From Bacteroidota bacterium (GTDB lineage Bacteria; Bacteroidota; Bacteroidia; B-17B0; Aurantibacillaceae), in NCBI GenBank assembly GCA_013697245.1, contig JACCXH010000062.1:1-64000 (forward strand): DNA of 64,000 nt, given 5' to 3'. The notes beneath the pieces are model-generated. The model was not told the origin of the DNA. It ran no database searches and saw only the letters and a program-made list of their open reading frames with translations. The position numbers and the translations under genes are program-made. Of the stretch, positions 1-64,000 are shown one piece after another; positions within the stretch are counted from its first letter, which is position 1, and the number at the start of each line of letters is the position of its first letter.

Positions 1-226
1 AATAAGGTTGGTGCAACAGCACGTCTTTACTTTTATTAAAAATGCTTTATATAAATTTAAAATAACCCTGCTAAATATATTTTATCCGAAAATATTTGTT
101 GGACTTATTGAGTGAACCCTAATTAAAATTAAAGCATAGATCGAAGCGGCGCTTCAATTCTTTGTGTAGTATTTGTTTATTCGAGGAAAATTCTTGCTTA
201 ATAAATCTATGTTTCTATGCTGTTAA

Positions 227-1438
227 TTAGTGCACCAGGTCCATTTTTGTAAAAATGCGCACGGGATATAGTGCCGCAAAAAAACCGATCAGCATTATTA
301 ATCCAAAGATCCAAATAAAATCTTTTACCTGAATATCGATCGGATAATAAGGGATAATAAATTCGTCGCCAAATTTTACCAAATGAAATTGAAGTTGCAA
401 CCAGCAAACTAGTAAACCAATTAATAAACCAATGATAGCGCCAATACCTGTAATTAAAAAACCTTCGCGCATAAAAATGTTCCTGATAAATGTAATGTTA
501 GCACCCATGCTATAAAGGGTTTTAATATCTTTTCTTTTTTCAATGATGAGCATGGTTAACGCCCCAATAATATTGAAGGTAGCAATTATTAAAATAAATG
601 CTAAAATAATAAAGGTGGCTAATTTTTCTGTTTCCAAAGTTTTAAATAACACATCGTTTAATTCATAGCGATTCTTAACCAAAAATTTATTCCCCAATTT
701 TTCCTGCAATACAACTTGCACATCTTCATATTTTCCTTTCTCACATAAAATTTCAATCGCGCTAACTTTATCGGGTTCGTCAAATAATTTTTTTGCTGTT
801 TCAATATTTACAAAAGCGAATTGAAAATCAAACTCATCATTAAGCGAAAAAATTCCGGTAGGTGTGCAATAAACCTGGTTAAAATTATCATCCGGATTAA
901 GACTTCCTGCTTTTCCTTTCACCGGACTATATATACTTAACTCGTTCACAAATTCACGAATATTAACCTGAAGTTGGGAGGCAATTCCTCTCCCTAAAAG
1001 GATACTATTTTTTTTGGGGTCGTTTAGAGCATATACGCCATCTTCAACAGAAGATTCTATTTCGGCCACCTTATTAAAATTTTCATCAACACCTTTAATG
1101 GTTACAAGCGTTTGTTTGTCGATATTCTTTAACAGCGCTTTATCACTTAAGGTGCGCGAAATAAATTTTACACCGGCAATGGTTTTTATTTTGGAGATCA
1201 ATTTTTCGTTAGCTTCAAAATATTTTCCTTTAACTGCAGTTATTTTAAGATCAGGCTCAAAAACATTATACAAATTGGCAACGGTTCCGGTTAAACCATT
1301 CATGGCAGAAAGAATAATAATTAAAGCGGCAGTGGTAATAGCAATTGCAATAATGCTTATCCAGCTAATAATGTTTATGGCATTATTGGATTTTTTTGAA
1401 ACTAAATAACGTTTGGCTATGTAAAACGAAAAATCCAG
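227..1438 (-). CDS. LolC/LolE-type lipoprotein-releasing ABC permease, CTG start
   Basis: Inner-membrane permease of the LolCDE/FtsX-MacB class, expected to work with a LolD-type ATPase in releasing lipoproteins. An ATG lies at 1303, but the frame stays open upstream and encodes the family's hallmark N-terminus (DFSFYIAKRYL, then a hydrophobic segment ending LSAMNG). That stretch must therefore be part of the protein. The first usable codon after the rbfA stop (1442-1444) is CTG at 1436-1438, giving 403 residues, a normal family length. I see a first membrane segment at about 20-42, a large periplasmic domain at about 45-270, and three more membrane segments near 277-303, 327-350 and 377-397. 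It sits 3 nt downstream of rbfA, so it is probably co-translated. Seen: the reading frame and architecture. Inferred: CTG initiation and the Lol role. Confidence 0.8.
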   Translation of the reverse strand: MDFSFYIAKRYLVSKKSNNAINIISWISIIAIAITTAALIIILSAMNGLTGTVANLYNVFEPDLKITAVKGKYFEANEKLISKIKTIAGVKFISRTLSDKALLKNIDKQTLVTIKGVDENFNKVAEIESSVEDGVYALNDPKKNSILLGRGIASQLQVNIREFVNELSIYSPVKGKAGSLNPDDNFNQVYCTPTGIFSLNDEFDFQFAFVNIETAKKLFDEPDKVSAIEILCEKGKYEDVQVVLQEKLGNKFLVKNRYELNDVLFKTLETEKLATFIILAFILIIATFNIIGALTMLIIEKRKDIKTLYSMGANITFIRNIFMREGFLITGIGAIIGLLIGLLVCWLQLQFHLVKFGDEFIIPYYPIDIQVKDFIWIFGLIMLIGFFAALYPVRIFTKMDLVH

Positions 1439-1441
1439 TGT

Positions 1442-1780
1442 TTACTTCTTTAAAAGTGCGTCTATTTTCATGGCATAATCTAAAGAATCATCAATATAGA
1501 ACATCAATTCGGGAACAATCCTCAATTGTTTTCCAACTATTAGTCCAAGTTTTTTACGGATCACACTGGTTTGATCCTGGATCAATTTAAAAATAGCTTT
1601 TTTATCTTTATTGCCCATGATGCTTAAATATGCCTTTGCCGAACTTAGATCCGGACTAACGCGTACGGTAGTTACAGTTATAAAACCGCCACCAAAAAGA
1701 GAGCGGGCCTCACTTCTAAAGATCTCTGCCAATTCTTTAGCCAGTAATTTATTTACTTTTTGTTGTCTAAGGCTTTCCAT
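1442..1780 (-). CDS. rbfA: Ribosome-binding factor A
   Basis: Small KH-like protein that binds the 30S subunit during 16S rRNA 5'-end maturation. The 112-residue product has the family pattern: an N-terminal basic helix (RQQKVNKLLAKELAEIF), a central strand TVTTVRVSPDLSSAKAYLS, and a C-terminal LRIVPELMFYIDDSLDYAMKI (positions about 84-104). Length is typical. It is transcribed leftward, diverging from the ABC exporter at 1849. The LolC/E-like gene follows 3 nt after its stop, so the two probably form one transcript. Confidence 0.93.
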   Translation of the reverse strand: MESLRQQKVNKLLAKELAEIFRSEARSLFGGGFITVTTVRVSPDLSSAKAYLSIMGNKDKKAIFKLIQDQTSVIRKKLGLIVGKQLRIVPELMFYIDDSLDYAMKIDALLKK

Positions 1781-1848
1781 ACTGTAAATGTACTGAGATT
1801 TTTGTAGTATCTTCGCTAATAATTCAAATTAATTTACGTTTTATCTTA

Positions 1849-3696
1849 ATGAAAAAACTTTTTTCGGTATTAAAATATGCTAAAAACTATAAAGGCTACT
1901 TAACCGCCAATGTATCTTTTAACGTATTATTTGCACTTTTTAATGCCGTAAGTTTAACTCTGGCAATGCCTTTTTTAAAGCTTTTGTTTGAAGAAACCAA
2001 TCCTCTTGAAGCCGGACTGATATTATTAAAGGGCGCACCACACTTTGCTTTAAATGCCGATTATATAAAAGATGTTTCTAATTATTATATCACCGGATTA
2101 ATTGTTACACAAGGCGGCAAAATGAAAGCGCTTATTATCATTTGTGTGATCATTTTTGTGATGACCTTTTTTAAGAATTTATTTCGTTACCTGGCCATGT
2201 TCTTTATAGCCCCCATTCGCAATGGCGTTGTTCGCGATCTTCGTAACAAAATGTACAAAAAAGCAATGGAGCTGCCTTTAAGTTATTATAGCGAGGAAAA
2301 AAAGGGAGACCTTATGAGTCGCATGACATCTGATGTGCAGGAAATTGAATGGAGCATTATGCAAACATTGGAAATGATCTTCCGTGAACCTTTAACTGTA
2401 ATACTTTTATTTAGTTTAATGCTTTTAATAAGTGCAAAACTGACACTTTACATTATTTTATTATTGCCAATTGCCGCTTTGTTCATTGTTATTCTTGGTA
2501 AAAGCTTAAAAAATTCTTCCCGCAAAAGCAAAGAAACCTTAGGGACATTAATCAGCATTATTGAAGAAACACTAGGGAGCCTAAAAGTAATTAAAGCATT
2601 TAGTGCTATGGGTCCAATGCAAAAAAAGTTTGAAGGTATTAACCAAACTTATTTTAAGCAATCGGTAAATGTTTATAGAAAAACAGATCTCAGTTCTCCA
2701 TTAACCGAAACGGTTGTTACAGGTATTTTAATGCTTATTTTATTTATTGGCGGCAAAATGGTGTTTGATGGCGAGTTAACCGGTCCTTTATTTTTAACCT
2801 ATTTTATTTTGGCATCGCAACTCATTCCACCTATTAAACAATTAACTACTTCTTACAGTAATATTCAAAAAGGTGTTGCCAGCGAAGAGCGTATTGATAA
2901 AATATTATTGGCCGATAACCTGATCGTAGATAAACCAAATGCAAAAGAAATTATTGATTTTAAAAAAGAAATAGAATACAAAAATTTGTGCTTTGCTTAT
3001 CACAAGGGCGATGATGGTTATGTTTTGCGTGATATTAATTTAAAGATCGGAAAAGGAAAAACCGTTGCCCTTGTAGGCCAAAGCGGAAGCGGAAAAACAA
3101 CCCTGGCCGACATGCTGCCGCGCTTTTACGAAAGCGATAAAGGTGCTTTATTAATTGACGGCATTGACATTAAAGATCTTAAAACAGAAAGTGTTCGCAA
3201 ACACATTGGCGTTGTAACACAAGAAAGTATTTTGTTTAACGATACCGTTAAAAATAACATTGTTTTTGGTATGCAGAATGTAAGTGATAATGATGTGATG
3301 GAGGCAGCTAAAATTGCCAATGCCCACGAATTTATTATTCAATTGCCAAACGGTTACGATACAATAATTGGCGATCGCGGCGGTAAATTAAGCGGCGGGC
3401 AGCGTCAGCGTTTAAGTATTGCCCGTGCTATTTTAAAGAACCCTGCTATTTTAATTTTAGATGAGGCCACCTCTGCATTAGATACCGAAAGTGAAAAATT
3501 GGTGCAGGAAGCCCTGACAAATTTAATGAAGAACCGCACCAGTGTGGTTATTGCCCACCGTTTATCTACCATTGCCAATGCCGATGAGATCATTGTAATG
3601 AACCGTGGCGAGATCATTGAACGTGGCAACCACGCGCAGTTATTGGCCTTAAACGGCACCTACAAAAAACTGTGCGATATGCAGAACTTTAAATAA
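1849..3696 (+). CDS. MsbA-like ABC exporter, fused permease and ATPase
   Basis: Half-size ABC exporter of 615 residues, probably a homodimer moving a lipid or hydrophobic compound across the inner membrane. Residues 1 to about 330 hold the six-helix type I exporter membrane domain, including the coupling-region sequence YYSEEKKGDLMSRMTSDV. The nucleotide-binding domain has Walker A GQSGSGKTT at about 410, signature LSGGQRQR near 514, Walker B ILILDEATSALD near 534, and the H-loop AHRLST near 569. All catalytic motifs are intact. Family members include MsbA (lipid A flippase) and many drug exporters. Substrate cannot be read from sequence, so no symbol is given. Confidence 0.9.
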   Translation: MKKLFSVLKYAKNYKGYLTANVSFNVLFALFNAVSLTLAMPFLKLLFEETNPLEAGLILLKGAPHFALNADYIKDVSNYYITGLIVTQGGKMKALIIICVIIFVMTFFKNLFRYLAMFFIAPIRNGVVRDLRNKMYKKAMELPLSYYSEEKKGDLMSRMTSDVQEIEWSIMQTLEMIFREPLTVILLFSLMLLISAKLTLYIILLLPIAALFIVILGKSLKNSSRKSKETLGTLISIIEETLGSLKVIKAFSAMGPMQKKFEGINQTYFKQSVNVYRKTDLSSPLTETVVTGILMLILFIGGKMVFDGELTGPLFLTYFILASQLIPPIKQLTTSYSNIQKGVASEERIDKILLADNLIVDKPNAKEIIDFKKEIEYKNLCFAYHKGDDGYVLRDINLKIGKGKTVALVGQSGSGKTTLADMLPRFYESDKGALLIDGIDIKDLKTESVRKHIGVVTQESILFNDTVKNNIVFGMQNVSDNDVMEAAKIANAHEFIIQLPNGYDTIIGDRGGKLSGGQRQRLSIARAILKNPAILILDEATSALDTESEKLVQEALTNLMKNRTSVVIAHRLSTIANADEIIVMNRGEIIERGNHAQLLALNGTYKKLCDMQNFK

Positions 3697-3773
3697 GGAT
3701 TAACATTCCCCTATCAATAACTATTCATTTTCTATTTATTTCTCAGCGCTCAAAAAATTAACTTCAAAGTTAA

Positions 3774-4472
3774 ATGAGCGGACAATTATTTATAGTACCC
3801 ACACCAATTGGCAATTTAGAGGATATTACTTTGCGTGCTATTAATACGCTTAAAGCTGCGGATCTTATTTTAGCCGAAGATACTCGCACTTCTTCTTTTT
3901 TATTAAAACATTTACAAATAGAAAAGCCTCTTAAATCTTACCATCAACATAACGAACACAAAATATTAGAAGAACTTATTTCATCTTTAAATGCCGGAAA
4001 AAATATCGCGTTAATTTCAGATGCCGGAACCCCGGGTATTTCAGATCCAGGATTTTTATTGATCCGTGAAGCTATTGCCAATAATTTAACCGTAATAAGC
4101 TTACCTGGCGCCACCGCATTTGTACCCGCACTTGTTAACAGCGGCCTGCCTTGCAACGAATTTAGTTTTTACGGTTTCCTTCCACAAAAAAAAGGGAGAC
4201 AGACACGTTTAAAATTATTGGCGCTGGAAGAAAAGACATTTATAGTTTATGAATCGCCATTTAGACTTTTAAAATTATTGGAAGAATTTAAAACCTATTT
4301 AGGCGAAGAAAGAAAAGCAAGCGTATCGCGCGAGATCACCAAATTATTTGAAGAAACAAAAAGAGGAACCATTAAAGAATTGATCGCTTTTTATTCTTCT
4401 AAACCAATTAAAGGCGAGATTGTTGTTGTTGTACAAGGGAATAAAAATTTAGAAACAGAAAGCGATGAGTAA
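3774..4472 (+). CDS. rsmI: 16S rRNA (cytidine-1402 2'-O)-methyltransferase
   Basis: SAM-dependent methyltransferase that modifies C1402 in the 16S rRNA decoding centre, of the tetrapyrrole-methylase fold. Recognised by the N-terminal PTPIGNLEDITLRAINTL, the AEDTRTS motif at about 36-42, and the LISDAGTPGISDPGF loop near 80-94. At 232 residues it is of family length. Its last 8 nt overlap corA, so the pair is translationally coupled. ATG at 3774 is the first start that preserves the conserved N-terminus. Confidence 0.95.
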   Translation: MSGQLFIVPTPIGNLEDITLRAINTLKAADLILAEDTRTSSFLLKHLQIEKPLKSYHQHNEHKILEELISSLNAGKNIALISDAGTPGISDPGFLLIREAIANNLTVISLPGATAFVPALVNSGLPCNEFSFYGFLPQKKGRQTRLKLLALEEKTFIVYESPFRLLKLLEEFKTYLGEERKASVSREITKLFEETKRGTIKELIAFYSSKPIKGEIVVVVQGNKNLETESDE

Positions 4473-5508
4473 AAATCACAACATTGGCGCGCCCCCTGGC
4501 ACCTTATTCTATAATGGCGAAGAAATAGATGCCAAAATAAAGATCACGTTAATTGAATTTAACGAGACAGAATATTTTGAAGACGATTTTTATGATCTGG
4601 ATGCCTGCCTTTCTCATGTAAAGGATAACATGGTGAAATGGATAAATATAGAAGGCGTGCATAAGATCGAGTTAATTGAAAAAATAGGCAAGCTTTACAA
4701 CCTACATCCTTTAACTTTAGAGGACATTGTGCATATAGATCAGCGTCCGAAATTTGAAGAGTTTGATCATTATCTTTTATGTATCTTAAAAATGATCATG
4801 TATGATACAGAAGTGCATGCCGAACAACTCTCTCTTATACTTTTAGATAACACCGTTATTTCTTTTCAAGAACCTGACGGAGGAGATGCATTTGATATTA
4901 TAAGAACCCGGTTAAGGCAATGCAAGGGCCGTGTGCGTAAACTTAAGGCCGATTATTTATTTTATGCCTTAATGGATGCTGTAGTAGATTGTTATTTTGA
5001 CTCAATCGAAAAAATAGGGGATAAAGTTGAAAAGATAGAAGAAGAAATAATTAATGAACCAAAAAGAGAATCGCTTATAGAATTATACAGGTTAAAACGC
5101 GAAGTAATTTACCTTCGCAAACAAGTTTGGCCATTACGAGACCTTATTAGCAATTTATTGCGCTCCGAGTCTGCATTTATAACCGATAGTACACAACTCT
5201 TTTTTCGCGACTTGCAAGATCATAGCACCCGTATTATTGATACCGTAGAAACATACAGAGACTTGCTTAGCGGCATCATGGACATTTATTTAAGCACTAA
5301 CTCCAATAAAATGAATGAAGTGATGAAAATGCTCACAATTGTGTCCAGCATCTTTATTCCGGTAACTTTTATTGTTGGGGTTTATGGGATGAACTTTGAG
5401 TTTATGCCCGAGTTGAAATCGCCTTATGGTTATTGGACAGTTTGGGGAATAATGTTGACTATAATAGTCGGTCAAATAATCTATTTTAAGAAAAAGAAAT
5501 GGATGTAG
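4465..5508 (+). CDS. corA: CorA family magnesium/cobalt transporter
   Basis: Pentameric inner-membrane channel for Mg2+ (also Co2+/Ni2+). The 347-residue protein has the large cytoplasmic N-terminal domain, a long charged helix at about 165-270, and two C-terminal membrane segments. The family signature GMN, seen as YGMNFEFMPEL, lies at about 307-317 in the pore loop. It ends with the basic KKKKWM. The start overlaps rsmI by 8 nt. It may be expressed from the rsmI promoter. Confidence 0.93.
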   Translation: MSKNHNIGAPPGTLFYNGEEIDAKIKITLIEFNETEYFEDDFYDLDACLSHVKDNMVKWINIEGVHKIELIEKIGKLYNLHPLTLEDIVHIDQRPKFEEFDHYLLCILKMIMYDTEVHAEQLSLILLDNTVISFQEPDGGDAFDIIRTRLRQCKGRVRKLKADYLFYALMDAVVDCYFDSIEKIGDKVEKIEEEIINEPKRESLIELYRLKREVIYLRKQVWPLRDLISNLLRSESAFITDSTQLFFRDLQDHSTRIIDTVETYRDLLSGIMDIYLSTNSNKMNEVMKMLTIVSSIFIPVTFIVGVYGMNFEFMPELKSPYGYWTVWGIMLTIIVGQIIYFKKKKWM

Positions 5509-5534
5509 AATTTTTTCAAGATCCTACATTCACA

Positions 5535-5696
5535 TTATGACAATTCTACTGCGTTTGGATATTTACTCTTCCAGTTCTTTAAACTTTCTTTTGTTCTCAC
5601 CGTAATAACTGTCCTCGCATCTATACGAAGTTTTACTAAGTACGTGCTTCCTTTCACCTCTGCCGCTTTTTTGATCTTTGCTTTCATTGTTCTCAT
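5535..5696 (-). CDS. Small basic protein of unknown function
   Basis: Open frame of about 53 residues starting MRTMKAKIKKAAEV and ending KSKYPNAVELS, rich in Lys, with a possible beta-hairpin (STYLVKLRIDARTVITVRT). An upstream in-frame ATG at 5732 would add 12 hydrophobic/charged residues of less convincing sequence, and a start at the second Met (5687) is equally possible. It lies convergent to corA and downstream of the rplT terminator. I do not recognise a family. Coding status rests on composition and on a plausible compact small-protein sequence. Confidence 0.5.
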   Translation of the reverse strand: MRTMKAKIKKAAEVKGSTYLVKLRIDARTVITVRTKESLKNWKSKYPNAVELS

Positions 5697-5800
5697 TTTT
5701 TTGTAATCGTATTCTATTATTAAATATAACACAAATAAACCAATTTAGTTTGGGTATTAACGTTAATTTACGCTAATATACCAACAATTTCGACGTATAA

Positions 5801-5830
5801 AAGAAAACGCCCCATGTGGGGCGTTTTTTT
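5801..5830 (-). terminator. Intrinsic terminator downstream of rpmI-rplT
   Basis: Perfect 6-bp GC-rich stem CGCCCC/GGGGCG (5808-5813 with 5818-5823) and 4-nt loop, extended by A/T pairs. On the minus strand it is followed by a T-rich run, and on the plus strand by seven T, so it could act in both directions. It lies 22 nt beyond the rplT stop. Confidence 0.88.
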
Positions 5831-5851
5831 GCATTATATTTAAAAACGTGT

Positions 5852-6196
5852 TTATTTTACCTGGTTAATAACCGCTGTAAAAGCTTCAGGATGGTTCATG
5901 GCAAGATCTGCTAAAACCTTACGGTTTAATTGTAAACCTTTAGCATTTAATTTACCCATAAACTCAGAATAACTCATTCCATGTTCTCTAACTCCTGCAT
6001 TAATACGTTGGATCCACAAACCACGCATAGTACGCTTTTTGTTTTTCCTGTCGCGGTAAGCATAAGTTAAACCTTTTTCGAGCGTGTTCTTGGCTATTGT
6101 CCAAACATTTGCTCTTGCACCCCAGTAACCTTTGGTTAAACTAAGGATTTTTTTTCTGCGAGCCCTACTGGCTACGTGATTGACACTTCTTGGCAT
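5852..6196 (-). CDS. rplT: 50S ribosomal protein L20
   Basis: Large-subunit assembly protein of 114 residues. Recognised by the start [18 protein letters not shown] and by [39 protein letters not shown] and the C-terminal [12 protein letters not shown]. The frame stays open 10 codons upstream (to 6226), but L20 always begins MPR, so I place the start at 6196. It follows rpmI after a 150-nt gap holding hairpins. An intrinsic terminator follows. Confidence 0.97.
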
Positions 6197-6251
6197 TTTT
6201 TTTACTTTTTTAAATGTGTAAAGCAATTTTAATCTGCTTTATCACGATTTT

Positions 6252-6292
6252 GGATTTTAGTGCTCATTTAAGAGGCTTTTTGACTAAAATCC
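6252..6292 (-). promoter_or_regulatory. Intercistronic hairpin between rpmI and rplT
   Basis: A perfect 10-bp inverted repeat GGATTTTAGT/ACTAAAATCC (6252-6261 and 6283-6292) encloses a 21-nt loop, 55 nt before the rplT start. A smaller AAAGCA/TGCTTT stem follows at about 6219-6240. There is no T-run, so it is not an ordinary terminator. L20 is known to repress its own operon by binding mRNA structures in other bacteria. A similar role here is inference. Confidence 0.5.
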
Positions 6293-6346
6293 GGGTTAAA
6301 CATTTTTTTAATTAACCGATCTCGATAATTTTTAAAGAACTTTCGC

Positions 6347-6541
6347 TTAGATATTTAACATGAACTTCACGTTATTCGTATCTGGCTTGCTTACTAAGCC
6401 ACTCTTAGCTAAACCGCGTTTGCGGTCTTTCTCTTTTTTAGTTAAGATGTGACGTTTGAAAGCATGCTTTCTTTTAATTTTACCGCTTCCAGTCAGGCTA
6501 AAACGCTTTTTAGCGCTGGAATTAGTTTTCATTTTTGGCAT
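6347..6541 (-). CDS. rpmI: 50S ribosomal protein L35
   Basis: Ribosomal protein of 64 residues, beginning [20 protein letters not shown] and containing [20 protein letters not shown], the standard L35 signature. First gene of an rpmI-rplT operon. infC and thrS, the usual upstream neighbours, are absent: the preceding gene is transcribed from its own promoter and is an exported propeller protein. A perfect Bacteroidota promoter lies 23 nt upstream. Confidence 0.97.
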
Positions 6542-6563
6542 TTTTTCGTTTTTTTAAGGATGG

Positions 6564-6594
6564 CAAAGATAGGGATTTATTCGTTTTTGACAAA
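6564..6594 (-). promoter_or_regulatory. Bacteroidota-type promoter of rpmI-rplT
   Basis: On the minus strand TTTG (6594-6591), 19 nt, then TATCTTTG (6571-6564), matching the TTTG-N19-21-TAnnTTTG consensus of the Bacteroidota primary sigma factor exactly. Transcription would begin near 6558. Confidence 0.75.
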
Positions 6595-6691
6595 GTTTAA
6601 TGAATTTATTTGGCAGCCTAGCCCAAAATATCTCATAAATCCTTCAAATTGAAGCTAAAAAAGCGCAAAAGCATTTTAACATAGTTCCAAT

Positions 6692-9600
6692 TTACTTCTC
6701 AAAAACGGGTAATCTTCCATAAGTTGAGGGTATTTTAAGGTTTTCTGCCTTTTGCTCAATAGATTCTACCAAAACTTTTAATTCCAAAATAGAACTGTAA
6801 ATTGGCTTAAACTCGGTTTTTAACTTTGCAAAACGGTCTATCATAGTTTGCGTTGCACCCATAGATTGACCCCAACTTCCACTAACTATGCCTTCAAGGG
6901 CGCCAACAAATCCCGGCAGGGTCTCAAACTCACGTTTGGCAAGGCTTTCATCACCATACAACGCAATATTAATTGGTTTTTTCTTAATTTCAAATATATT
7001 AATATCGGCTAAAAGACTTACCCCATTTACATTTCCGTTAACAGCTCCCTTTTTAAGGTATTTGATCTTCTCTTTTAATAGGCCAAAATAATCAGAGGTT
7101 CCCATAACAACCCTTCTAAACTCACTTAACTCTTTATTGTATTCCATTAATTTTTGTCTGTCCGGTAATGGTAAGGTTGAATTTTCTAAAGTTGAAATAG
7201 TAAATGCTGTTTTATCCACCAAATTTTGAACCGTGCCATTGTGCACTATATCTAATTTAATAAAATATTTTCCGGGCACGGCAACCGGCCCTTCATCTGC
7301 TGAATAATAAGGATTTGATTCATCTAACTCATTAAAATTTATTGGAGATGAAACATCATATCTTCCATTCCACACAAAACGCGCTAAACCTTTTTTTGCG
7401 GGCAGGTTTATTTTGCGAACATCATTTCCAAGTTCATCACTAATTGTTGCTAAAACGTAAGCTGCCTCTTCTGTATCTTCTATGCGTATACTATCCGCGC
7501 TTGGATAATAAATGTCCTTGTTATTCTTTATTTTTTCTTTCTCACTTTCTTGACGTTTATCTTTTATACTTTTAAAATCATCTTTTAAATAATAAGATAT
7601 GGTTGCGCCAATTGCGGGATTTGGCGCAGTATAAAATGATTCGCCCTGAAATGATTTTTCTTTATGACCATAGGGTGATGATGGATGAAACACCAAACCA
7701 TTTTTTATTGGAAAAATAACTGCTGTTTTATTAAGATCATCTGCCTTGATATTTTGCAATAAAGTATAATCATCCAAAACAAAAATTCCCCTTCCAAAAG
7801 ATGCTAATATAAGATCGTTCTCTTCCTTTTGTATAGTAATATCTTTTATGCAAATAGCCTCGGGCAACCCTGATTTTAACTCTACCCAATTTTTACCAGC
7901 ATCCAAACTAAAATAAAAGCCAAATTCGGTGCCGCAAAAAATAAGATCGGGGTTTTTATGATCTTCTGCAATACTATATACAGAGCCTTTTTCAGGAAGT
8001 GTGGTGCTAATGTTAGTCCACGTTTTTCCTTTATCACTACTTTTAATTAAATAGGGTTTAAAATCGCCCTGGCGGTGATTATTAAAAACCGCGTATACAA
8101 CATTTTCGTTGTGCTGCGAAGCCAATAAATAATTTACCAGTGGTTGCATTTTTATGTTACTAGCTGTAATTTGCGGAATGCCCGCAACGTTATCGATCTT
8201 CGTCCAGTTTGCCCCACCATTACTTGTTACCTGTATCAATCCATCATCGGTACCGGCGTAAATTAAGTTTTCATTTTTTGGTGATTCTGATAAAGCAGTG
8301 ATGTTGCCAAAAATAGATGTGGAAGCATTTTTAGCAATAGCATCCATGCTCCACACCTTGCCCATTATTGCTAATTTATTTCGGTCTATACCTCTTGAAA
8401 GGTCGGGACTGATCACTTTCCAGGTATTGCCTCTTTCATCGCTTCTAAAAACTTTATTTGCAGCAAAATAAATTCGCTTGTTGTCAAAATTACTAATGAT
8501 AATCGGCGCATCCCAATTAAAACGGTAAGCGGGCTCGCCTTCTTTTTCGATGGGTTTAATATCTACCTGCTGTCCTGTTTTTTTATCAAAACGAATTAAA
8601 CCTCCGTACTGCCATTCGCTATAAATTATATTTGGTTCTTTTGGATCGACCCTACTTTGAAAACCGTCACCACCAACCGTTACAAACCAATCAGCATTTG
8701 TGATGCCACTCGCGCTAATTGTTCTGGCAGGGCCGCCCAAAGTATTATTATCCTGTGTGCCGGCGTAAATATTATAAAATGGTTTTGCATTATCTACACA
8801 TACCCTGTAAAATTGAGTGATAGGCAAATTAGCCTTATAATCCCAGTTTGTTGCATTATCAAAACTTTCATAAAGTCCACCATCGCATCCCATTAAAAAA
8901 TGTTCTGTGTTTTTTGGATCGATCCACAACGCGTGATTATCAACATGCTTGTGCTTTTCGCCCATGCCCTTAAATGTTTTACCACCGTCGGTTGTAACCT
9001 GCGCCCATGTATTCATGACATATACTTTATCTTTATTTTTTGGATCAGCAATAAGTTCCTGGTAATAATTTCCGTCGGTAGCGTAAGAGCTTTGTTTTTC
9101 CCAACTTGCACCTCTGTCGGTACTTTTATAAAAACCTTTATTATCACGTCCTTCTATCATAGCATACACTACATCCGTATTTACTGGTGAAACTGCTAAT
9201 GCAATTCTTCCCATATCATCTTTAGGTAAACCGTTGCTTAATTTATTCCAGGTAACACCTTCGTCTGTGCTTTTGTAAATGGCGCTTTCCGGTCCGCCGC
9301 TAATATAGGACCATTCATGCCTACGACGTTGGTGTGCACAGGCATATAAAATATTAGAATGATTTGGATCAATGTGAACTTCGTTAAAACCGGTATTCTC
9401 GCTTACAAACAAAACCTGTTTCCAGGTTTTACCGCCATCTATTGTTTTATAAATTCCTCTTTCGCCACCACTGCTCCATACAGGGCCATAAGCAGCAACG
9501 TATACTACATTTGAGTTCTCAGGATCGATCGCAAAATTTCCGATATGCTCAGACTTAGTAAGGCCAACATTTTTAAAAGATTTTCCGCCATCTTCACTCT

Positions 9601-10018
9601 TATAAATACCATCGCCATAACCAACGGCTCGCTGGTTGTTATTTTCGCCACTACCAATCCAAATAATGTTTGTATTGTTCTTATCAATGGCCACGCAGCC
9701 GATAGAATAAACATTTTGCCCATCAAAAATAGGGTCGAAAGTGACGCCGGCATTCTTAGTTTTAAAAACCCCGCCTGCTGCTGCTGCAATATACCACTCG
9801 TTCTTATTTTTAGGATTAACCGCAATATCTATAACGCGTCCGGAAGTTACTGCCGGACCAACATTTCTAAAAGACAAAGCAGAAAAAGTTTCCGATTTTA
9901 ACAAAGGGGCTTTTTCTGGTTGTTTTTTTTCATCGTCCTTTTTTGGAGTTTCTTTTTTTTGAGCTAAGGAAACTGACGTTATTAAAAGTGCCAGTGCTAT
10001 GAACTTAAGTTTTTTCAT
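6692..10018 (-). CDS. Giant secreted Asp-box (BNR/VPS10-like) beta-propeller protein
   Basis: A 1108-residue exported protein with signal peptide (residues 1-19, ending SLAQ) and a Lys/Glu-rich linker. At least eight Asp-box repeats follow, for example IYKSEDGGKSF, IYKTIDGGKTW, IYKSTDEGVTW, FYKSTDRGASW, VFRSDERGNTW, LIKSSDKGKTW and YFSLDAGKNW, spread from about 130 to 700. This is the sortilin/VPS10-like double-propeller architecture common in Bacteroidota and often labelled glycosyl hydrolase or photosystem II assembly-like. The C-terminal 350 residues are a helical and beta region without a T9SS sorting domain. No sialidase active site is evident. The substrate is unknown. It has its own consensus promoter and runs alone. 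Confidence 0.85.
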   Translation of the reverse strand: MKKLKFIALALLITSVSLAQKKETPKKDDEKKQPEKAPLLKSETFSALSFRNVGPAVTSGRVIDIAVNPKNKNEWYIAAAAGGVFKTKNAGVTFDPIFDGQNVYSIGCVAIDKNNTNIIWIGSGENNNQRAVGYGDGIYKSEDGGKSFKNVGLTKSEHIGNFAIDPENSNVVYVAAYGPVWSSGGERGIYKTIDGGKTWKQVLFVSENTGFNEVHIDPNHSNILYACAHQRRRHEWSYISGGPESAIYKSTDEGVTWNKLSNGLPKDDMGRIALAVSPVNTDVVYAMIEGRDNKGFYKSTDRGASWEKQSSYATDGNYYQELIADPKNKDKVYVMNTWAQVTTDGGKTFKGMGEKHKHVDNHALWIDPKNTEHFLMGCDGGLYESFDNATNWDYKANLPITQFYRVCVDNAKPFYNIYAGTQDNNTLGGPARTISASGITNADWFVTVGGDGFQSRVDPKEPNIIYSEWQYGGLIRFDKKTGQQVDIKPIEKEGEPAYRFNWDAPIIISNFDNKRIYFAANKVFRSDERGNTWKVISPDLSRGIDRNKLAIMGKVWSMDAIAKNASTSIFGNITALSESPKNENLIYAGTDDGLIQVTSNGGANWTKIDNVAGIPQITASNIKMQPLVNYLLASQHNENVVYAVFNNHRQGDFKPYLIKSSDKGKTWTNISTTLPEKGSVYSIAEDHKNPDLIFCGTEFGFYFSLDAGKNWVELKSGLPEAICIKDITIQKEENDLILASFGRGIFVLDDYTLLQNIKADDLNKTAVIFPIKNGLVFHPSSPYGHKEKSFQGESFYTAPNPAIGATISYYLKDDFKSIKDKRQESEKEKIKNNKDIYYPSADSIRIEDTEEAAYVLATISDELGNDVRKINLPAKKGLARFVWNGRYDVSSPINFNELDESNPYYSADEGPVAVPGKYFIKLDIVHNGTVQNLVDKTAFTISTLENSTLPLPDRQKLMEYNKELSEFRRVVMGTSDYFGLLKEKIKYLKKGAVNGNVNGVSLLADINIFEIKKKPINIALYGDESLAKREFETLPGFVGALEGIVSGSWGQSMGATQTMIDRFAKLKTEFKPIYSSILELKVLVESIEQKAENLKIPSTYGRLPVFEK

Positions 10019-10037
10019 GATTATAATTTATTAGCAG

Positions 10038-10068
10038 CAAAGCTACTATTTTAAGCGTCTTATGCAAA
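10038..10068 (-). promoter_or_regulatory. Promoter of the Asp-box propeller gene
   Basis: Minus strand TTTG (10068-10065), 19 nt, TAGCTTTG (10045-10038): an exact Bacteroidota consensus, leaving a leader of about 14 nt before the ATG at 10018. Confidence 0.75.
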
Positions 10069-10206
10069 CGTTCAAAAAGTAATTTAATTAGTTAAAATAT
10101 TGATTTTCAATTTTTTATGTGAAAATTTCGATAAATTGAATCTGCAAATTCACGCTAAAAGGGGGAGATCAAATTCTTTAGAAGAGAAAAATTCTTGACG
10201 GTATAA

Positions 10207-10222
10207 TTTAGACTAGTCTAAA
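10207..10222. promoter_or_regulatory. Upstream operator-like palindrome of the mntR-mntH operon
   Basis: TTTAGACTAGTCTAAA is a perfect 16-bp palindrome directly upstream of the -33 element. Its form (AT-rich ends TTTAG/CTAAA) resembles operators of the DtxR/MntR family, and the next gene encodes such a regulator. Confidence 0.65.
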
Positions 10223-10224
10223 AA

Positions 10225-10256
10225 TTTGTTTAGCATCCTAAAATTTATTATTTTTG
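10225..10256 (+). promoter_or_regulatory. Promoter of mntR-mntH with internal operator
   Basis: TTTG (10225-10228), 20 nt, TATTTTTG (10249-10256) fits the Bacteroidota consensus. A second half-site pair TTTAG-catc-CTAAA (10229-10242) fills the spacer, so a bound repressor would block polymerase. The -7 box ends 3 nt before the GTG start, implying little or no leader. Confidence 0.7.
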
Positions 10257-10259
10257 TGC

Positions 10260-10928
10260 GTGATAATTTCATTAACAGAAGAGAATTACCTTAAAGCCAT
10301 TTACACTTTAAGCCATTTATTTGAAGAGTCGGAGGTAAGCACCAACCAGATCTCTGATCATCTTAATAATAAAGCAGCTACTGTTACGGATATGCTTAAG
10401 CGTTTGGCCGAGAAAAAATTAATTCACTACATACCTTACCAGGGTGTTAAGCTTACTGAAAAAGGAAGGCAAACTGCCATTAAAGTAATTCGTAAACACC
10501 GTTTATGGGAAGTGTTTTTAGTAGATAAATTACAATTTAAATGGGACGAGGTGCATGAGATCGCCGAACAATTAGAACATATTAATAGCGATGAGCTCAT
10601 TCAACGGCTGGATAAATTTTTAGGCAAGCCAAAATTTGATCCGCACGGAGATCCCATACCCGATGCAAATGGCCTGTTAAACATTGTAAAAGCCCTTCCT
10701 TTAAATCAACATAAGGCAAAAGGCAATTTTACATTTGTTGGCGTTTGCGAACACTCCAAAACATTTCTTCAACACCTTACGTCTATCGGTTTAAAAATTG
10801 GCGATGTAATAAAAGTAGAAGAGGTAAATGAATTTGATAATTCTTTTAAAGTTAAGATCAATAAAAATAATAGCCAGTTCTTTAGCAATAAAGTTGCTTC
10901 GAGCATTTTAGTGGAAGTTAAAAAATGA
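10260..10928 (+). CDS. mntR: DtxR/MntR-family metal-responsive repressor
   Basis: Metal-dependent transcription regulator of 222 residues: winged helix-turn-helix (about 1-65, with EENYLKAIYTL and VTDMLKRLAEKKLI), dimerisation and metal-binding region (about 70-140), and a C-terminal FeoA/SH3-like domain. The metal-site segment reads EQLEH, with Glu where iron-sensing DtxR has Cys, which favours Mn2+ sensing. The position of B. subtilis MntR Asp8 appears to be Asn (EENYL). GTG at 10260 is preferred over TTG at 10254 because the latter is part of the -7 box. It overlaps the Nramp gene by 4 nt (ATGA), so the two form an operon. Two operator-like palindromes upstream suggest autoregulation. Confidence 0.85.
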   Translation: MIISLTEENYLKAIYTLSHLFEESEVSTNQISDHLNNKAATVTDMLKRLAEKKLIHYIPYQGVKLTEKGRQTAIKVIRKHRLWEVFLVDKLQFKWDEVHEIAEQLEHINSDELIQRLDKFLGKPKFDPHGDPIPDANGLLNIVKALPLNQHKAKGNFTFVGVCEHSKTFLQHLTSIGLKIGDVIKVEEVNEFDNSFKVKINKNNSQFFSNKVASSILVEVKK

Positions 10929-12787
10929 ACAAGTCGCTGGAAGAGGTAAACTCAAGTGTAAACACACACACCGGGGGAAGTGTAAAAAGGCTGTTGGCGT
11001 TTTTAGGTCCTGCCTATATGATCAGTGTTGGTTATATGGATCCGGGTAACTGGGCAACAGACATTGCAGGCGGCAGCAAATTTGGTTATAGCTTATTGTG
11101 GGTTTTAGTAATGAGCAATATTATTGCTTTATTATTACAAAGTCATTGCGTAAGGTTGGGAATAGTTAGTGGTAAAGATCTTGCGCAGGCATCGCGCGAA
11201 ACTTACCCGCGCTTTATTAATTTATTTTTATATGCACTTGCCGAAATAGCCATTGCCGCCTGCGACCTGGCAGAAGTTATAGGCATGGCCATTGGGATAC
11301 ATTTATTATTTCCAAACATCAGCATTTTAACAGGTGTTTGTATTACAGTATTGGATAGTTTTATTTTATTATTCTTATTGAATAGAGGAATTCGGAAACT
11401 CGAAGCTTTTATTATTTGTCTTGTAATTTTAATCGGTGTTTCGTTTTTTATTCAACTGGTAATTGCAAAACCTGATGTTTCTGAAATTGCCGGCGGGTTA
11501 TTTCCTTTCATTCAAAACGATGAAGCCTTGTACATTGCCATTGGTATAATTGGCGCCACCGTTATGCCGCATAATTTATATTTGCACAGCTCATTGGTTC
11601 AAACACGGAAGTTTGACCGCACACCCAAAGACATAAAAAAAGCAATTCGTTTTAATACCATTGATAGTGCTATTGCATTAAATTTAGCGCTGTTTGTAAA
11701 CGCAGCAATCTTAATTTTAGCAGCCAGCACTTTTTACAAACAAGGAAAAAATGATGTCACAGAAATTCAGGATGCGCATCAATTATTAGCACCCATGCTG
11801 GGCAGCACCATCGCTCCTATCTTATTTGCAGTTGCATTAATTGCGGCTGGCCAAAGCTCAACAATAACCGGCACCTTAGCCGGACAAGTAGTGATGGAAG
11901 GTTATTTGAACTTACGTTTACAACCATGGATACGCAGATTATTAACACGCCTTATTGCCATAGTGCCCGCATTTTTAACGATCTTTATTTTAGGTGATGG
12001 TGCCACCGGTAAACTATTAATTCTTAGCCAGGTTATTTTAAGTCTGCAATTAGGTTTTGCGGTGATCCCGCTTATTCATTTTGTAAGTGATAAAAAGAAA
12101 ATGGGTGAATTTGTAATACCTATGTGGCAAAAAATATTATCATGGGTTGCTGCAATTATTATTATTTCATTAAACGTTAAACTTGTTTTTAGTGAAATTT
12201 CCGATCTTTTATTTACAAGCAGTTCTCCCATATTAATAAGTTTTACTATTGTACCGCTTTGTATCTTTTGTTTTTTAATGCTAATTTATATTACCATTGT
12301 GCCATTTATTACCAAAGAAAAAGAAAATAAACGCAATGGTTTTCATGAAGAGTTAAGTCCGTTAAAGCTGGATTTTCAAACCAGTATAAAACGTATTGCG
12401 GTTACTGTTGATTTTAGTCCAAGCGATAACAAAGCCATTAATAAAGCGTTACAGCTTGGTGATAAAAATTCTACATTAATACTCATACATATTTTAGAAA
12501 GTACTAATGCCATGGTGTATGGCGAAGATTCTTTTGACCTTGAGCGTGAAGAGGATTACCAAAAATTAAAAAAATATCAGCACGAATTACAGGAACAAGG
12601 CATTACCACCGAGATACAATTGGGCTTTGGAATTCCTAAGCTGGCGATCCCAAAATTGATCGAAAAAAATAATTGCGATATAATAATTATGGGTACGCAT
12701 GGACACCGAACTATAAAAGATATTTTATTGGGAAGCACGATTGAAAGTGTAAGGCACGAGATAAAAATACCGTTGGTACTGGTATAA
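10925..12787 (+). CDS. mntH: Nramp Mn2+/Fe2+ transporter with C-terminal UspA domain
   Basis: Proton-coupled divalent-metal importer of 620 residues. The TM1 metal-binding motif DPGN is at 39-42 and the TM6 motif is seen as ATVMPHNLYLHS; its Met is the transition-metal ligand that excludes Mg2+/Ca2+. About 11 membrane segments fill residues 22-455. Residues from about 480 to 620 form a universal stress protein (UspA) domain: IKRIAVTVDFSPSDNKAI near its start and the ATP-binding pattern G-2x-G-9x-G-S/T in GTHGHRTIKDILLGST. Such fusions occur in Bacteroidota but are rare elsewhere. The UspA domain may gate transport by nucleotide state, which is inference. Co-transcribed with mntR. Confidence 0.9.
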   Translation: MNKSLEEVNSSVNTHTGGSVKRLLAFLGPAYMISVGYMDPGNWATDIAGGSKFGYSLLWVLVMSNIIALLLQSHCVRLGIVSGKDLAQASRETYPRFINLFLYALAEIAIAACDLAEVIGMAIGIHLLFPNISILTGVCITVLDSFILLFLLNRGIRKLEAFIICLVILIGVSFFIQLVIAKPDVSEIAGGLFPFIQNDEALYIAIGIIGATVMPHNLYLHSSLVQTRKFDRTPKDIKKAIRFNTIDSAIALNLALFVNAAILILAASTFYKQGKNDVTEIQDAHQLLAPMLGSTIAPILFAVALIAAGQSSTITGTLAGQVVMEGYLNLRLQPWIRRLLTRLIAIVPAFLTIFILGDGATGKLLILSQVILSLQLGFAVIPLIHFVSDKKKMGEFVIPMWQKILSWVAAIIIISLNVKLVFSEISDLLFTSSSPILISFTIVPLCIFCFLMLIYITIVPFITKEKENKRNGFHEELSPLKLDFQTSIKRIAVTVDFSPSDNKAINKALQLGDKNSTLILIHILESTNAMVYGEDSFDLEREEDYQKLKKYQHELQEQGITTEIQLGFGIPKLAIPKLIEKNNCDIIIMGTHGHRTIKDILLGSTIESVRHEIKIPLVLV

Positions 12788-12837
12788 ATGCAATTTTAAT
12801 ATCTCTAAAAAACGTATCTTAGACTTTTCTAAACTTT

Positions 12838-14305
12838 TTGAAACGCATATTAAATATATTATTTCTCTTTCTTTTTTTAGGCGGGTCTGCTCAGAATAGG
12901 ATAATTGATTCATTACAGGCTGTTTTAAAAACTGCCAAGGAGGACACAACTAAAGTAAAAATTCTAAACAATCTTTCCTGGAGGTTAAGAAATAAAAAAA
13001 TTGACACTTCTCTAATTTTAAGTTCCGAGGCTATCACACTTTCCAAAAAATTACAATGGAAGAAAGGTATTGGGGTCTCACTAGCACAGATCGGAATATT
13101 TTACAGGTATATTGGAAATTATGATTCTTCGGAAATAATATTATTACGTGGCGTAAAATTTAACCGTGAAATAAATAATAAAACCGCTGTTTCTTCCTGC
13201 CTTGGCGGGCTTGCTAATTTGAATATGGACCAGGGAAATTACACGGAAGCGCTTTCATATAATCTTGAAGGCATAAAAATTGATGAGGAGATTGGCAATA
13301 AAGCTTCACTAGCTACAAAGCTTGGCAATATTGGAATAATTTATAAAGAGACAAAAAATGTTACTGAAGCCTATAATTATTTTCTAAGGGCTTTAAAGAT
13401 CAATAAAGAGTTAAACGAAACAAAAGGTATTGGTTTAAACCTGGTTAATATTGGAAATGTTTTTAAAACCAGAGGTAATTATGATACTGCTTTGATCTAT
13501 TATAACGAATCCTATAAACTTCATGAAAAAATCGGAGATAAAACCGGCATTGCTCAAATATTAGGCAATATTGCTATTGTTTATTATTTAATTGGCGATT
13601 CTTTAATGATATCTGGAAAATCCGCTTCCTTATATAACATTTATTTTACTAAGGCAGTTGAGCATTCAAGAATGTATTTTGAAATGTCGAAGGAACTCCA
13701 TAATGAAAAAATGATGGTAGTTGCTAAAATGAATATCGCTAGCGCGCTTATTAAACTTGGAAAATTTAAAGAGGGGGAACAAACATTTATAGATGCGCTT
13801 ACATTCGCTAAAAAAGCAGGGTTTATAAATAATGAAATGGAGATTCATAGAAATTTAAGCGAGATCTATATTAAAAAAAACCCCAAATTGGCATTAGAGC
13901 ATTATAAAAGCTTCATTATATTTCGTGATAGCATTTTTAACGAGGAGAACACAAAAAAAACAACTCGCCTTGAAATGAATTACGAATTTGATAAAAAAGA
14001 AGCGGCTGCAAAATTAGAGCGGGAAAAAAAAGAAGCTTTAACAATTGCCGAAAGCAAAAAACAAAAAGTGATCATTTGGAGTGTATGTGGGATATTGTTT
14101 TTAGTAATTTGTTTTTCTTTATTTGCGTATAAAAATTTCTTACAAAAAAAAGAAAATAAATATTGCCATATTAAAACAAAAAGAAACTATTGAAGAAAAA
14201 CAAAAAGAAATTTTAGATAGTATTCATTATGCGAAACGGATACAAACAGCACTTTTGCCTTCTGAAAAATATATTGACAGGAATTTAAATGAGCTTAAAA
14301 ATTAA
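12838..14305 (+). pseudogene. TPR signalling-type protein, broken by a frameshift in an A8 run
   Basis: Exported or membrane-anchored TPR protein. The first frame (TTG at 12838 to the stop at 14191-14193) gives a signal peptide, about eight tetratricopeptide repeats (residues 40-380; YTEALSYNLEGIKIDEEIGN is typical), a coiled coil and one membrane segment near 418-437. It then runs into out-of-family sequence. The +1 frame resumes smoothly from 14141 and encodes EEKQKEILDSIHYAKRIQ and LLPSEKYIDRNL, the usual tail of these Bacteroidota proteins, ending at 14305. The switch falls at eight consecutive A (14144-14151); seven A would restore the frame. It could be a sequencing error, a real mutation or transcriptional slippage. 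The end overlaps the convergent glycosyltransferase by 11 nt. Confidence 0.75.
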
Positions 14306-15422
14306 TTGCACTTATCAACTTTTTACAATTCTCAGCATTATCAAAATTTAAAGTTTGTTCTTCTCTTTCCTGTTTATTTTGCAAAGAAAATTCTTTTTCA
14401 AAAATAGAATTGATCTGTTGAATAAAATCATTGGCAGTATTTGTAATGCTAAAACCACTATTCGCTTTTAAACCGGTACCCGCAATCATATTGCTATTAC
14501 AAATAATAAACCGTCCTTTAAAGAGAACGTTGATCAATTTTAATTTTAAACCTGTTGGCTGCGCTGTATATAGCACATGAATTTGCGCTTCCTGAATAAG
14601 TTGTTCCATCTCATGCTCTGCCGGACTATCAACTAATTTAATATTTGAATACTTTTTTATTTTCTCCACCAAAAAAGAAGGCGGCTTTAATCCCGCTATT
14701 ATAACCGGGAATTTAATTTTAGAAAATACATTTTCAATTAACCAATGTGTGGCTTCATAATTTTCGGAAATACTTAGATTGCCATGATACAAAATATAGT
14801 CGCCCCTGCCGCTTTTTAAATTTACTGTTTCGTTTGGATGAAAGCTTGGTAGATAAAAGGTTTTTACTTTGGGATATTTTTGTTCAAAATAGTTTGCGTC
14901 ATTTTCATTCACCGCTAAAATAACATCTGCAAAGTGGATGATCTTTTCAAAATTTTTTAATTTATTAGTTTCTGTTTTTAGATAGAATTTCTTAAAAATA
15001 TTCCTTTCCGACTTTGATAATTCCAAATAATACTCATGCTCAATATTACTATGCCGGTATATTTTTTTTCTTTCTTTAAATCGTTCGTCGTTCAATAAAT
15101 AACAAGTATGCAATACTTCGAACAAAATTGGAAAATCATTTGATAATAAATTTTTCTCTAACTCTGCCGACTGTCTGGACTTAACATTATACGGTAAAGA
15201 AGAAAGAAAAGAGGAAATTCCGGTTTTGCGTGGATAATAATAAACTTTTTCGCATAATGCCTCTAGCTCCTTTGCTGCCGCACGACCGTAAGTAAAACAA
15301 TGTAGGTGAATTTTTATCCCAGCCTTTTTTAACCACACCAATTTATAATATACATCAATTACCCCACCGTAATTTGCAGGAAAAGGAACGTCGAAAGAAA
15401 TTATATTAATGGCATCAGACAA
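14295..15422 (-). CDS. GT-B fold glycosyltransferase (GT4-like)
   Basis: A 375-residue cytosolic glycosyltransferase without signal peptide. The N-terminal half carries a sugar-transferase-like glycine-rich loop (DVPFPANYGGVIDVYYKL). The C-terminal half has a Rossmann-type donor domain with YHGNLSISENYEATHWL near 220, VIIAGLKPP near 248 and the acidic region LVDSPAEHEMEQLIQEAQI near 270. This layout fits family 4-like enzymes making cell-surface glycans. The acceptor is unknown and no other glycan genes are adjacent. It runs convergent to the broken TPR gene. Confidence 0.75.
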   Translation of the reverse strand: MSDAINIISFDVPFPANYGGVIDVYYKLVWLKKAGIKIHLHCFTYGRAAAKELEALCEKVYYYPRKTGISSFLSSLPYNVKSRQSAELEKNLLSNDFPILFEVLHTCYLLNDERFKERKKIYRHSNIEHEYYLELSKSERNIFKKFYLKTETNKLKNFEKIIHFADVILAVNENDANYFEQKYPKVKTFYLPSFHPNETVNLKSGRGDYILYHGNLSISENYEATHWLIENVFSKIKFPVIIAGLKPPSFLVEKIKKYSNIKLVDSPAEHEMEQLIQEAQIHVLYTAQPTGLKLKLINVLFKGRFIICNSNMIAGTGLKANSGFSITNTANDFIQQINSIFEKEFSLQNKQEREEQTLNFDNAENCKKLISAINF

Positions 15423-15442
15423 TATGCCAAAGATGTGACTTT

Positions 15443-16471
15443 TTATTCAAAATAAAAACCGTTTGCGTTTATTCCGGCCTGGAAATTATTTTTTGGGCTA
15501 CCATCTGCATGGTAGATATAGATCCTGGAGCGTGAATTAAAATCAAGCGCGTCTGAAGCGTAGATGCTATGGTCATTGGGATTAACGCCTAGCCCGTAAA
15601 AATTCTTAGTTCCTTTTGAAATAAATTCGGCTGAAGGTAAAGCGGCATCAGAAATTGCCATTCTATAAATTCCGCCATTTAAAAAATACAAAGTATCTTT
15701 TGTTTTGTTTAGGCGTAAACAATAAGGAGAGTTGCCGGCTGCAAACGAATACGAAATTTCTACTTGATTAGTGATTGGATCTATTTTTGATAATTTACCT
15801 AAAACAGAATTTGTTTGATCGCCACCACTCAACACCCAAATCTTGTCATTCTTATCAATGACAATACTTCCGGCATTTGGCCCAACAAAAATACTGTCTG
15901 TTTTAAGATCATTAATGGTATTGATCACATAAGTATAATTTCTTTTTATATTGGTTACAAAGACTTTATTGTAAATAAGAGTCATTTCCTCTGTCCAGCC
16001 CGGACAAGGGATAGAAGAGATCTTGGTGTTTGAATTTAAACTAATAACGTTGATCGCATTGGCATGAAGATCACTTACATAGGCTTTTTGATTCGTAACA
16101 GGCAATACATAACGCGGTGATAGTAAAGAGTCTATCCTCGCAATTTTTTTGAATTGCTGATCGCATACTACAATTTTGTGTGAATTATTTACAACAATAT
16201 AAAAACGACCATTAAAAAAATTAAGGCTTTGCGCGACATCACCAAGCGCCGCATTATTTTGTGTAAGATAAAATTTTTCAATCACGGCATTATTACCGGT
16301 ATCGTATAAAGAAATTTCGGCATTGCCGCTTGGGAAAACACCTTCATTAATAACATATATTTTTTTTGCATTGGTTAATTGTACGTGTGGTTGCGCTATA
16401 TCTTGCGGTTTATCTTTAACGCAAGAACTCATTACAAGTAAAAAAAAGAATATGTATAAAAAATATTTCAT
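15443..16471 (-). CDS. YncE/DUF5074-like beta-propeller lipoprotein of the B12 locus
   Basis: A 342-residue lipoprotein: signal peptide with lipobox MSSC (Cys at about 17) followed by VKDKPQD, an acidic/basic start reminiscent of surface-export signals. The mature part shows repeated propeller blades, for example KKIYVINEGVF, GRFYIVVNNSHKIVVCD, KAYVSDLHANAINVISLN and KIWVLSGGD. YncE/DUF5074 propellers beside BtuB include the B12-binding surface protein BtuG of Bacteroides. Its position at the end of a riboswitch-led btuB operon supports a role in corrinoid capture. A terminator hairpin lies just upstream, so its expression may be lower than that of the upstream genes. Confidence 0.75.
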   Translation of the reverse strand: MKYFLYIFFFLLVMSSCVKDKPQDIAQPHVQLTNAKKIYVINEGVFPSGNAEISLYDTGNNAVIEKFYLTQNNAALGDVAQSLNFFNGRFYIVVNNSHKIVVCDQQFKKIARIDSLLSPRYVLPVTNQKAYVSDLHANAINVISLNSNTKISSIPCPGWTEEMTLIYNKVFVTNIKRNYTYVINTINDLKTDSIFVGPNAGSIVIDKNDKIWVLSGGDQTNSVLGKLSKIDPITNQVEISYSFAAGNSPYCLRLNKTKDTLYFLNGGIYRMAISDAALPSAEFISKGTKNFYGLGVNPNDHSIYASDALDFNSRSRIYIYHADGSPKNNFQAGINANGFYFE

Positions 16472-16474
16472 GTT

Positions 16475-16509
16475 GAAAAAAGAAGGCGCACAATTATTTA
16501 TGCGCCTTC
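16475..16509 (-). terminator. Hairpin terminator inside the B12 operon
   Basis: GAAGGCGCA/TGCGCCTTC (16482-16490 and 16501-16509), a 9-bp stem with 10-nt loop, is followed on the minus strand by six T. It lies between the DUF4465-like gene and the propeller lipoprotein, so it would attenuate the last gene. Confidence 0.75.
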
Positions 16510-16518
16510 AAAAGTATC

Positions 16519-17514
16519 TTAATTTTTTATTAATTTTTTAACTGATCTTTGGTTTCCTGAACTTACTTCTAAAAAATATACCCCGTTTGTTAATGCATTT
16601 ACATCTAAAGTCGTTTGCATTTGGGTTAATTGTTGAGAGTAAATGATCTTACCTGTTACTTCCGAAATTGTTGCAATGGTTTCAAATTTTGGATCCACTT
16701 GTATTGTAAAAACCGAATTAAACGGATTAGGAAAAACACCAACAGTTAAAGTATTTATATGTTCAACCAAACCAACACTTGACTGTGTCGTTGTAAAATT
16801 ATCCATCCCAAAGAACAATGGGGTGTTGGGCCCGAAAGAACCATTATCGCTGGTGTACATAAAAAATTTAAGGCTATCCACATTTCCTAAAGTAGCCGTA
16901 TTAACCCATTGCCAGGTGTTCACTACGTAATCCAATGCATTATTTGCAAATCTATAATCCGCTAAATAAAAAGGAACGCTATCTGCCAACATAACACCGG
17001 CTTTATAACCTTTAACTGTTACTTTAAAAAAATCAGGATATGAGCCTTGTGCAATAGTTGTGCCAGAGCCTGTTCCGGTTGTGTCTCCGAATTTTCTTGA
17101 GAACGAGTTACCATTTTTTATTACTTTATATGCATAAGTGGTGTTAGTTATATAAAAGCCCCCAACCGTATTAGATGGCGCACTTAAATTAATTACTCCC
17201 TGATCTTGCCCAACAACAAATAGGTTTGAATTGTTATAACCCTTTAAAGGTTTTACACCGTATAAGTTGGTTAATGGCGAGTTTGTTGCCGAGTCATATT
17301 TATTTGTGTACGCAAATCCACCGCTCCAATAACTAAAGCCGGTATCCCAATGATATTGGAAAGAAGCACCACCTGTTTGAAAAGGGGTGCTGGTTGTATT
17401 GGTGTATGCCGACCCCGGAGCAAGCGTATAGCTTTCAAAATCGGCTACAACTGTTTGTGCTTTTGTTGTAAAAAGGCCTAAAGCTAAGGCGATCATTGTA
17501 ATTGTTTTTTTCAT
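16519..17514 (-). CDS. DUF4465-like secreted protein with T9SS sorting domain (B12 locus)
   Basis: A 331-residue secreted protein: signal peptide (1-19, ending TKAQ), a beta-sandwich-like body with VADFESYTL, HWDTGFSYWSGGFAYTNK and FFKVTVKGYKAGV typical of DUF4465, then a type A T9SS domain (about 258-331: VFPNPFNSVFTIQVD, ISEVTGKIIYSQ, LTNGVYFLEV, VKKLIKN). DUF4465 proteins recur next to BtuB in Bacteroidota corrinoid loci, and the B12-binding BtuH family may belong here (recalled, not checked). Gut relatives are usually lipoproteins, whereas this one carries a T9SS tail. It lies 12 nt downstream of btuB. Confidence 0.8.
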   Translation of the reverse strand: MKKTITMIALALGLFTTKAQTVVADFESYTLAPGSAYTNTTSTPFQTGGASFQYHWDTGFSYWSGGFAYTNKYDSATNSPLTNLYGVKPLKGYNNSNLFVVGQDQGVINLSAPSNTVGGFYITNTTYAYKVIKNGNSFSRKFGDTTGTGSGTTIAQGSYPDFFKVTVKGYKAGVMLADSVPFYLADYRFANNALDYVVNTWQWVNTATLGNVDSLKFFMYTSDNGSFGPNTPLFFGMDNFTTTQSSVGLVEHINTLTVGVFPNPFNSVFTIQVDPKFETIATISEVTGKIIYSQQLTQMQTTLDVNALTNGVYFLEVSSGNQRSVKKLIKN

Positions 17515-17526
17515 TTTTTGTTTTAT

Positions 17527-19467
17527 TTATTTATTTTTTGTTTGAATTGTAATTCCGAACTCATAATTTCTTAAAGGCATTGGTCTGCCGGAAAGAATGG
17601 TGTAATTTTTGTTTCCCAAATTATTGCAGGCAGCAAAAACAATAAAATCAATTAGTTTAGTAGCTATCGAATAATTTAAACGTAATGACGAGACCTGATA
17701 GGGGTTTAACCATTGTGTATTATCGCTTGTTGTAAAACGATAACCTACGTATTGGTTATAAAAGACCAAAGCCGCTTTATCGTAGCCTATCAAAATATTT
17801 GCATTAACAGTGTAGCGCGGTGTATAAATTAATTGTTTGTGAACAGTATTATTATTTTCTTGTGAGTTAGCTTCAATTGTTGAAAGAACATACCCCGTTA
17901 TCACATTTACTTTGTAAGTGAATTTATCTTTTGAATAATGAATTCGCCAAACAGTTTCGGTTCCCCTGCTCCAAACCTGTTGCAGATTTATTGGCGTTGG
18001 GTTTCCATTTGCACCGGGGATCCACAATATCCAATTATCTATCTTGCGACTAAAAGCGGCTCCTGAAACAAACAAAGACATATTATTTGTTATTTGCGCT
18101 TTATAATTTATTGTTCCTTCGCAGGTATAACCCTGCTCCGGCTTTAAGTTTATATTTCCGCCGGGCAACCAGTATAATTCGTTTAAGGTGGGTTGCCTGT
18201 AAACTCTTGCAGCACTTGCCATAAGCGTAAAATGTTTTGTAAGATTGTATTCTGTAGAAATGTTTGCGGTTACAGGTAATGTGCCCACGCTAAAATATTC
18301 TGCTCTAGCCGAAATGTATGTCAACCACTTATCATTTAAAAAAGAAAATTTGTTTCCCACAAGCACCGAAGCCCTGCTTAAAGTTTTTGTAGCGCTGTAG
18401 TTATTTGTAGTGGCCGAACTTGACGTGAAATTCATTCCGAAATTTAATTGATGATGTTTATGCCATGTTAAATAATTTTCGTTCTCTGCAATTATAGTTT
18501 GCGATCTGCTTTTAGAAAAAAGAGAGGCTAAGCTATCTGTATAATTAATTTTATCTTCAAAAAAACCTGCTCTTATTCCGGATCTGAAATTTGAATTTAT
18601 AAAACTCCAAGTGGCTGTTATCCTTGTTGCATCATCGCGTTGGTATATCTTGCTTTCTGCTTTAGGATCGGAAGACGGCAAGCGTCTACTATTGGTATTT
18701 ATCCATGCATTAACAGATACTATTTGTTTTGAATTAATTAAGAATTTTAGTTCCTGCATTAAGCCAAGAAAATTGTAACCGGCATTTTTTTGTTGTTTAA
18801 TGGGTTGCTCTTTATCTGTTGTATCTCTGTAATTAAAATTATTATCCGATCGGCTGTTGTAGATCTTTGAAGAAGAAATAAAGTGGCGTTTACTATATAA
18901 AATACTGCTCGAAACATTTTTTAAACCAAAACTTCCGGCACCAAAATTAGCAGCAGTTTTTAAGCCTTGGTTAAATAAAGAATTATTTTTAAGATGAATA
19001 CTGCCACCTACTGCACCACTACCCCATAAAGAAGATGAGCCGCCATATTCCACCTCAACATTATCAAACAAAAAAGAAGGCATTAACGAAAGATCTGATT
19101 GGCCAAGCATGGCATTTTGAATATTAAAACCATTCCACAAAAGAGCTGTTTGCGAAGCGTTACCGCCTCTAAAAGCAGTTGTGGCAAGCGCTCCGGGTCC
19201 GTAATTTTTTATAAACACAGGTGTATTTAAACTCAAAAGATCGGCAATTGAATTTAATTTAAATTGTTGTTTGATGGTTGAATCTATTTTTTCAATTTTC
19301 TTTCCAATTTGCGAAAGCTCCATTTTTTTAGCAATCACTTCAACACCTTTCAAAGAAACTGTATCCTGCGCAAACGAAATATGGCCAGTTAAAATACATG
19401 TAAAAACAAGTGCTTTAATAATAAAATTAAAATCACAAGCAAAACGCTTATTTATTTTTAAGATCAA
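17527..19467 (-). CDS. btuB: TonB-dependent vitamin B12 receptor, BtuB-like
   Basis: Outer-membrane TonB-dependent transporter of 646 residues. After a signal peptide (long basic n-region, ending ISFAQ near 34) comes a plug domain with GVEVIAKKMELS, the plug signature IKNYGPGALATTAFRGGNAS near 90-110 and VEVEYGGSSSLWGSGAVGGS near 135-155. A 22-strand-type barrel follows, ending with the aromatic-rich YEFGITIQTK. There is no carboxypeptidase-like N-terminal extension. The substrate is assigned from the cobalamin riboswitch directly upstream. TTG at 19467 is the only start that retains the signal peptide. It heads a three-gene operon. Confidence 0.9.
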   Translation of the reverse strand: MILKINKRFACDFNFIIKALVFTCILTGHISFAQDTVSLKGVEVIAKKMELSQIGKKIEKIDSTIKQQFKLNSIADLLSLNTPVFIKNYGPGALATTAFRGGNASQTALLWNGFNIQNAMLGQSDLSLMPSFLFDNVEVEYGGSSSLWGSGAVGGSIHLKNNSLFNQGLKTAANFGAGSFGLKNVSSSILYSKRHFISSSKIYNSRSDNNFNYRDTTDKEQPIKQQKNAGYNFLGLMQELKFLINSKQIVSVNAWINTNSRRLPSSDPKAESKIYQRDDATRITATWSFINSNFRSGIRAGFFEDKINYTDSLASLFSKSRSQTIIAENENYLTWHKHHQLNFGMNFTSSSATTNNYSATKTLSRASVLVGNKFSFLNDKWLTYISARAEYFSVGTLPVTANISTEYNLTKHFTLMASAARVYRQPTLNELYWLPGGNINLKPEQGYTCEGTINYKAQITNNMSLFVSGAAFSRKIDNWILWIPGANGNPTPINLQQVWSRGTETVWRIHYSKDKFTYKVNVITGYVLSTIEANSQENNNTVHKQLIYTPRYTVNANILIGYDKAALVFYNQYVGYRFTTSDNTQWLNPYQVSSLRLNYSIATKLIDFIVFAACNNLGNKNYTILSGRPMPLRNYEFGITIQTKNK

Positions 19468-19519
19468 TGTTTTGATACCTTTTTGTGCGTTCTTAGCTTC
19501 ACATCCCGAAAGCTTTAAA

Positions 19520-19680
19520 CATTGTACAGTTGGCAGGTCTTCTGACTTATCCTTACTTTAAAACGCCTTCCCGTCCCGATAGCTATCGGAATAGTGGCCT
19601 AGAATGTTTTAAGTTTCTAAAAGGACTCACAGCAGCGGGTACTATTAGCGATTTGCACGCTATTCCCTATTAATCTTTTG
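19520..19680 (-). ncRNA. Cobalamin riboswitch controlling the btuB operon
   Basis: On the minus strand, in order: AGGGAA (19668-19663), GTGCAAATCGC, ACCCGCTGCTGTGA, GCCACT, GGGAAGGC, and the B12 box AAGTCAGAAGACCTGCC ending at 19532. These are the hallmark conserved elements of the AdoCbl/cobalamin riboswitch in the right order. It sits 53 nt before the btuB start. High cobalamin is expected to repress. A peripheral arm contains the palindrome CCGATAGCTATCGG (19576-19589). Confidence 0.95.
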
Positions 19681-19704
19681 TTTAAAAAAGAACCAATTGC
19701 GGGG

Positions 19705-19712
19705 CAAAGATA
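19705..19712 (-). promoter_or_regulatory. -7 box of the riboswitch transcript
   Basis: TATCTTTG on the minus strand fits TAnnTTTG. A weaker TTTA (19733-19730) lies 17 nt upstream. Transcription would start near 19700, just before the conserved riboswitch core. Confidence 0.6.
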
Positions 19713-19763
19713 AAGAATTGTATTTTAATTAAAGAATTTATTTTTTCTTTGCAGTTGGAATTA

Positions 19764-20447
19764 ATGGAGCAAACACAAAAAATAGAATTAATAAATTATT
19801 TAACCGGGTTTATTTCTGATGGTCGCAAAAAACGATTTGATGAAGTGCTTGCCCAACGTACCGATCATTTACGTATTGTTTTAGAGGATGTATACCAAGG
19901 TCATAATGCCAGCGCCATTTTAAGAACCTGCGATTGTTTTGGCATACAGAACATACATTACATTGAAGGAAGAAATAGCATTAAGATAAGCGCCGATGTA
20001 GACATGGGCAGCAGCAAATGGTTAAATATACACAAGCATAAAGGAACCGAGAACAACACACTAGATGCCATTAAAGAATTAAAAAGTAAAGGTTATCGCA
20101 TAGTTGCTACCACGCCTCATAAAGACGATTGCACCATTGATAAATTACCTGTAGATAAAAAACTGGCCCTTGTTTTTGGAACAGAGATAGAAGGTATTAC
20201 ACAAACCGTTTTTGAACACGCAGATGAGTTTGTAAAAATACCCATGTATGGTTTTACCGAAAGTTTTAATGTAAGTGTTTGTGCGGCTTTGTGTTTGTAT
20301 GAATTAACAACGCGTATTAGAGAAAGTGTTCCAAATTATCTTTTAACCGAAGACGAAAAAATTGATATTTATTTTGACTGGTTAGTGAATAGCATTGATG
20401 CAAGTGTTGGCCTGATAGAGAATTTTTATAAAGATAAACCTCAGTAA
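19764..20447 (+). CDS. TrmH/SpoU family RNA 2'-O-methyltransferase
   Basis: SPOUT-class methyltransferase of 227 residues, probably the tRNA Gm18 methylase TrmH. Motif 1 is seen as VYQGHNASAILRTCDCFGI (Asn and Arg conserved), motif 2 as LALVFGTEIEGIT, and motif 3 as VKIPMYGFTESFNVSVCAAL near 175-195. A TTG at 19749 in frame is less likely than ATG at 19764, which gives MEQTQKIEL. It is transcribed away from the riboswitch. The precise RNA target is inferred from overall similarity to TrmH. Confidence 0.85.
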   Translation: MEQTQKIELINYLTGFISDGRKKRFDEVLAQRTDHLRIVLEDVYQGHNASAILRTCDCFGIQNIHYIEGRNSIKISADVDMGSSKWLNIHKHKGTENNTLDAIKELKSKGYRIVATTPHKDDCTIDKLPVDKKLALVFGTEIEGITQTVFEHADEFVKIPMYGFTESFNVSVCAALCLYELTTRIRESVPNYLLTEDEKIDIYFDWLVNSIDASVGLIENFYKDKPQ

Positions 20448-20459
20448 CTTTTTGCTGCA

Positions 20460-20556
20460 GTCCCAATAGCTATTTGGATCGCTGATTGCATAGATTAAAT
20501 TTTTATTTACAATACTCAGCCGCAAAAAAAATCCCTGTAATTTGTGCAACCTGTGG
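20460..20556. repeat. Intergenic region with two short dispersed repeat motifs
   Basis: Holds CCCAATAGCTATTTGG (near 20462), a near-palindrome related to CCGATAGCTATCGG at 19576 and CCCAATAGCTATTGGG at 40853. It also holds TTTGTGCAACCTGTGG (near 20539), related to CTGTGCAAACCTGT in the gap at 40403-40496. Otherwise nothing is seen between trmH and hemW. Confidence 0.45.
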
Positions 20557-20563
20557 CTTATTT

Positions 20564-21685
20564 TTACGAAATAAAAAGATTAGAAGCAATACCATCTGCA
20601 TATAGTCGGGCGTTGTTTGTTAACGTGTAAACATTATTATTCTTATCAAAATCGATTTGTTTTTGATCTATCATTTTTAAAAAATGTGCGTGCATTTCTT
20701 CTCCAAAAAGTTGTTTTATTTCTTCTGCATCGCAACCCCAAATTGTGCGCAAACGCGTTAGAATATACTCGTTGTAACGATCTTTAACCGATAACTCTTC
20801 CATCTCGAAATAAGTTGTGTTTTGTTCAATTGCCTTAGTGTATAAATTATTATTCTTCACATTCCATTGGCGCGATTTACCATTAAATGAATGCGCTGAT
20901 GGCCCCACACCCAAATATTCTTTTTGTAACCAATAATTACTATTGTGTTTTGCGAAAAAACCTGGCTTACCAAAATTAGAGATCTCGTAATGAATAAAAT
21001 TATTCTGTATTAAAATATCCGACATCAATAAAAATTGTTTGCTGCTTAGTTCATCATTTATAGAGGGCTCTTTTCCTTTTACATTTTGAATTCCTAAAAC
21101 AGTTTTATTCTCTATTGTAAGGTTATAAGAAGAAATATGTTGGGTCTTTAAACTAACGGCTTGCAGCAGGGTGCTTTCCCAGGTTTTAAGATCCTGAAAT
21201 TTACTGCCGTAAATAAGATCGATGGTAATATTTTCAAATCCATTTTCTTGAGCTAGAAGAACAGATGTAATAGATTGTTTTGCATTATGGGCCCGGTTCA
21301 TCCAATTTAGTTCTTCATCGTTAAAACTCTGCAATCCAATACTTAATCTGTTGATCCCTAACGTTTTCCATATTTGCAGATTTTCCTGAGAAATATCATC
21401 CGGGTTGGCTTCAATAGTGATCTCGGCAGATGCGTCAAATAAAAAGTGGCTTTGCAAAGCCTCAAAAATGGCTTCAAAGTCCGCTTTACTAAGTAAGCTT
21501 GGAGTTCCTCCACCAAAATATATACTTTCTAACTTATTGTTTTTTAAATAGTTACGACGTGATTTGATTTCTTGAACGATCGCATTTACAAGACTTTTTT
21601 TATCTTTTAAATTGGTGCTGAAGTGAAAATCGCAATAGCTGCAAGCCTGCTTGCAATAAGGAATATGTAAGTAAATGCCCGCCAA
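20564..21685 (-). CDS. hemW: HemW-type radical SAM protein (heme chaperone)
   Basis: Radical SAM enzyme family member of 373 residues. The cluster motif CxxxCxxC is at Cys11, Cys15 and Cys18 (CKQACSYCDF). Phe follows at position 20 where the true coproporphyrinogen oxidase HemN has Cys, so this is HemW rather than HemN. Also visible are YFGGGTPSLL near 57, the ITIEANPDD strand, LSIGLQSFNDEEL and LGVGPSAHSF. Family role: inserting heme into respiratory proteins. TTG start at 21685. It is convergent with trmH. Confidence 0.92.
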   Translation of the reverse strand: MAGIYLHIPYCKQACSYCDFHFSTNLKDKKSLVNAIVQEIKSRRNYLKNNKLESIYFGGGTPSLLSKADFEAIFEALQSHFLFDASAEITIEANPDDISQENLQIWKTLGINRLSIGLQSFNDEELNWMNRAHNAKQSITSVLLAQENGFENITIDLIYGSKFQDLKTWESTLLQAVSLKTQHISSYNLTIENKTVLGIQNVKGKEPSINDELSSKQFLLMSDILIQNNFIHYEISNFGKPGFFAKHNSNYWLQKEYLGVGPSAHSFNGKSRQWNVKNNNLYTKAIEQNTTYFEMEELSVKDRYNEYILTRLRTIWGCDAEEIKQLFGEEMHAHFLKMIDQKQIDFDKNNNVYTLTNNARLYADGIASNLFIS

Positions 21686-21855
21686 ATGCTTGTTATTACT
21701 GTGTGTATTGATGAAACTTGTTTAACGAATGATTAATGGGTAAATCTATTACATTAAATGCTCAAATTTGAACTTTATCACCAAAAAAATTAAATTTTTT
21801 TAACGATTTGTATAATATTTATTATATTAGCAGCCTATAAACTCATAATTAAAGT

Positions 21856-23925
21856 ATGAAAAACATTACTAAGTTTACTTTAACCGCAGCAGCTCTGGTT
21901 ATTTTTGTTGCAAACGGATTCTCGCAAAAATTGCTTAAAAAGGCAGATGCAGCTTTTGAAGCTCGTCAGTATTATAACGCCATAAATATGTACAAACAGG
22001 CATATGCAGGCGCACCAAAGGATAAAAAGCCAATGATAATGTTCAAATCAGGTTATGCTGCTCAGGAAATCAACGACTACAAAGGGGCTGAGACTTTTTA
22101 CCAAAAAGCAATCGCGTCTAATTATGACGATCCAACAGTTTATTTGCATTTAGCAGAAGTTTTAAAAAGCCAAATGAAATACCCTGAGGCAATTGTTGAA
22201 TATAACAATTACAAAGCCAAAGGCGGAAACGCTAAAAAAGCTGACTTAGGTGTAAAATCTTGCGAATTAGCACAACAATGGAAGGATGCTCCTCAACGTT
22301 ACAAAATTGAGAATATGTCACTTATGAATTCTAAAGAAAGTGATTATTCACCAAGCTTTAGCGATAAAAAATACCAAACTTTAGTGATCACTTCTCGTAG
22401 AGAAGGAGCTTTAGGTTCACAAGAAGTTAACTTAGGTTCAAACCACTCTGATCTTTACGAAACAAAATTAGATAAGAACGGTAAATGGTCTACCCCTGTT
22501 TTATTACCTCCTTCCATTTCTTCTCCTTTTAACGAAGGACAAGGTTGGGTAAGTAAAAAAGGTGATATGATCTTCTTTACGCGTTGTCCGGAAGAAAAAA
22601 ACAAACAAGTAAAATGCGGTTTATACATGGCAAAAAAACAAGGTAGCACCTGGGGTGTTGCAACCCGTTTGCCGTTTAATAATGATACAATACAATTTGG
22701 CCACCCAACATTATCTTCTGATGGTAAGTTCTTATACTTTACATCACGTATGAGTGGCGGTTATGGTGGATTAGATATTTGGAGATGTACTTACGATGCG
22801 AAAGCAAACGTGTGGGGACAACCTACAAATGCAGGTCCTGCAGTTAATACAGAAGGAGATGAAATGTATCCTACAATTTCTGATGACGGTAAAAAATTAT
22901 ATTTCTCTTCTAACTACCATCCTGGTATGGGTGGTTTAGATATTTTTGTTGCAGAAGCCGGTGCTGATGGCAAATTTACAAAGGCAGTAGAAAATCTTAA
23001 ATACCCTATCAACTCTTCATTTGATGATTTCGGAATTATTTTTGAAGGCAAGAAACAACGTGGTTATTTAACTTCTAACCGTGAAGGCGGAAAAGGAAGT
23101 GATGATATCTGGAGCTTTAACTTACCGCCATTGAACTATAACATTAAAGGTATGGCAATGAGCAAAGGTGATGACAGAACCGGTGCAGGAAGAGGCGAAG
23201 CTGTTGAATTAGTAAAAGTTAAAATCGTTGGAAGTGATGGAACAATTAATGAATTCACTACACCAAAAGACGGTAATTATACTTTTAAATTAAAAGAAAA
23301 AACTACTTACACACTTTCAACTACAACGGATAAAACAACTAAATCACCAACATTTACAAAAGGTTATTTAGCTTCTAAAGATCAACGTGTGGTTACAACC
23401 GTTGGTTTAGATAAATCAAAAGATTTTATTGCAGATTTTGAATTAGCGCCGGTTGTACCATTTATCCGTATGCCGCAAATTCTTTATGAATTAGGTAAAG
23501 CTGATCTTTTACCTCAATCAAAAGATTCATTACAGTTCTTATACCAAACTTTAGCTGATAACCCTTCAATTGTAGTAGAGTTAAACTCTCATACTGATAG
23601 CCGTGGTAAAGCTGTTTCTAATATGACTTTATCTACTGCACGTGCTCAATCTTGTGTTAATTATTTAGTAAAGGAAAAAGGCATCAACCCTGCCCGTTTA
23701 CAAGCAAAAGGATATGGCGCAACTCAATTATTAATTACTGATGATGTTATTGCGAAAGCAAAAACAAAACAAGAAAAAGAAGCATTACACGCTTTAAACC
23801 GTCGTACTGCATTCCGTATCTTAAATTGGGATTTTGTTGATCCAAACGCCCCTAAAACACCTGTTAAGGGTAACAACACAAACGGCGGTAAAAAAGATCC
23901 TGATGGTGAAGATGATGATGAATAA
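21856..23925 (+). CDS. TPR-PD40-CRD-OmpA envelope protein (PorE-like architecture)
   Basis: A 689-residue exported protein: signal peptide (1-23, ending GFSQ), TPR repeats (about 25-135), PD40/WD40-like propeller blades (about 165-420; LSSDGKFLYFTSRMSGGYGG and ISDDGKKLYFSSNYHPGMGG), a carboxypeptidase-regulatory-like domain (about 430-530), and an OmpA peptidoglycan-binding domain (about 545-660; VVELNSHTDSRG, LSTARAQSCVNYLV, LQAKGYGATQLL). The tail is acidic. This domain order is that of the T9SS component PorE, but many Bacteroidota paralogues share it, so PorE itself is only a possibility. Codon choice looks biased towards strong expression. A strong terminator follows. Confidence 0.85.
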   Translation: MKNITKFTLTAAALVIFVANGFSQKLLKKADAAFEARQYYNAINMYKQAYAGAPKDKKPMIMFKSGYAAQEINDYKGAETFYQKAIASNYDDPTVYLHLAEVLKSQMKYPEAIVEYNNYKAKGGNAKKADLGVKSCELAQQWKDAPQRYKIENMSLMNSKESDYSPSFSDKKYQTLVITSRREGALGSQEVNLGSNHSDLYETKLDKNGKWSTPVLLPPSISSPFNEGQGWVSKKGDMIFFTRCPEEKNKQVKCGLYMAKKQGSTWGVATRLPFNNDTIQFGHPTLSSDGKFLYFTSRMSGGYGGLDIWRCTYDAKANVWGQPTNAGPAVNTEGDEMYPTISDDGKKLYFSSNYHPGMGGLDIFVAEAGADGKFTKAVENLKYPINSSFDDFGIIFEGKKQRGYLTSNREGGKGSDDIWSFNLPPLNYNIKGMAMSKGDDRTGAGRGEAVELVKVKIVGSDGTINEFTTPKDGNYTFKLKEKTTYTLSTTTDKTTKSPTFTKGYLASKDQRVVTTVGLDKSKDFIADFELAPVVPFIRMPQILYELGKADLLPQSKDSLQFLYQTLADNPSIVVELNSHTDSRGKAVSNMTLSTARAQSCVNYLVKEKGINPARLQAKGYGATQLLITDDVIAKAKTKQEKEALHALNRRTAFRILNWDFVDPNAPKTPVKGNNTNGGKKDPDGEDDDE

Positions 23926-23943
23926 TCATAACAAAAATATATT

Positions 23944-23975
23944 AAAGGCTACAGTAATTTGTAGCCTTTTTTTTT
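23944..23975 (+). terminator. Intrinsic terminator after the OmpA-family gene
   Basis: Perfect 10-bp stem AAAGGCTACA/TGTAGCCTTT (23944-23953 and 23960-23969) with 6-nt loop, then a run of T to 23975. Confidence 0.93.
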
Positions 23976-24014
23976 GACTATCATTTGCTACCTTTAATAT
24001 TAAGAAGAAATAGT

Positions 24015-27000
24015 TTGGAGAATTTTGTTATTTACAGATCTAGTGCCGGAAGTGGAAAAACATTTACACTTGTAAAAGAATATTTACGTTTATCTCTTTC
24101 AGATCCAAAAAAATTAAATAGTAATTACAAACGTATCCTGGCTGTAACTTTCACAAATAAAGCTGCCGCTGAAATGAAGCAGCGAATATTGGATGCGCTT
24201 GATCAAATTGCAAATAATGCCAGCTTGCCTTTTGTAGGCGAATTATTATGTACTGAATTAGCAATTAAACCTGCAGAACTAAAACAAAGATCAACCATCG
24301 TTCTAAGCCAGATCCTTCACCATTACTCGGATTTTTCGATTGGAACCATAGATAGCTTTACCCATAAAATTGTAAAGACCTTTGCTCACGACCTTAAACT
24401 TCCGGTAAATTTTAATTTGGAAATGGATGTGGAGGGTTTTTACGATAAAGTAATTTCAACACTCTTTAATCAAATTGGCGAAGATGAATACGTCAGCAAA
24501 TTATTAAAAGAATTTGTTTTAAATAAGGCTGAAGAAAACGCCAGTTGGGATCCGGAAAAAGCAATTAAAGAATTTGCAAAGCTATTGCAAAAAGAGAATT
24601 CGGATGATTATTTGCAAAAACTAAAACATTTAACACCACAAGAACTTGAAGAGATAAGAAAAGAATTGTTTGCATATATAAGTTATTACAACACGCATTT
24701 AAAAACAGAAGGACAAAAAGCCATCGATCTCATTTCTAAGAATGGTTTAAGCGATAACGACTTTATGTATAAAAGTAGTGGGCCGCAAAACTTCTTTAAA
24801 AAATGCATCCATCAAGGTGTAGATATTGAGAGCACCGTTAAAGGCAGAACTATTGATGCCATTGAGAAAGATCAATGGGCAGCTAAAGATGGCAACAAAA
24901 ATAAAGTAGAAGAGATCAGTCCGCAATTAACTTTCATCGCAAAAAATTTAATTGAATTTATAAAAGAGAATCATGTTTACTACAGTTTATGTAAATTATT
25001 AAGTACCCAGATCTATCCACTCTTGCTTCTTAAAAAGATCGAAGAAATAAGCAACGATAAAAAACAGGAAGAGCGATTGGTGTTTATCAGTGAGTTCAAT
25101 AAAAACATATTCGAATTAATTAATAACGAACCAACACCTTTTATTTATGAAAGATTAGGCGAAAAGTACCATCATTATTTACTGGACGAGTTTCAGGATA
25201 CAAGCACCCTGCAGTGGCACAACATTCTTCCGCTCATCGATAATTCGTTATCCAACGGTTGGTTCAATTTAATTGTGGGCGATGGCAAGCAAAGCATTTA
25301 TCGCTGGCGAAATGCTAATGTACAGCAGTTTGTTAACCTTCCGGAAATTGAAAATGTAACAGATAATTTTTTGATAGATGAAAGAAGCAACAACCTTAAA
25401 CGAAATTTTAAAGAAAATCTATTAAATACAAATTTCAGAAGTTTAGATACCATTATTACGTTTAATAATTCTTTATTTAATAAACTAAGCAATGATCTCT
25501 TGAGCGATGATCATAAAAAAATATATAAAGATCAACAACAGGCAATAAAACACACAGGCAAAGGGCTCGTAACCATAAATACCGGTAAAGTAAACCGTGA
25601 AGAATTAAATGATCTTAATTTCAGTGTGATCAAAACGCAGATCCAAAATGCATTAAACTCTAAATTCGAATACAAGGATATTTGTATCATTGTCCGCAAG
25701 AATACGCATGGCAATAGCATCGCCAATTTTTTAATGGAGAACCAGATCCCCATTGTTTCATCAGACTCTTTATTACTAAAGAATAATTTAGAAATAAATA
25801 CGGTAATAAGTTATTTAAATTACCTCTCCAACAGTCAGGATAAAGTAAGCGCTACTGCCGTAGTTAATTATTTACAGCAAACGCAACAGATCTCAGGCAA
25901 AGAATTCAGTTCTGCTGCACAAAAACTTGCAAAGCATATTTCTTTGTTCGAGGTTTTAAAAGCCCTTAAAATTCATTTACCAAACCAGGACCTTTCATTA
26001 AATAATCTTTTCGATCATTGTTTGATCATTATTAATGCACTCTCTTTAAATAAAAATGGTTACCCGTATATTCGTTTTTTCCTGGATGAAGTGAACGAAT
26101 ATTTGATCACAAAAAATTCGAACATTGCTTCCTTTTGCGATTGGTGGAAAACCCGCAGCCTTAAAGCTTCTCTTATAATTCCTGCCAATACAAATGCTGT
26201 AAAAATAATGACCATTCATGCCAGTAAAGGGCTTGAGTTCCCGGTAGTAATTGTCCCTTTTTGTAATAGCAACTATTACCGTGCCAATGATAATTGGGTA
26301 ACACTAACCAACAGCAAAGTAAAATTACCTGTTGCTGCAATCACCCTTAGCTCTAAAGTGAAAAATGCCGGCCTTGAAAAAGAATTTACAGCCGAAGAAC
26401 AGGAACAGATCCTTGAAAATTTAAATTTGTTATATGTTGCTTTTACACGCGCATCAGAAAGGTTGCATATTATTTCGGCATACTCTAACAATAGTAAAAC
26501 ACTTATTAGTCATTGGATCGATAATTATATTACGGTGAACTTTAAGCCAAAGGCCGCAAACTTTTTTGAGATAGGAGAAGCAAATGAAAAACAACTTCAT
26601 GATACCAAAGAAAGTTTTGACTATTTTAATTTAGAGCCACTGAAATTTGATACCGCAGCGAATGTGGTGCAAATAAAAGCAGCGCATTTAATGAACTCGG
26701 AAGATTCTCTTGAAGCCAAAGAAATGGGCATCATTGTGCATTGGATCTTATCAAAGATCAAAAATAATAACGATGTGGATGAGGCAATAAATCTCGCGTT
26801 ATTGGATGGTATTCTTACACAGGTTCAAGTTCCATCTATAAAAGAAAAACTAAAAAACCTCGTTGAGCATCCTAGTTTAAAAAATTATTTTTTAACAGGC
26901 AAGAACTATAAAATTGAAACCGAAATTGCCACTTTTAGCGGTGAAGTTTTTAGGCCCGACCGTATCGTCATAGAAGAAAATTTAGCTACAATAATAGATT

Positions 27001-27140
27001 ATAAAACAGGTAAAGAAAATAATAAAAAATATTTTAAACAATTAACAAAATATCAGGAAGCCATGCTGAATATGGGCTACAGCAATGTAAAAAGTTTATT
27101 GGTTTATATTGATGACCTGGCAATTGTTGAACTAAAATAG
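24015..27140 (+). CDS. AddA/RecB-like UvrD-family helicase with C-terminal PD-(D/E)XK nuclease
   Basis: A 1041-residue double-strand-break repair helicase-nuclease. Helicase motifs run in order: Walker A SSAGSGKTFTL (near residue 9), Ia VTFTNKAAAEMKQRI, II DEFQDTS (near 395), III VGDGKQSIYRWRNAN, IV LNTNFRS, V MTIHASKGLEFPVV (near 735) and VI LLYVAFTRASERLH (near 815). The end carries a RecB-type nuclease: RPDRI, then IIDYKTG, then QLTKYQ, giving Asp, Asp-x-Lys and Gln-xx-Tyr all intact. An AddB-type partner is not in the window. TTG at 24015 (MENFVIYRSSAGSGK) fits the family start better than TTG at 23985, which abuts the upstream terminator. Confidence 0.9.
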   Translation: MENFVIYRSSAGSGKTFTLVKEYLRLSLSDPKKLNSNYKRILAVTFTNKAAAEMKQRILDALDQIANNASLPFVGELLCTELAIKPAELKQRSTIVLSQILHHYSDFSIGTIDSFTHKIVKTFAHDLKLPVNFNLEMDVEGFYDKVISTLFNQIGEDEYVSKLLKEFVLNKAEENASWDPEKAIKEFAKLLQKENSDDYLQKLKHLTPQELEEIRKELFAYISYYNTHLKTEGQKAIDLISKNGLSDNDFMYKSSGPQNFFKKCIHQGVDIESTVKGRTIDAIEKDQWAAKDGNKNKVEEISPQLTFIAKNLIEFIKENHVYYSLCKLLSTQIYPLLLLKKIEEISNDKKQEERLVFISEFNKNIFELINNEPTPFIYERLGEKYHHYLLDEFQDTSTLQWHNILPLIDNSLSNGWFNLIVGDGKQSIYRWRNANVQQFVNLPEIENVTDNFLIDERSNNLKRNFKENLLNTNFRSLDTIITFNNSLFNKLSNDLLSDDHKKIYKDQQQAIKHTGKGLVTINTGKVNREELNDLNFSVIKTQIQNALNSKFEYKDICIIVRKNTHGNSIANFLMENQIPIVSSDSLLLKNNLEINTVISYLNYLSNSQDKVSATAVVNYLQQTQQISGKEFSSAAQKLAKHISLFEVLKALKIHLPNQDLSLNNLFDHCLIIINALSLNKNGYPYIRFFLDEVNEYLITKNSNIASFCDWWKTRSLKASLIIPANTNAVKIMTIHASKGLEFPVVIVPFCNSNYYRANDNWVTLTNSKVKLPVAAITLSSKVKNAGLEKEFTAEEQEQILENLNLLYVAFTRASERLHIISAYSNNSKTLISHWIDNYITVNFKPKAANFFEIGEANEKQLHDTKESFDYFNLEPLKFDTAANVVQIKAAHLMNSEDSLEAKEMGIIVHWILSKIKNNNDVDEAINLALLDGILTQVQVPSIKEKLKNLVEHPSLKNYFLTGKNYKIETEIATFSGEVFRPDRIVIEENLATIIDYKTGKENNKKYFKQLTKYQEAMLNMGYSNVKSLLVYIDDLAIVELK

Positions 27141-27176
27141 CTATATTCGTATCTAAAATTCAACTAATTTATTGAA

Positions 27177-29183
27177 ATGAAAAAAATCTTATTATCTTTT
27201 TTATCCATTCTGTCTCTTAACTTTTTTTCGCAGAAAGCCGGCATTAATTTTTCGTATATTGATTCAAGTGCCAACCCGCGCAACGATTTTTATTCGTTTT
27301 GCAATGGTAAATGGCAAAAAACATTTGTTCTTCCTGAAAGCGATTCGCGCTATGGCAGTTTCAACGAAATAAACAACAATAACTTAAAAAACATAAAAAT
27401 TATCTTAGAGAATGCTTCTAAAAATAAAGCTGCTGCTCCAAATTCCAATCCTCAAAAATTAAGAGATTTTTATAATACTGCTATGGACTCTTCTAAAGCC
27501 GATAAACTTGGTTTTGAGCCGATCAAAGAGCAGTTAATACAGATTGATAACGTTAAAAATTTAAATGAGCTGATCGGTTTAAAATCTAATTTTGACTTCG
27601 ACGGCGTTACTCTTTTTTTTGTTGGAGGAGTTTCAATAGATCCAAAAAATAGTAAAAAGAATTTGTTTGGCGTATCACAGGGTGGATTAGGCTTGGGTGA
27701 AAGAGATTATTATTATAAACCGCAATTTGAAACTATTAGAACAGAATATCTTAAATATCTTTCGGGTTTATTTGCTTTAACAGGTTTAAATAAAGATCAA
27801 AGCGATGTTGATGCAAAACTTGTTTTTGAATTAGAAAAACAAATGGCTGATAAAGCATTTACCCGCGTTGAAATGAGAAATCCTGAAAAACTTTATAATC
27901 TTTATATGCCCGTTACTTTAAAAGAACTTACACCTGCAATTGATTGGGGCATTTATTTTAAACAAAAGAATGTAAAACAGCCCGATACACTTATTGTTGC
28001 AACTGTAGAATATTTTAAACAACTAAGTTCTTTATTAAATTCTACACCGATCGAAAATTTAAAGGCCTATTCAAAAGCACAATTATTAATGGAAGCCGCC
28101 CCTTTCTTATCCGATAAATTTGAAGCAATCAATTTTGCATTCAAAGGTAAAGTGTTAAGTGGTGCAAAAAAAATGAAACCGCGTTGGGAACGTGTTCAGT
28201 CTAATATGGATAAAATAATGGGTGATATTGTATCTGAGGAATTCGTGAAAAAACATTTTACCCCAAAAGCAAAAGCAAAAGTAAATTCTTTGATTGACAA
28301 CTTAGTCCTGGCTTATCGCGAGCGCATTGATTCGCGGACATGGATGGATGCACAAACTAAAAAGCAAGCGCACAGAAAATTAGATCTTTTAATTAGAAAA
28401 GTGGGTTATCCGGAAAAATGGAAAGACTATTCTAAATTTACGGTTATGACCGATAATTATTGGGCCAATTATACCCGGGGTATGAAAAATGCAATAAGTG
28501 AAAATCTTGCTGATATAAACAAACCGGCCGACAGAACCAAATGGCAGATGACCGCTGTAACTGTAAATGCGTATTATGATCCAACCACCAACGAAATAAC
28601 TTTTCCTGCGGCGATAATGCAACCACCCTTCTTTGATGCAGATGCAGATGATGCAGCAAACTATGGAACAATGGGTGCTATTATCGGTCACGAATTAACA
28701 CACGGCTTTGATGACTCTGGGGCACAATTTGACGCTGACGGAAATATGAAAATGTGGTGGACAAAACAGGATTACGATAATTTTAAAACAAAAACCACAC
28801 GTATCGTAAATCAATTTAACGGTTATGTAGCTATTGATACTATGCACGTAAATGGTAGCATGACACAAGGAGAGAACATTGCAGATCTAGGTGGTTTAAC
28901 CATGGCTTATTATGCCTACAAAAAATCTTTAAAAGGACAGCCTTCTAAAAAAATTGGCGGTTATACCGGCGAGCAACGGTTTTTTATTGCCTGGGCCCAA
29001 GGCTGGAAAGGTATTTGCCGGGATGCAGAATTAAAAAGATTATTAACTGTTGATTATCATTCGCCGGGATATTATAGGGCCTTCGCACCTTTAAGTAATT
29101 TAAATGAATTTTATCAGGCATTTGGCGTAAAAGAAGGTGATAAAATGTTCACTCCCGAAAATAATCGTGTAGAGATTTGGTAG
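27177..29183 (+). CDS. M13 family zinc metallopeptidase (PepO/neprilysin-like)
   Basis: Secreted zinc endopeptidase of 668 residues with signal peptide (1-18). The zinc motif HELTH is at 505-509, the third ligand Glu at about 566 in GENIADLGG, and the substrate-binding NAYYDPTTNEITFPA precedes the zinc site. The N-terminal helical domain begins NPRNDFYSFCNGKW, typical of M13. It overlaps the following PBP4 gene by 7 nt, suggesting coupled translation. Role: breakdown of peptides in the periplasm or outside the cell. Confidence 0.94.
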   Translation: MKKILLSFLSILSLNFFSQKAGINFSYIDSSANPRNDFYSFCNGKWQKTFVLPESDSRYGSFNEINNNNLKNIKIILENASKNKAAAPNSNPQKLRDFYNTAMDSSKADKLGFEPIKEQLIQIDNVKNLNELIGLKSNFDFDGVTLFFVGGVSIDPKNSKKNLFGVSQGGLGLGERDYYYKPQFETIRTEYLKYLSGLFALTGLNKDQSDVDAKLVFELEKQMADKAFTRVEMRNPEKLYNLYMPVTLKELTPAIDWGIYFKQKNVKQPDTLIVATVEYFKQLSSLLNSTPIENLKAYSKAQLLMEAAPFLSDKFEAINFAFKGKVLSGAKKMKPRWERVQSNMDKIMGDIVSEEFVKKHFTPKAKAKVNSLIDNLVLAYRERIDSRTWMDAQTKKQAHRKLDLLIRKVGYPEKWKDYSKFTVMTDNYWANYTRGMKNAISENLADINKPADRTKWQMTAVTVNAYYDPTTNEITFPAAIMQPPFFDADADDAANYGTMGAIIGHELTHGFDDSGAQFDADGNMKMWWTKQDYDNFKTKTTRIVNQFNGYVAIDTMHVNGSMTQGENIADLGGLTMAYYAYKKSLKGQPSKKIGGYTGEQRFFIAWAQGWKGICRDAELKRLLTVDYHSPGYYRAFAPLSNLNEFYQAFGVKEGDKMFTPENNRVEIW

Positions 29184-30613
29184 AGCGTTACTATAAATTA
29201 ATTTTAATTTGTTTGATGCCATTATGTATTAATGCTCAAATAAGCAGTATTGTTGAAGATTGGAAAACTGATAAAGATCTTAAAAGCGCTACTTTAAGTT
29301 TTTGTGTAATAGATACTAAAACCGGCGAAGTTATTTCTGAATTAAATTCGCATCAATCAGTTATACCTGCAAGCACACAAAAAGTAATTACCACTTCTGC
29401 CGCCTTAGGCACACTGGGGCCGGGATACAGATATTCAACAAGAATATATCATACCGGCACTTTTACAAAAGAAACGGGTATTGTTACAGGTGATATTATT
29501 ATTTATGGTAGTGGCGACCCTACGCTGCAATCAGAAAATTTTGTAAAAGAAAAAGATACTAACCAGGTAACCGATAAATGGGCTCAGGCACTTAAAGATA
29601 AAGGGGTAAAAGAAATAAAAGGCAAAATAATTGGCGATGCTAGTTTTTTTGACAGAACAATTCCCGGTAACTGGATCTGGGCTGATATTAATAATTATTT
29701 TGGTGTAGCGCCTTGCGGACTTTCATACAACGATAATAAATTTAAAATTATTTATACAAGTAAAGAAGTCGGTAGTAAAGCCACCGTGGAAAAAACAATC
29801 CCCGCGTATTGTAACAATACTATTTGCATTAACTCAAATGTGATTTCAAAAGGCACTGAAGATGATGCATTTGTTTATGGTGATCCATTTAGTTATACAA
29901 AAGAAGTAGCCGGCAAAATTCCCCCAAATAAAACAAATTTTGAAGTAGAAGCTGCTTTGCCTGATCCCGCTTTATTATGCGCCGAAAAATTTTCGAACTC
30001 ATTGTCAAAAGTTGGTATTAAATACAATCCTAAACTGGTCGAATCAAATTATAAGCGCCCGGATAGCACAGTCACAAAACAACTTTTATACACCCATTTT
30101 TCTCCATCACTTGAAAGAATTATTTTTTACACTAATCTTAAAAGCAACAACCATTATTGCGAAACTATTTTAAGAAGTGTTGGCAAAGGCAGTATGTATC
30201 TTGGAATTGATGCAGTAAAAAATTACTGGCAAAAAAAAGGGCTTGATGTTAGCGAATTATTTATGGTAGACGGCAGTGGTTTAAGCAGAGCGAATACTGT
30301 AACCACAAATTTCCAGGCAAGTCTTTTAAATAAAATTTACAACGACAGTTCATTGTACAAGATTTTTAACACCTCCTTGCCCATTGCCGGAAAAAGCGGC
30401 AGCATGAGTAACATTGGTAAAGGAAAATTGATAGAGAATAATATGCGGGCAAAGACCGGTTATATTAATCGCGCCAGAGGTTACTGCGGTTTTGTTAAGT
30501 CCAAATCCGGTAAGGACCTTGCCTTTTCCGTTTTGTTCAACAACTACAATTGCTCGGCAAAAGATGCAAAAGTAAAGATCGAAAAATTTTTAGTTGAGTT
30601 GGGAGAGCTTTAG
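29177..30613 (+). CDS. dacB: D-alanyl-D-alanine carboxypeptidase/endopeptidase (PBP4)
   Basis: Class C-type penicillin-binding protein of 478 residues, acting on peptidoglycan cross-links in the periplasm. Catalytic motifs are complete: SxxK as Ser66-Thr-Gln-Lys69, SxN as Ser323-Asn-Asn325, and KTG at 426-428. The large insertion between the first two motifs (about 100-290) is typical of PBP4. A signal peptide ends near INAQ (about 21). The TTG start at 29177 lies inside the end of the M13 gene; the next ATG would cut the signal peptide short. Confidence 0.93.
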   Translation: MVERYYKLILICLMPLCINAQISSIVEDWKTDKDLKSATLSFCVIDTKTGEVISELNSHQSVIPASTQKVITTSAALGTLGPGYRYSTRIYHTGTFTKETGIVTGDIIIYGSGDPTLQSENFVKEKDTNQVTDKWAQALKDKGVKEIKGKIIGDASFFDRTIPGNWIWADINNYFGVAPCGLSYNDNKFKIIYTSKEVGSKATVEKTIPAYCNNTICINSNVISKGTEDDAFVYGDPFSYTKEVAGKIPPNKTNFEVEAALPDPALLCAEKFSNSLSKVGIKYNPKLVESNYKRPDSTVTKQLLYTHFSPSLERIIFYTNLKSNNHYCETILRSVGKGSMYLGIDAVKNYWQKKGLDVSELFMVDGSGLSRANTVTTNFQASLLNKIYNDSSLYKIFNTSLPIAGKSGSMSNIGKGKLIENNMRAKTGYINRARGYCGFVKSKSGKDLAFSVLFNNYNCSAKDAKVKIEKFLVELGEL

Positions 30614-30624
30614 ATTATTAAGTT

Positions 30625-30915
30625 TTATTTCCAATAATAATTTACAAATAAATAAATACCGGTTATTGGTAATGCAAAAGACCATACTACTGCCATTTGG
30701 TAAAAGCGTGAATCAGGATTAGACTTAGTTGCAAAGGCCAGAGCTGCGTTGACTACAAAGCCAACACAACCTATGAGAGCGGAAAGAATACTGCTGCTGG
30801 TAGTTGAATGCATAATTGGAAATCCAATAATTAAAATTATACCTAAAGCTAAGCCATTAAATATATTGAGTAGTTGGCGCTCTAGTTTCCCTGCATCATT
30901 ATTTGTTTGACTCAT
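30625..30915 (-). CDS. Small integral membrane protein, unknown function
   Basis: A 96-residue protein starting MSQTNNDAGKLERQLLNIFN with three hydrophobic segments (about 22-40, 47-66 and 78-95). The frame is open upstream to 31110, but that part overlaps pyrC and its promoter and reads as non-coding, so ATG at 30915 is chosen. It is convergent with dacB (12 nt apart) and divergent from pyrC. No family recognised. Confidence 0.65.
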   Translation of the reverse strand: MSQTNNDAGKLERQLLNIFNGLALGIILIIGFPIMHSTTSSSILSALIGCVGFVVNAALAFATKSNPDSRFYQMAVVWSFALPITGIYLFVNYYWK

Positions 30916-31006
30916 TTTTCTATTTAAATGACAAATATAATAATTACAAAATAACTTTTTGCTTGCAAAAATTAATCTTAAATTTAGTCTCGTAATATTT
31001 TGAATT

Positions 31007-32344
31007 ATGAAGTATCTTATAAAAAATGCAACGCTAGTTAACGAAGGAGAGATCGGTTGTTTTGATGTTTTGATCAAAGACCAGTTCATTGAAAAAATTG
31101 ACAGGAACATTGAAGTAGAAGGTACTTATACCGAAATAAATGGCGAAGGTTTATATTTATTGCCCGGCGCTATTGACGATCAGGTGCACTTTCGTGAACC
31201 CGGACTAATGCACAAAGGCGAAATTTATACCGAAGCAAAAGCGGCGGTTGCCGGCGGTATAACTTCTTATATGGAAATGCCAAATACCGTTCCACAGGCA
31301 ACTTCTATTTTAGAATTAGAAAAAAAATATAAACGCGCATCAGAATGTTCGCTTGCTAATTATTCTTTTTTTATGGGTGGCACTAACCATAACCTGGAAG
31401 AAGCCATAAAAGTAGATTACAGTACTGTGTGCGGCTTAAAAATATTTATGGGTTCTTCAACCGGCGATATGCTGGTAAACCATGCGGAAGTGCTGGAAGG
31501 TTTTTTTTCCAGAATCAATGCGTTGATTGCCACACATTGTGAATTTGATCCTTTGGTAAAAGAAAATCAAAAACGTATTATCGAAGAATATGGTGAAGAC
31601 CTTGAGCCCTACTTCCATCCTATCATCCGTAATGAAGAAGCTTGTTACAGATCTTCGTCCATGGCGGTAGAATTAGCAAAAAAACATAATACCCGTTTAC
31701 ATATTTTACATATCTCAACCGCAAAAGAATTAGCACTGTTCACCAATAAGATCCCGTTAAAAGAAAAACGAATTACTTCAGAAGCCTGTATCCATCATTT
31801 ATGGTTTAGCGATGAGGATTATAAAACAAAAGGCAATTTTATTAAATGGAATCCTTCAGTAAAAACTTCTTACGACAGGGATAAGATCTTTGAAGCGGTT
31901 TTAAACGGCACCATTGATGTAATTGCTACCGATCATGCACCACATACCTTTGAAGAAAAAAGTTTACCTTATTTAAAAGCCCCTAGTGGCGGTCCTTTGG
32001 TGCAACACAGTATTATTGCCATGCTGGATCTTTACCATGCTAAAAAAATCTCTCTTACAAAAATAGTTGAAAAAATGAGCCACAATGTAGCCGATCTTTT
32101 TAGAATTGAAAAAAGAGGTTACATTAAAGAAGGGTATTTTGCCGATCTTGTTTTGATTAATTTAAACAAGCCTCAAACCGTTACCAAACAAAATATTTTA
32201 TACAAATGTGGCTGGAGTCCTTTTGAAGGACACACCTTTAAAAGCAGTATCGAAAAAACATTTGTTAACGGCCATCTGGTTTATGATAATGGCAAATTTG
32301 ACGAGAGCAAATACGGCAGCCGTTTAGCCTTTATAATTAGATAA
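31007..32344 (+). CDS. pyrC: Dihydroorotase
   Basis: Amidohydrolase of 445 residues that cyclises carbamoyl-aspartate in pyrimidine synthesis. Motifs: LPGAIDDQVHFREPG near 52-66, MEMPNTVPQ near 90, the carbamylated-lysine region CGLKIFMGSSTGDML near 143-157, LHILHIST and IATDHAPHTFEEK near 305-317. The metal-binding first element reads DQVH rather than DxHxH, the variant I recall from Bacteroidota dihydroorotases, so it is probably functional. The stop overlaps the ATG of suhB by 1 nt (TAATG). Confidence 0.93.
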   Translation: MKYLIKNATLVNEGEIGCFDVLIKDQFIEKIDRNIEVEGTYTEINGEGLYLLPGAIDDQVHFREPGLMHKGEIYTEAKAAVAGGITSYMEMPNTVPQATSILELEKKYKRASECSLANYSFFMGGTNHNLEEAIKVDYSTVCGLKIFMGSSTGDMLVNHAEVLEGFFSRINALIATHCEFDPLVKENQKRIIEEYGEDLEPYFHPIIRNEEACYRSSSMAVELAKKHNTRLHILHISTAKELALFTNKIPLKEKRITSEACIHHLWFSDEDYKTKGNFIKWNPSVKTSYDRDKIFEAVLNGTIDVIATDHAPHTFEEKSLPYLKAPSGGPLVQHSIIAMLDLYHAKKISLTKIVEKMSHNVADLFRIEKRGYIKEGYFADLVLINLNKPQTVTKQNILYKCGWSPFEGHTFKSSIEKTFVNGHLVYDNGKFDESKYGSRLAFIIR

Positions 32345-33141
32345 TGGAATTTGAAAAACTAAATTCTATTCTACCATCGGTTATTTTAATTGCAAAAACA
32401 GCCGGTGCATTTATTCAAAACGAAAGAGAAGATTTTTCATTGGATAAAGTCGAAGTAAAAGGCTTGAATGATCTTGTAAGTTATGTTGATAAAACATCCG
32501 AAGCAATTATTGTAAAAGAACTGCAACACATTTTACCGGAAGCAGGTTTTATTGTAGAGGAAAATACACTTTCAGAAAAAAAAGAATATAACTGGATAGT
32601 TGATCCATTAGACGGCACAACTAATTTCGTACATGGCATTCCTTGTTACGCTGTAAGTATTGCTTTAGAACATAACAACGAAATTATTTTAGGTGTTGTT
32701 TATGAAATTAGCCGCAGCGAATGTTTTTATGCTATAAAAAATGGTGGCGCTTTTTTAAATGAAAAACCCATTAAAGTTTCTAAAAATAAAGCGCTAAAAG
32801 ATTGTTTAATTGCAACGGGTTTTCCGATCTATAACTTTGAACGTATTGCGCCCTATCTTAAAACACTGGAATATTTTATGCGAAGCACCCATGGCGTAAG
32901 AAGAATTGGTGCTGCTGCTGCCGACCTTTGTTATTTGGCTTGCGGAAGAGTTGACGCATTTTTTGAATATAATCTTAATTCATGGGACGTTGCAGCGGGC
33001 GCTTTGATTGTAACTGAGGCCGGGGGTAAGGTTTCCGACTTTAAAAAAGCCAATAACTGGCTTTATGGAAAAGAGCTAATTGCCGCAAATAGGAACGTTT
33101 TTGAGGATTTTTCCGGTTTAATTAGCCAAAATTTTGTCTAA
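32344..33141 (+). CDS. suhB: Inositol monophosphatase family protein
   Basis: Mg2+-dependent phosphatase of 265 residues. Signature 1 WIVDPLDGTTNFVHG is near 83-97, with the upstream metal ligand Glu in FIVEEN near 72. Signature 2 WDVAAGALIVTEAGG is near 216-230. The family dephosphorylates inositol phosphate and related sugar phosphates; SuhB can also act in rRNA transcription in enterobacteria. Translationally coupled to pyrC. Confidence 0.88.
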   Translation: MEFEKLNSILPSVILIAKTAGAFIQNEREDFSLDKVEVKGLNDLVSYVDKTSEAIIVKELQHILPEAGFIVEENTLSEKKEYNWIVDPLDGTTNFVHGIPCYAVSIALEHNNEIILGVVYEISRSECFYAIKNGGAFLNEKPIKVSKNKALKDCLIATGFPIYNFERIAPYLKTLEYFMRSTHGVRRIGAAAADLCYLACGRVDAFFEYNLNSWDVAAGALIVTEAGGKVSDFKKANNWLYGKELIAANRNVFEDFSGLISQNFV

Positions 33142-33263
33142 ACAGGCTAATACTAAGCCTGTTATGTAAACAACTTCTTAAAATACTTTTTGTCTAATTG
33201 GATTTTTTTTCTATATTTAAAGCCAAATACAAAGCGAAAACCAGACCTTCTAAATTGTAATTT

Positions 33264-35264
33264 ATGAAACGTATCATTATATGCTTGTTCACGTTATGCG
33301 TGAGCGCACTTTATTCTCAAACTACTAATACGAGCAGGTGGAGAAAAACAGAAAAGGACTCAATGGCCAACGCCTTTTTGTTATACGAAGAAAAAAATTA
33401 CAAAATGGCTTTGCCTTATTTTGACAACATTCATCACGGTCATCCAAAAGAAGAATTTGTAAAATACGTGTATGGCAAAACCTGTCTTTACAGAAGTGAT
33501 AAATATGGCGATGCGTTGCAAATGTTACAGGAAGTTTACGATAAAAATCCAAAAGTAGACATGATTGAATTTGACCTTGCAAGAGCCATGCATTATAACT
33601 ACAAGTTTGATGAAGCTTTGGTAATGGTTGCCAAGTATCTTGAAAATAAACGTACAAGACCCGAAGATAAAGTGGCGGCGGAATTACTAAAAAAATACAT
33701 TCAAAATGCTAAATATTACGCTTCAAATACAACACAAGCAAAGATCACTAACATTGGCGGACCAATAAACACTAGAGATGAAGAGTATGTGCCAACTATT
33801 TCGGCAGACGAGTCGATGATGGTTTTTACATACACAGGTGTAAAAAGTAAAGGTGGTAAAATAAATGAAGTATTGATGATCCCTGATTCAGTTCATGGAA
33901 TTTATCTTGAAGATGTGTATATGTCAATTAAGGCTAACGACATTTGGCAAGCACCTGTATCGTTAGAGAATATTAATTCTAAAACTAACGACGCTGCCAT
34001 ATCACTTAGCCAGGATGGACAAGTTTTATTTATTTACAAAGATGATGCAGAAGGCCATGGTGATATTTACCAAAGTAATTTAATTGGAGAAACTTTTTCT
34101 TTTCCAACAAAACTGAAAGGTCAAATAAATACCATTGCTCAAGAAGGGCATTGCTCTCTATCACCGGACGGTAAAACACTTTATTTTACAAGTGATCGTC
34201 CCGGTGGATTTGGTGGTAGAGATATTTACAAAGCAAAATTACAAGCAGATTCAACTTGGGGTAATGTGGTTAACCTGGGCGATTCTATTAATACAAAATA
34301 TGACGAAGATTCGCCATTCATTCACCCTGACGGTTCTTCGTTATTCTATAGCTCTAATGGCCCGAAAAGTAGTGGTGGCCATGATATCTTCCGCGCTTAT
34401 CTTGAAGCATCGGATTCTTCTTTTAAAAAAATTGAGAATTTAAGTTTTCCAATCAACTCACCGGATGATGACAAATATTTTGTGCTTGCAGCAAATGGAA
34501 CAAGAGGCTATTATAGCAGCGGTAAAGCAGGTGGAGAAGGGTTAAACGATATTTATTTAGTGGAAACCGGTTTTGAAGCAAAAACACCTGTTCTATTATT
34601 TGTTAAAGGTAAAGTTACTTTTGATGGCACGCCGGTTGAATCTTCAATAAAGGTTGAAGTTACCTCTAAAAATAATTCGGTTTTTAATATTATTAAAACC
34701 ATCCCTGCTACCGGAAACTATATGGTATCAATGCCTCCGGGACAATCATACAAAATTACTTATTCTTATAAAGACGAAAAACCAAAAACTTTTGAGTTTG
34801 ACGCTTCACAAATAACTGCTTATACCGAAAAAATTGTAGACATTAAATTTGAAACGCCAAAAGATACAATTCCGGTTGCAGCTATAATACCCGGTAAAGC
34901 ATTACCAAATGAATTTGATAAAGAAGCCATTACTTTATTACAGAAAAAAATAAGCAAATATTCTTCAGCCTACGGAAAAATTACTGCCGAAGGATTAGAA
35001 TTTAAAGTACAGATAGCGGCTTACAAAAATCCAAAGAATTATAAATTCAAACACTTAAAAGGTTTGGGTAAGGTAGAAAAACTAATGTTGCCGGATGGTT
35101 TAACAAGGATGACCATTAACGGCACTTTTAAAACTTTAGAAGCAGCATGGATCCACAACAAAAAGGTAATTAAAGCTGGACAAGACGATGCGTTCGTAAC
35201 TGCCCTATACCAAGGCAAACGTGTTTATTTGGAAGAGCTTGTTAAAATGGGAATTTTTAAATAA
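33264..35264 (+). CDS. TPR-PD40-CRD protein with C-terminal SPOR-like domain
   Basis: A 666-residue exported protein, sister in architecture to the OmpA protein at 21856. Signal peptide (1-19, ending LYSQ), TPR-like helices (about 35-150), PD40 blades (about 165-440; LSPDGKTLYFTSDRPGGFGG and IHPDGSSLFYSSNGPKSSGG), a carboxypeptidase-regulatory-like domain (about 448-540). In place of OmpA, it ends in a SPOR-like repeat domain (about 575-666; FKVQIAAYKNPKNYKF, TRMTINGTFKTLEAAW). SPOR domains bind denuded peptidoglycan, so it may anchor to the wall in a different state from the OmpA form. Its partner is unknown. Confidence 0.8.
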   Translation: MKRIIICLFTLCVSALYSQTTNTSRWRKTEKDSMANAFLLYEEKNYKMALPYFDNIHHGHPKEEFVKYVYGKTCLYRSDKYGDALQMLQEVYDKNPKVDMIEFDLARAMHYNYKFDEALVMVAKYLENKRTRPEDKVAAELLKKYIQNAKYYASNTTQAKITNIGGPINTRDEEYVPTISADESMMVFTYTGVKSKGGKINEVLMIPDSVHGIYLEDVYMSIKANDIWQAPVSLENINSKTNDAAISLSQDGQVLFIYKDDAEGHGDIYQSNLIGETFSFPTKLKGQINTIAQEGHCSLSPDGKTLYFTSDRPGGFGGRDIYKAKLQADSTWGNVVNLGDSINTKYDEDSPFIHPDGSSLFYSSNGPKSSGGHDIFRAYLEASDSSFKKIENLSFPINSPDDDKYFVLAANGTRGYYSSGKAGGEGLNDIYLVETGFEAKTPVLLFVKGKVTFDGTPVESSIKVEVTSKNNSVFNIIKTIPATGNYMVSMPPGQSYKITYSYKDEKPKTFEFDASQITAYTEKIVDIKFETPKDTIPVAAIIPGKALPNEFDKEAITLLQKKISKYSSAYGKITAEGLEFKVQIAAYKNPKNYKFKHLKGLGKVEKLMLPDGLTRMTINGTFKTLEAAWIHNKKVIKAGQDDAFVTALYQGKRVYLEELVKMGIFK

Positions 35265-35286
35265 AATTTAATTTCTTAGAACAAAA

Positions 35287-35316
35287 AACCTGCATGAAAA
35301 CATGCAGGTTTTTTTA
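35287..35316. terminator. Bidirectional intrinsic terminator
   Basis: Perfect 10-bp stem AACCTGCATG/CATGCAGGTT (35287-35296 and 35301-35310) with AAAA loop, flanked by A-run and T-run. It serves the PD40-SPOR gene on the plus strand and prmA on the minus strand. Confidence 0.93.
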
Positions 35317-35331
35317 TTCTTGTTTTTTTTC

Positions 35332-36159
35332 TCAAGATCTTTCAAGCAACATCATTGCCCACTCGTTTTCATTTTTAGATGAAATAAATTTGAAGTCTAA
35401 TTTTTCTGCGATCACTTTTAATTCATCAATGTCTGTTGTAAAAAAGCCACTTAAAAATAATTTACCTCCCGCATTTAATTTTTTTGAATAAACGGGTAAC
35501 TGCGCTTTTAAAATATTCTTATTAATGTTGGCAATAATAATATCGAACGCATTTTCGTTCTCCAACAGATCAATATCTCCTTTTTTTACAATTATGTCTT
35601 CGCAATTATTTGTCGCGCAATTTTCAATACTATTCTCTACACTCCACTCATCAATATCAATTGCCAAAATATCTTTAGCACCCAAAAATTGCGCTAAAAT
35701 AGCCAGTATACCTGTGCCACAGCCCATATCCAAAACACGTTTATCTTTAAAATTAGTTTCAAACATAGCTTTGCAAACCAAACGGGTTGTTTGATGGTGA
35801 CCGGTGCCAAAACTCATTTTTGGCATGATGACAATTTCGTGCTTAAATTTTTTATTTGTTTCGTGAAAAGGGGCGCGAATAAAAAGCAGATCATCAACGG
35901 TAACGGGCTCAAAATTCTTTTCCCATTCTGCATTCCAATTCGTAAGGGGGATCTTTTTAATCTCACAAGAAAAAGTAAAATCATCAAACGCTAAATCATT
36001 CAGATCAAGCCCGGTGGCATTTTCTTCTTTAATGTATGCGGTAAAGCCTTCGTCATTAAAATCAAAGCTCTCAAATCCATGGTCAGCAATTACTGCCATT
36101 AAAATCTCAGAGCCTGGCTCAGGAGGATCAACACTAAACTGGTAACTTAAATAACTCAT
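35332..36159 (-). CDS. prmA: Ribosomal protein L11 methyltransferase
   Basis: SAM-dependent methyltransferase of 275 residues. The substrate-recognition N-domain (1 to about 85, with ENATGLDLNDL and NWNAEWEKNFEPV) precedes the catalytic domain: MPKMSFGTGHHQTT near 113-126, SAM motif I VLDMGCGTGILAI near 142-154, AIDIDEWSVENS, and the active-site motif IIIANINKNIL near 205. tpiA overlaps its start by 1 nt, so they are coupled. Confidence 0.94.
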   Translation of the reverse strand: MSYLSYQFSVDPPEPGSEILMAVIADHGFESFDFNDEGFTAYIKEENATGLDLNDLAFDDFTFSCEIKKIPLTNWNAEWEKNFEPVTVDDLLFIRAPFHETNKKFKHEIVIMPKMSFGTGHHQTTRLVCKAMFETNFKDKRVLDMGCGTGILAILAQFLGAKDILAIDIDEWSVENSIENCATNNCEDIIVKKGDIDLLENENAFDIIIANINKNILKAQLPVYSKKLNAGGKLFLSGFFTTDIDELKVIAEKLDFKFISSKNENEWAMMLLERS

Positions 36160-36917
36160 TAAAATGAAGCAATTATTTTACAGAAATCTGCGGCCTTTAA
36201 ACTGGCGCCGCCAATTAAACCACCATCCACGTCGGCACATGAAAATAATTCTTTAGCATTTTGCGCATTACAACTACCGCCATATAATATTGGCATGTTT
36301 TGCGAAAGTGTATTAGAAAATAATTCGCTCATGATCTTTCGTATATAAGCGTGCATTTCTTGTGCTTGTTGCGGTGTAGCCGTTTCGCCTGTACCAATAG
36401 CCCAAACCGGTTCGTAGGCCAAATAAAATTTATTTAATTCAGTCTCAGAAAAATTCTTTAGAACATTTTCTATTTGTTTTTTTACAGTTTCAAAATGTCT
36501 GCCTGCTTTTCTTTCTTCCAATTTTTCGCCAAAACAAAAGATAACCTGTAGGTCATTTTTTAATGCGTTCTGAATTTTTAAGATCAACTGTTCATCGCTT
36601 TCTTTAAAAAAAGTTCTTCGCTCGCTATGGCCTACCAATACATATATACAGCCAACTGACTTAAGCATCTCAGCAGAAACTTCACCTGTAAAAGCGCCTT
36701 TAATATGTTCGCTGCAATTTTGCGCGCCAACATAAAAAGTTGTTTCATTCGTTAAACTATCTACACTGTTCTTTAGAAAAGGAAATGGCGGGAAAATTAT
36801 TTTTTCTACTTGCGAAAACTGCTTCGATCCTTTTTGTATATCGTTGATCAAAGCAAGCGCCTCGTTTAAATTGGTATTCATTTTCCAATTACCGGCTACT
36901 ATTTTTTTTCTGCCCAT
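36159..36917 (-). CDS. tpiA: Triosephosphate isomerase
   Basis: Glycolytic TIM-barrel enzyme of 252 residues: GNWKMN at 6-11 with catalytic Lys, VLVGHSERR near 93-101 (catalytic His), the YEPVWAIGTG loop with catalytic Glu near 168-177, and the phosphate-binding ILYGGSC and VDGGLIGGASL at the C-terminus. Complete and typical. Lies 7 nt downstream of the permease gene and overlaps prmA by 1 nt. Confidence 0.97.
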   Translation of the reverse strand: MGRKKIVAGNWKMNTNLNEALALINDIQKGSKQFSQVEKIIFPPFPFLKNSVDSLTNETTFYVGAQNCSEHIKGAFTGEVSAEMLKSVGCIYVLVGHSERRTFFKESDEQLILKIQNALKNDLQVIFCFGEKLEERKAGRHFETVKKQIENVLKNFSETELNKFYLAYEPVWAIGTGETATPQQAQEMHAYIRKIMSELFSNTLSQNMPILYGGSCNAQNAKELFSCADVDGGLIGGASLKAADFCKIIASF

Positions 36918-36924
36918 GTAAATT

Positions 36925-38004
36925 TTATTTTACTCTAACACGAGGATCAAGGATACCGTAAATGATATCCACTACAATATTAATTCCAACAAATATGGTG
37001 GCAAATATTAGGGTTGCGCCCATTACAACGGGTAGATCGTTTTTACTTAGTGCTTCTACTACCTCGTATCCAATTCCTTTCCAGCTAAAGATCTTTTCTA
37101 CAAAAACAGCACCGGCCATTAAACCTGCAAACCAGCCCGAAATAGCAGTAACAACAGGGTTTAAGGCATTTTTGAGGGCATGTTTTAAAATTATTTTCCG
37201 ATAGCTTAATCCTTTGGCTCTTGCCGTTCGGATATAATCCTGTGATAATACGTCCAATAACGAGCTTCTGGTTAATTGAATGATAATGCTTAAAGGACGC
37301 ATGCCTAGTGTAATTGCGGGCAAAATAAGGTTCTTTAGTTTTAGTGTTTCGCCATTCCAAACATCAATATCGTATAAACTTCCGGAAGGATCTAAACCAG
37401 TATATTTTGACAAGACATAGCCAAAAAGCCAGGCAACAATTAATCCTACTAAAAAGGAAGGGGCGCTCATACCAAACACAGTAGCTAAAACAAACACAAT
37501 GCGGTCAAAGAAAGAGTTTTTGCGTGTAGCGGTCAAAATGCCAAAAAATATACCGATAACAGAGGCAATTATAATGGCTGCAAAAGCCAATACCGCTGTT
37601 TCGGGCAAGGTATCCTTAATGATCTCTGTGACATCCCTTTTAGTGATATAACTGCGCCTTAAATAGGGCCATTTAAAAACCACAACTTTCTCTTTACCTA
37701 CTGTAAACAGTGATACCCAGGAGTATTTTTCGGGGTTTAAGAACCATAAGCTTTTACTATTCTTGTAATTATGAACGGAAATAGGTGAAAGGTCATTTAA
37801 ATAGTGACTGTATTGAACAATTATTGGTCGGTTAGTGCCAAGATCGCGGTGAATGGCCTCTACGGCCTCTTTATTAGCCCTTTGGCCAAGCATAATTGTG
37901 GCCGGATCGCCTGGCAGAACATTAAATAAAAAGAATATGGTGGTAATTACACCAAAAAGCACCAAAATGCCGTAAAAAAATTTTGAAAGTATAAATTTTA
38001 CCAC
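36925..38004 (-). CDS. DppB/OppB-type ABC transporter permease, orphan
   Basis: Inner-membrane permease of 359 residues for a peptide-type importer. It has a membrane segment near 10-30 followed by FNVLPGDPATIMLG (family signature). The periplasmic loop is larger than usual (about 45-130), and five more membrane segments follow. The EAA loop, seen as DYIRTARAKGLSYRKIIL, is near 248-265. The genes for the partner permease (DppC), ATPases and binding protein are not adjacent. It heads a three-gene operon with tpiA and prmA. Confidence 0.88.
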   Translation of the reverse strand: MVKFILSKFFYGILVLFGVITTIFFLFNVLPGDPATIMLGQRANKEAVEAIHRDLGTNRPIIVQYSHYLNDLSPISVHNYKNSKSLWFLNPEKYSWVSLFTVGKEKVVVFKWPYLRRSYITKRDVTEIIKDTLPETAVLAFAAIIIASVIGIFFGILTATRKNSFFDRIVFVLATVFGMSAPSFLVGLIVAWLFGYVLSKYTGLDPSGSLYDIDVWNGETLKLKNLILPAITLGMRPLSIIIQLTRSSLLDVLSQDYIRTARAKGLSYRKIILKHALKNALNPVVTAISGWFAGLMAGAVFVEKIFSWKGIGYEVVEALSKNDLPVVMGATLIFATIFVGINIVVDIIYGILDPRVRVK

Positions 38005-38071
38005 TGTTTAAAAGTACAAGCGCTAAGATAATTATTTATATTTATGAATAGAAACTGTTTTAGATAAAGTT

Positions 38072-38079
38072 TATTTTTG
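38072..38079 (+). promoter_or_regulatory. -7 box upstream of the patatin-barrel gene
   Basis: TATTTTTG fits TAnnTTTG; no clear -33 element is seen. Transcription would start near 38086, which supports TTG at 38105 rather than 38093 as start codon. Confidence 0.5.
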
Positions 38080-38104
38080 CACCCATAAGAATTTGACATT
38101 TTTC

Positions 38105-40402
38105 TTGAAAAAAACCTTAAATAATGTATTTTTTTTGCTCTTTTTACTTGCCATCGAACCTTTAAACGCTCAGAGAATTGGTTTGGTTTTAAGTGGCGGC
38201 GGAGCCAGCGGCCTATCTCATATTGGCGTATTAAAAGCCCTTGAAGAAAATAAAATTCCTATAGATTATATTTCAGGCACCTCTATTGGCAGTTTAATAG
38301 GCGCCTATTATGCTATTGGCTATTCGCCCGGTGAAATTGAAACTTTGGTAAAAACTACCTTTTTTCAAAGCATAACTAAGGGTGACTTGCCAGCAAAATA
38401 TGAATATATGGTAAAGAAACGCGAAGATTATGCATCGTGGCTTACCTTTAAGTTAGATTTTAGGGATCATTACCTCAAAAATTTGCCTACTAACGTTATC
38501 AATTCCATTCCTATTGATTATTATTTGATGGAAACATTTACCGGCGTTTCCAATTCGGTAAATAATAATTTTGATAGTTTATTTGTTCCTTTTCGTTGTG
38601 TAGCATCGGATGTTGAACATAAAAAATCAATAACATTTAGAAGCGGCGATCTTCCAAGTTCCGTTAGGGCAAGTATGAGTTATCCTTTTTATTTGCGTCC
38701 AATTCCTATTGATGGTAAACTATTATTTGACGGAGGCTTGTATAATAATTTTCCAACCGATGTCATGTATAATGATTTTAATCCTGATTTTATTATTGGC
38801 TCAAATGTTGCCGAAAAAAATCTACCACCGGATGATGATAATTTATACATGCAATTAAGAAATCTTTTAATGAACCAAACGAATTTTGACCCGGTTTGTG
38901 AGAATGGTGTTTTAATTGAGCCTTGGAGCGACGTAAGTATTTTTAATTTTGATAACGCGCAGCGCTTAATAGATAGCGGTTATTATGCAACGCTCAGAGC
39001 AATTCCGCTTATCAAAAAACAAATTCAGCGCCAGCTATCAACGCAGGATCTTGAAGCAAAGCGTAAAAAATTTAAAGACTATCAAAAACTTGAGAACATT
39101 ACCTTTGATAATTTAGAAGTAAGCGGCTATACTAAAGATCAAACGAGATTTATCACCAAAAGTCTTTTTTATAAAAACAAACCTTTTACTATTAATCAAT
39201 TAAAAAAACGTTATTTCAGGCTAGCCGGAGATGATAAAATAAAAAATATTTTTCCTATTTCCACGATCGATTCTGTTACAAAAAAATACACGTTAAAATT
39301 ATTTGGTAAAAAAGAAAAACCATTTTATGTAGATGCAGGTGCCATTCTATCCAACCGTCCAATTAGCGAAGCTTTTATTGGCATACAATACAATCGTTTG
39401 GGAAAAATAGGAACTAGTTTTTACGCCAACGGTTATTTAGGGAAATTATATTCAGGAACCCACTCGCACATACGTTTTGATTTTCCGGGAAAATATCCCT
39501 TTTATGTTGAGCCATCTTTTACTTATTCGCGTTGGGATTATTATAGCAGCAGCGTTTTGTTTTATGATTTTTTAAAACCGGCGTATCTCATCCAGGAAGA
39601 TACTTACGGTGAAGTAAAATTTGGTGTGCCTGTTGGAAATATTTCGCAGGCAAATGTTGCTGTTGGTTATACCGAGTGGACAAACCAGTATTATCAAAGC
39701 GATAACTTTACGCGGTTAGATACAACAGATAAAACTTACTTTGATTATTGGTACATGCAATCAAATTATACAATTAATACATTAAACCGCAAGATGTATG
39801 CCACAGAAGGCTCGTTTGTTAATGTGCGCGCAAGGTATTTACAAGGGCGCGAAAGTCATTTGCCAGGAAATACAAGTATTGATACACTAACTTTTAGAAA
39901 TGTAACACAACCGGCATGGTTGCAATTAAAAATAACCATTGATAAATATTTTAAAACATTTAAAGGTTTTAAGGTTGGTGTTTTTGGTGAAGCAGTTTAT
40001 TCTACCCAAAGTTTTTTTAGTAATTATCAGGCAACAATTTTATCAACTCCCGCATTTAATCCAACGCCCGAAAGCCAGACCTTTTTTATTGAAGCCTACA
40101 GGGCACATAAATATTTAGCCGGAGGATTAAAGGCAATTGCCACTCCGGTAAAAAATGTGGATTTAAGAGCCGAGGCATACATCTTTCAGCCAATTGAATC
40201 GATATTAAAAACAAGCGATGGTGGTTCAAAATACGGCAGACCTTTTCTTTACCGTTATTTTTCCGGCCTGGTGGCAGCGGTATATAATAGTCCTATCGGC
40301 CCTATTAGCGTAGGCGTAAATTATTACGACCAAAATGATAATTCATTTTCTTTCTTTTTTCACATTGGTTATATTATCTTTAACCGTAAATCTATTGATT
40401 AA
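38105..40402 (+). CDS. Patatin-like phospholipase fused to outer-membrane barrel
   Basis: A 765-residue outer-membrane protein. After a signal peptide (ending LNAQ near 23), a patatin domain (about 24-305) shows the oxyanion loop LSGGGASGLSHIGVL, the nucleophile elbow GTSIGS and the Asp dyad DGGLYNNFP, so the Ser-Asp catalytic pair is intact. A POTRA-like segment (about 310-410; ITFDNLEVSGYTKDQTR) and a 16-strand-type BamA/surface-antigen barrel follow to the end. This is the layout of PlpD-type (type Vd) autotransporters, but in Bacteroidota homologues the passenger may stay attached. Role: phospholipid hydrolysis at the cell surface, inferred. Confidence 0.88.
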   Translation: MKKTLNNVFFLLFLLAIEPLNAQRIGLVLSGGGASGLSHIGVLKALEENKIPIDYISGTSIGSLIGAYYAIGYSPGEIETLVKTTFFQSITKGDLPAKYEYMVKKREDYASWLTFKLDFRDHYLKNLPTNVINSIPIDYYLMETFTGVSNSVNNNFDSLFVPFRCVASDVEHKKSITFRSGDLPSSVRASMSYPFYLRPIPIDGKLLFDGGLYNNFPTDVMYNDFNPDFIIGSNVAEKNLPPDDDNLYMQLRNLLMNQTNFDPVCENGVLIEPWSDVSIFNFDNAQRLIDSGYYATLRAIPLIKKQIQRQLSTQDLEAKRKKFKDYQKLENITFDNLEVSGYTKDQTRFITKSLFYKNKPFTINQLKKRYFRLAGDDKIKNIFPISTIDSVTKKYTLKLFGKKEKPFYVDAGAILSNRPISEAFIGIQYNRLGKIGTSFYANGYLGKLYSGTHSHIRFDFPGKYPFYVEPSFTYSRWDYYSSSVLFYDFLKPAYLIQEDTYGEVKFGVPVGNISQANVAVGYTEWTNQYYQSDNFTRLDTTDKTYFDYWYMQSNYTINTLNRKMYATEGSFVNVRARYLQGRESHLPGNTSIDTLTFRNVTQPAWLQLKITIDKYFKTFKGFKVGVFGEAVYSTQSFFSNYQATILSTPAFNPTPESQTFFIEAYRAHKYLAGGLKAIATPVKNVDLRAEAYIFQPIESILKTSDGGSKYGRPFLYRYFSGLVAAVYNSPIGPISVGVNYYDQNDNSFSFFFHIGYIIFNRKSID

Positions 40403-40496
40403 TATTTTAAGGCGTTGGAACGCAGGTGACACTGATCTTTAATTTCATCTGTGCAAACCTGTTCAATCTGTAAGATCGGTATTCAATCACGTCAAC
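40403..40496. repeat. Short intergenic repeat tract
   Basis: Between the patatin gene and the convergent GT39-like gene lies a tract with phased CTGT words: CTGTGCAAACCTGTTC then AATCTGTAAG (about 40450-40474). It resembles the tract near 20539. No gene seen. Confidence 0.4.
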
Positions 40497-41921
40497 TCAT
40501 TTTTTTCTATAAAGATCAAATTGTAAGGTAGGTAATTCTACTTTTTGATAATTTGCAACCGTACTATCCGGTGCATTCTTATCAATAATTCTAAATTCGT
40601 TTGCAGGGTTTGTTGGATCGATACTTATGTTGTGGTATCGAATCAAATAACATTGCAGTGGCCAATCGTTCCAACGGTGATCCGAAATACTTACAGCGGA
40701 AAATTCAGGAATAATCTTTCCAAATTCACCTACATCGTTTATCATATCCGCATCCCGACTTTTTTTGCCAATATTACTTGCAGAAAAAATAATGACTGCG
40801 CTAAACAATAGAACTGAAAAAATAGTGAGCCCTTTTTTTGAATTGCGCCCAATAGCTATTGGGTTTAAAACGTTGCCTGCCCAAGCCGCAATGGGTTCAG
40901 AAATAAATAGAGCAAGGCCAATTGCGAAGAACGGAAGTGAGGGGATAAAATAAAATCCTTTTTGAACCATGGTTAAAGCTAAAGGAACAACACCTGCCAA
41001 ACCCGTTAAAATAAAAAATGCTGCTAATACAACTCTTTCTTTTTGAAAGGCAATTTTTTTTCTGAAGATAAAAAAAATGATCGCTGTAAAACCAATAGAT
41101 GGTAATAATTCAACCAGGATCCTTCCTAAAATATAAAAGTGAGATTCTACCGTAGGGTTTTCCCCTATTCGATGCAATACGCGTTTAATAAAATAATTCG
41201 AAAGGCTTTCTCTTGCATCATTAAAACAAAGAAGTATTGCATATATTAAAACAGGAATGATTGCCAAAATAAACGTTTGAAAAATTAATTTTCTTACATT
41301 TATTTTTTTAAGACACAGCCAATAAATAAATGGCACCGCTACCGGAAAAAAGCCCGGGATACCTTTTGAGAAAGTAGCTAAAAAAATAAAAAAGCCCGAT
41401 GAGATCAAAAATAAAAAAGATCTTTGTGTGGTTGCTTTTAAATAAAATAACACCGCTAATAAAATAAAAATACCCATAGTATTCTCTTGCATGTTATTGG
41501 AAAACGACCAAAAACAAACCGGCACCATTATCCACAAGATCATTGGCAACCAGCCAATAGTTGCCTCAATTTTATCTTTATTACTATATTTCCATAATGA
41601 AACAATCAGGCAACATGTAATTGCCAGAGTAAATAAAACGTAGATCCTTTCGGTATACATACCATTACCAAGGAGTTTAAAAAAAACAGCTTCTATTCCA
41701 AAAATCAATGGCGGGTGTTCGTGAAAAGTTTGTAATCCTCCAAAGCCGTATTTGCTAAAAACAGGAAACCAAAAACTACCAATACCATTTGCCAGATTTT
41801 TTGAAACGCAGGTATATAACATACCATCCATAAACATACCATCCTGTATTAAAACAGGTAAGGTTAATCCAAGGATAATTGAGATTGCAATTAAAAAAAA
41901 AGGTAACTGTTTGTTTTGCAT
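40497..41921 (-). CDS. GT39/ArnT-like membrane glycosyltransferase
   Basis: A 474-residue polytopic membrane protein with about 11-12 hydrophobic segments and the GT-C catalytic loop after the first segment: QDGMFMDGMLYTCVSKNLA with Asp residues near 27-33. It then has the FHEHPPLIFGIEAVFFKLLG loop common to ArnT/PMT-like enzymes. These use polyprenyl-phosphate sugars on the periplasmic face, for example to modify lipid A or glycans. Acceptor unknown. A CCCAATAGCTATTGGG palindrome (about 40853-40868) lies inside the coding sequence and encodes part of NPIAIGRN. Confidence 0.8.
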   Translation of the reverse strand: MQNKQLPFFLIAISIILGLTLPVLIQDGMFMDGMLYTCVSKNLANGIGSFWFPVFSKYGFGGLQTFHEHPPLIFGIEAVFFKLLGNGMYTERIYVLFTLAITCCLIVSLWKYSNKDKIEATIGWLPMILWIMVPVCFWSFSNNMQENTMGIFILLAVLFYLKATTQRSFLFLISSGFFIFLATFSKGIPGFFPVAVPFIYWLCLKKINVRKLIFQTFILAIIPVLIYAILLCFNDARESLSNYFIKRVLHRIGENPTVESHFYILGRILVELLPSIGFTAIIFFIFRKKIAFQKERVVLAAFFILTGLAGVVPLALTMVQKGFYFIPSLPFFAIGLALFISEPIAAWAGNVLNPIAIGRNSKKGLTIFSVLLFSAVIIFSASNIGKKSRDADMINDVGEFGKIIPEFSAVSISDHRWNDWPLQCYLIRYHNISIDPTNPANEFRIIDKNAPDSTVANYQKVELPTLQFDLYRKK

Positions 41922-41970
41922 AAGCCTCTTTCTATCTCCTTCTAATTTGGCGAAAGGTTTTTACTTCTTA

Positions 41971-41996
41971 AAAAAAAAGCCGCTATTTAGCGGCTT
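41971..41996 (-). terminator. Intrinsic terminator after the DUF2795 gene
   Basis: AAGCCGCTA/TAGCGGCTT (41977-41985 and 41988-41996), preceded on the plus strand by eight A, hence a T-run on the minus strand. It starts 9 nt after the gene's stop. Confidence 0.9.
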
Positions 41997-42004
41997 CTGA
42001 AATA

Positions 42005-42226
42005 TTAAAACTCATCCTCATTAAAAAAGAAATCATCTTTTGTTGGATAGTCCGGCCAGATCTCTTCAATAGTCTCATAACTCTCGCCTTCGTCTTCCAT
42101 CTCTTGCAAATTCTCTATCACTTCCATAGGTGAACCACTTCTCATTGCAAAATCAATCAATTCATCTTTAGTTGCAGGCCACGGTGCATCTTCTAACCAA
42201 CTCGCTAATTCTAATGTCCAATACAT
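42005..42226 (-). CDS. DUF2795-type small acidic protein
   Basis: A 73-residue acidic protein with the conserved pattern SWLEDAPWPATKDELIDFA then GSPMEVIENLQEMEDEGESY and the tail IWPDYPTKDDFFFNEDEF. Highly conserved small proteins of this form are widespread in Bacteroidota and are classed with DUF2795; function unknown. It is monocistronic with its own strong terminator, which suggests independent and perhaps abundant expression. Confidence 0.8.
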   Translation of the reverse strand: MYWTLELASWLEDAPWPATKDELIDFAMRSGSPMEVIENLQEMEDEGESYETIEEIWPDYPTKDDFFFNEDEF

Positions 42227-42420
42227 ACTTTTATATTTAAAATTTTAACCCTTTTATTTTCATGCAAAGAAAATAATTTTTTGGTAAGATGAAAGGATTA
42301 TTTTTAAAAAAATATGGATTTCTTTTTTTAATTATAAATTATTGATAATCAGATATTTATGATAAATTAAGGCGATGAGGTTTAATTTTTGTCTCAAAAT
42401 TCATCTTTTTTGGCCAAAAC

Positions 42421-45400
42421 CTATTCTTTAAGCAGCTTCTTATAAAATGGTTTTCCATTTATTTCCACTTTTAAAAAGTAAGTGCCATTAGCTAAATTTA
42501 AATTAGAAACCGAAAATTTTTGTTCTACTCCCCCAGCTTCTTCTTTTAATTCTATAGCTTTTAGCTCTCTTCCAAAAATATCTATTAAAGCAATTTTAAT
42601 TTTTGAATTTTGCGGATTTTCTAATTTAAAGTTTACCTGATTTGTAAACGGATTTGGAAAAACCTCTAAGCTTATTAAATCTGAATTTTCTTTTATACCT
42701 GCAACTACAGTTGTAGTATCAACTTTCTGGCCGTTACTACTAATAACATTGCTAAATAAACCTGCACCGTTCTCGGCCTTAACATTAAAAAAATAAATAA
42801 AATTTTGGGTTAGGTTTAAAGTATGCGCCGTAACAGATGTTGCGCCCAAATTACTTGTCCAAGCTTGCGTATTTGTTGCGCCGGGTGCTGTACCAATACT
42901 ATACCAATACCTGAAAATTGCAGAGTTAGGATCGAGCGAGGTACCCCAATTTGCCCGTAAAGAATCTGTTGTGTTTACCGTACTTATATCAGCCGCAGGA
43001 CCATCATTTATAAAGGCAATATTGGAAGGCGGAGTCCAGTCAACATTTACATCATGAAAATAAATTGACGATAAATTCCCTGCTGTATCTTGACAAATAG
43101 ATTTTATTTTTCCGGCACTTAATAAAGGGCTGGTATTTAAATAGCGCATTTCGTTTGCCAAACCGCTGCCAACATTTACATTTACAGAACCTGCCCTAGA
43201 ACGGTAAACTTTTATTTCATCAATACTAAATTTGCAATTCCCACTTCTGAAAGAAACATAACTGCCGTTGGCATATGGTGTTGCATCTGTCCATGTAGCA
43301 ATTAGGCCGTTATTCCAGTAAACAGAAATTTTTCCTGTAATTCTATCAAAGATCACTTTAATATCATACCATTGAGCTGCAGAAAATGTATGCGTTATAG
43401 ATACTTGAGGTGTACCAATAACATCGTTTACGGTTTTATATATTTCAACTTTTTGATCATCTAATCTAAACCAAACAAAATAAGAATTGTTTCTGTTTGG
43501 CAAAGTTGGATTGTCGCAGGCAAAATGTAAACCCGCACGACGGGTTGTACCGGTACCTTCAAACTTTGCTAAAAAATGATACATGTAACGGTTACTTAAT
43601 GATTGCGTTAAAGCTGCGTAAATATTTGTGTTACCCGCTGCTGGACTTGTTTCATCTGTTTGCACCAACGCGTTGCCGCTAATGCCCCAAATACCTACTG
43701 TTGGTGTCCATTCCGGGTGAATAGCGTTATCAAAGTTATCCGCTAAAAATCCTTTGGTATAATTGGCACGCCATTCTGTTCCGTTAAAATCACTTACCTG
43801 GTAATATCCTTTTTCAACCCCGCTTCCTCCAATATTATCCACGTCAGTAATAGTTGCCGTAAATGCGGCAGTCTTCCAAGCGTTAGTAGTTGCAACTGCT
43901 GTAGTTGGTGCAATGTTATCTGCAGGTGTAGCAACTACTGTTCCATTCATAATATACCCTGCAGCCCATCCTGCGGCAGGTGTAGCGCAATCGCTTCTAA
44001 ATTCAACCAAAACACTGTCGTTAACAGATGTAATTGGCCCTGGGTTTACAGTGCCTGTATATTGGCCAACCAATGGTGAATTGATCGATCCACCATTATA
44101 AATAAATAAATTATCATATCCGCTTTCAAGATTAAAAGAGGTGAAACTTAAAGTAATATTTGTGGTTCCTGCTTTTGTGAATAACCAAAATTTACGTTCA
44201 TCATTACCGTAATTTGTAGTTGGACCACCAGAGTCGTAAAATGTACCGGTAGCTGTTGTATAGGTTGCTGTAATAGAATAAGTATTGTTTATTATTTTAT
44301 AATATTTTGCCCAATTCCAATATTGTCCCGGATCGTTATGTGTTTGGTTAGGGAACATTTGGTGTCCCTTTACTTTTACGCACGAGCCCTGCAAACACTG
44401 CTGGGTTGTGCCATTGCAACCAGGACCATAAAAAGTACGAAGTGGATTAATGGCGTTGTCTGTACAAATATCTTTTACTAAAGCGCCGGATGTTGTATAC
44501 ATAGCATTTGTATACCATGATGCCGTATTGTTATAACCTTCATGCTCGATACCAACTGTGTATGGATTCTCACTTCCAACATGCCATGCTTTGGCAGACT
44601 CCAATACCATTTGAGTGATCTGCCCGTCAGAGCTTCTTACCACATAATGTGCTGAAACACTTGCTGCACAATTTTGAAACCAGGAAATGCAACCGGCATA
44701 TGAACCTTCTACATCATGAATAGTAACCGCAGATATTTGTGTGCCACCTCTACTGCTGTAATTACAGGATCCGGCAGGTGTGTATATTGCAGACGGATAA
44801 TCGGGAGACATAATACTTGCGGCGGAAGTTAATTTAAATGTTTGTCCGCTCTCACTTTTTATGGAAGTACTATTAATGATAATACTTTTTGAGCTTAATA
44901 CAGAATAGTTATCGCCAAATATTTTTTGAAGATCTATTTTGTGATCCGGAAAATCATATACATCCTGAAAACCTGAATTACTAAGGAACCAATACACCTG
45001 GTATAAATGTGCGTTTAAAGCAAAATTATTTTGAAGATCGTCCGTAACAGGTAATTCGCTTAATTCAATTAAGATCGTTTGATATTTACTTAAGTCGGAA
45101 GAAAATTGATGCTGTTGAGTTTGTAATTGACCAAAGGCCTTTGCATAAGCCAGAATAGAAGTTTCCGGAGAAGAAATAATTTCTTTTTCAGAAAAACCCG
45201 AAAGTTGGGAAATGCGTGACAAGTTATTTCTAAAATAATTTTTACCGTCTAAAATTAAACCCATAACGCCATAAGCTCTTGGATACCCAATGCAGCTTGG
45301 CTCGGTAGTATTATCCAGATGTTGAAAACGGGTTTGGGTGTAGGATATAGCTTCTAAAATTCCTTTTGGCACAGAAGGATTTAAAGCGTACGCTTTTTTA

Positions 45401-45492
45401 AATGATCGAGAAAAAGGGTTCTCAACTAACAGATCATTGGCATTTGAAATAAAAAAGGTAAAAGAAATAACCGCAGCAAAAATTTTTTTCAT
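42421..45492 (-). CDS. Large T9SS-secreted N-acetylmuramoyl-L-alanine amidase
   Basis: A 1023-residue cell-surface or secreted muralytic enzyme. Signal peptide (1-18), then a helical lysozyme-like N-domain (about 25-165; VPKGILEAISYTQTRFQHL, YGVMGLILDG), an Amidase_2 domain (about 235-400; SAVTIHDVEG, SAHYVVRSSDGQITQMV, YTVGIEHEGYNN and the GHQMFPNQTHNDPG zinc region), a CUB-like domain (about 405-510), a propeptide/LamG-like stretch (about 590-760), one FN3-like domain, and a type A T9SS domain (about 955-1023; VFPNPFTNQVNFKL, NGTYFLKVEI, YKKLLKE). Zinc ligands His, His and Asp/His appear present. Likely targets: prey or competitor peptidoglycan. Confidence 0.85.
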   Translation of the reverse strand: MKKIFAAVISFTFFISNANDLLVENPFSRSFKKAYALNPSVPKGILEAISYTQTRFQHLDNTTEPSCIGYPRAYGVMGLILDGKNYFRNNLSRISQLSGFSEKEIISSPETSILAYAKAFGQLQTQQHQFSSDLSKYQTILIELSELPVTDDLQNNFALNAHLYQVYWFLSNSGFQDVYDFPDHKIDLQKIFGDNYSVLSSKSIIINSTSIKSESGQTFKLTSAASIMSPDYPSAIYTPAGSCNYSSRGGTQISAVTIHDVEGSYAGCISWFQNCAASVSAHYVVRSSDGQITQMVLESAKAWHVGSENPYTVGIEHEGYNNTASWYTNAMYTTSGALVKDICTDNAINPLRTFYGPGCNGTTQQCLQGSCVKVKGHQMFPNQTHNDPGQYWNWAKYYKIINNTYSITATYTTATGTFYDSGGPTTNYGNDERKFWLFTKAGTTNITLSFTSFNLESGYDNLFIYNGGSINSPLVGQYTGTVNPGPITSVNDSVLVEFRSDCATPAAGWAAGYIMNGTVVATPADNIAPTTAVATTNAWKTAAFTATITDVDNIGGSGVEKGYYQVSDFNGTEWRANYTKGFLADNFDNAIHPEWTPTVGIWGISGNALVQTDETSPAAGNTNIYAALTQSLSNRYMYHFLAKFEGTGTTRRAGLHFACDNPTLPNRNNSYFVWFRLDDQKVEIYKTVNDVIGTPQVSITHTFSAAQWYDIKVIFDRITGKISVYWNNGLIATWTDATPYANGSYVSFRSGNCKFSIDEIKVYRSRAGSVNVNVGSGLANEMRYLNTSPLLSAGKIKSICQDTAGNLSSIYFHDVNVDWTPPSNIAFINDGPAADISTVNTTDSLRANWGTSLDPNSAIFRYWYSIGTAPGATNTQAWTSNLGATSVTAHTLNLTQNFIYFFNVKAENGAGLFSNVISSNGQKVDTTTVVAGIKENSDLISLEVFPNPFTNQVNFKLENPQNSKIKIALIDIFGRELKAIELKEEAGGVEQKFSVSNLNLANGTYFLKVEINGKPFYKKLLKE

Positions 45493-45629
45493 AGATAGTT
45501 TTTTAGCAAGGTGAAGATAAAAAATTAAAACTCAAATTAACTTTATTAAATAGTTAAAAAGAATAGGATTTTAAAATTAAAAGGCCTGAAACGCTTAATT
45601 GGTAAGGTCTAAATCGATTTTAGTTTTAT

Positions 45630-46628
45630 TTACTCTTTTTTAAAAAACTCACGAAGTAGTTTTTTTGCCAATGAAAAAGGCTGGATGTTTTGTTCGTTTT
45701 TATTAGTTAGAATTTCTTTGATAGTGGTTTGTATTTGTGGATCGGAGTAAAATTTTTGTTTTAACTGTTCATCTATTGTATTTAAAAAAAGGCTAAACTG
45801 TTGCTCTTTTCTTTTTTTAGTAAAAAAGCCGTTAGCGGTTACAAAATTCCTGTAGTCTTCCGTCATTTTAAATACTTCTGCAATGCCTTTATTTTCAGTA
45901 CTTGAGCATACTAATGTTTTGGGGATCCAGCCACTTTCCGATGCCTGAAATAAATGCATGGCATGCGCATATTCTGATCTTGCTGCTTTTGCTTTTTCTA
46001 AGTTGGCGCCATCTGCTTTTGTAATTACCAATGCATCGGCCATTTCCATGATGCCACGTTTAATTCCCTGCAATTCATCACCTGCCCCGGCTAACATCAA
46101 CAATAAAAAGAAATCGGTTATTTTACTTACAGAAATTTCGCTTTGTCCAACACCAACCGTTTCTATAATAATAAAATCAAATCCTGCTGCCTCGCACAAT
46201 AAAATTGTTTCGTAAGTTGATCGTGCAACACCACCTAAATTACCACTACTTGGTGAAGGGCGAATGAAAACATTTTTTTTTGTGGAGAGTTCTTCCATCC
46301 GGGTTTTATCTCCCAAAATACTTCCTTTGGTCTTATCGCTGGATGGATCAATTGCTAACACCGCCAATTTATGTCCGTTTTGTAACACTTCATTTCCAAA
46401 ACTTTCGATAAAAGTACTTTTTCCAACACCCGGCACACCTGTAATACCAAGCCTGAAAGAATTACCGGTTTTATTTACAATACCATCGATTATATTTTCC
46501 GCCAAGGCATGATGCTGTTCATTTTGCGACTCAATAATGGTAATAGCCTTGCTTAAAATAGCGATATCACTTTTTAAAATGCCATCAATATAAAATTGAG
46601 CAGGTTGATTATGAAAAGGTGATGCCAA
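45630..46628 (-). CDS. meaB: MeaB/ArgK-type GTPase for methylmalonyl-CoA mutase
   Basis: G3E-type GTPase of 332 residues that protects and loads adenosylcobalamin-dependent methylmalonyl-CoA mutase. P-loop GVPGVGKSTF near 63-72, Mg-binding AIDPSSDKTKGSILGDKTRM near 94-113, switch IIETVGVGQSEISV near 152-165 and base-recognition VITKADGAN near 200. The mutase genes are not in the window. It is last in an operon with amn and a 56-residue gene. It links functionally to the B12 uptake locus at 15.4-19.7 kb. Confidence 0.93.
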   Translation of the reverse strand: MASPFHNQPAQFYIDGILKSDIAILSKAITIIESQNEQHHALAENIIDGIVNKTGNSFRLGITGVPGVGKSTFIESFGNEVLQNGHKLAVLAIDPSSDKTKGSILGDKTRMEELSTKKNVFIRPSPSSGNLGGVARSTYETILLCEAAGFDFIIIETVGVGQSEISVSKITDFFLLLMLAGAGDELQGIKRGIMEMADALVITKADGANLEKAKAARSEYAHAMHLFQASESGWIPKTLVCSSTENKGIAEVFKMTEDYRNFVTANGFFTKKRKEQQFSLFLNTIDEQLKQKFYSDPQIQTTIKEILTNKNEQNIQPFSLAKKLLREFFKKE

Positions 46629-46643
46629 ATATCTTTTTAATTA

Positions 46644-46814
46644 TTAATTTGATGAATCTATTGGGAAATGTAATTCTTCGTATGAAGCAGCTAAGGTGCC
46701 TAATACATTCAGTTCGTGATATAATTTTGTAGGATTTAATAAAATAATTTCATCGATCCGGCTAGTTACCTTTTTATAATCTAAAGGCGCTGTAATTTGT
46801 TTGATTGGTGTCAT
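46644..46814 (-). CDS. 56-residue HigA-antitoxin N-domain-like protein lacking a helix-turn-helix
   Basis: Short frame beginning MTPIKQITAPLDYKKVTSRI and ending SYEELHFPIDSSN. The pattern (Y..a..RIDEI, then L..L...YEE.HFPI) matches the N-terminal dimerisation segment of HigA-like antitoxins of Bacteroidota as I remember them, but the XRE DNA-binding domain that normally follows is absent. It starts 1 nt after the amn stop and ends 15 nt before meaB, so it is clearly within their operon. No HigB toxin is nearby. It could be a relic or a stand-alone regulator. Confidence 0.6.
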   Translation of the reverse strand: MTPIKQITAPLDYKKVTSRIDEIILLNPTKLYHELNVLGTLAASYEELHFPIDSSN

Positions 46815-46815
46815 T

Positions 46816-47589
46816 TTACTCAAACCTCAAATGTTTTACAGAAAGGCCTTTGTTTTGAAGTTCTTTTAAGGAATCGATCCCAATTTGTAAATGGTTAGTA
46901 ACATAATCGGCACTTACTTTTTTATCGCTTTCTTCTGTTTTTACTCCTTCCGGTATCATTGGTTGATCGCTAACCAATAACAGAGCTCCCACCGGTATCT
47001 CATTATGAAAACCAACACTAAAAATAGTTGCCGTTTCCATATCAATTGCCATGGCCCTTATTTCGCGTAAGTATTCTTTAAATTTGTCATCATGCTCCCA
47101 AACCCTTCTGTTAGTGGTATAAACTGTACCGGTCCAATAATCCAAACCTTTTAAACGAATGGTATAAGAAATTGCTTTTTGTAAATTAAAGGATGGTAAT
47201 GCCGGCACTTCTAATGGCAAATAATCGTTCGATGTTCCTTCGCCCCTGATGGCTGCAATTGGTAATATGAGGTCGCCAATATTATTTTTCTTTTTAAGTC
47301 CGCCGCACTTACCCAAAAATAAAACGGCTTTGGGATGAATAGCAGTTAAGAGATCCATAATAGTTGCTGCCATAGCGCTGCCCATACTAAAATTAATAAT
47401 AGTGATGCCATCACAAGTAGCGGTTTGCATGGGCTTGTCTAAACCTTCAACCGCAACGTTATTCCATTCAGCAAACAGTTTAACATAGCCTCCAAAATTG
47501 GTCAATAAAATATATGATCCAAATTCGTTCAATTTTTTTCCCGTGTAACGCGGTAACCAGTTATTTACAATTTCTTCTTTACTTTTCAT
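46816..47589 (-). CDS. amn: AMP nucleosidase
   Basis: Nucleoside-phosphorylase-fold enzyme of 257 residues that splits AMP to adenine and ribose 5-phosphate. It is the short Bacteroidota form, without the extra N-domain of the E. coli enzyme. Visible motifs: ITIINFSMGSAMAATIMDLL near 63-82, VLFLGKCGGLKKKNNIGDLI near 90-109, RGEGTSNDYLP near 115 and AIDMETATIFSVGF near 182-195. First gene of an operon with the 56-residue protein and meaB. Confidence 0.9.
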   Translation of the reverse strand: MKSKEEIVNNWLPRYTGKKLNEFGSYILLTNFGGYVKLFAEWNNVAVEGLDKPMQTATCDGITIINFSMGSAMAATIMDLLTAIHPKAVLFLGKCGGLKKKNNIGDLILPIAAIRGEGTSNDYLPLEVPALPSFNLQKAISYTIRLKGLDYWTGTVYTTNRRVWEHDDKFKEYLREIRAMAIDMETATIFSVGFHNEIPVGALLLVSDQPMIPEGVKTEESDKKVSADYVTNHLQIGIDSLKELQNKGLSVKHLRFE

Positions 47590-47667
47590 CTGTACTCGTA
47601 TTTTGTAGACTAAATCTTACTTAAAAATCAATTAATGTAAATATATTTAAAAATTATTTGTCAATAG

Positions 47668-48102
47668 TTGAACTTACCATTAAAATATCCTTTATTTAAT
47701 ACCAAACTCAAAAAGCAAAAGGACCAAACCTTTATTTTTGATGAAGTACGAAAGAAATGGCTGCTTTTAACCCCCGAAGAATGGGTAAGGCAACATTTGA
47801 TCCACTTTTTGGTTCGCGAAAAAAAATACCCTGCCTCTTTGATCTCTATTGAAAAAGAAATTACTTTAAACGACCTTAAAAAACGTTACGATATTGTTAT
47901 TTACAACAAACAATTAATGCCGGTTGTAGTAATTGAATGTAAAGCACCTTATATCGAGTTAGACAAAAATGTGGTTGAACAAGCTTTGCGTTATAACCTT
48001 ATTATTAAAGCAAAGTATTTAATGATTAGTAATGGCGTTAGCGATATTACATTTGATAGTTTGAATCAGGTTGTTAATTTGCCCGATCACGCAGAGCTTT
48101 AA
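47668..48102 (+). CDS. HSDR_N-type PD-(D/E)XK nuclease-like protein
   Basis: A 144-residue stand-alone domain resembling the N-terminus of type I restriction R subunits. It has LTPEEWVRQHLIHFLV near 32-47 and the nuclease-like core KKRYDIVIYN then VVVIECKAP (Asp, Glu-x-Lys pattern), followed by QALRYNLIIKAKYLMISNG. Such single-domain genes are widespread in Bacteroidota outside restriction loci. No HsdM/HsdS is nearby, so a housekeeping nucleic-acid role is more likely. TTG start. It overlaps the convergent esterase by 4 nt. Confidence 0.8.
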   Translation: MNLPLKYPLFNTKLKKQKDQTFIFDEVRKKWLLLTPEEWVRQHLIHFLVREKKYPASLISIEKEITLNDLKKRYDIVIYNKQLMPVVVIECKAPYIELDKNVVEQALRYNLIIKAKYLMISNGVSDITFDSLNQVVNLPDHAEL

Positions 48103-49229
48103 TTCTTAATGAATTTCACAACGTTTTGCTCTGTACCGTTATTTATATTCAAAAAATAAATTCCATTCGTTAAAGTGCTTACATCTATTGTATTTGTAAT
48201 GCTTTCAGCAATTACTATTTTCCCCAAAAGATCAGTCACTTTTAATTTTATTTCGGAAACGCCATCAACAAATAATTTTTCTGTAACAGGGTTAGGATAT
48301 ATTTTAATAGTATTCTTTAAAGAATTTTCGTGCACACCTACATTTGGAATGAACTGATTAAGTTTATACTGCCTGAAAAAACGCCAGATCTCAACGCTGG
48401 CATTAAAATCTTCGTTAGTATTTGCTATTACGGGAAAAGAGCCGGGCCAGGAATGGCTTCCTCCGGTTACTTTAAAAAGTTCAACACTCGCACCATTTGT
48501 GCCACCAATGTATTTATAATTTACCGCTGTAGAATTATCAGAAGTATTAATATTTGGAATAGAGAAAGTTATTGGTGCCGTGTTACAATTATTATGAATT
48601 CGCCATTTTTTTACAACACTATCAATGTGAGCAAAAGTGGCATCACCATTATAAGGCACAGTCCCATCGGCAGTACCGTGAATTTCCATTACCGGAAAAG
48701 GTCTTATAGGCGCGCAGCTAAACCAGCTGTTTAACATGCTTCCTGTAACAGAAGCGATAGCGGCAATCCTGTTTGGTAAATTACAAGCCAGGTAGTAGCT
48801 CATAATGCCCCCGTTACTCATGCCACAACTGTAAACAGAGTTAAGATCGATATTATAAAATAATTTTAAGGAATCAATAAGATCGCTCATAAACAACACA
48901 TCGTTCTCGGTTCCTCCAAAGCCGGCATTCCAATATTGATTACCCGCAGGCGCTTTACCATCAGGGAATACCATTAAAAATTTAGCAGTATCTGCAATTG
49001 GCATAAAATTGCTGTATTGTTTTTGCTGTGTTGAGTTGGAAGTGTAACCATGCAAATTCAATATAAGCGGAACAGCCTGGCCTGTATAACTATTAGGTAC
49101 ATACAATCTGAATTTTCTCATGATGTTGTTTGATTTGATGCTATCAACAATAGTTACACCACTCTGCGCAAAATAAAAAAAGCCTGTCATTAAGAACAGG
49201 CTTGTTATTATAAGTTTTTTTAGTCTCAT
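48099..49229 (-). CDS. T9SS-secreted CE1/PHB-depolymerase-like esterase
   Basis: A 376-residue secreted alpha/beta-hydrolase: signal peptide (1-21, ending YFAQ), LILNLHGYTSN oxyanion region near 55-65, nucleophile CGMSNGG near 134-140, acid in EIHGTADGTVPY near 182-193, and His in GGSHSWPG near 254-261. The family covers poly(3-hydroxybutyrate) depolymerases and feruloyl esterases. The C-terminal 70 residues are a type A T9SS domain (IYPNPVTEKLFVDG, VTDLLGKIV, NGIYFLNI, VVKFIKN). It starts 19 nt downstream of dnaN. Confidence 0.87.
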   Translation of the reverse strand: MRLKKLIITSLFLMTGFFYFAQSGVTIVDSIKSNNIMRKFRLYVPNSYTGQAVPLILNLHGYTSNSTQQKQYSNFMPIADTAKFLMVFPDGKAPAGNQYWNAGFGGTENDVLFMSDLIDSLKLFYNIDLNSVYSCGMSNGGIMSYYLACNLPNRIAAIASVTGSMLNSWFSCAPIRPFPVMEIHGTADGTVPYNGDATFAHIDSVVKKWRIHNNCNTAPITFSIPNINTSDNSTAVNYKYIGGTNGASVELFKVTGGSHSWPGSFPVIANTNEDFNASVEIWRFFRQYKLNQFIPNVGVHENSLKNTIKIYPNPVTEKLFVDGVSEIKLKVTDLLGKIVIAESITNTIDVSTLTNGIYFLNINNGTEQNVVKFIKN

Positions 49230-49248
49230 AAACGAAAGGTAATAAAAA

Positions 49249-50370
49249 TTAATTGTTTAACATAACCGGCATTACCAGCATTAAAATATCCTCTGCAGGA
49301 TTAGCTTTATTGTTTGGTAAAATAATACCGGCTCGGTTTGGCGCGCTCATTTCAATAGTAATTTCATCACATTCTAAATTACTTACCATTTCCATTAAGA
49401 AACGCGAGTTAAATCCAATTTCCATATCCTCACCAACATAAGTACAAGTTAATAATTCGTGTCCTTCGTTCGCAAAATCAAGATCCTCGGCACTAACACG
49501 TAATTGGCTTCCGGCAACCTTAACACGTATTTGGTGAGTTGCTTTGTTAGAGAATACGCTTACACGTTTTAAGGCCCCTAAAAATGCGCTTCTGTCAACC
49601 GTTAATTTATTTGGGTTTTGTTTTGGAATAACCGCTTCGTAATTTGGGTATTTACCGTCAATTAAACGGCAAACTAAATTTACGTTTCCAAAACTGAATA
49701 GGGCATTTGTTTTATTAAAATCAACTTTTACAGCATCATCAATACCTGCCAATAAACTCTTTAAAACATTCAAAGGTTTTTTTGGCATAATAAAAGAAGC
49801 AGAGGCTCCGGCCTTGGCATCATTACGTGTGTAACGAACTAATTTATGCGCATCGGTTGCAACAAAAATAGAATTCACTTCGGTGAACTGGCAAAACACA
49901 CCACTCATTACCGGGCGAAGATCATCATTACCTGTAGCAAAAATTGTTTTGTTAATGGCGTTTGCAAGCACGTCACTTTTTATGACGATAGATGATTGAG
50001 ATTCAAGGGCAGGAAGTTTTGGATATTCATCGCCATTTTGCCCTGAAATATTATAATCTCCAGTTTCAGTCTTTAATTTTATAGAATGTTTTGTTTTATC
50101 TAAAATAAACGAAATCGGTTGCTCGGGTAGATTAGCAAGAGAATCTAATAACGTTTTTGCGGGAATAGCGATGCTACCTGTTTCGTTAGATTCAACTTTT
50201 AACGAAGTAGTAATTGTTGTTTCCATATCACTGGCAGAAAGAACTAACTCGTCTTTATTAATCTCAAACAAAAAACAATCCAAAATAGGAATAGTGTTAT
50301 TCGAATTTAAAACACCGCCAATTGATTTTAAATGTTTTAATAATGTAGATGCTGATACAACAAAATTCAT
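49249..50370 (-). CDS. dnaN: DNA polymerase III beta sliding clamp
   Basis: Processivity clamp of 373 residues with three repeated clamp folds: MNFVVSASTLLKHLKSIGGV at the start, LSASDMETTI near 43-52, the peptide-binding VFCQFTEVNSIFVATDAHKL near 165 and the C-terminal ILMLVMPVML. dnaA and recF are not adjacent, so this is not a dnaA-dnaN origin region. A -7 box TAATTTTG lies at 50397-50390 (minus strand). The T9SS esterase follows. Confidence 0.97.
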   Translation of the reverse strand: MNFVVSASTLLKHLKSIGGVLNSNNTIPILDCFLFEINKDELVLSASDMETTITTSLKVESNETGSIAIPAKTLLDSLANLPEQPISFILDKTKHSIKLKTETGDYNISGQNGDEYPKLPALESQSSIVIKSDVLANAINKTIFATGNDDLRPVMSGVFCQFTEVNSIFVATDAHKLVRYTRNDAKAGASASFIMPKKPLNVLKSLLAGIDDAVKVDFNKTNALFSFGNVNLVCRLIDGKYPNYEAVIPKQNPNKLTVDRSAFLGALKRVSVFSNKATHQIRVKVAGSQLRVSAEDLDFANEGHELLTCTYVGEDMEIGFNSRFLMEMVSNLECDEITIEMSAPNRAGIILPNNKANPAEDILMLVMPVMLNN

Positions 50371-50442
50371 AATAGTTAGATTTAATCAACAAAATTAAAG
50401 TTAGCAGGCTAATAAACGCCTAAACTATGCTTTAGTTTTACA

Positions 50443-51483
50443 CTATTTTTTAACAGAATCGTGTGGTGTGAAATAGGTTGGCGTGATTAATAATTTTCCA
50501 AAAACAAAATATTGGATCATTGCCCATTCCTTATCGTTTGCAAAGCGCATAAATAACCTATCGGGATCGGCTGTGTAAGTAACGCCATGTTCCGGAATTA
50601 TGTCAGGGTTTGGCTGTTTATGATAGAATTTATATTCGTTGGTTTTAAAATCCGTTGTAGTAATACTCATTATGCAAAAAGGTTTGCTTGCAGAAAGCGA
50701 GTCTGTCACTTTTTTACTTTTTCCGGTAATTAATACTTCGTAAGAGATGTTTTGAAAATAAGCCAGGTATTGTTTCATTTTCATTTCATCAAATGGTATC
50801 GCATTATTCTTGGCGTTTTTTAGCGTAAAAGATGTCGTGCTATTAATATCGATGGTAAAAGACGAATCAGGCATATTAAAATGCTGTACTTTGATCTGTT
50901 TTAACTGGGGTGGAATAAAATTCAATACGAGCCTATCACGCCATTCATTTTCTTTTGCAATAAACCTTGGTTGAAGATATCCTTTGAAGCCCGGTATAAA
51001 ACACACATATGGCTCTTTGTAGTTTTCGCCCGATCCAACATCCGTTAAAAGCATGTAAGAGCCCTCGGAGTCAGGCGTTTCGTGGCCAACATAATATTGT
51101 TTGACAAGATCATTACCCGCATAAATCTCAACTTTTAAAGCATTTGCCGACATGAATTTTAAAACACTTTCTTTTGCCGTTTTTTCAACCGGCATTTTTA
51201 CCTCCACGTGTTTTATAACCTCCATTAAATTTAGTATAGCATCGGTGCGGCAGCTATATTTATCGTTTACTATCCAACCTTTTGCCGTGCGGGTAATGGT
51301 GGATTTATCTCCTTCTTTATCTGCAATAAAAATTTTTGTAATGGCGGCGGTATCTAATACTTTAAAGCTTCTTGAATCTTCGTCAACGGTTGTTGACCTA
51401 TGTTTTGATCTATAAATAAAAATTGAAACAACAGTAAGAATCAATAAAATTGTAATAATAACAATTGAAGAGGATTTTTTCAT
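50443..51483 (-). CDS. DUF4340 membrane-anchored protein
   Basis: A 346-residue protein with one N-terminal membrane segment (about 7-25) and a large extracytoplasmic domain. Repeated strand patterns such as ITKIFIADKEGDKSTITR, GWIVNDKYSCRTDAI, VEIYAGNDLVKQYYVGHETP and GSYMLL are those of DUF4340. In many bacteria, DUF4340 proteins accompany GldG-type ABC components; no such ABC genes are here. It follows the SprF-like gene by 24 nt and probably shares its transcript. Function unknown. Confidence 0.8.
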   Translation of the reverse strand: MKKSSSIVIITILLILTVVSIFIYRSKHRSTTVDEDSRSFKVLDTAAITKIFIADKEGDKSTITRTAKGWIVNDKYSCRTDAILNLMEVIKHVEVKMPVEKTAKESVLKFMSANALKVEIYAGNDLVKQYYVGHETPDSEGSYMLLTDVGSGENYKEPYVCFIPGFKGYLQPRFIAKENEWRDRLVLNFIPPQLKQIKVQHFNMPDSSFTIDINSTTSFTLKNAKNNAIPFDEMKMKQYLAYFQNISYEVLITGKSKKVTDSLSASKPFCIMSITTTDFKTNEYKFYHKQPNPDIIPEHGVTYTADPDRLFMRFANDKEWAMIQYFVFGKLLITPTYFTPHDSVKK

Positions 51484-51507
51484 TTCAACTAGTAAGAGAT
51501 AGCAACT

Positions 51508-52551
51508 CTATTTAAATTCACTACGCGATTCAAACAAAGAGCTGGCTAAATTGTTGAAGCGGAAACCAATTTCAAAACCACCGGCATAGCGGGTAGCAGC
51601 GCGATAACCGGAAACATTGATGTCGTAAGATGTGAAAAAAGCTATATCACCAACTTCATAAATTAACGTAGGGATAATCGCATCTTTTGAACGGTAAAAT
51701 AATCCAATACCTATTCCATTCTCAGTTTTTTGCCCGGTTACTTTAGTACCTACTTTAACACGGTATTTTATGTAAGAACCTGTAACAAATTGCCATGCCT
51801 GACCCTGTCGACTATACAAGAGGGTTGGTGTAACAGAGAATTTTGTGTCTTCAAAATCAAAATGAGTAATTATCTGTCCGGTTGTACGAACTGGGATTCG
51901 ATAAGCAGATCCCGGTCCAAAATCCTGAACAGGCTTATTTAAATGAAACGCGCCAACCGAAATTTTTATTGAAGAAACATCATCGTGATCTTGATCTGTT
52001 TTTACTTTACTATATTCCCAGGCCGCCCCCGCAGCAATATCGGTTGTTGTAAACTGCCTGTATACAACAGTTTCGCCACTTGCAATGGTGTTATCAATAT
52101 TATTTCCATCGAATTGAGAAGCGTAAGTTAACTTGCTGTAATTCGCATTGTTTGAAGAAACACCGCCGGCAATACCTACGCTAAACGCACTTCTTTTACC
52201 GGTTTTAATGATACCGCTTACATTTAATAAAGCATTTGTTTTTTGCAAATTAGCAGATCCAGCTTTATCATTAAAAACAGTTAATCCCATTCCTAAAAAA
52301 GCTTTACGCCTTCTTGATTTAAATAATCCTCCATCCACAGAAACTGCAATTGTTTGAAAAGCCTTGTTCATTGCTGCCCATTGGCTGCGGTAGTTAACAA
52401 TGGCCCTAAAGTAACCATTAAAAAAACCGGTATTAGCAGGGCTGTTAAATAAAGGCGCTTCGTTAATATTAGAAAAATGATTGTCCTGCGCTTTCAAATC
52501 TGCAACACAAATAACTAACAATAAACTAAAAATATATACAATTTTTTTCAT
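51508..52551 (-). CDS. PorP/SprF family T9SS outer-membrane protein
   Basis: Outer-membrane beta-barrel of 347 residues with signal peptide (1-22, ending LKAQ) and the family opening DNHFSNINEAPLFNSPANTG and FRAIVNYRSQW near 48-58. It ends GFEIGFRFN. Family members (PorP, SprF) attach to the secretion machinery or serve as partners for type B CTD cargo. The gene directly upstream encodes exactly such a cargo, so it is best read as that protein's dedicated partner rather than core PorP. 22 nt separate the two. Confidence 0.9.
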   Translation of the reverse strand: MKKIVYIFSLLLVICVADLKAQDNHFSNINEAPLFNSPANTGFFNGYFRAIVNYRSQWAAMNKAFQTIAVSVDGGLFKSRRRKAFLGMGLTVFNDKAGSANLQKTNALLNVSGIIKTGKRSAFSVGIAGGVSSNNANYSKLTYASQFDGNNIDNTIASGETVVYRQFTTTDIAAGAAWEYSKVKTDQDHDDVSSIKISVGAFHLNKPVQDFGPGSAYRIPVRTTGQIITHFDFEDTKFSVTPTLLYSRQGQAWQFVTGSYIKYRVKVGTKVTGQKTENGIGIGLFYRSKDAIIPTLIYEVGDIAFFTSYDINVSGYRAATRYAGGFEIGFRFNNLASSLFESRSEFK

Positions 52552-52573
52552 AGAGTTTTTAAAACTAAAAGTA

Positions 52574-55303
52574 TTACCTCACCAGTGTAACGTTACCTTT
52601 TAAAATTTTTGGTTCGTTAAAGATATTTTTATAGGTTATTAAATAAGCGTAAACACCGGTAATGGCTTGTTGTCCGCTATAATAACCATCCCATCCCATC
52701 ATTGGATCTGTACTTCGAAACACTTCCTGCCCCCATCTGTTCCATATACGGAAATCAAATTCTTTTGCAAATAAGGCACTTCCAACCGGACTAAACATAT
52801 CATTTTTTCCGTCACCATTTGGCGAAAATCCTGTAGGCATTACAATGTCATTCTTTTTATCGGTAAATACAGCAATCACCTCATCAGCTTGATTAAATGC
52901 AATAGCAATCGAATCCATACTTAAAGGCCTTGAGTTTAACGGTGTATGATTTTTGAACTCCCAATGGTGAAAAACAAAAGTAGTATCAATAGGAATTGCT
53001 TTGAAAGGCATTTGCGCTGTAGAGAAATAATTGCCGCTCCATTTATAGTTACTAAGCGGAAGTGTATTCAAAATCACATTACCCGAGCCTGCAGGCTCAA
53101 CATCTACCGTTATCGGGAAAGGGCCGATCATACCATAACACCCAACAGTACCAAATGTTGTCCTTAACCGGTCGCATCGTTTGTATATATCGCGCCTTAA
53201 CTGCGCAGTAAGGGTATCCCATAAGTCAATCGTAGAACTAAATGAACCTGGTATTGGCGCAGACGCAGGATCTTCATGATACTTCATCTCTTTCAGATAC
53301 AAACTTTTTACATAATCAAAATGCGCTAAAATATTATCACATTTTAAAGGGCCATTCAAAAGATCCTGATACCTGTTCCTATACTCTAATTGAAACGTAC
53401 CGTTACCATTGTAAGGGTCCATTAAATAACGCATAATCATTCCATGCGCATTGCCTCCACCCGGACTTACCGCATAAGTACTTGAATGTATTGCGCAAGG
53501 AGAAGTGTAAGCGCTATTATAAGTTAAAGTGTTGGTGGCAACAGCTGTAAAATTAAATATTGCCGGCGTGTTCCATAAATAATAATGCCATTTACTACCA
53601 GGTTTAGTTGTTTGGCCGCCCTTTGCAAAAGCAATATTATAGTTCCAAAGATCACTATTCATAGAATAACTATTAAGAATAATATAATCCATAAAGCTTT
53701 CCTTATCAAGTAAAGACATGACGTGATTATAAAATGAAACATTTTTCATTGTATGAGTTGTAATATAATCATACACACCAGTTCTGAAATTATTTGAGAA
53801 CGTAGCTACAGAACCATCTGTATTATGATAAAAAGCAAGGTCTAGAGAATCGCGGGATTGCTTGTTATAATATCTTTCGTATTCCTTGTCATAGCATTCC
53901 CTTAGATCATACACCCCTTGGTATTTACCATTAATAAATGCAACAACAGGTTTAATGTGCAATGGACTAACCTTTAAATTATTTTTAGCAGCCAACGATT
54001 GATAAAACACATCTCGAATTGCTGTGCCAAAGGCAACACCCGTATTTGTTGGGGAAGGTACGGATGAAAAACTCTCAAAGTCGCCGGCTTTTAAATGCAA
54101 AGTATAAAACGATCTTCTGGGTGTAGTTCCTAATCCGGGTATATTAAAGATATCTCCTTCAAAATTACAACCAAAACCTCGTCGGTCGTCTATCGTAATG
54201 AACAACCCTTTTTGCTTTGTTAACCAGGCCTCATTGGGTGGCCTGCTAATTTGGGCATAACCTTCCGATAACTGAGCCTTATTGTCGTAATACTCCGTAT
54301 GAATGATTGGTCCGGGTGATAAGCCACCGGAATTGAACCAATTGGTATCTGCTTTATCAATAGACAAAGATATTACGCCAAAATCCGGGCTAAATGTATT
54401 ATGTTCCTGATCTATAAAATAGGTATTTGTTTGGCAAAAACTTGGTAAGAAATCTAATGTACAGGTGCTGACAGGTGTCATCGTTGTAGGAAAAGCAACG
54501 GCCCTGAGAACAGTTGTATTCACAATAATAATTCCAATACCGGTAGTGTATGAGTAGATCGCATCTGTCATTGTAGGCACGCTGCCATCCGTAGTGTAGT
54601 GAATTTCAAAACAGGTTCCTGAAGAGTCTGCACCTCCTCCTAGCAAAATATCGACTTGGTTTATTGGATTACTGGAAGGAAAAAAACCACCGGCATTAAC
54701 GGTATTGTTGCTGATGGTAGCCGGTGAAAAGCTTGGTGTTGGAGCATAATCCCTATAATAACTTCCGGTAATAGTTGGGTTTGGCAGTGTAAATGAGTTA
54801 GCGGTGTATAATCGCCAGGCCCCTATGCCCACATTTCCATAATCTACACGGCCCCTGGTATGATTAGCTTTGGTTCTTTGCACAAAAACAGAGTCCCTGA
54901 CAACCCCTTGTGGGGTGGTTAAAATTAACCATTGGTTCTTACACTGGTCTAACGTAAAATTTGCATGAAAATTAGTACCAACAGTGGGTTTACCACTTAA
55001 GAAAACTGCCCGGTATTGTCCAATACCTAACGTAAAAGTTGAAGGAAATGGCCATTTTTTAAGGTTAGATCGATCATTACTTAGCCAATAACCCGATAAG
55101 GTTACTGAGCTTGTATGTGCGTTATAGATCTCTACCCAATCGCTCTGTAACCCGTAATTATCAATAACTCCAGAAAAATTGGTGGCAGAATATTCATTTA
55201 AAACGATAGCCACGCTGGTAGATACTACCTGAGCCCTAAGTGTGTTTATCCCATTTAAAAACAGTAACAAGCCAAAAACTAAAATAAGTTTTCTTTTTAA
55301 CAT
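52574..55303 (-). CDS. CotH-kinase-like surface protein with lamin-tail and type B T9SS domains
   Basis: A 909-residue secreted protein. After the signal peptide (1-24, ending LRAQ): a lamin-tail domain (about 32-150; VLNEYSATNFSG, DWVEIYN, LSGYWLSND), a chitobiase-like FN3 domain (about 215-270; EIHYTTDGSVPTMTDAIY), a CotH-like domain (about 310-690; ISRPPNEAWLTKQKGLFITI, NGKYQGVYDLRECYDKEY), and a gliding-motility-type B CTD (about 825-909; MPTGFSPNGDGKNDMFSP, IWNRWGQEVF, GVYAYLITY). In the CotH core, SDLWNYN is retained, but the expected WDMDxxF reads LWNTPAIF, so the metal-binding Asp residues are missing. It may be a pseudokinase or a binding protein. Own promoter; SprF-like gene downstream. 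Confidence 0.85.
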   Translation of the reverse strand: MLKRKLILVFGLLLFLNGINTLRAQVVSTSVAIVLNEYSATNFSGVIDNYGLQSDWVEIYNAHTSSVTLSGYWLSNDRSNLKKWPFPSTFTLGIGQYRAVFLSGKPTVGTNFHANFTLDQCKNQWLILTTPQGVVRDSVFVQRTKANHTRGRVDYGNVGIGAWRLYTANSFTLPNPTITGSYYRDYAPTPSFSPATISNNTVNAGGFFPSSNPINQVDILLGGGADSSGTCFEIHYTTDGSVPTMTDAIYSYTTGIGIIIVNTTVLRAVAFPTTMTPVSTCTLDFLPSFCQTNTYFIDQEHNTFSPDFGVISLSIDKADTNWFNSGGLSPGPIIHTEYYDNKAQLSEGYAQISRPPNEAWLTKQKGLFITIDDRRGFGCNFEGDIFNIPGLGTTPRRSFYTLHLKAGDFESFSSVPSPTNTGVAFGTAIRDVFYQSLAAKNNLKVSPLHIKPVVAFINGKYQGVYDLRECYDKEYERYYNKQSRDSLDLAFYHNTDGSVATFSNNFRTGVYDYITTHTMKNVSFYNHVMSLLDKESFMDYIILNSYSMNSDLWNYNIAFAKGGQTTKPGSKWHYYLWNTPAIFNFTAVATNTLTYNSAYTSPCAIHSSTYAVSPGGGNAHGMIMRYLMDPYNGNGTFQLEYRNRYQDLLNGPLKCDNILAHFDYVKSLYLKEMKYHEDPASAPIPGSFSSTIDLWDTLTAQLRRDIYKRCDRLRTTFGTVGCYGMIGPFPITVDVEPAGSGNVILNTLPLSNYKWSGNYFSTAQMPFKAIPIDTTFVFHHWEFKNHTPLNSRPLSMDSIAIAFNQADEVIAVFTDKKNDIVMPTGFSPNGDGKNDMFSPVGSALFAKEFDFRIWNRWGQEVFRSTDPMMGWDGYYSGQQAITGVYAYLITYKNIFNEPKILKGNVTLVR

Positions 55304-55340
55304 AATTATTTAACGTTTAGGTTCAAAAAATAAGTAATTC

Positions 55341-55371
55341 CAAATATACACATTAGTACGTAAATACTAAA
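55341..55371 (-). promoter_or_regulatory. Promoter of the CotH-like/SprF operon
   Basis: Minus strand TTTA (55371-55368), 19 nt, TATATTTG (55348-55341): exact -7 box and one mismatch at -33. Leader of about 30 nt before the ATG at 55303. Confidence 0.6.
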
Positions 55372-55410
55372 AAAAACGTTGGGTAGGGAGGCATAATTAT
55401 TAAATTCTTG

Positions 55411-55442
55411 TTGTTAATTACCAAATCAAAAGGCTAACTTTA
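55411..55442 (+). promoter_or_regulatory. Probable purF promoter
   Basis: TTG (55411-55413), 21 nt, TAACTTTA (55435-55442), one mismatch to TAnnTTTG, 10 nt before the purF ATG. Confidence 0.45.
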
Positions 55443-55452
55443 CCGTTCTGAT

Positions 55453-57354
55453 ATGAGCGATATAATACATCACGAATGCGGCGTTGCACTTATTAGGTTG
55501 CTAAAACCGCTAGAATACTACAAAACTAAATATGGTTCGGCAAGATATGGTTTGCATAAACTATATCAAGTGATGGAAAAAATGATCAACCGCGGTCAGG
55601 ATGGAGCTGGTATTGCTACCATAAAATTTGATGCTAAACCCGGCACAACCTACCTGGATCGTTTAAGGTCTATTGAACCAAAAGCTACACAAGATATTTT
55701 CGGTCAAATAAATAATTTATTCGTTAACGCACAACTCAACAATCCGGAAGCGTATAAAAGTGCCAATTGGCAAAAAGAAAATATTCCTTTTTTAGGTGAA
55801 CTCATGCTAGGCCACCTGCGCTATGGTACTTTTGGTAAGAACAGCGTGCACAGTTGCCACCCCTTTAAACGCCAAAATAACTGGATGAGCCGTAACCTGG
55901 TTGTTGCAGGTAATTTTAATTTAACCAATGTAGATGAGCTTTATACCCATTTGGTAGAACTTGGCCAGCATCCGGTAGAGAAAGCCGACACGGTTACCGT
56001 AATGGAAAAGATAGGTCATTTTTTGGATAAAGATAACGACCGTTTATTTAAAAAATTTAAAGAGCAAAACGATAAAAATTACGAGATCAGTAAATTGATA
56101 CAGGCCAATATTGACGTGGCTTCTATTCTTAAAGAAAGCAGCAAGCGCTGGGATGGCGGTTATGTGATGTGTGGTATGATTGGCCATGGAGATGCTTTTG
56201 TTTTGCGCGATCCGAATGGAATTCGCCCTGGATATTTTTATCAGGACGATGAAGTAATTGTTGTAGCCAGCGAACGCCCCGTTATACAAACTGTTTTTAA
56301 TGTGCCCTTTGAAAATGTAAAAGAAATTAAACCCGGCCATGCCATCATCATTAAAAAAGATGGTACATTAACCGAGGAAGAAATAATTGAACCTCAAAAA
56401 AAATTATCCTGCTCGTTCGAGCGTATTTATTTTAGCCGTGGTAACGATGCTGATATTTACAAAGAGCGCAACCAGTTAGGAAGAAATTTAACGCAAAGTG
56501 TTTTAAAGGCGGTAAACAACGATCTTGAAAATACTGTTTTCAGTTACATACCAAATACTGCAGAAGTGGCATTTGGCGGGCTAATTGAAGGCTTAGACGA
56601 TCATACCAATACCTGGAAAGCGGAAGAGATCTTAAAATTAAATGGAAATTTATCGGGACCAGAATTAAAAAAAATATTAGCCACGCACCCACGAATACAT
56701 AAAGTTGTTTTAAAAGATGCCAAGCAACGAACATTTATTACTCCCGATGAAGGCCGCGACAGTCTTGTAAATTTAGTGTACGATATTACTTACGGCACTG
56801 TAAAAAAAGATGTGGATAGTTTGGTTATTTTGGATGATAGTATTGTTAGAGGCACAACTTTAAAACAAAGTATCTTAAGTATTTTGGATCGTCTTGGTCC
56901 TAAAAAAATAATTGTAGTAAGTTCTGCTCCGCAAATAAGATATCCCGATTGTTACGGTATTGATATGGCTGTAATGAGCAAATTTGTTGCCTTTGAAGCC
57001 GCTATTTCCTTATTAAAACATCAGGGCAAAGAAGCGCTTATTCAGGACGTTTATCAACGCGCGAAAAAAGAAGTTGAAAAACCGAAAGAAGAACAGGTAA
57101 ATTTGGTAAAAGAAATTTACGCAAATTTTTCTGCAGAACAGATCTCTGATAAAATTGCAGAATTAATAAAACCTAAAAACCTTAACGCTGAATTAGTTCT
57201 TATTTACCAAAAATTAGATGGCTTGCACAGCGCTTGTCCAGATAATTTAGGTGATTGGTATTTTAGTGGTAACTACCCTACCCCGGGTGGTAACAAGGTA
57301 AGCAACCAGGCCTTTGTAAATTATATGGAAGGTAATAATGTGCGAGCTTATTAA
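55453..57354 (+). CDS. purF: Amidophosphoribosyltransferase, long Bacteroidota form
   Basis: First enzyme of purine synthesis, moving glutamine amide nitrogen to PRPP. At 633 residues it is longer than the usual 500. N-terminal glutaminase: ECGV with the nucleophile at Cys9, so eight residues must be removed to free the Cys; NRGQDGAGIAT near 47-57; GHLRYGTFG near 117; DPNGIRPGYF near 255. C-terminal PRPP site VILDDSIVRGTT near 456-467. The extra length lies in insertions within the glutaminase (about 90-115 and 195-225) and a C-terminal extension. The only other purine-type gene in the window is the probable purC at its right end. Confidence 0.9.
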   Translation: MSDIIHHECGVALIRLLKPLEYYKTKYGSARYGLHKLYQVMEKMINRGQDGAGIATIKFDAKPGTTYLDRLRSIEPKATQDIFGQINNLFVNAQLNNPEAYKSANWQKENIPFLGELMLGHLRYGTFGKNSVHSCHPFKRQNNWMSRNLVVAGNFNLTNVDELYTHLVELGQHPVEKADTVTVMEKIGHFLDKDNDRLFKKFKEQNDKNYEISKLIQANIDVASILKESSKRWDGGYVMCGMIGHGDAFVLRDPNGIRPGYFYQDDEVIVVASERPVIQTVFNVPFENVKEIKPGHAIIIKKDGTLTEEEIIEPQKKLSCSFERIYFSRGNDADIYKERNQLGRNLTQSVLKAVNNDLENTVFSYIPNTAEVAFGGLIEGLDDHTNTWKAEEILKLNGNLSGPELKKILATHPRIHKVVLKDAKQRTFITPDEGRDSLVNLVYDITYGTVKKDVDSLVILDDSIVRGTTLKQSILSILDRLGPKKIIVVSSAPQIRYPDCYGIDMAVMSKFVAFEAAISLLKHQGKEALIQDVYQRAKKEVEKPKEEQVNLVKEIYANFSAEQISDKIAELIKPKNLNAELVLIYQKLDGLHSACPDNLGDWYFSGNYPTPGGNKVSNQAFVNYMEGNNVRAY

Positions 57355-57389
57355 CGAATACCTCTTTTTCGCATACATCTCGGCCACTC

Positions 57390-57463
57390 ATTAAATTGCA
57401 ACGCGGCAGCATATTAAATTGCTCCCGCTTAGGAACTTTATTAAATTGCTCCCGCAATTTAAT
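57390..57463. repeat. Three spaced copies of ATTAAATTGC ending in a hairpin
   Basis: ATTAAATTGC occurs at 57390, 57413 and 57440. The last two copies extend to ATTAAATTGCTCCCGC, and the final one continues into GCAATTTAAT to form a perfect 10-bp stem with TCCC loop (57440-57463). The hairpin overlaps the stop codon of the lipoprotein gene. It may help end transcription, though no long T-run follows. Confidence 0.6.
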
Positions 57464-57791
57464 CTTCTAGTATACTGATATTGTTCAAACCGTCTATCTG
57501 AATGGTGCGTTTACCTGTTCCTTTTTTAGGAACCGAGATTTTGCCGGTGTAAACTTTTTTTGTTTTGGTGATAAATTTTATCGCCTGATCGCCCGAAGTT
57601 ATTTTTCTGTATTCTGTAGTTGCTTCGCGTTCAATCTTAGTAAAAATAATAATGTTATTGCCAATTATAACCGTATCCAGCGGTTCGTTATCATAATTGG
57701 TAATGCGGGCCTCATATCCTTTTCCGCAGGCTGAAAAAAAGATACAGGCTAAACTTAAAACAATTATAAAAAAAAGTTTATTTTTTTTCAT
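57459..57791 (-). CDS. Small lipoprotein of unknown function
   Basis: A 110-residue protein with lipoprotein signal peptide and lipobox FSAC (Cys at 22), followed by a short beta-rich domain (YEARITNYDNEPLDTVIIG, AIKFITKTKKVYTGKISV). No family recognised. It lies 16 nt downstream of smpB, likely in the same transcript. Its stop is embedded in a hairpin. Confidence 0.7.
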   Translation of the reverse strand: MKKNKLFFIIVLSLACIFFSACGKGYEARITNYDNEPLDTVIIGNNIIIFTKIEREATTEYRKITSGDQAIKFITKTKKVYTGKISVPKKGTGKRTIQIDGLNNISILED

Positions 57792-57807
57792 ATCCTTAGA
57801 TTTGTCA

Positions 57808-58260
57808 TTAAAACTTGCGATTCATTTCTCTTTCCATATCGCGTTTTTTAATATCATCGCGTTTGTCAAATAATTTTTTTCCTTTAGCTAATGCAATTTC
57901 CATTTTTGCAAAACCCTTATCATTAATAAATAAACGGGTTGGTATTACAGTAAGGCCCTGATCTTTTACTTTTCTTAGTAGTTTGTTCAATTCCTGCCTG
58001 CTTAATAGCAATTTCCGTTCTCGCAAAGCCTCGTGCTGGTAAAAAGAGGCATCCGCATATTCAGAAATATGAAGATTCTTTACAAACAATTCGTCGTTCC
58101 TGAAATAACAATAACTGTCTGAAAGACCGGCCTTGCCTTCGCGGATAGATTTGATTTCTGTACCCTTCAACACCAAACCGGCTACCAAAGTATCTAAAAA
58201 CTGGTAGTCAAATTTAGCTCTCCTGTTTTCAATGTTGATCGTATTGCTTAATTTAGCCAC
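57808..58260 (-). CDS. smpB: SsrA-binding protein SmpB
   Basis: tmRNA partner in ribosome rescue, 150 residues. Signature NIENRRAKFDYQFLDTLVAG near 10-29, VLKGTEIKSIREGKAGLSDS near 31-50, LHISEYADASFYQHE near 66 and the C-terminal KGKKLFDKRDDIKKRDMERE. The start is GTG at 58260, fixed by the conserved MAKLSNTI-type N-terminus. A perfect -7 box ends only 4 nt upstream, so the mRNA may lack a leader. Confidence 0.96.
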   Translation of the reverse strand: MAKLSNTINIENRRAKFDYQFLDTLVAGLVLKGTEIKSIREGKAGLSDSYCYFRNDELFVKNLHISEYADASFYQHEALRERKLLLSRQELNKLLRKVKDQGLTVIPTRLFINDKGFAKMEIALAKGKKLFDKRDDIKKRDMEREMNRKF

Positions 58261-58264
58261 ATAG

Positions 58265-58272
58265 CAAAGTTA
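58265..58272 (-). promoter_or_regulatory. -7 box directly before smpB
   Basis: TAACTTTG on the minus strand matches TAnnTTTG, with 4 nt (CTAT) before the GTG start. No clear -33 TTTG is seen at 19-21 nt. Confidence 0.55.
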
Positions 58273-58281
58273 CAATTAAAA

Positions 58282-58785
58282 ATGCAAGATTTAGCCATTT
58301 TATTAAAAGCTGTTTCAGTAAATGAAATCGAAAAAGTTTCAAACCTTGCTAAAATAATTTGGGCAAAACATTATCCCTCTATTATCGGTCAGGCGCAGGT
58401 AGACTATATGCTGAAGAATATTTACAATTACGAAAGCCTTTTAAAGCAACTTAGTGAAAAAAAACAAATATTCTATTTCATAAATGTAAAAGGTGAAGAT
58501 ATTGGCTTTTTATCGGTAACCCCCGAAGAACCAAATTGCTGGATGCTGAATAAATTTTATGTTTTAGAAGAAAAAGCCGGCAAAGGTTTGGGTACAATTA
58601 TATTTGAAGAATTAAAAAAAATAATACAACCAAAAAAGATCAGACTAACCGTTAACCGTAAAAACTTTAAATCCATTAATTTTTATTTTAAAAATGGTTT
58701 TAGAATTGAGTCAACCGCCGTATTTGATATTGGTAATGGTTATGTAATGGATGATTTTGTGATGGTTTGGGGAACCGACTCATGA
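58282..58785 (+). CDS. GNAT family N-acetyltransferase
   Basis: A 167-residue acetyl-CoA-dependent acetyltransferase. The N-terminal helix pattern AKIIWAKHYPSIIGQAQVDYM is near 24-44, strand IFYFINVKGEDIGFLSV near 64-80, the acetyl-CoA pyrophosphate loop as EEKAGKGLGTIIFEEL near 96-111, and a C-terminal LTVNRKNFKSINFYFKNGF. Substrate unknown. It diverges from smpB with 21 nt between starts, so the two promoters overlap coding sequence. Confidence 0.85.
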   Translation: MQDLAILLKAVSVNEIEKVSNLAKIIWAKHYPSIIGQAQVDYMLKNIYNYESLLKQLSEKKQIFYFINVKGEDIGFLSVTPEEPNCWMLNKFYVLEEKAGKGLGTIIFEELKKIIQPKKIRLTVNRKNFKSINFYFKNGFRIESTAVFDIGNGYVMDDFVMVWGTDS

Positions 58786-58847
58786 TAAAGGATTCATGAC
58801 TCAAGGCAGTGTTTTGAAAAATGTTTATTAAAACGTAAGCATTAAAA

Positions 58848-60875
58848 CTATCCTTTATCCTGCAACATTTTCTCAAGTGAATACATTTCATCACGCAAAC
58901 GCGCAGCTTCATTAAAATTCATTTCTTTAGATGCTCGTAACATCGCCGATTTTGCTTTGGCAATTTGTTTTTTTAATTCGTCAGCGCTCATGTATTGCAC
59001 TACAGGATCTGCAGCAATATCAAGGGCTTCAGGCTCTAAATATACTTTCACCAATTTTCCATCAATGGTTACTTCCGTTCCACTCATAGTTGGTTGCAAT
59101 AATTGTTTTCTTCCCGCCTGAACCGGAGTGATGTTATGTTTGAAATTATATTCTATTTGTTTTTTTCTTCTCCGTTCAGTTTCTTCCATGGTGGCTTTCA
59201 TACTATCAGTAACTCTGTCTGCATACATGATTACACGACCATTTACATTCCTTGCAGCACGTCCAACTGTTTGCACCAGGCTTCTTACATTTCGTAAAAA
59301 ACCTTCTTTATCTGCGTCTAAAATGGCCACCAAACTTACTTCCGGCAGATCTAATCCTTCGCGCAATAAATTAATTCCAATTAAAACATCAAACATACCA
59401 ACACGCAATTGGCGAAGTATCTCAACGCGTTCCAAAGTATCTACTTCGCTATGGATATAACGGCAACGCACATTTAATTTTGTCAAGTACTTAGTGAGTT
59501 CTTCTGCCATGCGTTTGGTTAAAGTAGTTACCAAAACACGTTCATCTTTCTCAACCACTTTATGAATTTCATCTAAAAGATCATCCACCTGGTTAGAACA
59601 TGGCCTTACTTCTATCAAAGGATCTAAAATTCCTGTCGGGCGTATCAATTGCTCTACCACTACTCCACCGGCTTGTTCCAGTTCAAAATTTGCAGGAGTT
59701 GCACTTATATAGATCACCTGTTTTAGCATCGCAAAAAATTCTTCGAACTTAAGCGGACGATTATCCAAGGCAGAAGGCAAACGAAAACCATATTCAACCA
59801 AATTTTGCTTGCGGCTAAGATCTCCGCCATACATAGCACCAACCTGGGGTATTGCAACGTGACTTTCATCCACCATCATTAAAAAATCATCCGGAAAATA
59901 ATCCAACAAGCAAAAGGGTCTTGTGCCCGGTAAACGTCCGTCGAAATAACGTGAATAATTTTCAATGCCACTGCAATAACCCAATTCACGCATCATTTCA
60001 AGATCAAAATTCACACGTTCTTCCAGCCTTTTTGCTTCTAATGTTCGACCTGATTTATTAAAAAATTCAACCTGCTTTTGCATGTCTTCATAAATAAAAT
60101 GCATCGCTTTTTGTAAAGTATCAGGTGCCGTAACAAAAATATTTGCGGGATAAACACTGAAGGATTCAAATTTTTCGATCACTTGATTATTAGCGCTATC
60201 AAAGGTTTCAATGCTTTCTATCTCATCACCAAAGAACATGATGCGCACGCAATAATCCGCGTAAGGCAAATTTACATCAACAGTATCTCCTTTAACACGG
60301 AAGGTTCCGCGATCAAATTCGCCCGTTGTTCTTGAATATAAAGAACCAACAAATTGGTGCAATAATTTATTACGTGAAACCAATTGCCCCACATGAATAG
60401 GAATAATATTCTTTTTAAAATCAGATGGATTACCCATACCGTAAATACAACTCACCGAGCTTACAACGATCACATCGCGCCTACCTGATAATAAAGCGGA
60501 AGTGGTACTTAAACGTAGTTTTTCTATTTCCTGGTTTATGGCCAGATCTTTTTCTATATAAGTTCCGGTAGTTGGCAGGAATGCCTCCGGTTGGTAGTAA
60601 TCATAATAACTTACAAAATACTCAACCGAGTTATTTGGAAAAAATTGTTTGAACTCGCTAAATAATTGCGCGGCTAGAGTTTTATTATGGCATAAAACTA
60701 AAGTTGGTTTACTAACTTGCTGAATTACGTTAGCAGCTGTAAATGTTTTTCCTGAACCTGTAACACCTAATAAAACCTGGTGATGTGTACCTGATCTTAT
60801 ACCCGCTACCAATTGCCGTATCGCTTCCGGTTGATCGCCGGTAGGTTGAAATTCAGATGTCAGTTCAAAATTCAT
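58848..60875 (-). CDS. uvrB: UvrABC excision nuclease subunit B
   Basis: DNA damage verification helicase of nucleotide excision repair, 675 residues. Walker A GVTGSGKT at 37-44; beta-hairpin region SYYDYYQPEAFLPTTGTYIE near 91-110; motif II LMMVDESHV near 335; ILREGLDLPEVSLVAILDAD near 505; QTVGRAARN near 540; C-terminal UvrC-binding UVR motif AARLRDEMYSLEKML near 657-671. Complete. The -7 box ends 4 nt before the ATG. Confidence 0.97.
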   Translation of the reverse strand: MNFELTSEFQPTGDQPEAIRQLVAGIRSGTHHQVLLGVTGSGKTFTAANVIQQVSKPTLVLCHNKTLAAQLFSEFKQFFPNNSVEYFVSYYDYYQPEAFLPTTGTYIEKDLAINQEIEKLRLSTTSALLSGRRDVIVVSSVSCIYGMGNPSDFKKNIIPIHVGQLVSRNKLLHQFVGSLYSRTTGEFDRGTFRVKGDTVDVNLPYADYCVRIMFFGDEIESIETFDSANNQVIEKFESFSVYPANIFVTAPDTLQKAMHFIYEDMQKQVEFFNKSGRTLEAKRLEERVNFDLEMMRELGYCSGIENYSRYFDGRLPGTRPFCLLDYFPDDFLMMVDESHVAIPQVGAMYGGDLSRKQNLVEYGFRLPSALDNRPLKFEEFFAMLKQVIYISATPANFELEQAGGVVVEQLIRPTGILDPLIEVRPCSNQVDDLLDEIHKVVEKDERVLVTTLTKRMAEELTKYLTKLNVRCRYIHSEVDTLERVEILRQLRVGMFDVLIGINLLREGLDLPEVSLVAILDADKEGFLRNVRSLVQTVGRAARNVNGRVIMYADRVTDSMKATMEETERRRKKQIEYNFKHNITPVQAGRKQLLQPTMSGTEVTIDGKLVKVYLEPEALDIAADPVVQYMSADELKKQIAKAKSAMLRASKEMNFNEAARLRDEMYSLEKMLQDKG

Positions 60876-60879
60876 TTTA

Positions 60880-60909
60880 CAAAGTTACTTAATCAATTGA
60901 TATTTTAAA
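60880..60909 (-). promoter_or_regulatory. Probable uvrB promoter overlapping the upstream stop codon
   Basis: Minus strand TTTA (60909-60906), 18 nt, TAACTTTG (60887-60880), then TAAA and ATG. The first three bases of the -7 box are the stop codon of the M15 peptidase gene. Transcription from here would give an almost leaderless mRNA. Confidence 0.55.
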
Positions 60910-61655
60910 GCAGCGAATTCTTTATTACAAAAATTAAAATGCCACCACTCGCTGGTAATTGGAAAGAAATTAGCCAGCTGCATTACCCTTCTTAACAATT
61001 TTCTGTTCTCAAAAGCTTCTTGCGTCAATTCACCGGTTTTTAAAAATTGCCATTCATAAACGGGTTGAGAAAGTTTTCCAAAATGATCAAATACAGTTCC
61101 CATGTCCAATAATTTATTTGTTTTAAGATCAATGATTGAAAGATCAACTGCGCATCCATAATTATGTAAGGAGATAGAAAATGGTGGCGATAAATACGCG
61201 TATTTAATATCCGGCGGCATATCCAGACTATCCCACATCATTTGCTGCACATGTAAAGGTCGGGTAGCATCAAAAATTATCAACGAATAATTTGCATTCA
61301 ATTGCTTCAAATAAAATTGCGCGTTACAAAGACGGGTAGCTACTTCGCAGGGAAAATAGGCCTTTCGCAGACCATCATACACGTTTAATTTTAAAAAATT
61401 ATCGGTTCCTGCATATTTAAGATCTACTTTTATTCCGCTATCCAAACTTTGAAGATCAATTAACTCATAGCCCTTAAATACATATTCAAGGTAAGAGGTA
61501 TCAACATTTATTTTATTCTTTAAAAGAAGACGAAGAGTATCTTTTACAATAAGGCGCGGGCGTTTTTCAATATGAGCGCCTTTTCCCTCTTTATCAGGCT
61601 TACAGCCAAAAAGAAGAAAAATAACGACCAAAAAATATACCTGATAAATTTTCAA
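60885..61655 (-). CDS. M15-family D-Ala-D-Ala dipeptidase-like lipoprotein
   Basis: A 256-residue VanX/DdpX-type zinc dipeptidase anchored as a lipoprotein (lipobox LFGC, Cys at 18). Catalytic features: Arg-containing IIFDATRPLHVQQ near 125-137, zinc ligands in SLHNYGCAVDLSI near 162-174 (His, Asp) and SEWWHFNF near 236-243 (Glu, His). Role: cleaving D-Ala-D-Ala from wall precursors or turnover products in the periplasm. It lies directly upstream of uvrB. Confidence 0.88.
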   Translation of the reverse strand: MKIYQVYFLVVIFLLFGCKPDKEGKGAHIEKRPRLIVKDTLRLLLKNKINVDTSYLEYVFKGYELIDLQSLDSGIKVDLKYAGTDNFLKLNVYDGLRKAYFPCEVATRLCNAQFYLKQLNANYSLIIFDATRPLHVQQMMWDSLDMPPDIKYAYLSPPFSISLHNYGCAVDLSIIDLKTNKLLDMGTVFDHFGKLSQPVYEWQFLKTGELTQEAFENRKLLRRVMQLANFFPITSEWWHFNFCNKEFAALKYQLIK

Positions 61656-61721
61656 AAATTAATTTTTTCTTTCTTTAATTTTCAAAGCAAATACTTAATT
61701 TTATATGCAAATTTAAATCTT

Positions 61722-62210
61722 ATGCCTTCGTTTGATATAGCCAGCAAATTAGATGCCCAACTACTGGATAATGCTATAAATGTAGCTAAAAAAGACATAC
61801 TTAACCGTTGGGATTTTAAAGATAGTAAAAGCACAATTGAGTTAAATAAAAAAGACCTGCTTATTAATGTTGCAACAGAAAACGACATGCGTTTGGAGGC
61901 AATATTAGATGCTATTCATTCACGCATGATAAAGCAAGGGCTCGACCCACGCGGTTTGGATGAAAGTAAGGATCATTATCCAAGCGGACCAATGCTAAAA
62001 AAAGATATTAAGGTTAGGCAAGGTTTGGAAAAAGAAGCGTCTAAAAAAATAATGAAGGATATTAAAGACAGTAAACTAAAAGTTACTGCTCAAATAATGG
62101 ATGAGATCATTCGCGTAAGCGCAAAAAAAATTGACGATCTGCAGGCTGTAATTGCACTTTGTCGTAAAGGAGATTATGAGGTGCCACTGCAATTTATAAA
62201 TATGAAATAA
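61722..62210 (+). CDS. yajQ: YajQ family nucleotide-binding protein
   Basis: A 162-residue protein of two ferredoxin-like domains: MPSFDIASKLDAQLLDNAIN, then RWDFKDSKSTIELNKKD near 24-40, and the conserved QGLEKEASKKIMKDIKDSKL and QIMDEIIRVSAKKIDDLQAV near 125-144. Some homologues bind cyclic di-GMP. The frame is open upstream to 61572, but conserved sequence begins at Met 61722. Diverges from the M15 lipoprotein gene. Confidence 0.93.
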   Translation: MPSFDIASKLDAQLLDNAINVAKKDILNRWDFKDSKSTIELNKKDLLINVATENDMRLEAILDAIHSRMIKQGLDPRGLDESKDHYPSGPMLKKDIKVRQGLEKEASKKIMKDIKDSKLKVTAQIMDEIIRVSAKKIDDLQAVIALCRKGDYEVPLQFINMK

Positions 62211-62240
62211 ATATTAAATGAAAATTTGTAAATTTATAGT

Positions 62241-62429
62241 ATGTTTAAATTAGACCGAACAACTCATTCATCAGGAAAGATCACAGATTTCAAAAAAGAG
62301 TCTGATAATTATAAACATATGACCTTACAACAAATTGGAGAGGTTTTCTCTTACTTACAAAGTGTAGCTTATAATTATCCAATAGATAAACCATTAAAAA
62401 TGGATAAAACAATTTTTTCGGTTCGCTAA
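62241..62429 (+). CDS. Small protein paired with a nucleotidyltransferase
   Basis: A 62-residue soluble protein (MFKLDRTTHSSGKI start; YKHMTLQQIGEVFSYLQSVA near 24-43; NYPIDKPLKMDKTIFSVR end). I recall similar small proteins directly before MNT-like nucleotidyltransferases in other Bacteroidota, always with the hydrophobic helix then P.KMDKT.FS.R tail. One nt separates it from the next gene. Function unknown; a toxin-antitoxin-like or substrate-carrier relation is possible. Confidence 0.7.
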   Translation: MFKLDRTTHSSGKITDFKKESDNYKHMTLQQIGEVFSYLQSVAYNYPIDKPLKMDKTIFSVR

Positions 62430-62430
62430 A

Positions 62431-62898
62431 ATGGGCAATGTTTTTAATGAAGATTTCCAGGATTTTTTAAAGTCCATTAATCATTCAAAAGTAAAATATG
62501 TACTGGTGGGAGGTTACTCTGTTATTTTTCATGGGTTTCCCAGAACTACAGGTGATCTGGACATTTTCGTAGAAGTATCAAAAGAAAATTATTTAAAAAT
62601 AAAACAAGCTTTTTTTGAATTTGGTCTTTCAATGTTTGATATGACTGAAGAAAATTTTTTATTGAATAAAGATCTGACAGTTTTTTCATTCGGCAGATCC
62701 CCTGTTTCTATTGAAATTTTAAAAAAGATCTCTGGACTAAGCTTTGAAGAAGTTTATCAAAATGCTATAGATACTGAAATAGAAAATATACCTTTAAAAA
62801 TAATAAATCTGAAAGATTTGATTAAAAATAAAAAAACAAGCGGCAGAGCAAAAGACATAAACGATATAGAGAATTTAGATAATGATAATCAGAAGTAA
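62431..62898 (+). CDS. MNT/DUF6036-like nucleotidyltransferase
   Basis: A 155-residue protein of the polymerase-beta nucleotidyltransferase fold. The active-site motif is VLVGGYSVIFHGFPRTTGDL then DIFV (GG near 27-28, Asp-x-Asp near 42-44). A third-Asp-region strand VSIEIL lies near 92-97, and the C-terminus KDLIKNKKTSGRAKDINDIE has the Lys-rich helix of AbiEii/MNT-like proteins. Coupled to the 62-residue gene upstream and overlapping hddA by 17 nt. No HEPN partner is present. Activity, if real, could be nucleotide transfer to tRNA, protein or a small molecule. Confidence 0.8.
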   Translation: MGNVFNEDFQDFLKSINHSKVKYVLVGGYSVIFHGFPRTTGDLDIFVEVSKENYLKIKQAFFEFGLSMFDMTEENFLLNKDLTVFSFGRSPVSIEILKKISGLSFEEVYQNAIDTEIENIPLKIINLKDLIKNKKTSGRAKDINDIENLDNDNQK

Positions 62899-63913
62899 AG
62901 CACCATTAAGAATAGGATTAGCGGGAGGGGGAACAGATGTTAGTCCTTATGCTGATATATACGGTGGCGCAATCTTAAATGCCACTATTGATCTTTATGC
63001 CTACGCTTCATTAGAGCCATTAACCAATGGCAAAATAGAATTCTGTTACGATGGCACCGACCGTTGTATTATTTTAGAAAGTAAAAAAGAATTAGAATTG
63101 GTTGAAGGATTTGAATTATTTATTGGGGTTTATAACCGTTTGGTAAAACAATTTAACCTCGACAAATTATCCTTTCGTTTAACATCATATATTGAAGCGC
63201 CGCAGGGTTCAGGCCTTGGAACCTCTTCTACCATTGTAGTTTCGTTAATAGGGGCTTTTGTGGAATGGCTAAAATTACCGCTTGCAAAATATGATATTGC
63301 ACATTTAGCTTATGAAATAGAACGCGTTGATCTTGGTATGAGTGGTGGCAGACAAGATCAATATGCTGCAACATTTGGTGGCATAAATTACATGGAGTTT
63401 TTAAGTAACGATCGTGTTATCGTTAATCCATTGCATTTAAAAGATGAGATCGTAAATGAATTAGAATTTAATTTGTTGTTATACTTTACAGCTACGCAAC
63501 GTTTGTCTGCAACAATTATAAATGAGCAGGTGCAAAATGTAAAAGATAAAAATGAAAAGTCGGTAGATGCCATGCATAATTTAAAAGAACAGGCGCATCA
63601 AATGAAAGACAGTTTATTACGTGGCGAAATAAATAAAATTGGCGAGATCTTAAATTTTGGTTGGAAAAACAAAAAGGCAATGGCTAACTCTATCAGCAAT
63701 CCTTTGATAGATAATATCTACGACACAGCATTAAAGAATGGCGCTACAGGTGGAAAGATCTCCGGTGCTGGCGGCGGCGGCTTTATGTTCTTTTTATGCC
63801 CCGGTGTTACAAAAGTAAAAGTGGCAAAATCGCTTGAAGTACTTGGCGGAAAAGTACAATCATTTAAATTTACAAAAGAAGGTTTAGTAACCTGGACAAT
63901 CTTAGAAAATTAA
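62882..63913 (+). CDS. hddA: GHMP kinase, HddA-like (heptose 7-phosphate kinase)
   Basis: A 343-residue GHMP sugar kinase: APLRIGLAGGGTDVSPYADI near 6-25, ATP-binding PQGSGLGTSSTIVVSLIG near 109-126, catalytic region DLGMSGGRQDQYAATFGGIN near 149-168 and C-terminal GKISGAGGGGFMFFLCPG. The N-terminal GGGTD and the MSGGRQDQYAA motif are typical of D-glycero-alpha-D-manno-heptose 7-phosphate kinases. GmhA, HddC and GmhB are not in view, so fucokinase-like specificities remain possible. Starts inside the nucleotidyltransferase gene. Confidence 0.8.
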   Translation: MIIRSKAPLRIGLAGGGTDVSPYADIYGGAILNATIDLYAYASLEPLTNGKIEFCYDGTDRCIILESKKELELVEGFELFIGVYNRLVKQFNLDKLSFRLTSYIEAPQGSGLGTSSTIVVSLIGAFVEWLKLPLAKYDIAHLAYEIERVDLGMSGGRQDQYAATFGGINYMEFLSNDRVIVNPLHLKDEIVNELEFNLLLYFTATQRLSATIINEQVQNVKDKNEKSVDAMHNLKEQAHQMKDSLLRGEINKIGEILNFGWKNKKAMANSISNPLIDNIYDTALKNGATGGKISGAGGGGFMFFLCPGVTKVKVAKSLEVLGGKVQSFKFTKEGLVTWTILEN

Positions 63914-63923
63914 AAATAGTAAT

Positions 63924-64000
63924 ATGGAAACTATGAACAGTATTAAAACATTAGATGCAACAAATTTTAAATTCGATAACCAAACAGCTTATTACAAAGG
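63924..64000 (+). CDS. purC: 5' end of a gene, probably purC (SAICAR synthase), cut by the window edge
   Basis: Open frame METMNSIKTLDATNFKFDNQ, then TAYYKG, running off the right end; the ATG at 63933 is an alternative start. The pattern (N-F-x-F-x-x-Q-x-x-Y-x-G) recalls the start of Bacteroidota SAICAR synthase, which continues with KVRDVY. Only 25 residues are visible, so the call is tentative. It lies 10 nt after hddA. Confidence 0.45.
   Translation, partial: METMNSIKTLDATNFKFDNQTAYYK

Follow-up and report, generated by a model that had tools for sequence, protein, structure and literature searches.

Gene organization at the locus

The window, i.e., the whole stretch of 64,000 nt that was analyzed (positions 1 to 64,000 of the forward strand of contig JACCXH010000062.1, assembly GCA_013697245.1, from a seemingly uncultured Bacteroidota bacterium of the Aurantibacillaceae), harbours on its reverse strand a gene for a 909-residue protein with a CotH domain, followed directly downstream by a gene of the porP/sprF family and preceded by a divergently oriented purF-like gene. 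The following features are relevant here:

51508..52551, (-) strand: gene for a PorP/SprF-family outer-membrane protein that lies 22 bp downstream and probably acts as shuttle and anchor (TIGR03519, 146.3 bits; PF11751, 103.6 bits)
52574..55303, (-) strand: coding sequence, 909 aa, with the order lamin tail domain (LTD), Fn3-associated domain, putative CotH pseudokinase, beta-rich stretch, T9SS type B C-terminal sorting domain (CTD) (open reading frame, profile searches, model, dN/dS about 0.07)
55229..55303, (-) strand: putative signal peptide, about aa 1-25, hydrophobic, ending in LRAQ (by eye; helix 2-23 in the model)
54887..55207, (-) strand: LTD, aa 33-139 (PF00932, 38.2 bits, cut-off 34.3)
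54458..54607, (-) strand: Fn3-associated domain (Fn3_assoc), aa 233-282 (PF13287, 26.1 bits, cut-off 23)
53132..54385, (-) strand: CotH kinase fold, aa 307-724 (5JD9, Z 29.9, rmsd 2.8, 331 residues aligned)
53636..53656, (-) strand: SDLWNYN, aa 550-556, catalytic Asp551 (corresponding to CotH D228) and Asn556 retained (alignment)
53555..53578, (-) strand: LWNTPAIF, aa 576-583, adenine Trp577 retained, Asn578 in place of the D251 equivalent, Pro580 in place of the next Asp (alignment)
52577..52840, (-) strand: T9SS type B CTD, aa 822-909 (TIGR04131, 46.8 bits, cut-off 35; CHU_C, 55 bits)
55453..57354, (+) strand: PurF-like gene, 633 aa, divergently oriented, marking the syntenic position (TIGR01134, 131.8 bits, below the cut-off of 350)

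The original prediction that lamin-tail, FN3, CotH-like and type B T9SS domains are united in one protein of 909 residues was borne out by Pfam and NCBIfam profiles. The CotH profile (PF08757) covers aa 427-677 with its positions 47-292 of 322 (48.9 bits vs a cut-off of 23.8), and the LTD region of the structural model matches lamin Ig-fold structures (Z about 8.4-8.8). The genome, 100 % complete by estimate, contains this one CotH match only.

Further genes of the window encode a DUF4340 protein between PorP and dnaN (50443-51483; PF14238, 29.7 bits), syntenic in the window's genus and in genus g30, as well as two proteins with a type A T9SS tail, i.e., a PHB-depolymerase-like esterase (48099-49229) and a 1023-residue amidase (Amidase_2) with a CUB domain (42421-45492). 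The PurF-like protein is a divergent relative of amidophosphoribosyltransferase, 87-96 % identical among close members.

Predicted export and surface anchoring

Features of a type B substrate found here are (i) a type B CTD, (ii) an adjacent PorP/SprF gene, and (iii) SprA, found in the genome by profile search together with 20 matches to the PorP family and 56 to the type B CTD, of which 19 and 54, respectively, exceed the cut-off. Proteins with a type B CTD, known or predicted as adhesins, are described to need a cognate PorP/SprF shuttle that is commonly encoded directly downstream (PMC12618676), and PorP-like proteins to anchor them (PMC9143113). Based on this literature, secretion and surface anchoring of the protein are predicted, with the adjacent PorP/SprF protein presumably being its cognate partner. 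Export would proceed by Sec and then by the type IX secretion system, whereupon the type B CTD would hand the protein to the PorP/SprF barrel, holding it on the cell surface.

Fold and active site of the CotH domain

An AlphaFold2 model was built from 26 orthologues (alignment A1), from which the orthologue of genome G012 (L066) was excluded due to its split frame. The model has a mean pLDDT of 80.8 and a pTM of 0.73; stretches under pLDDT 50 include residues 409-422 and 584-590, the latter located directly behind the changed motif. Foldseek placed 5JDA and 5JD9 on top (E about 1.7e-9), and residues 307-724 share 12 % identity with Bacillus cereus CotH (5JD9) over the aligned residues (331 of 358), the next-best fold reaching only Z 11.2. 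Sequence searches of the PDB with the window protein or with the 26-sequence profile A1 did not reach CotH; a canonical CotH (L002) links to 5JD9 by sequence (E 9.8e-23). On the level of the predicted structure, the CotH kinase fold is thus confirmed.

A MAFFT alignment of the window protein, 5JD9 and canonical CotH domains places D551, N556, E469 and W577 on chain positions D224, N229, E124 and W246 of 5JD9, and N578 and P580 on the Asp positions D247 and D249. This agrees with the original prediction of a retained first motif (SDLWNYN) and a second one (LWNTPAIF) with Asn and Pro replacing both Asp, for which an alignment with CotH had been proposed as a check. The two Asp positions of the window protein are separated by 23 residues, as are D228 and D251 of Bacillus subtilis CotH, and because of this equal spacing D251 is taken as the first Asp of the WDxD motif. 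The B. subtilis mutants D228Q and D251A are reported to be inactive (PMC7821199). The CotH equivalents of PKA D166, N171 and D184 have been named, and adenine is described as sandwiched by Tyr142 and Trp245 (PMC12189002); the latter is equated here with chain position 246 of 5JD9 and hence with Trp577. The window protein accordingly retains the catalytic Asp551, Asn556, Glu469 and the adenine-stacking Trp577; the metal-binding Asp is Asn578, with Pro580 two places on. Since many other CotH proteins from related genomes have Asn at the second Asp of WDxD (WDLN, WDMN), loss of this residue alone means little. Judged from these sequences, the first Asp of WDxD is the telling position and the second is not diagnostic.

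Conservation of the altered site among orthologues

Orthologues were sought in 87 genomes, all from the window's family (an order-level search also covered these 87 only). The gene is present in all 40 genomes searched from the window's genus (g1), whole in most of them and cut by contig ends in some; the frame is split in two in genome G012, and the fragments from G033 and G064 miss the motif. The window's genus (38 readable orthologues) and genus g31 (1 readable) form the clade considered in the following. Asn578 and Pro580 (N-x-P) are present in 39/39 readable orthologues of this clade, and as these come from separate genomes, an artefact of sequencing or assembly is excluded. Retention of the other site residues differs: Glu469 is found in 39/39, Trp577 in 38/39 and Asn556 in 37/39 orthologues, while position 551 is Asp in 27 and Asn in 12 of them. 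Trp577, Asn578 and Pro580 are invariant across 26 aligned sequences of 47-79 % identity; a deep member (L098) has Ala in place of the adenine Trp.

Outside the clade, the D251-equivalent Asp is retained in 67 of 73 readable rows. The six exceptions belong to genera g32 (L127-L129; SNTD, with Asn at the DFG place and Asp two places on) and g26 (L099-L101; WNMP in the three read, i.e., likewise N-x-P). Genera g33, g28 and g25 have the canonical site in the rows read, g30 has WDMN, and in g29 and g27 the DFG-equivalent Asp is retained with the first (catalytic) Asp being lost (L124-L126). The loss of different active-site residues at this PorP-linked CotH gene in g29, g27 and g32 suggests, at the sequence level, a repeated loss of kinase function. 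Loss of the first Asp is found more often in the absence of the metal Asp, with 12/39 clade orthologues vs 3/67 Asp-keeping rows (L124-L126; Fisher p 0.0003, uncorrected for kinship). The gene is absent from some genomes of the family, several of genus g33 having no full-length match.

A class-level search at 1e-40 gave a match in 60 of 149 genomes, 5 of the 60 lying within the family. Among the best 30 loci of this search, 26 were counted (two copies of in-genus paralogues, one repeat of L025, and L199, read in the wrong frame, were left out). Each of these 26 loci, none of which belongs to the family, has D, N, W, D, D.

Chromosomal position and direction of change

Synteny was counted over loci L062-L130, each counted once. 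In 61 of the 63 loci with sufficient DNA, the next gene downstream is a PorP gene in the same orientation, the exceptions being L100 and L101, both of g26. The divergent purF is present upstream in 48 of 57 loci, i.e., in 29/30 of the window's genus, 5/5 of g30 and 1/1 of g29, as well as in the three genera with a canonical site (g33, 10/10; g25, 2/2; g28, 1/1), the orthologues of which also have the PorP gene (12/12, 2/2 and 1/1, respectively); it was found in none of the loci of g26 (0/3), g27 (0/2) and g32 (0/3). Based on the shared PorP and purF neighbours, the canonical (g33, g28, g25) and the degenerate (g1) forms represent the same gene at the same place. Since canonical-site orthologues occupy this same chromosomal position, an active-looking kinase has probably turned into a pseudokinase in situ.

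Some of these genomes encode canonical CotH paralogues at other places, mostly of about 1000-1160 residues. In G065, several in-frame stops interrupt a CotH paralogue (contig C3, about 83437-86442) about 7 kb away from the intact orthologue; this paralogue seems to be a canonical copy of genus g26 that has decayed.

In a tree of 81 CotH domains, calculated with columns 545-590 excluded, the 37 rows from the window's genus and g31 cluster as a single group (SH-aLRT 99). Over the whole tree, 2 changes are needed for the metal-Asp column and 8 for the first-Asp column, counts that cannot separate loss from regain. Asp is likely to be the older state at the metal position, because it is present in the outgroup rows as well as in every row that was read from outside the family; possible as well is the opposite polarity, with an Asn ancestor and Asp regained in g30. 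Forcing all 40 N-x-P rows together (g26 included) gave a p-AU of 0.62 and a likelihood slightly above that of the free tree. As this constrained tree is not rejected, a single origin of N-x-P is possible.

Selection and changes in other columns

Four pairs of the window gene with finite dS show dN/dS values of 0.060-0.085, with dS of 1.8-2.6 being near saturation, and a fifth pair is saturated; the CotH part of the four pairs yields 0.04-0.077. For the unsaturated pair L067-L068, dN/dS is 0.072 at a dS of 0.46. Wherever dS is finite, the values range from 0.03 to 0.085, showing purifying selection on the gene.

For a wider comparison of columns, 54 canonical rows were set against 37 clade rows. 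The former set excludes L124-L126 (first Asp lost), the long-branched L136 and L025, and the eight rows in which Asn occupies the second Asp position; the latter excludes the fragments L084 and L039, and g32 (L127-L129) and g26 (L099-L101) are in neither. Of 83 columns conserved to at least 95 % in the canonical rows, the clade retains 30 at 95 % or more, including R430, N458, Y461, G463, E469, Cys603, 655, 710 and 722, and loses 19 to 5 % or less, including H355, G356, D358, W555, W559, W560, D578 and D580, with 34 in between. From these columns, the scaffold appears to be retained and the site changed. The HGND segment at 355-358 reads PPNE in the clade, and two acidic residues (A408D, D358E) are newly fixed in every row of the 37-row set that has a residue at the respective position, which could in principle replace a metal ligand.

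Function of the CotH domain

The prediction of a pseudokinase is supported by the sequences: the DFG-equivalent Asp is lost throughout the clade and the catalytic Asp is Asn in about a third of it, with fold and selection retained. A kinase fold without a conserved catalytic residue that is nevertheless kept under selection is what defines a pseudokinase. The best explanation, to which we assign a probability of about 60 %, is a T9SS-exported, PorP-anchored surface protein with a CotH domain that binds and no longer phosphorylates, and that arose in place. According to this explanation, the protein would have arisen before the split of the window's genus and its nearest relatives, from a CotH kinase gene at this place that looked active. 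The kinase fold would be retained and phosphotransfer lost, because the magnesium-binding (DFG-equivalent) Asp is replaced by Asn and the neighbouring Asp by Pro. The domain would now be retained for a binding or structural purpose, as adhesin, scaffold or ligand receptor, a role also suggested by the single CotH match in the genome, with the LTD and Fn3-like domains providing further contact surfaces. These parts differ in strength. That the domain no longer phosphorylates is quite probable, given that D251A and D228Q inactivate B. subtilis CotH. Binding of a surface ligand is a tentative assignment; the binding or adhesive role, for which the type B CTD, the PorP partner and published work speak, is plausible but the weakest step, and no ligand or adhesive motif was found.

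The remaining Asp551, Asn556, Glu469 and Trp577 leave room for residual or altered activity. Asn can bind Mg2+ weakly, and Asn578 or another acid might support metal-ATP in an enzyme of altered CotH chemistry; transfer might also be metal-independent, as suggested for CASK. The retention of these four residues in 27 to 39 of the 39 orthologues and the newly fixed acidic positions 358 and 408 would fit such an enzyme, as would CASK itself, which is described to bind ATP without cations and to appear somewhat active (PMC5413348). It is nonetheless unlikely, as an enzyme should not tolerate loss of the catalytic Asp in 12 orthologues at several places of the tree, the HGND segment is replaced too, and Fam20C D478A (DFG Asp) is reported to no longer bind ATP (PMC5413348). 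Allosteric activation of another, active CotH kinase is a mode known from a related secretory family, in which Fam20A acts on Fam20C (PMC5413348), and some members of the window's genus do have canonical CotH paralogues. Since the window genome has one CotH match only and 23 of 37 genomes of the genus likewise have a single match, no partner is seen in many hosts, rendering a Fam20A-like activator very improbable. A decaying gene without function would account for the split frame in G012 and for a divergence faster than that of the neighbours (in L062, 79 % identity vs 87 % for PorP, 96 % for the PurF-like protein and 99 % for DnaN), but is hardly credible in view of gene and position being retained across the genus and of the invariant Trp577, Asn578 and Pro580; it was rejected on the dN/dS values.

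The pocket might also hold ATP or another nucleotide without metal, as a non-catalytic module for structural or signal use. Extracellular ATP is scarce, L098 has Ala for Trp, and HGND has become PPNE, all of which make this assignment improbable despite the near-universal retention of the adenine-stacking Trp. Binding of ATP without cations is described for Fam20A (PMC5413348). One may further speculate that the pseudokinase lineage formed in place holds a metal-free nucleotide that switches or stabilises a PorP-anchored receptor or adhesin, a parallel to Fam20A without a kinase partner, which is a rather improbable variant.

Relation to known systems

The putative pseudokinase shares its fold and the positions of the catalytic Asp, Asn and adenine Trp with the Bacillus CotH kinase (PF08757; 5JD9/5JDA), but differs from it in the Asn and Pro replacing the DFG-equivalent and second Asp and in carrying a T9SS CTD, LTD and Fn3-like domains. 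Bacteroidia also possess canonical CotH-LTD proteins, such as L111 and L104 within the family and L171 from outside it. These are related to the putative pseudokinase over most of the length, and L111 and L104 share the chromosomal place of the latter, with PorP and PurF-like neighbours; in contrast to the window protein, these canonical proteins retain D551, N556, W577, D578 and D580. Like Fam20A, it would be a secreted kinase-like fold with a partly lost catalytic set that is retained for a non-catalytic job (PMC5413348), whereas an active partner as in the case of Fam20C is missing, the window genome having no second CotH match. The combination of a type B CTD with porP/sprF directly downstream resembles SprB-SprF and PG1035-PorP (PMC12618676, PMC9143113); the cargo, however, is predicted to be a CotH pseudokinase and not, as with SprB, a repeat adhesin. 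A cellulosome component (Cthe_0239) is reported with the order LTD, LTD, Fn3, CotH (PMC6083626). In the open-licence literature searched, no paper on a CotH pseudokinase was found, and the main text of a 2025 review of bacterial Ser/Thr pseudokinases does not contain the term 'CotH' (PMC12599244).

CotH domains are usually named kinases by default, which for the window's lineage would be a misleading name. One gene at one place occurs with an intact site (g33, g28, g25), with WDMN (g30) and with a lost site (window's genus), thereby forming a natural series that need not match the order in time and that makes the transition from kinase to pseudokinase in secreted bacterial kinases directly testable.
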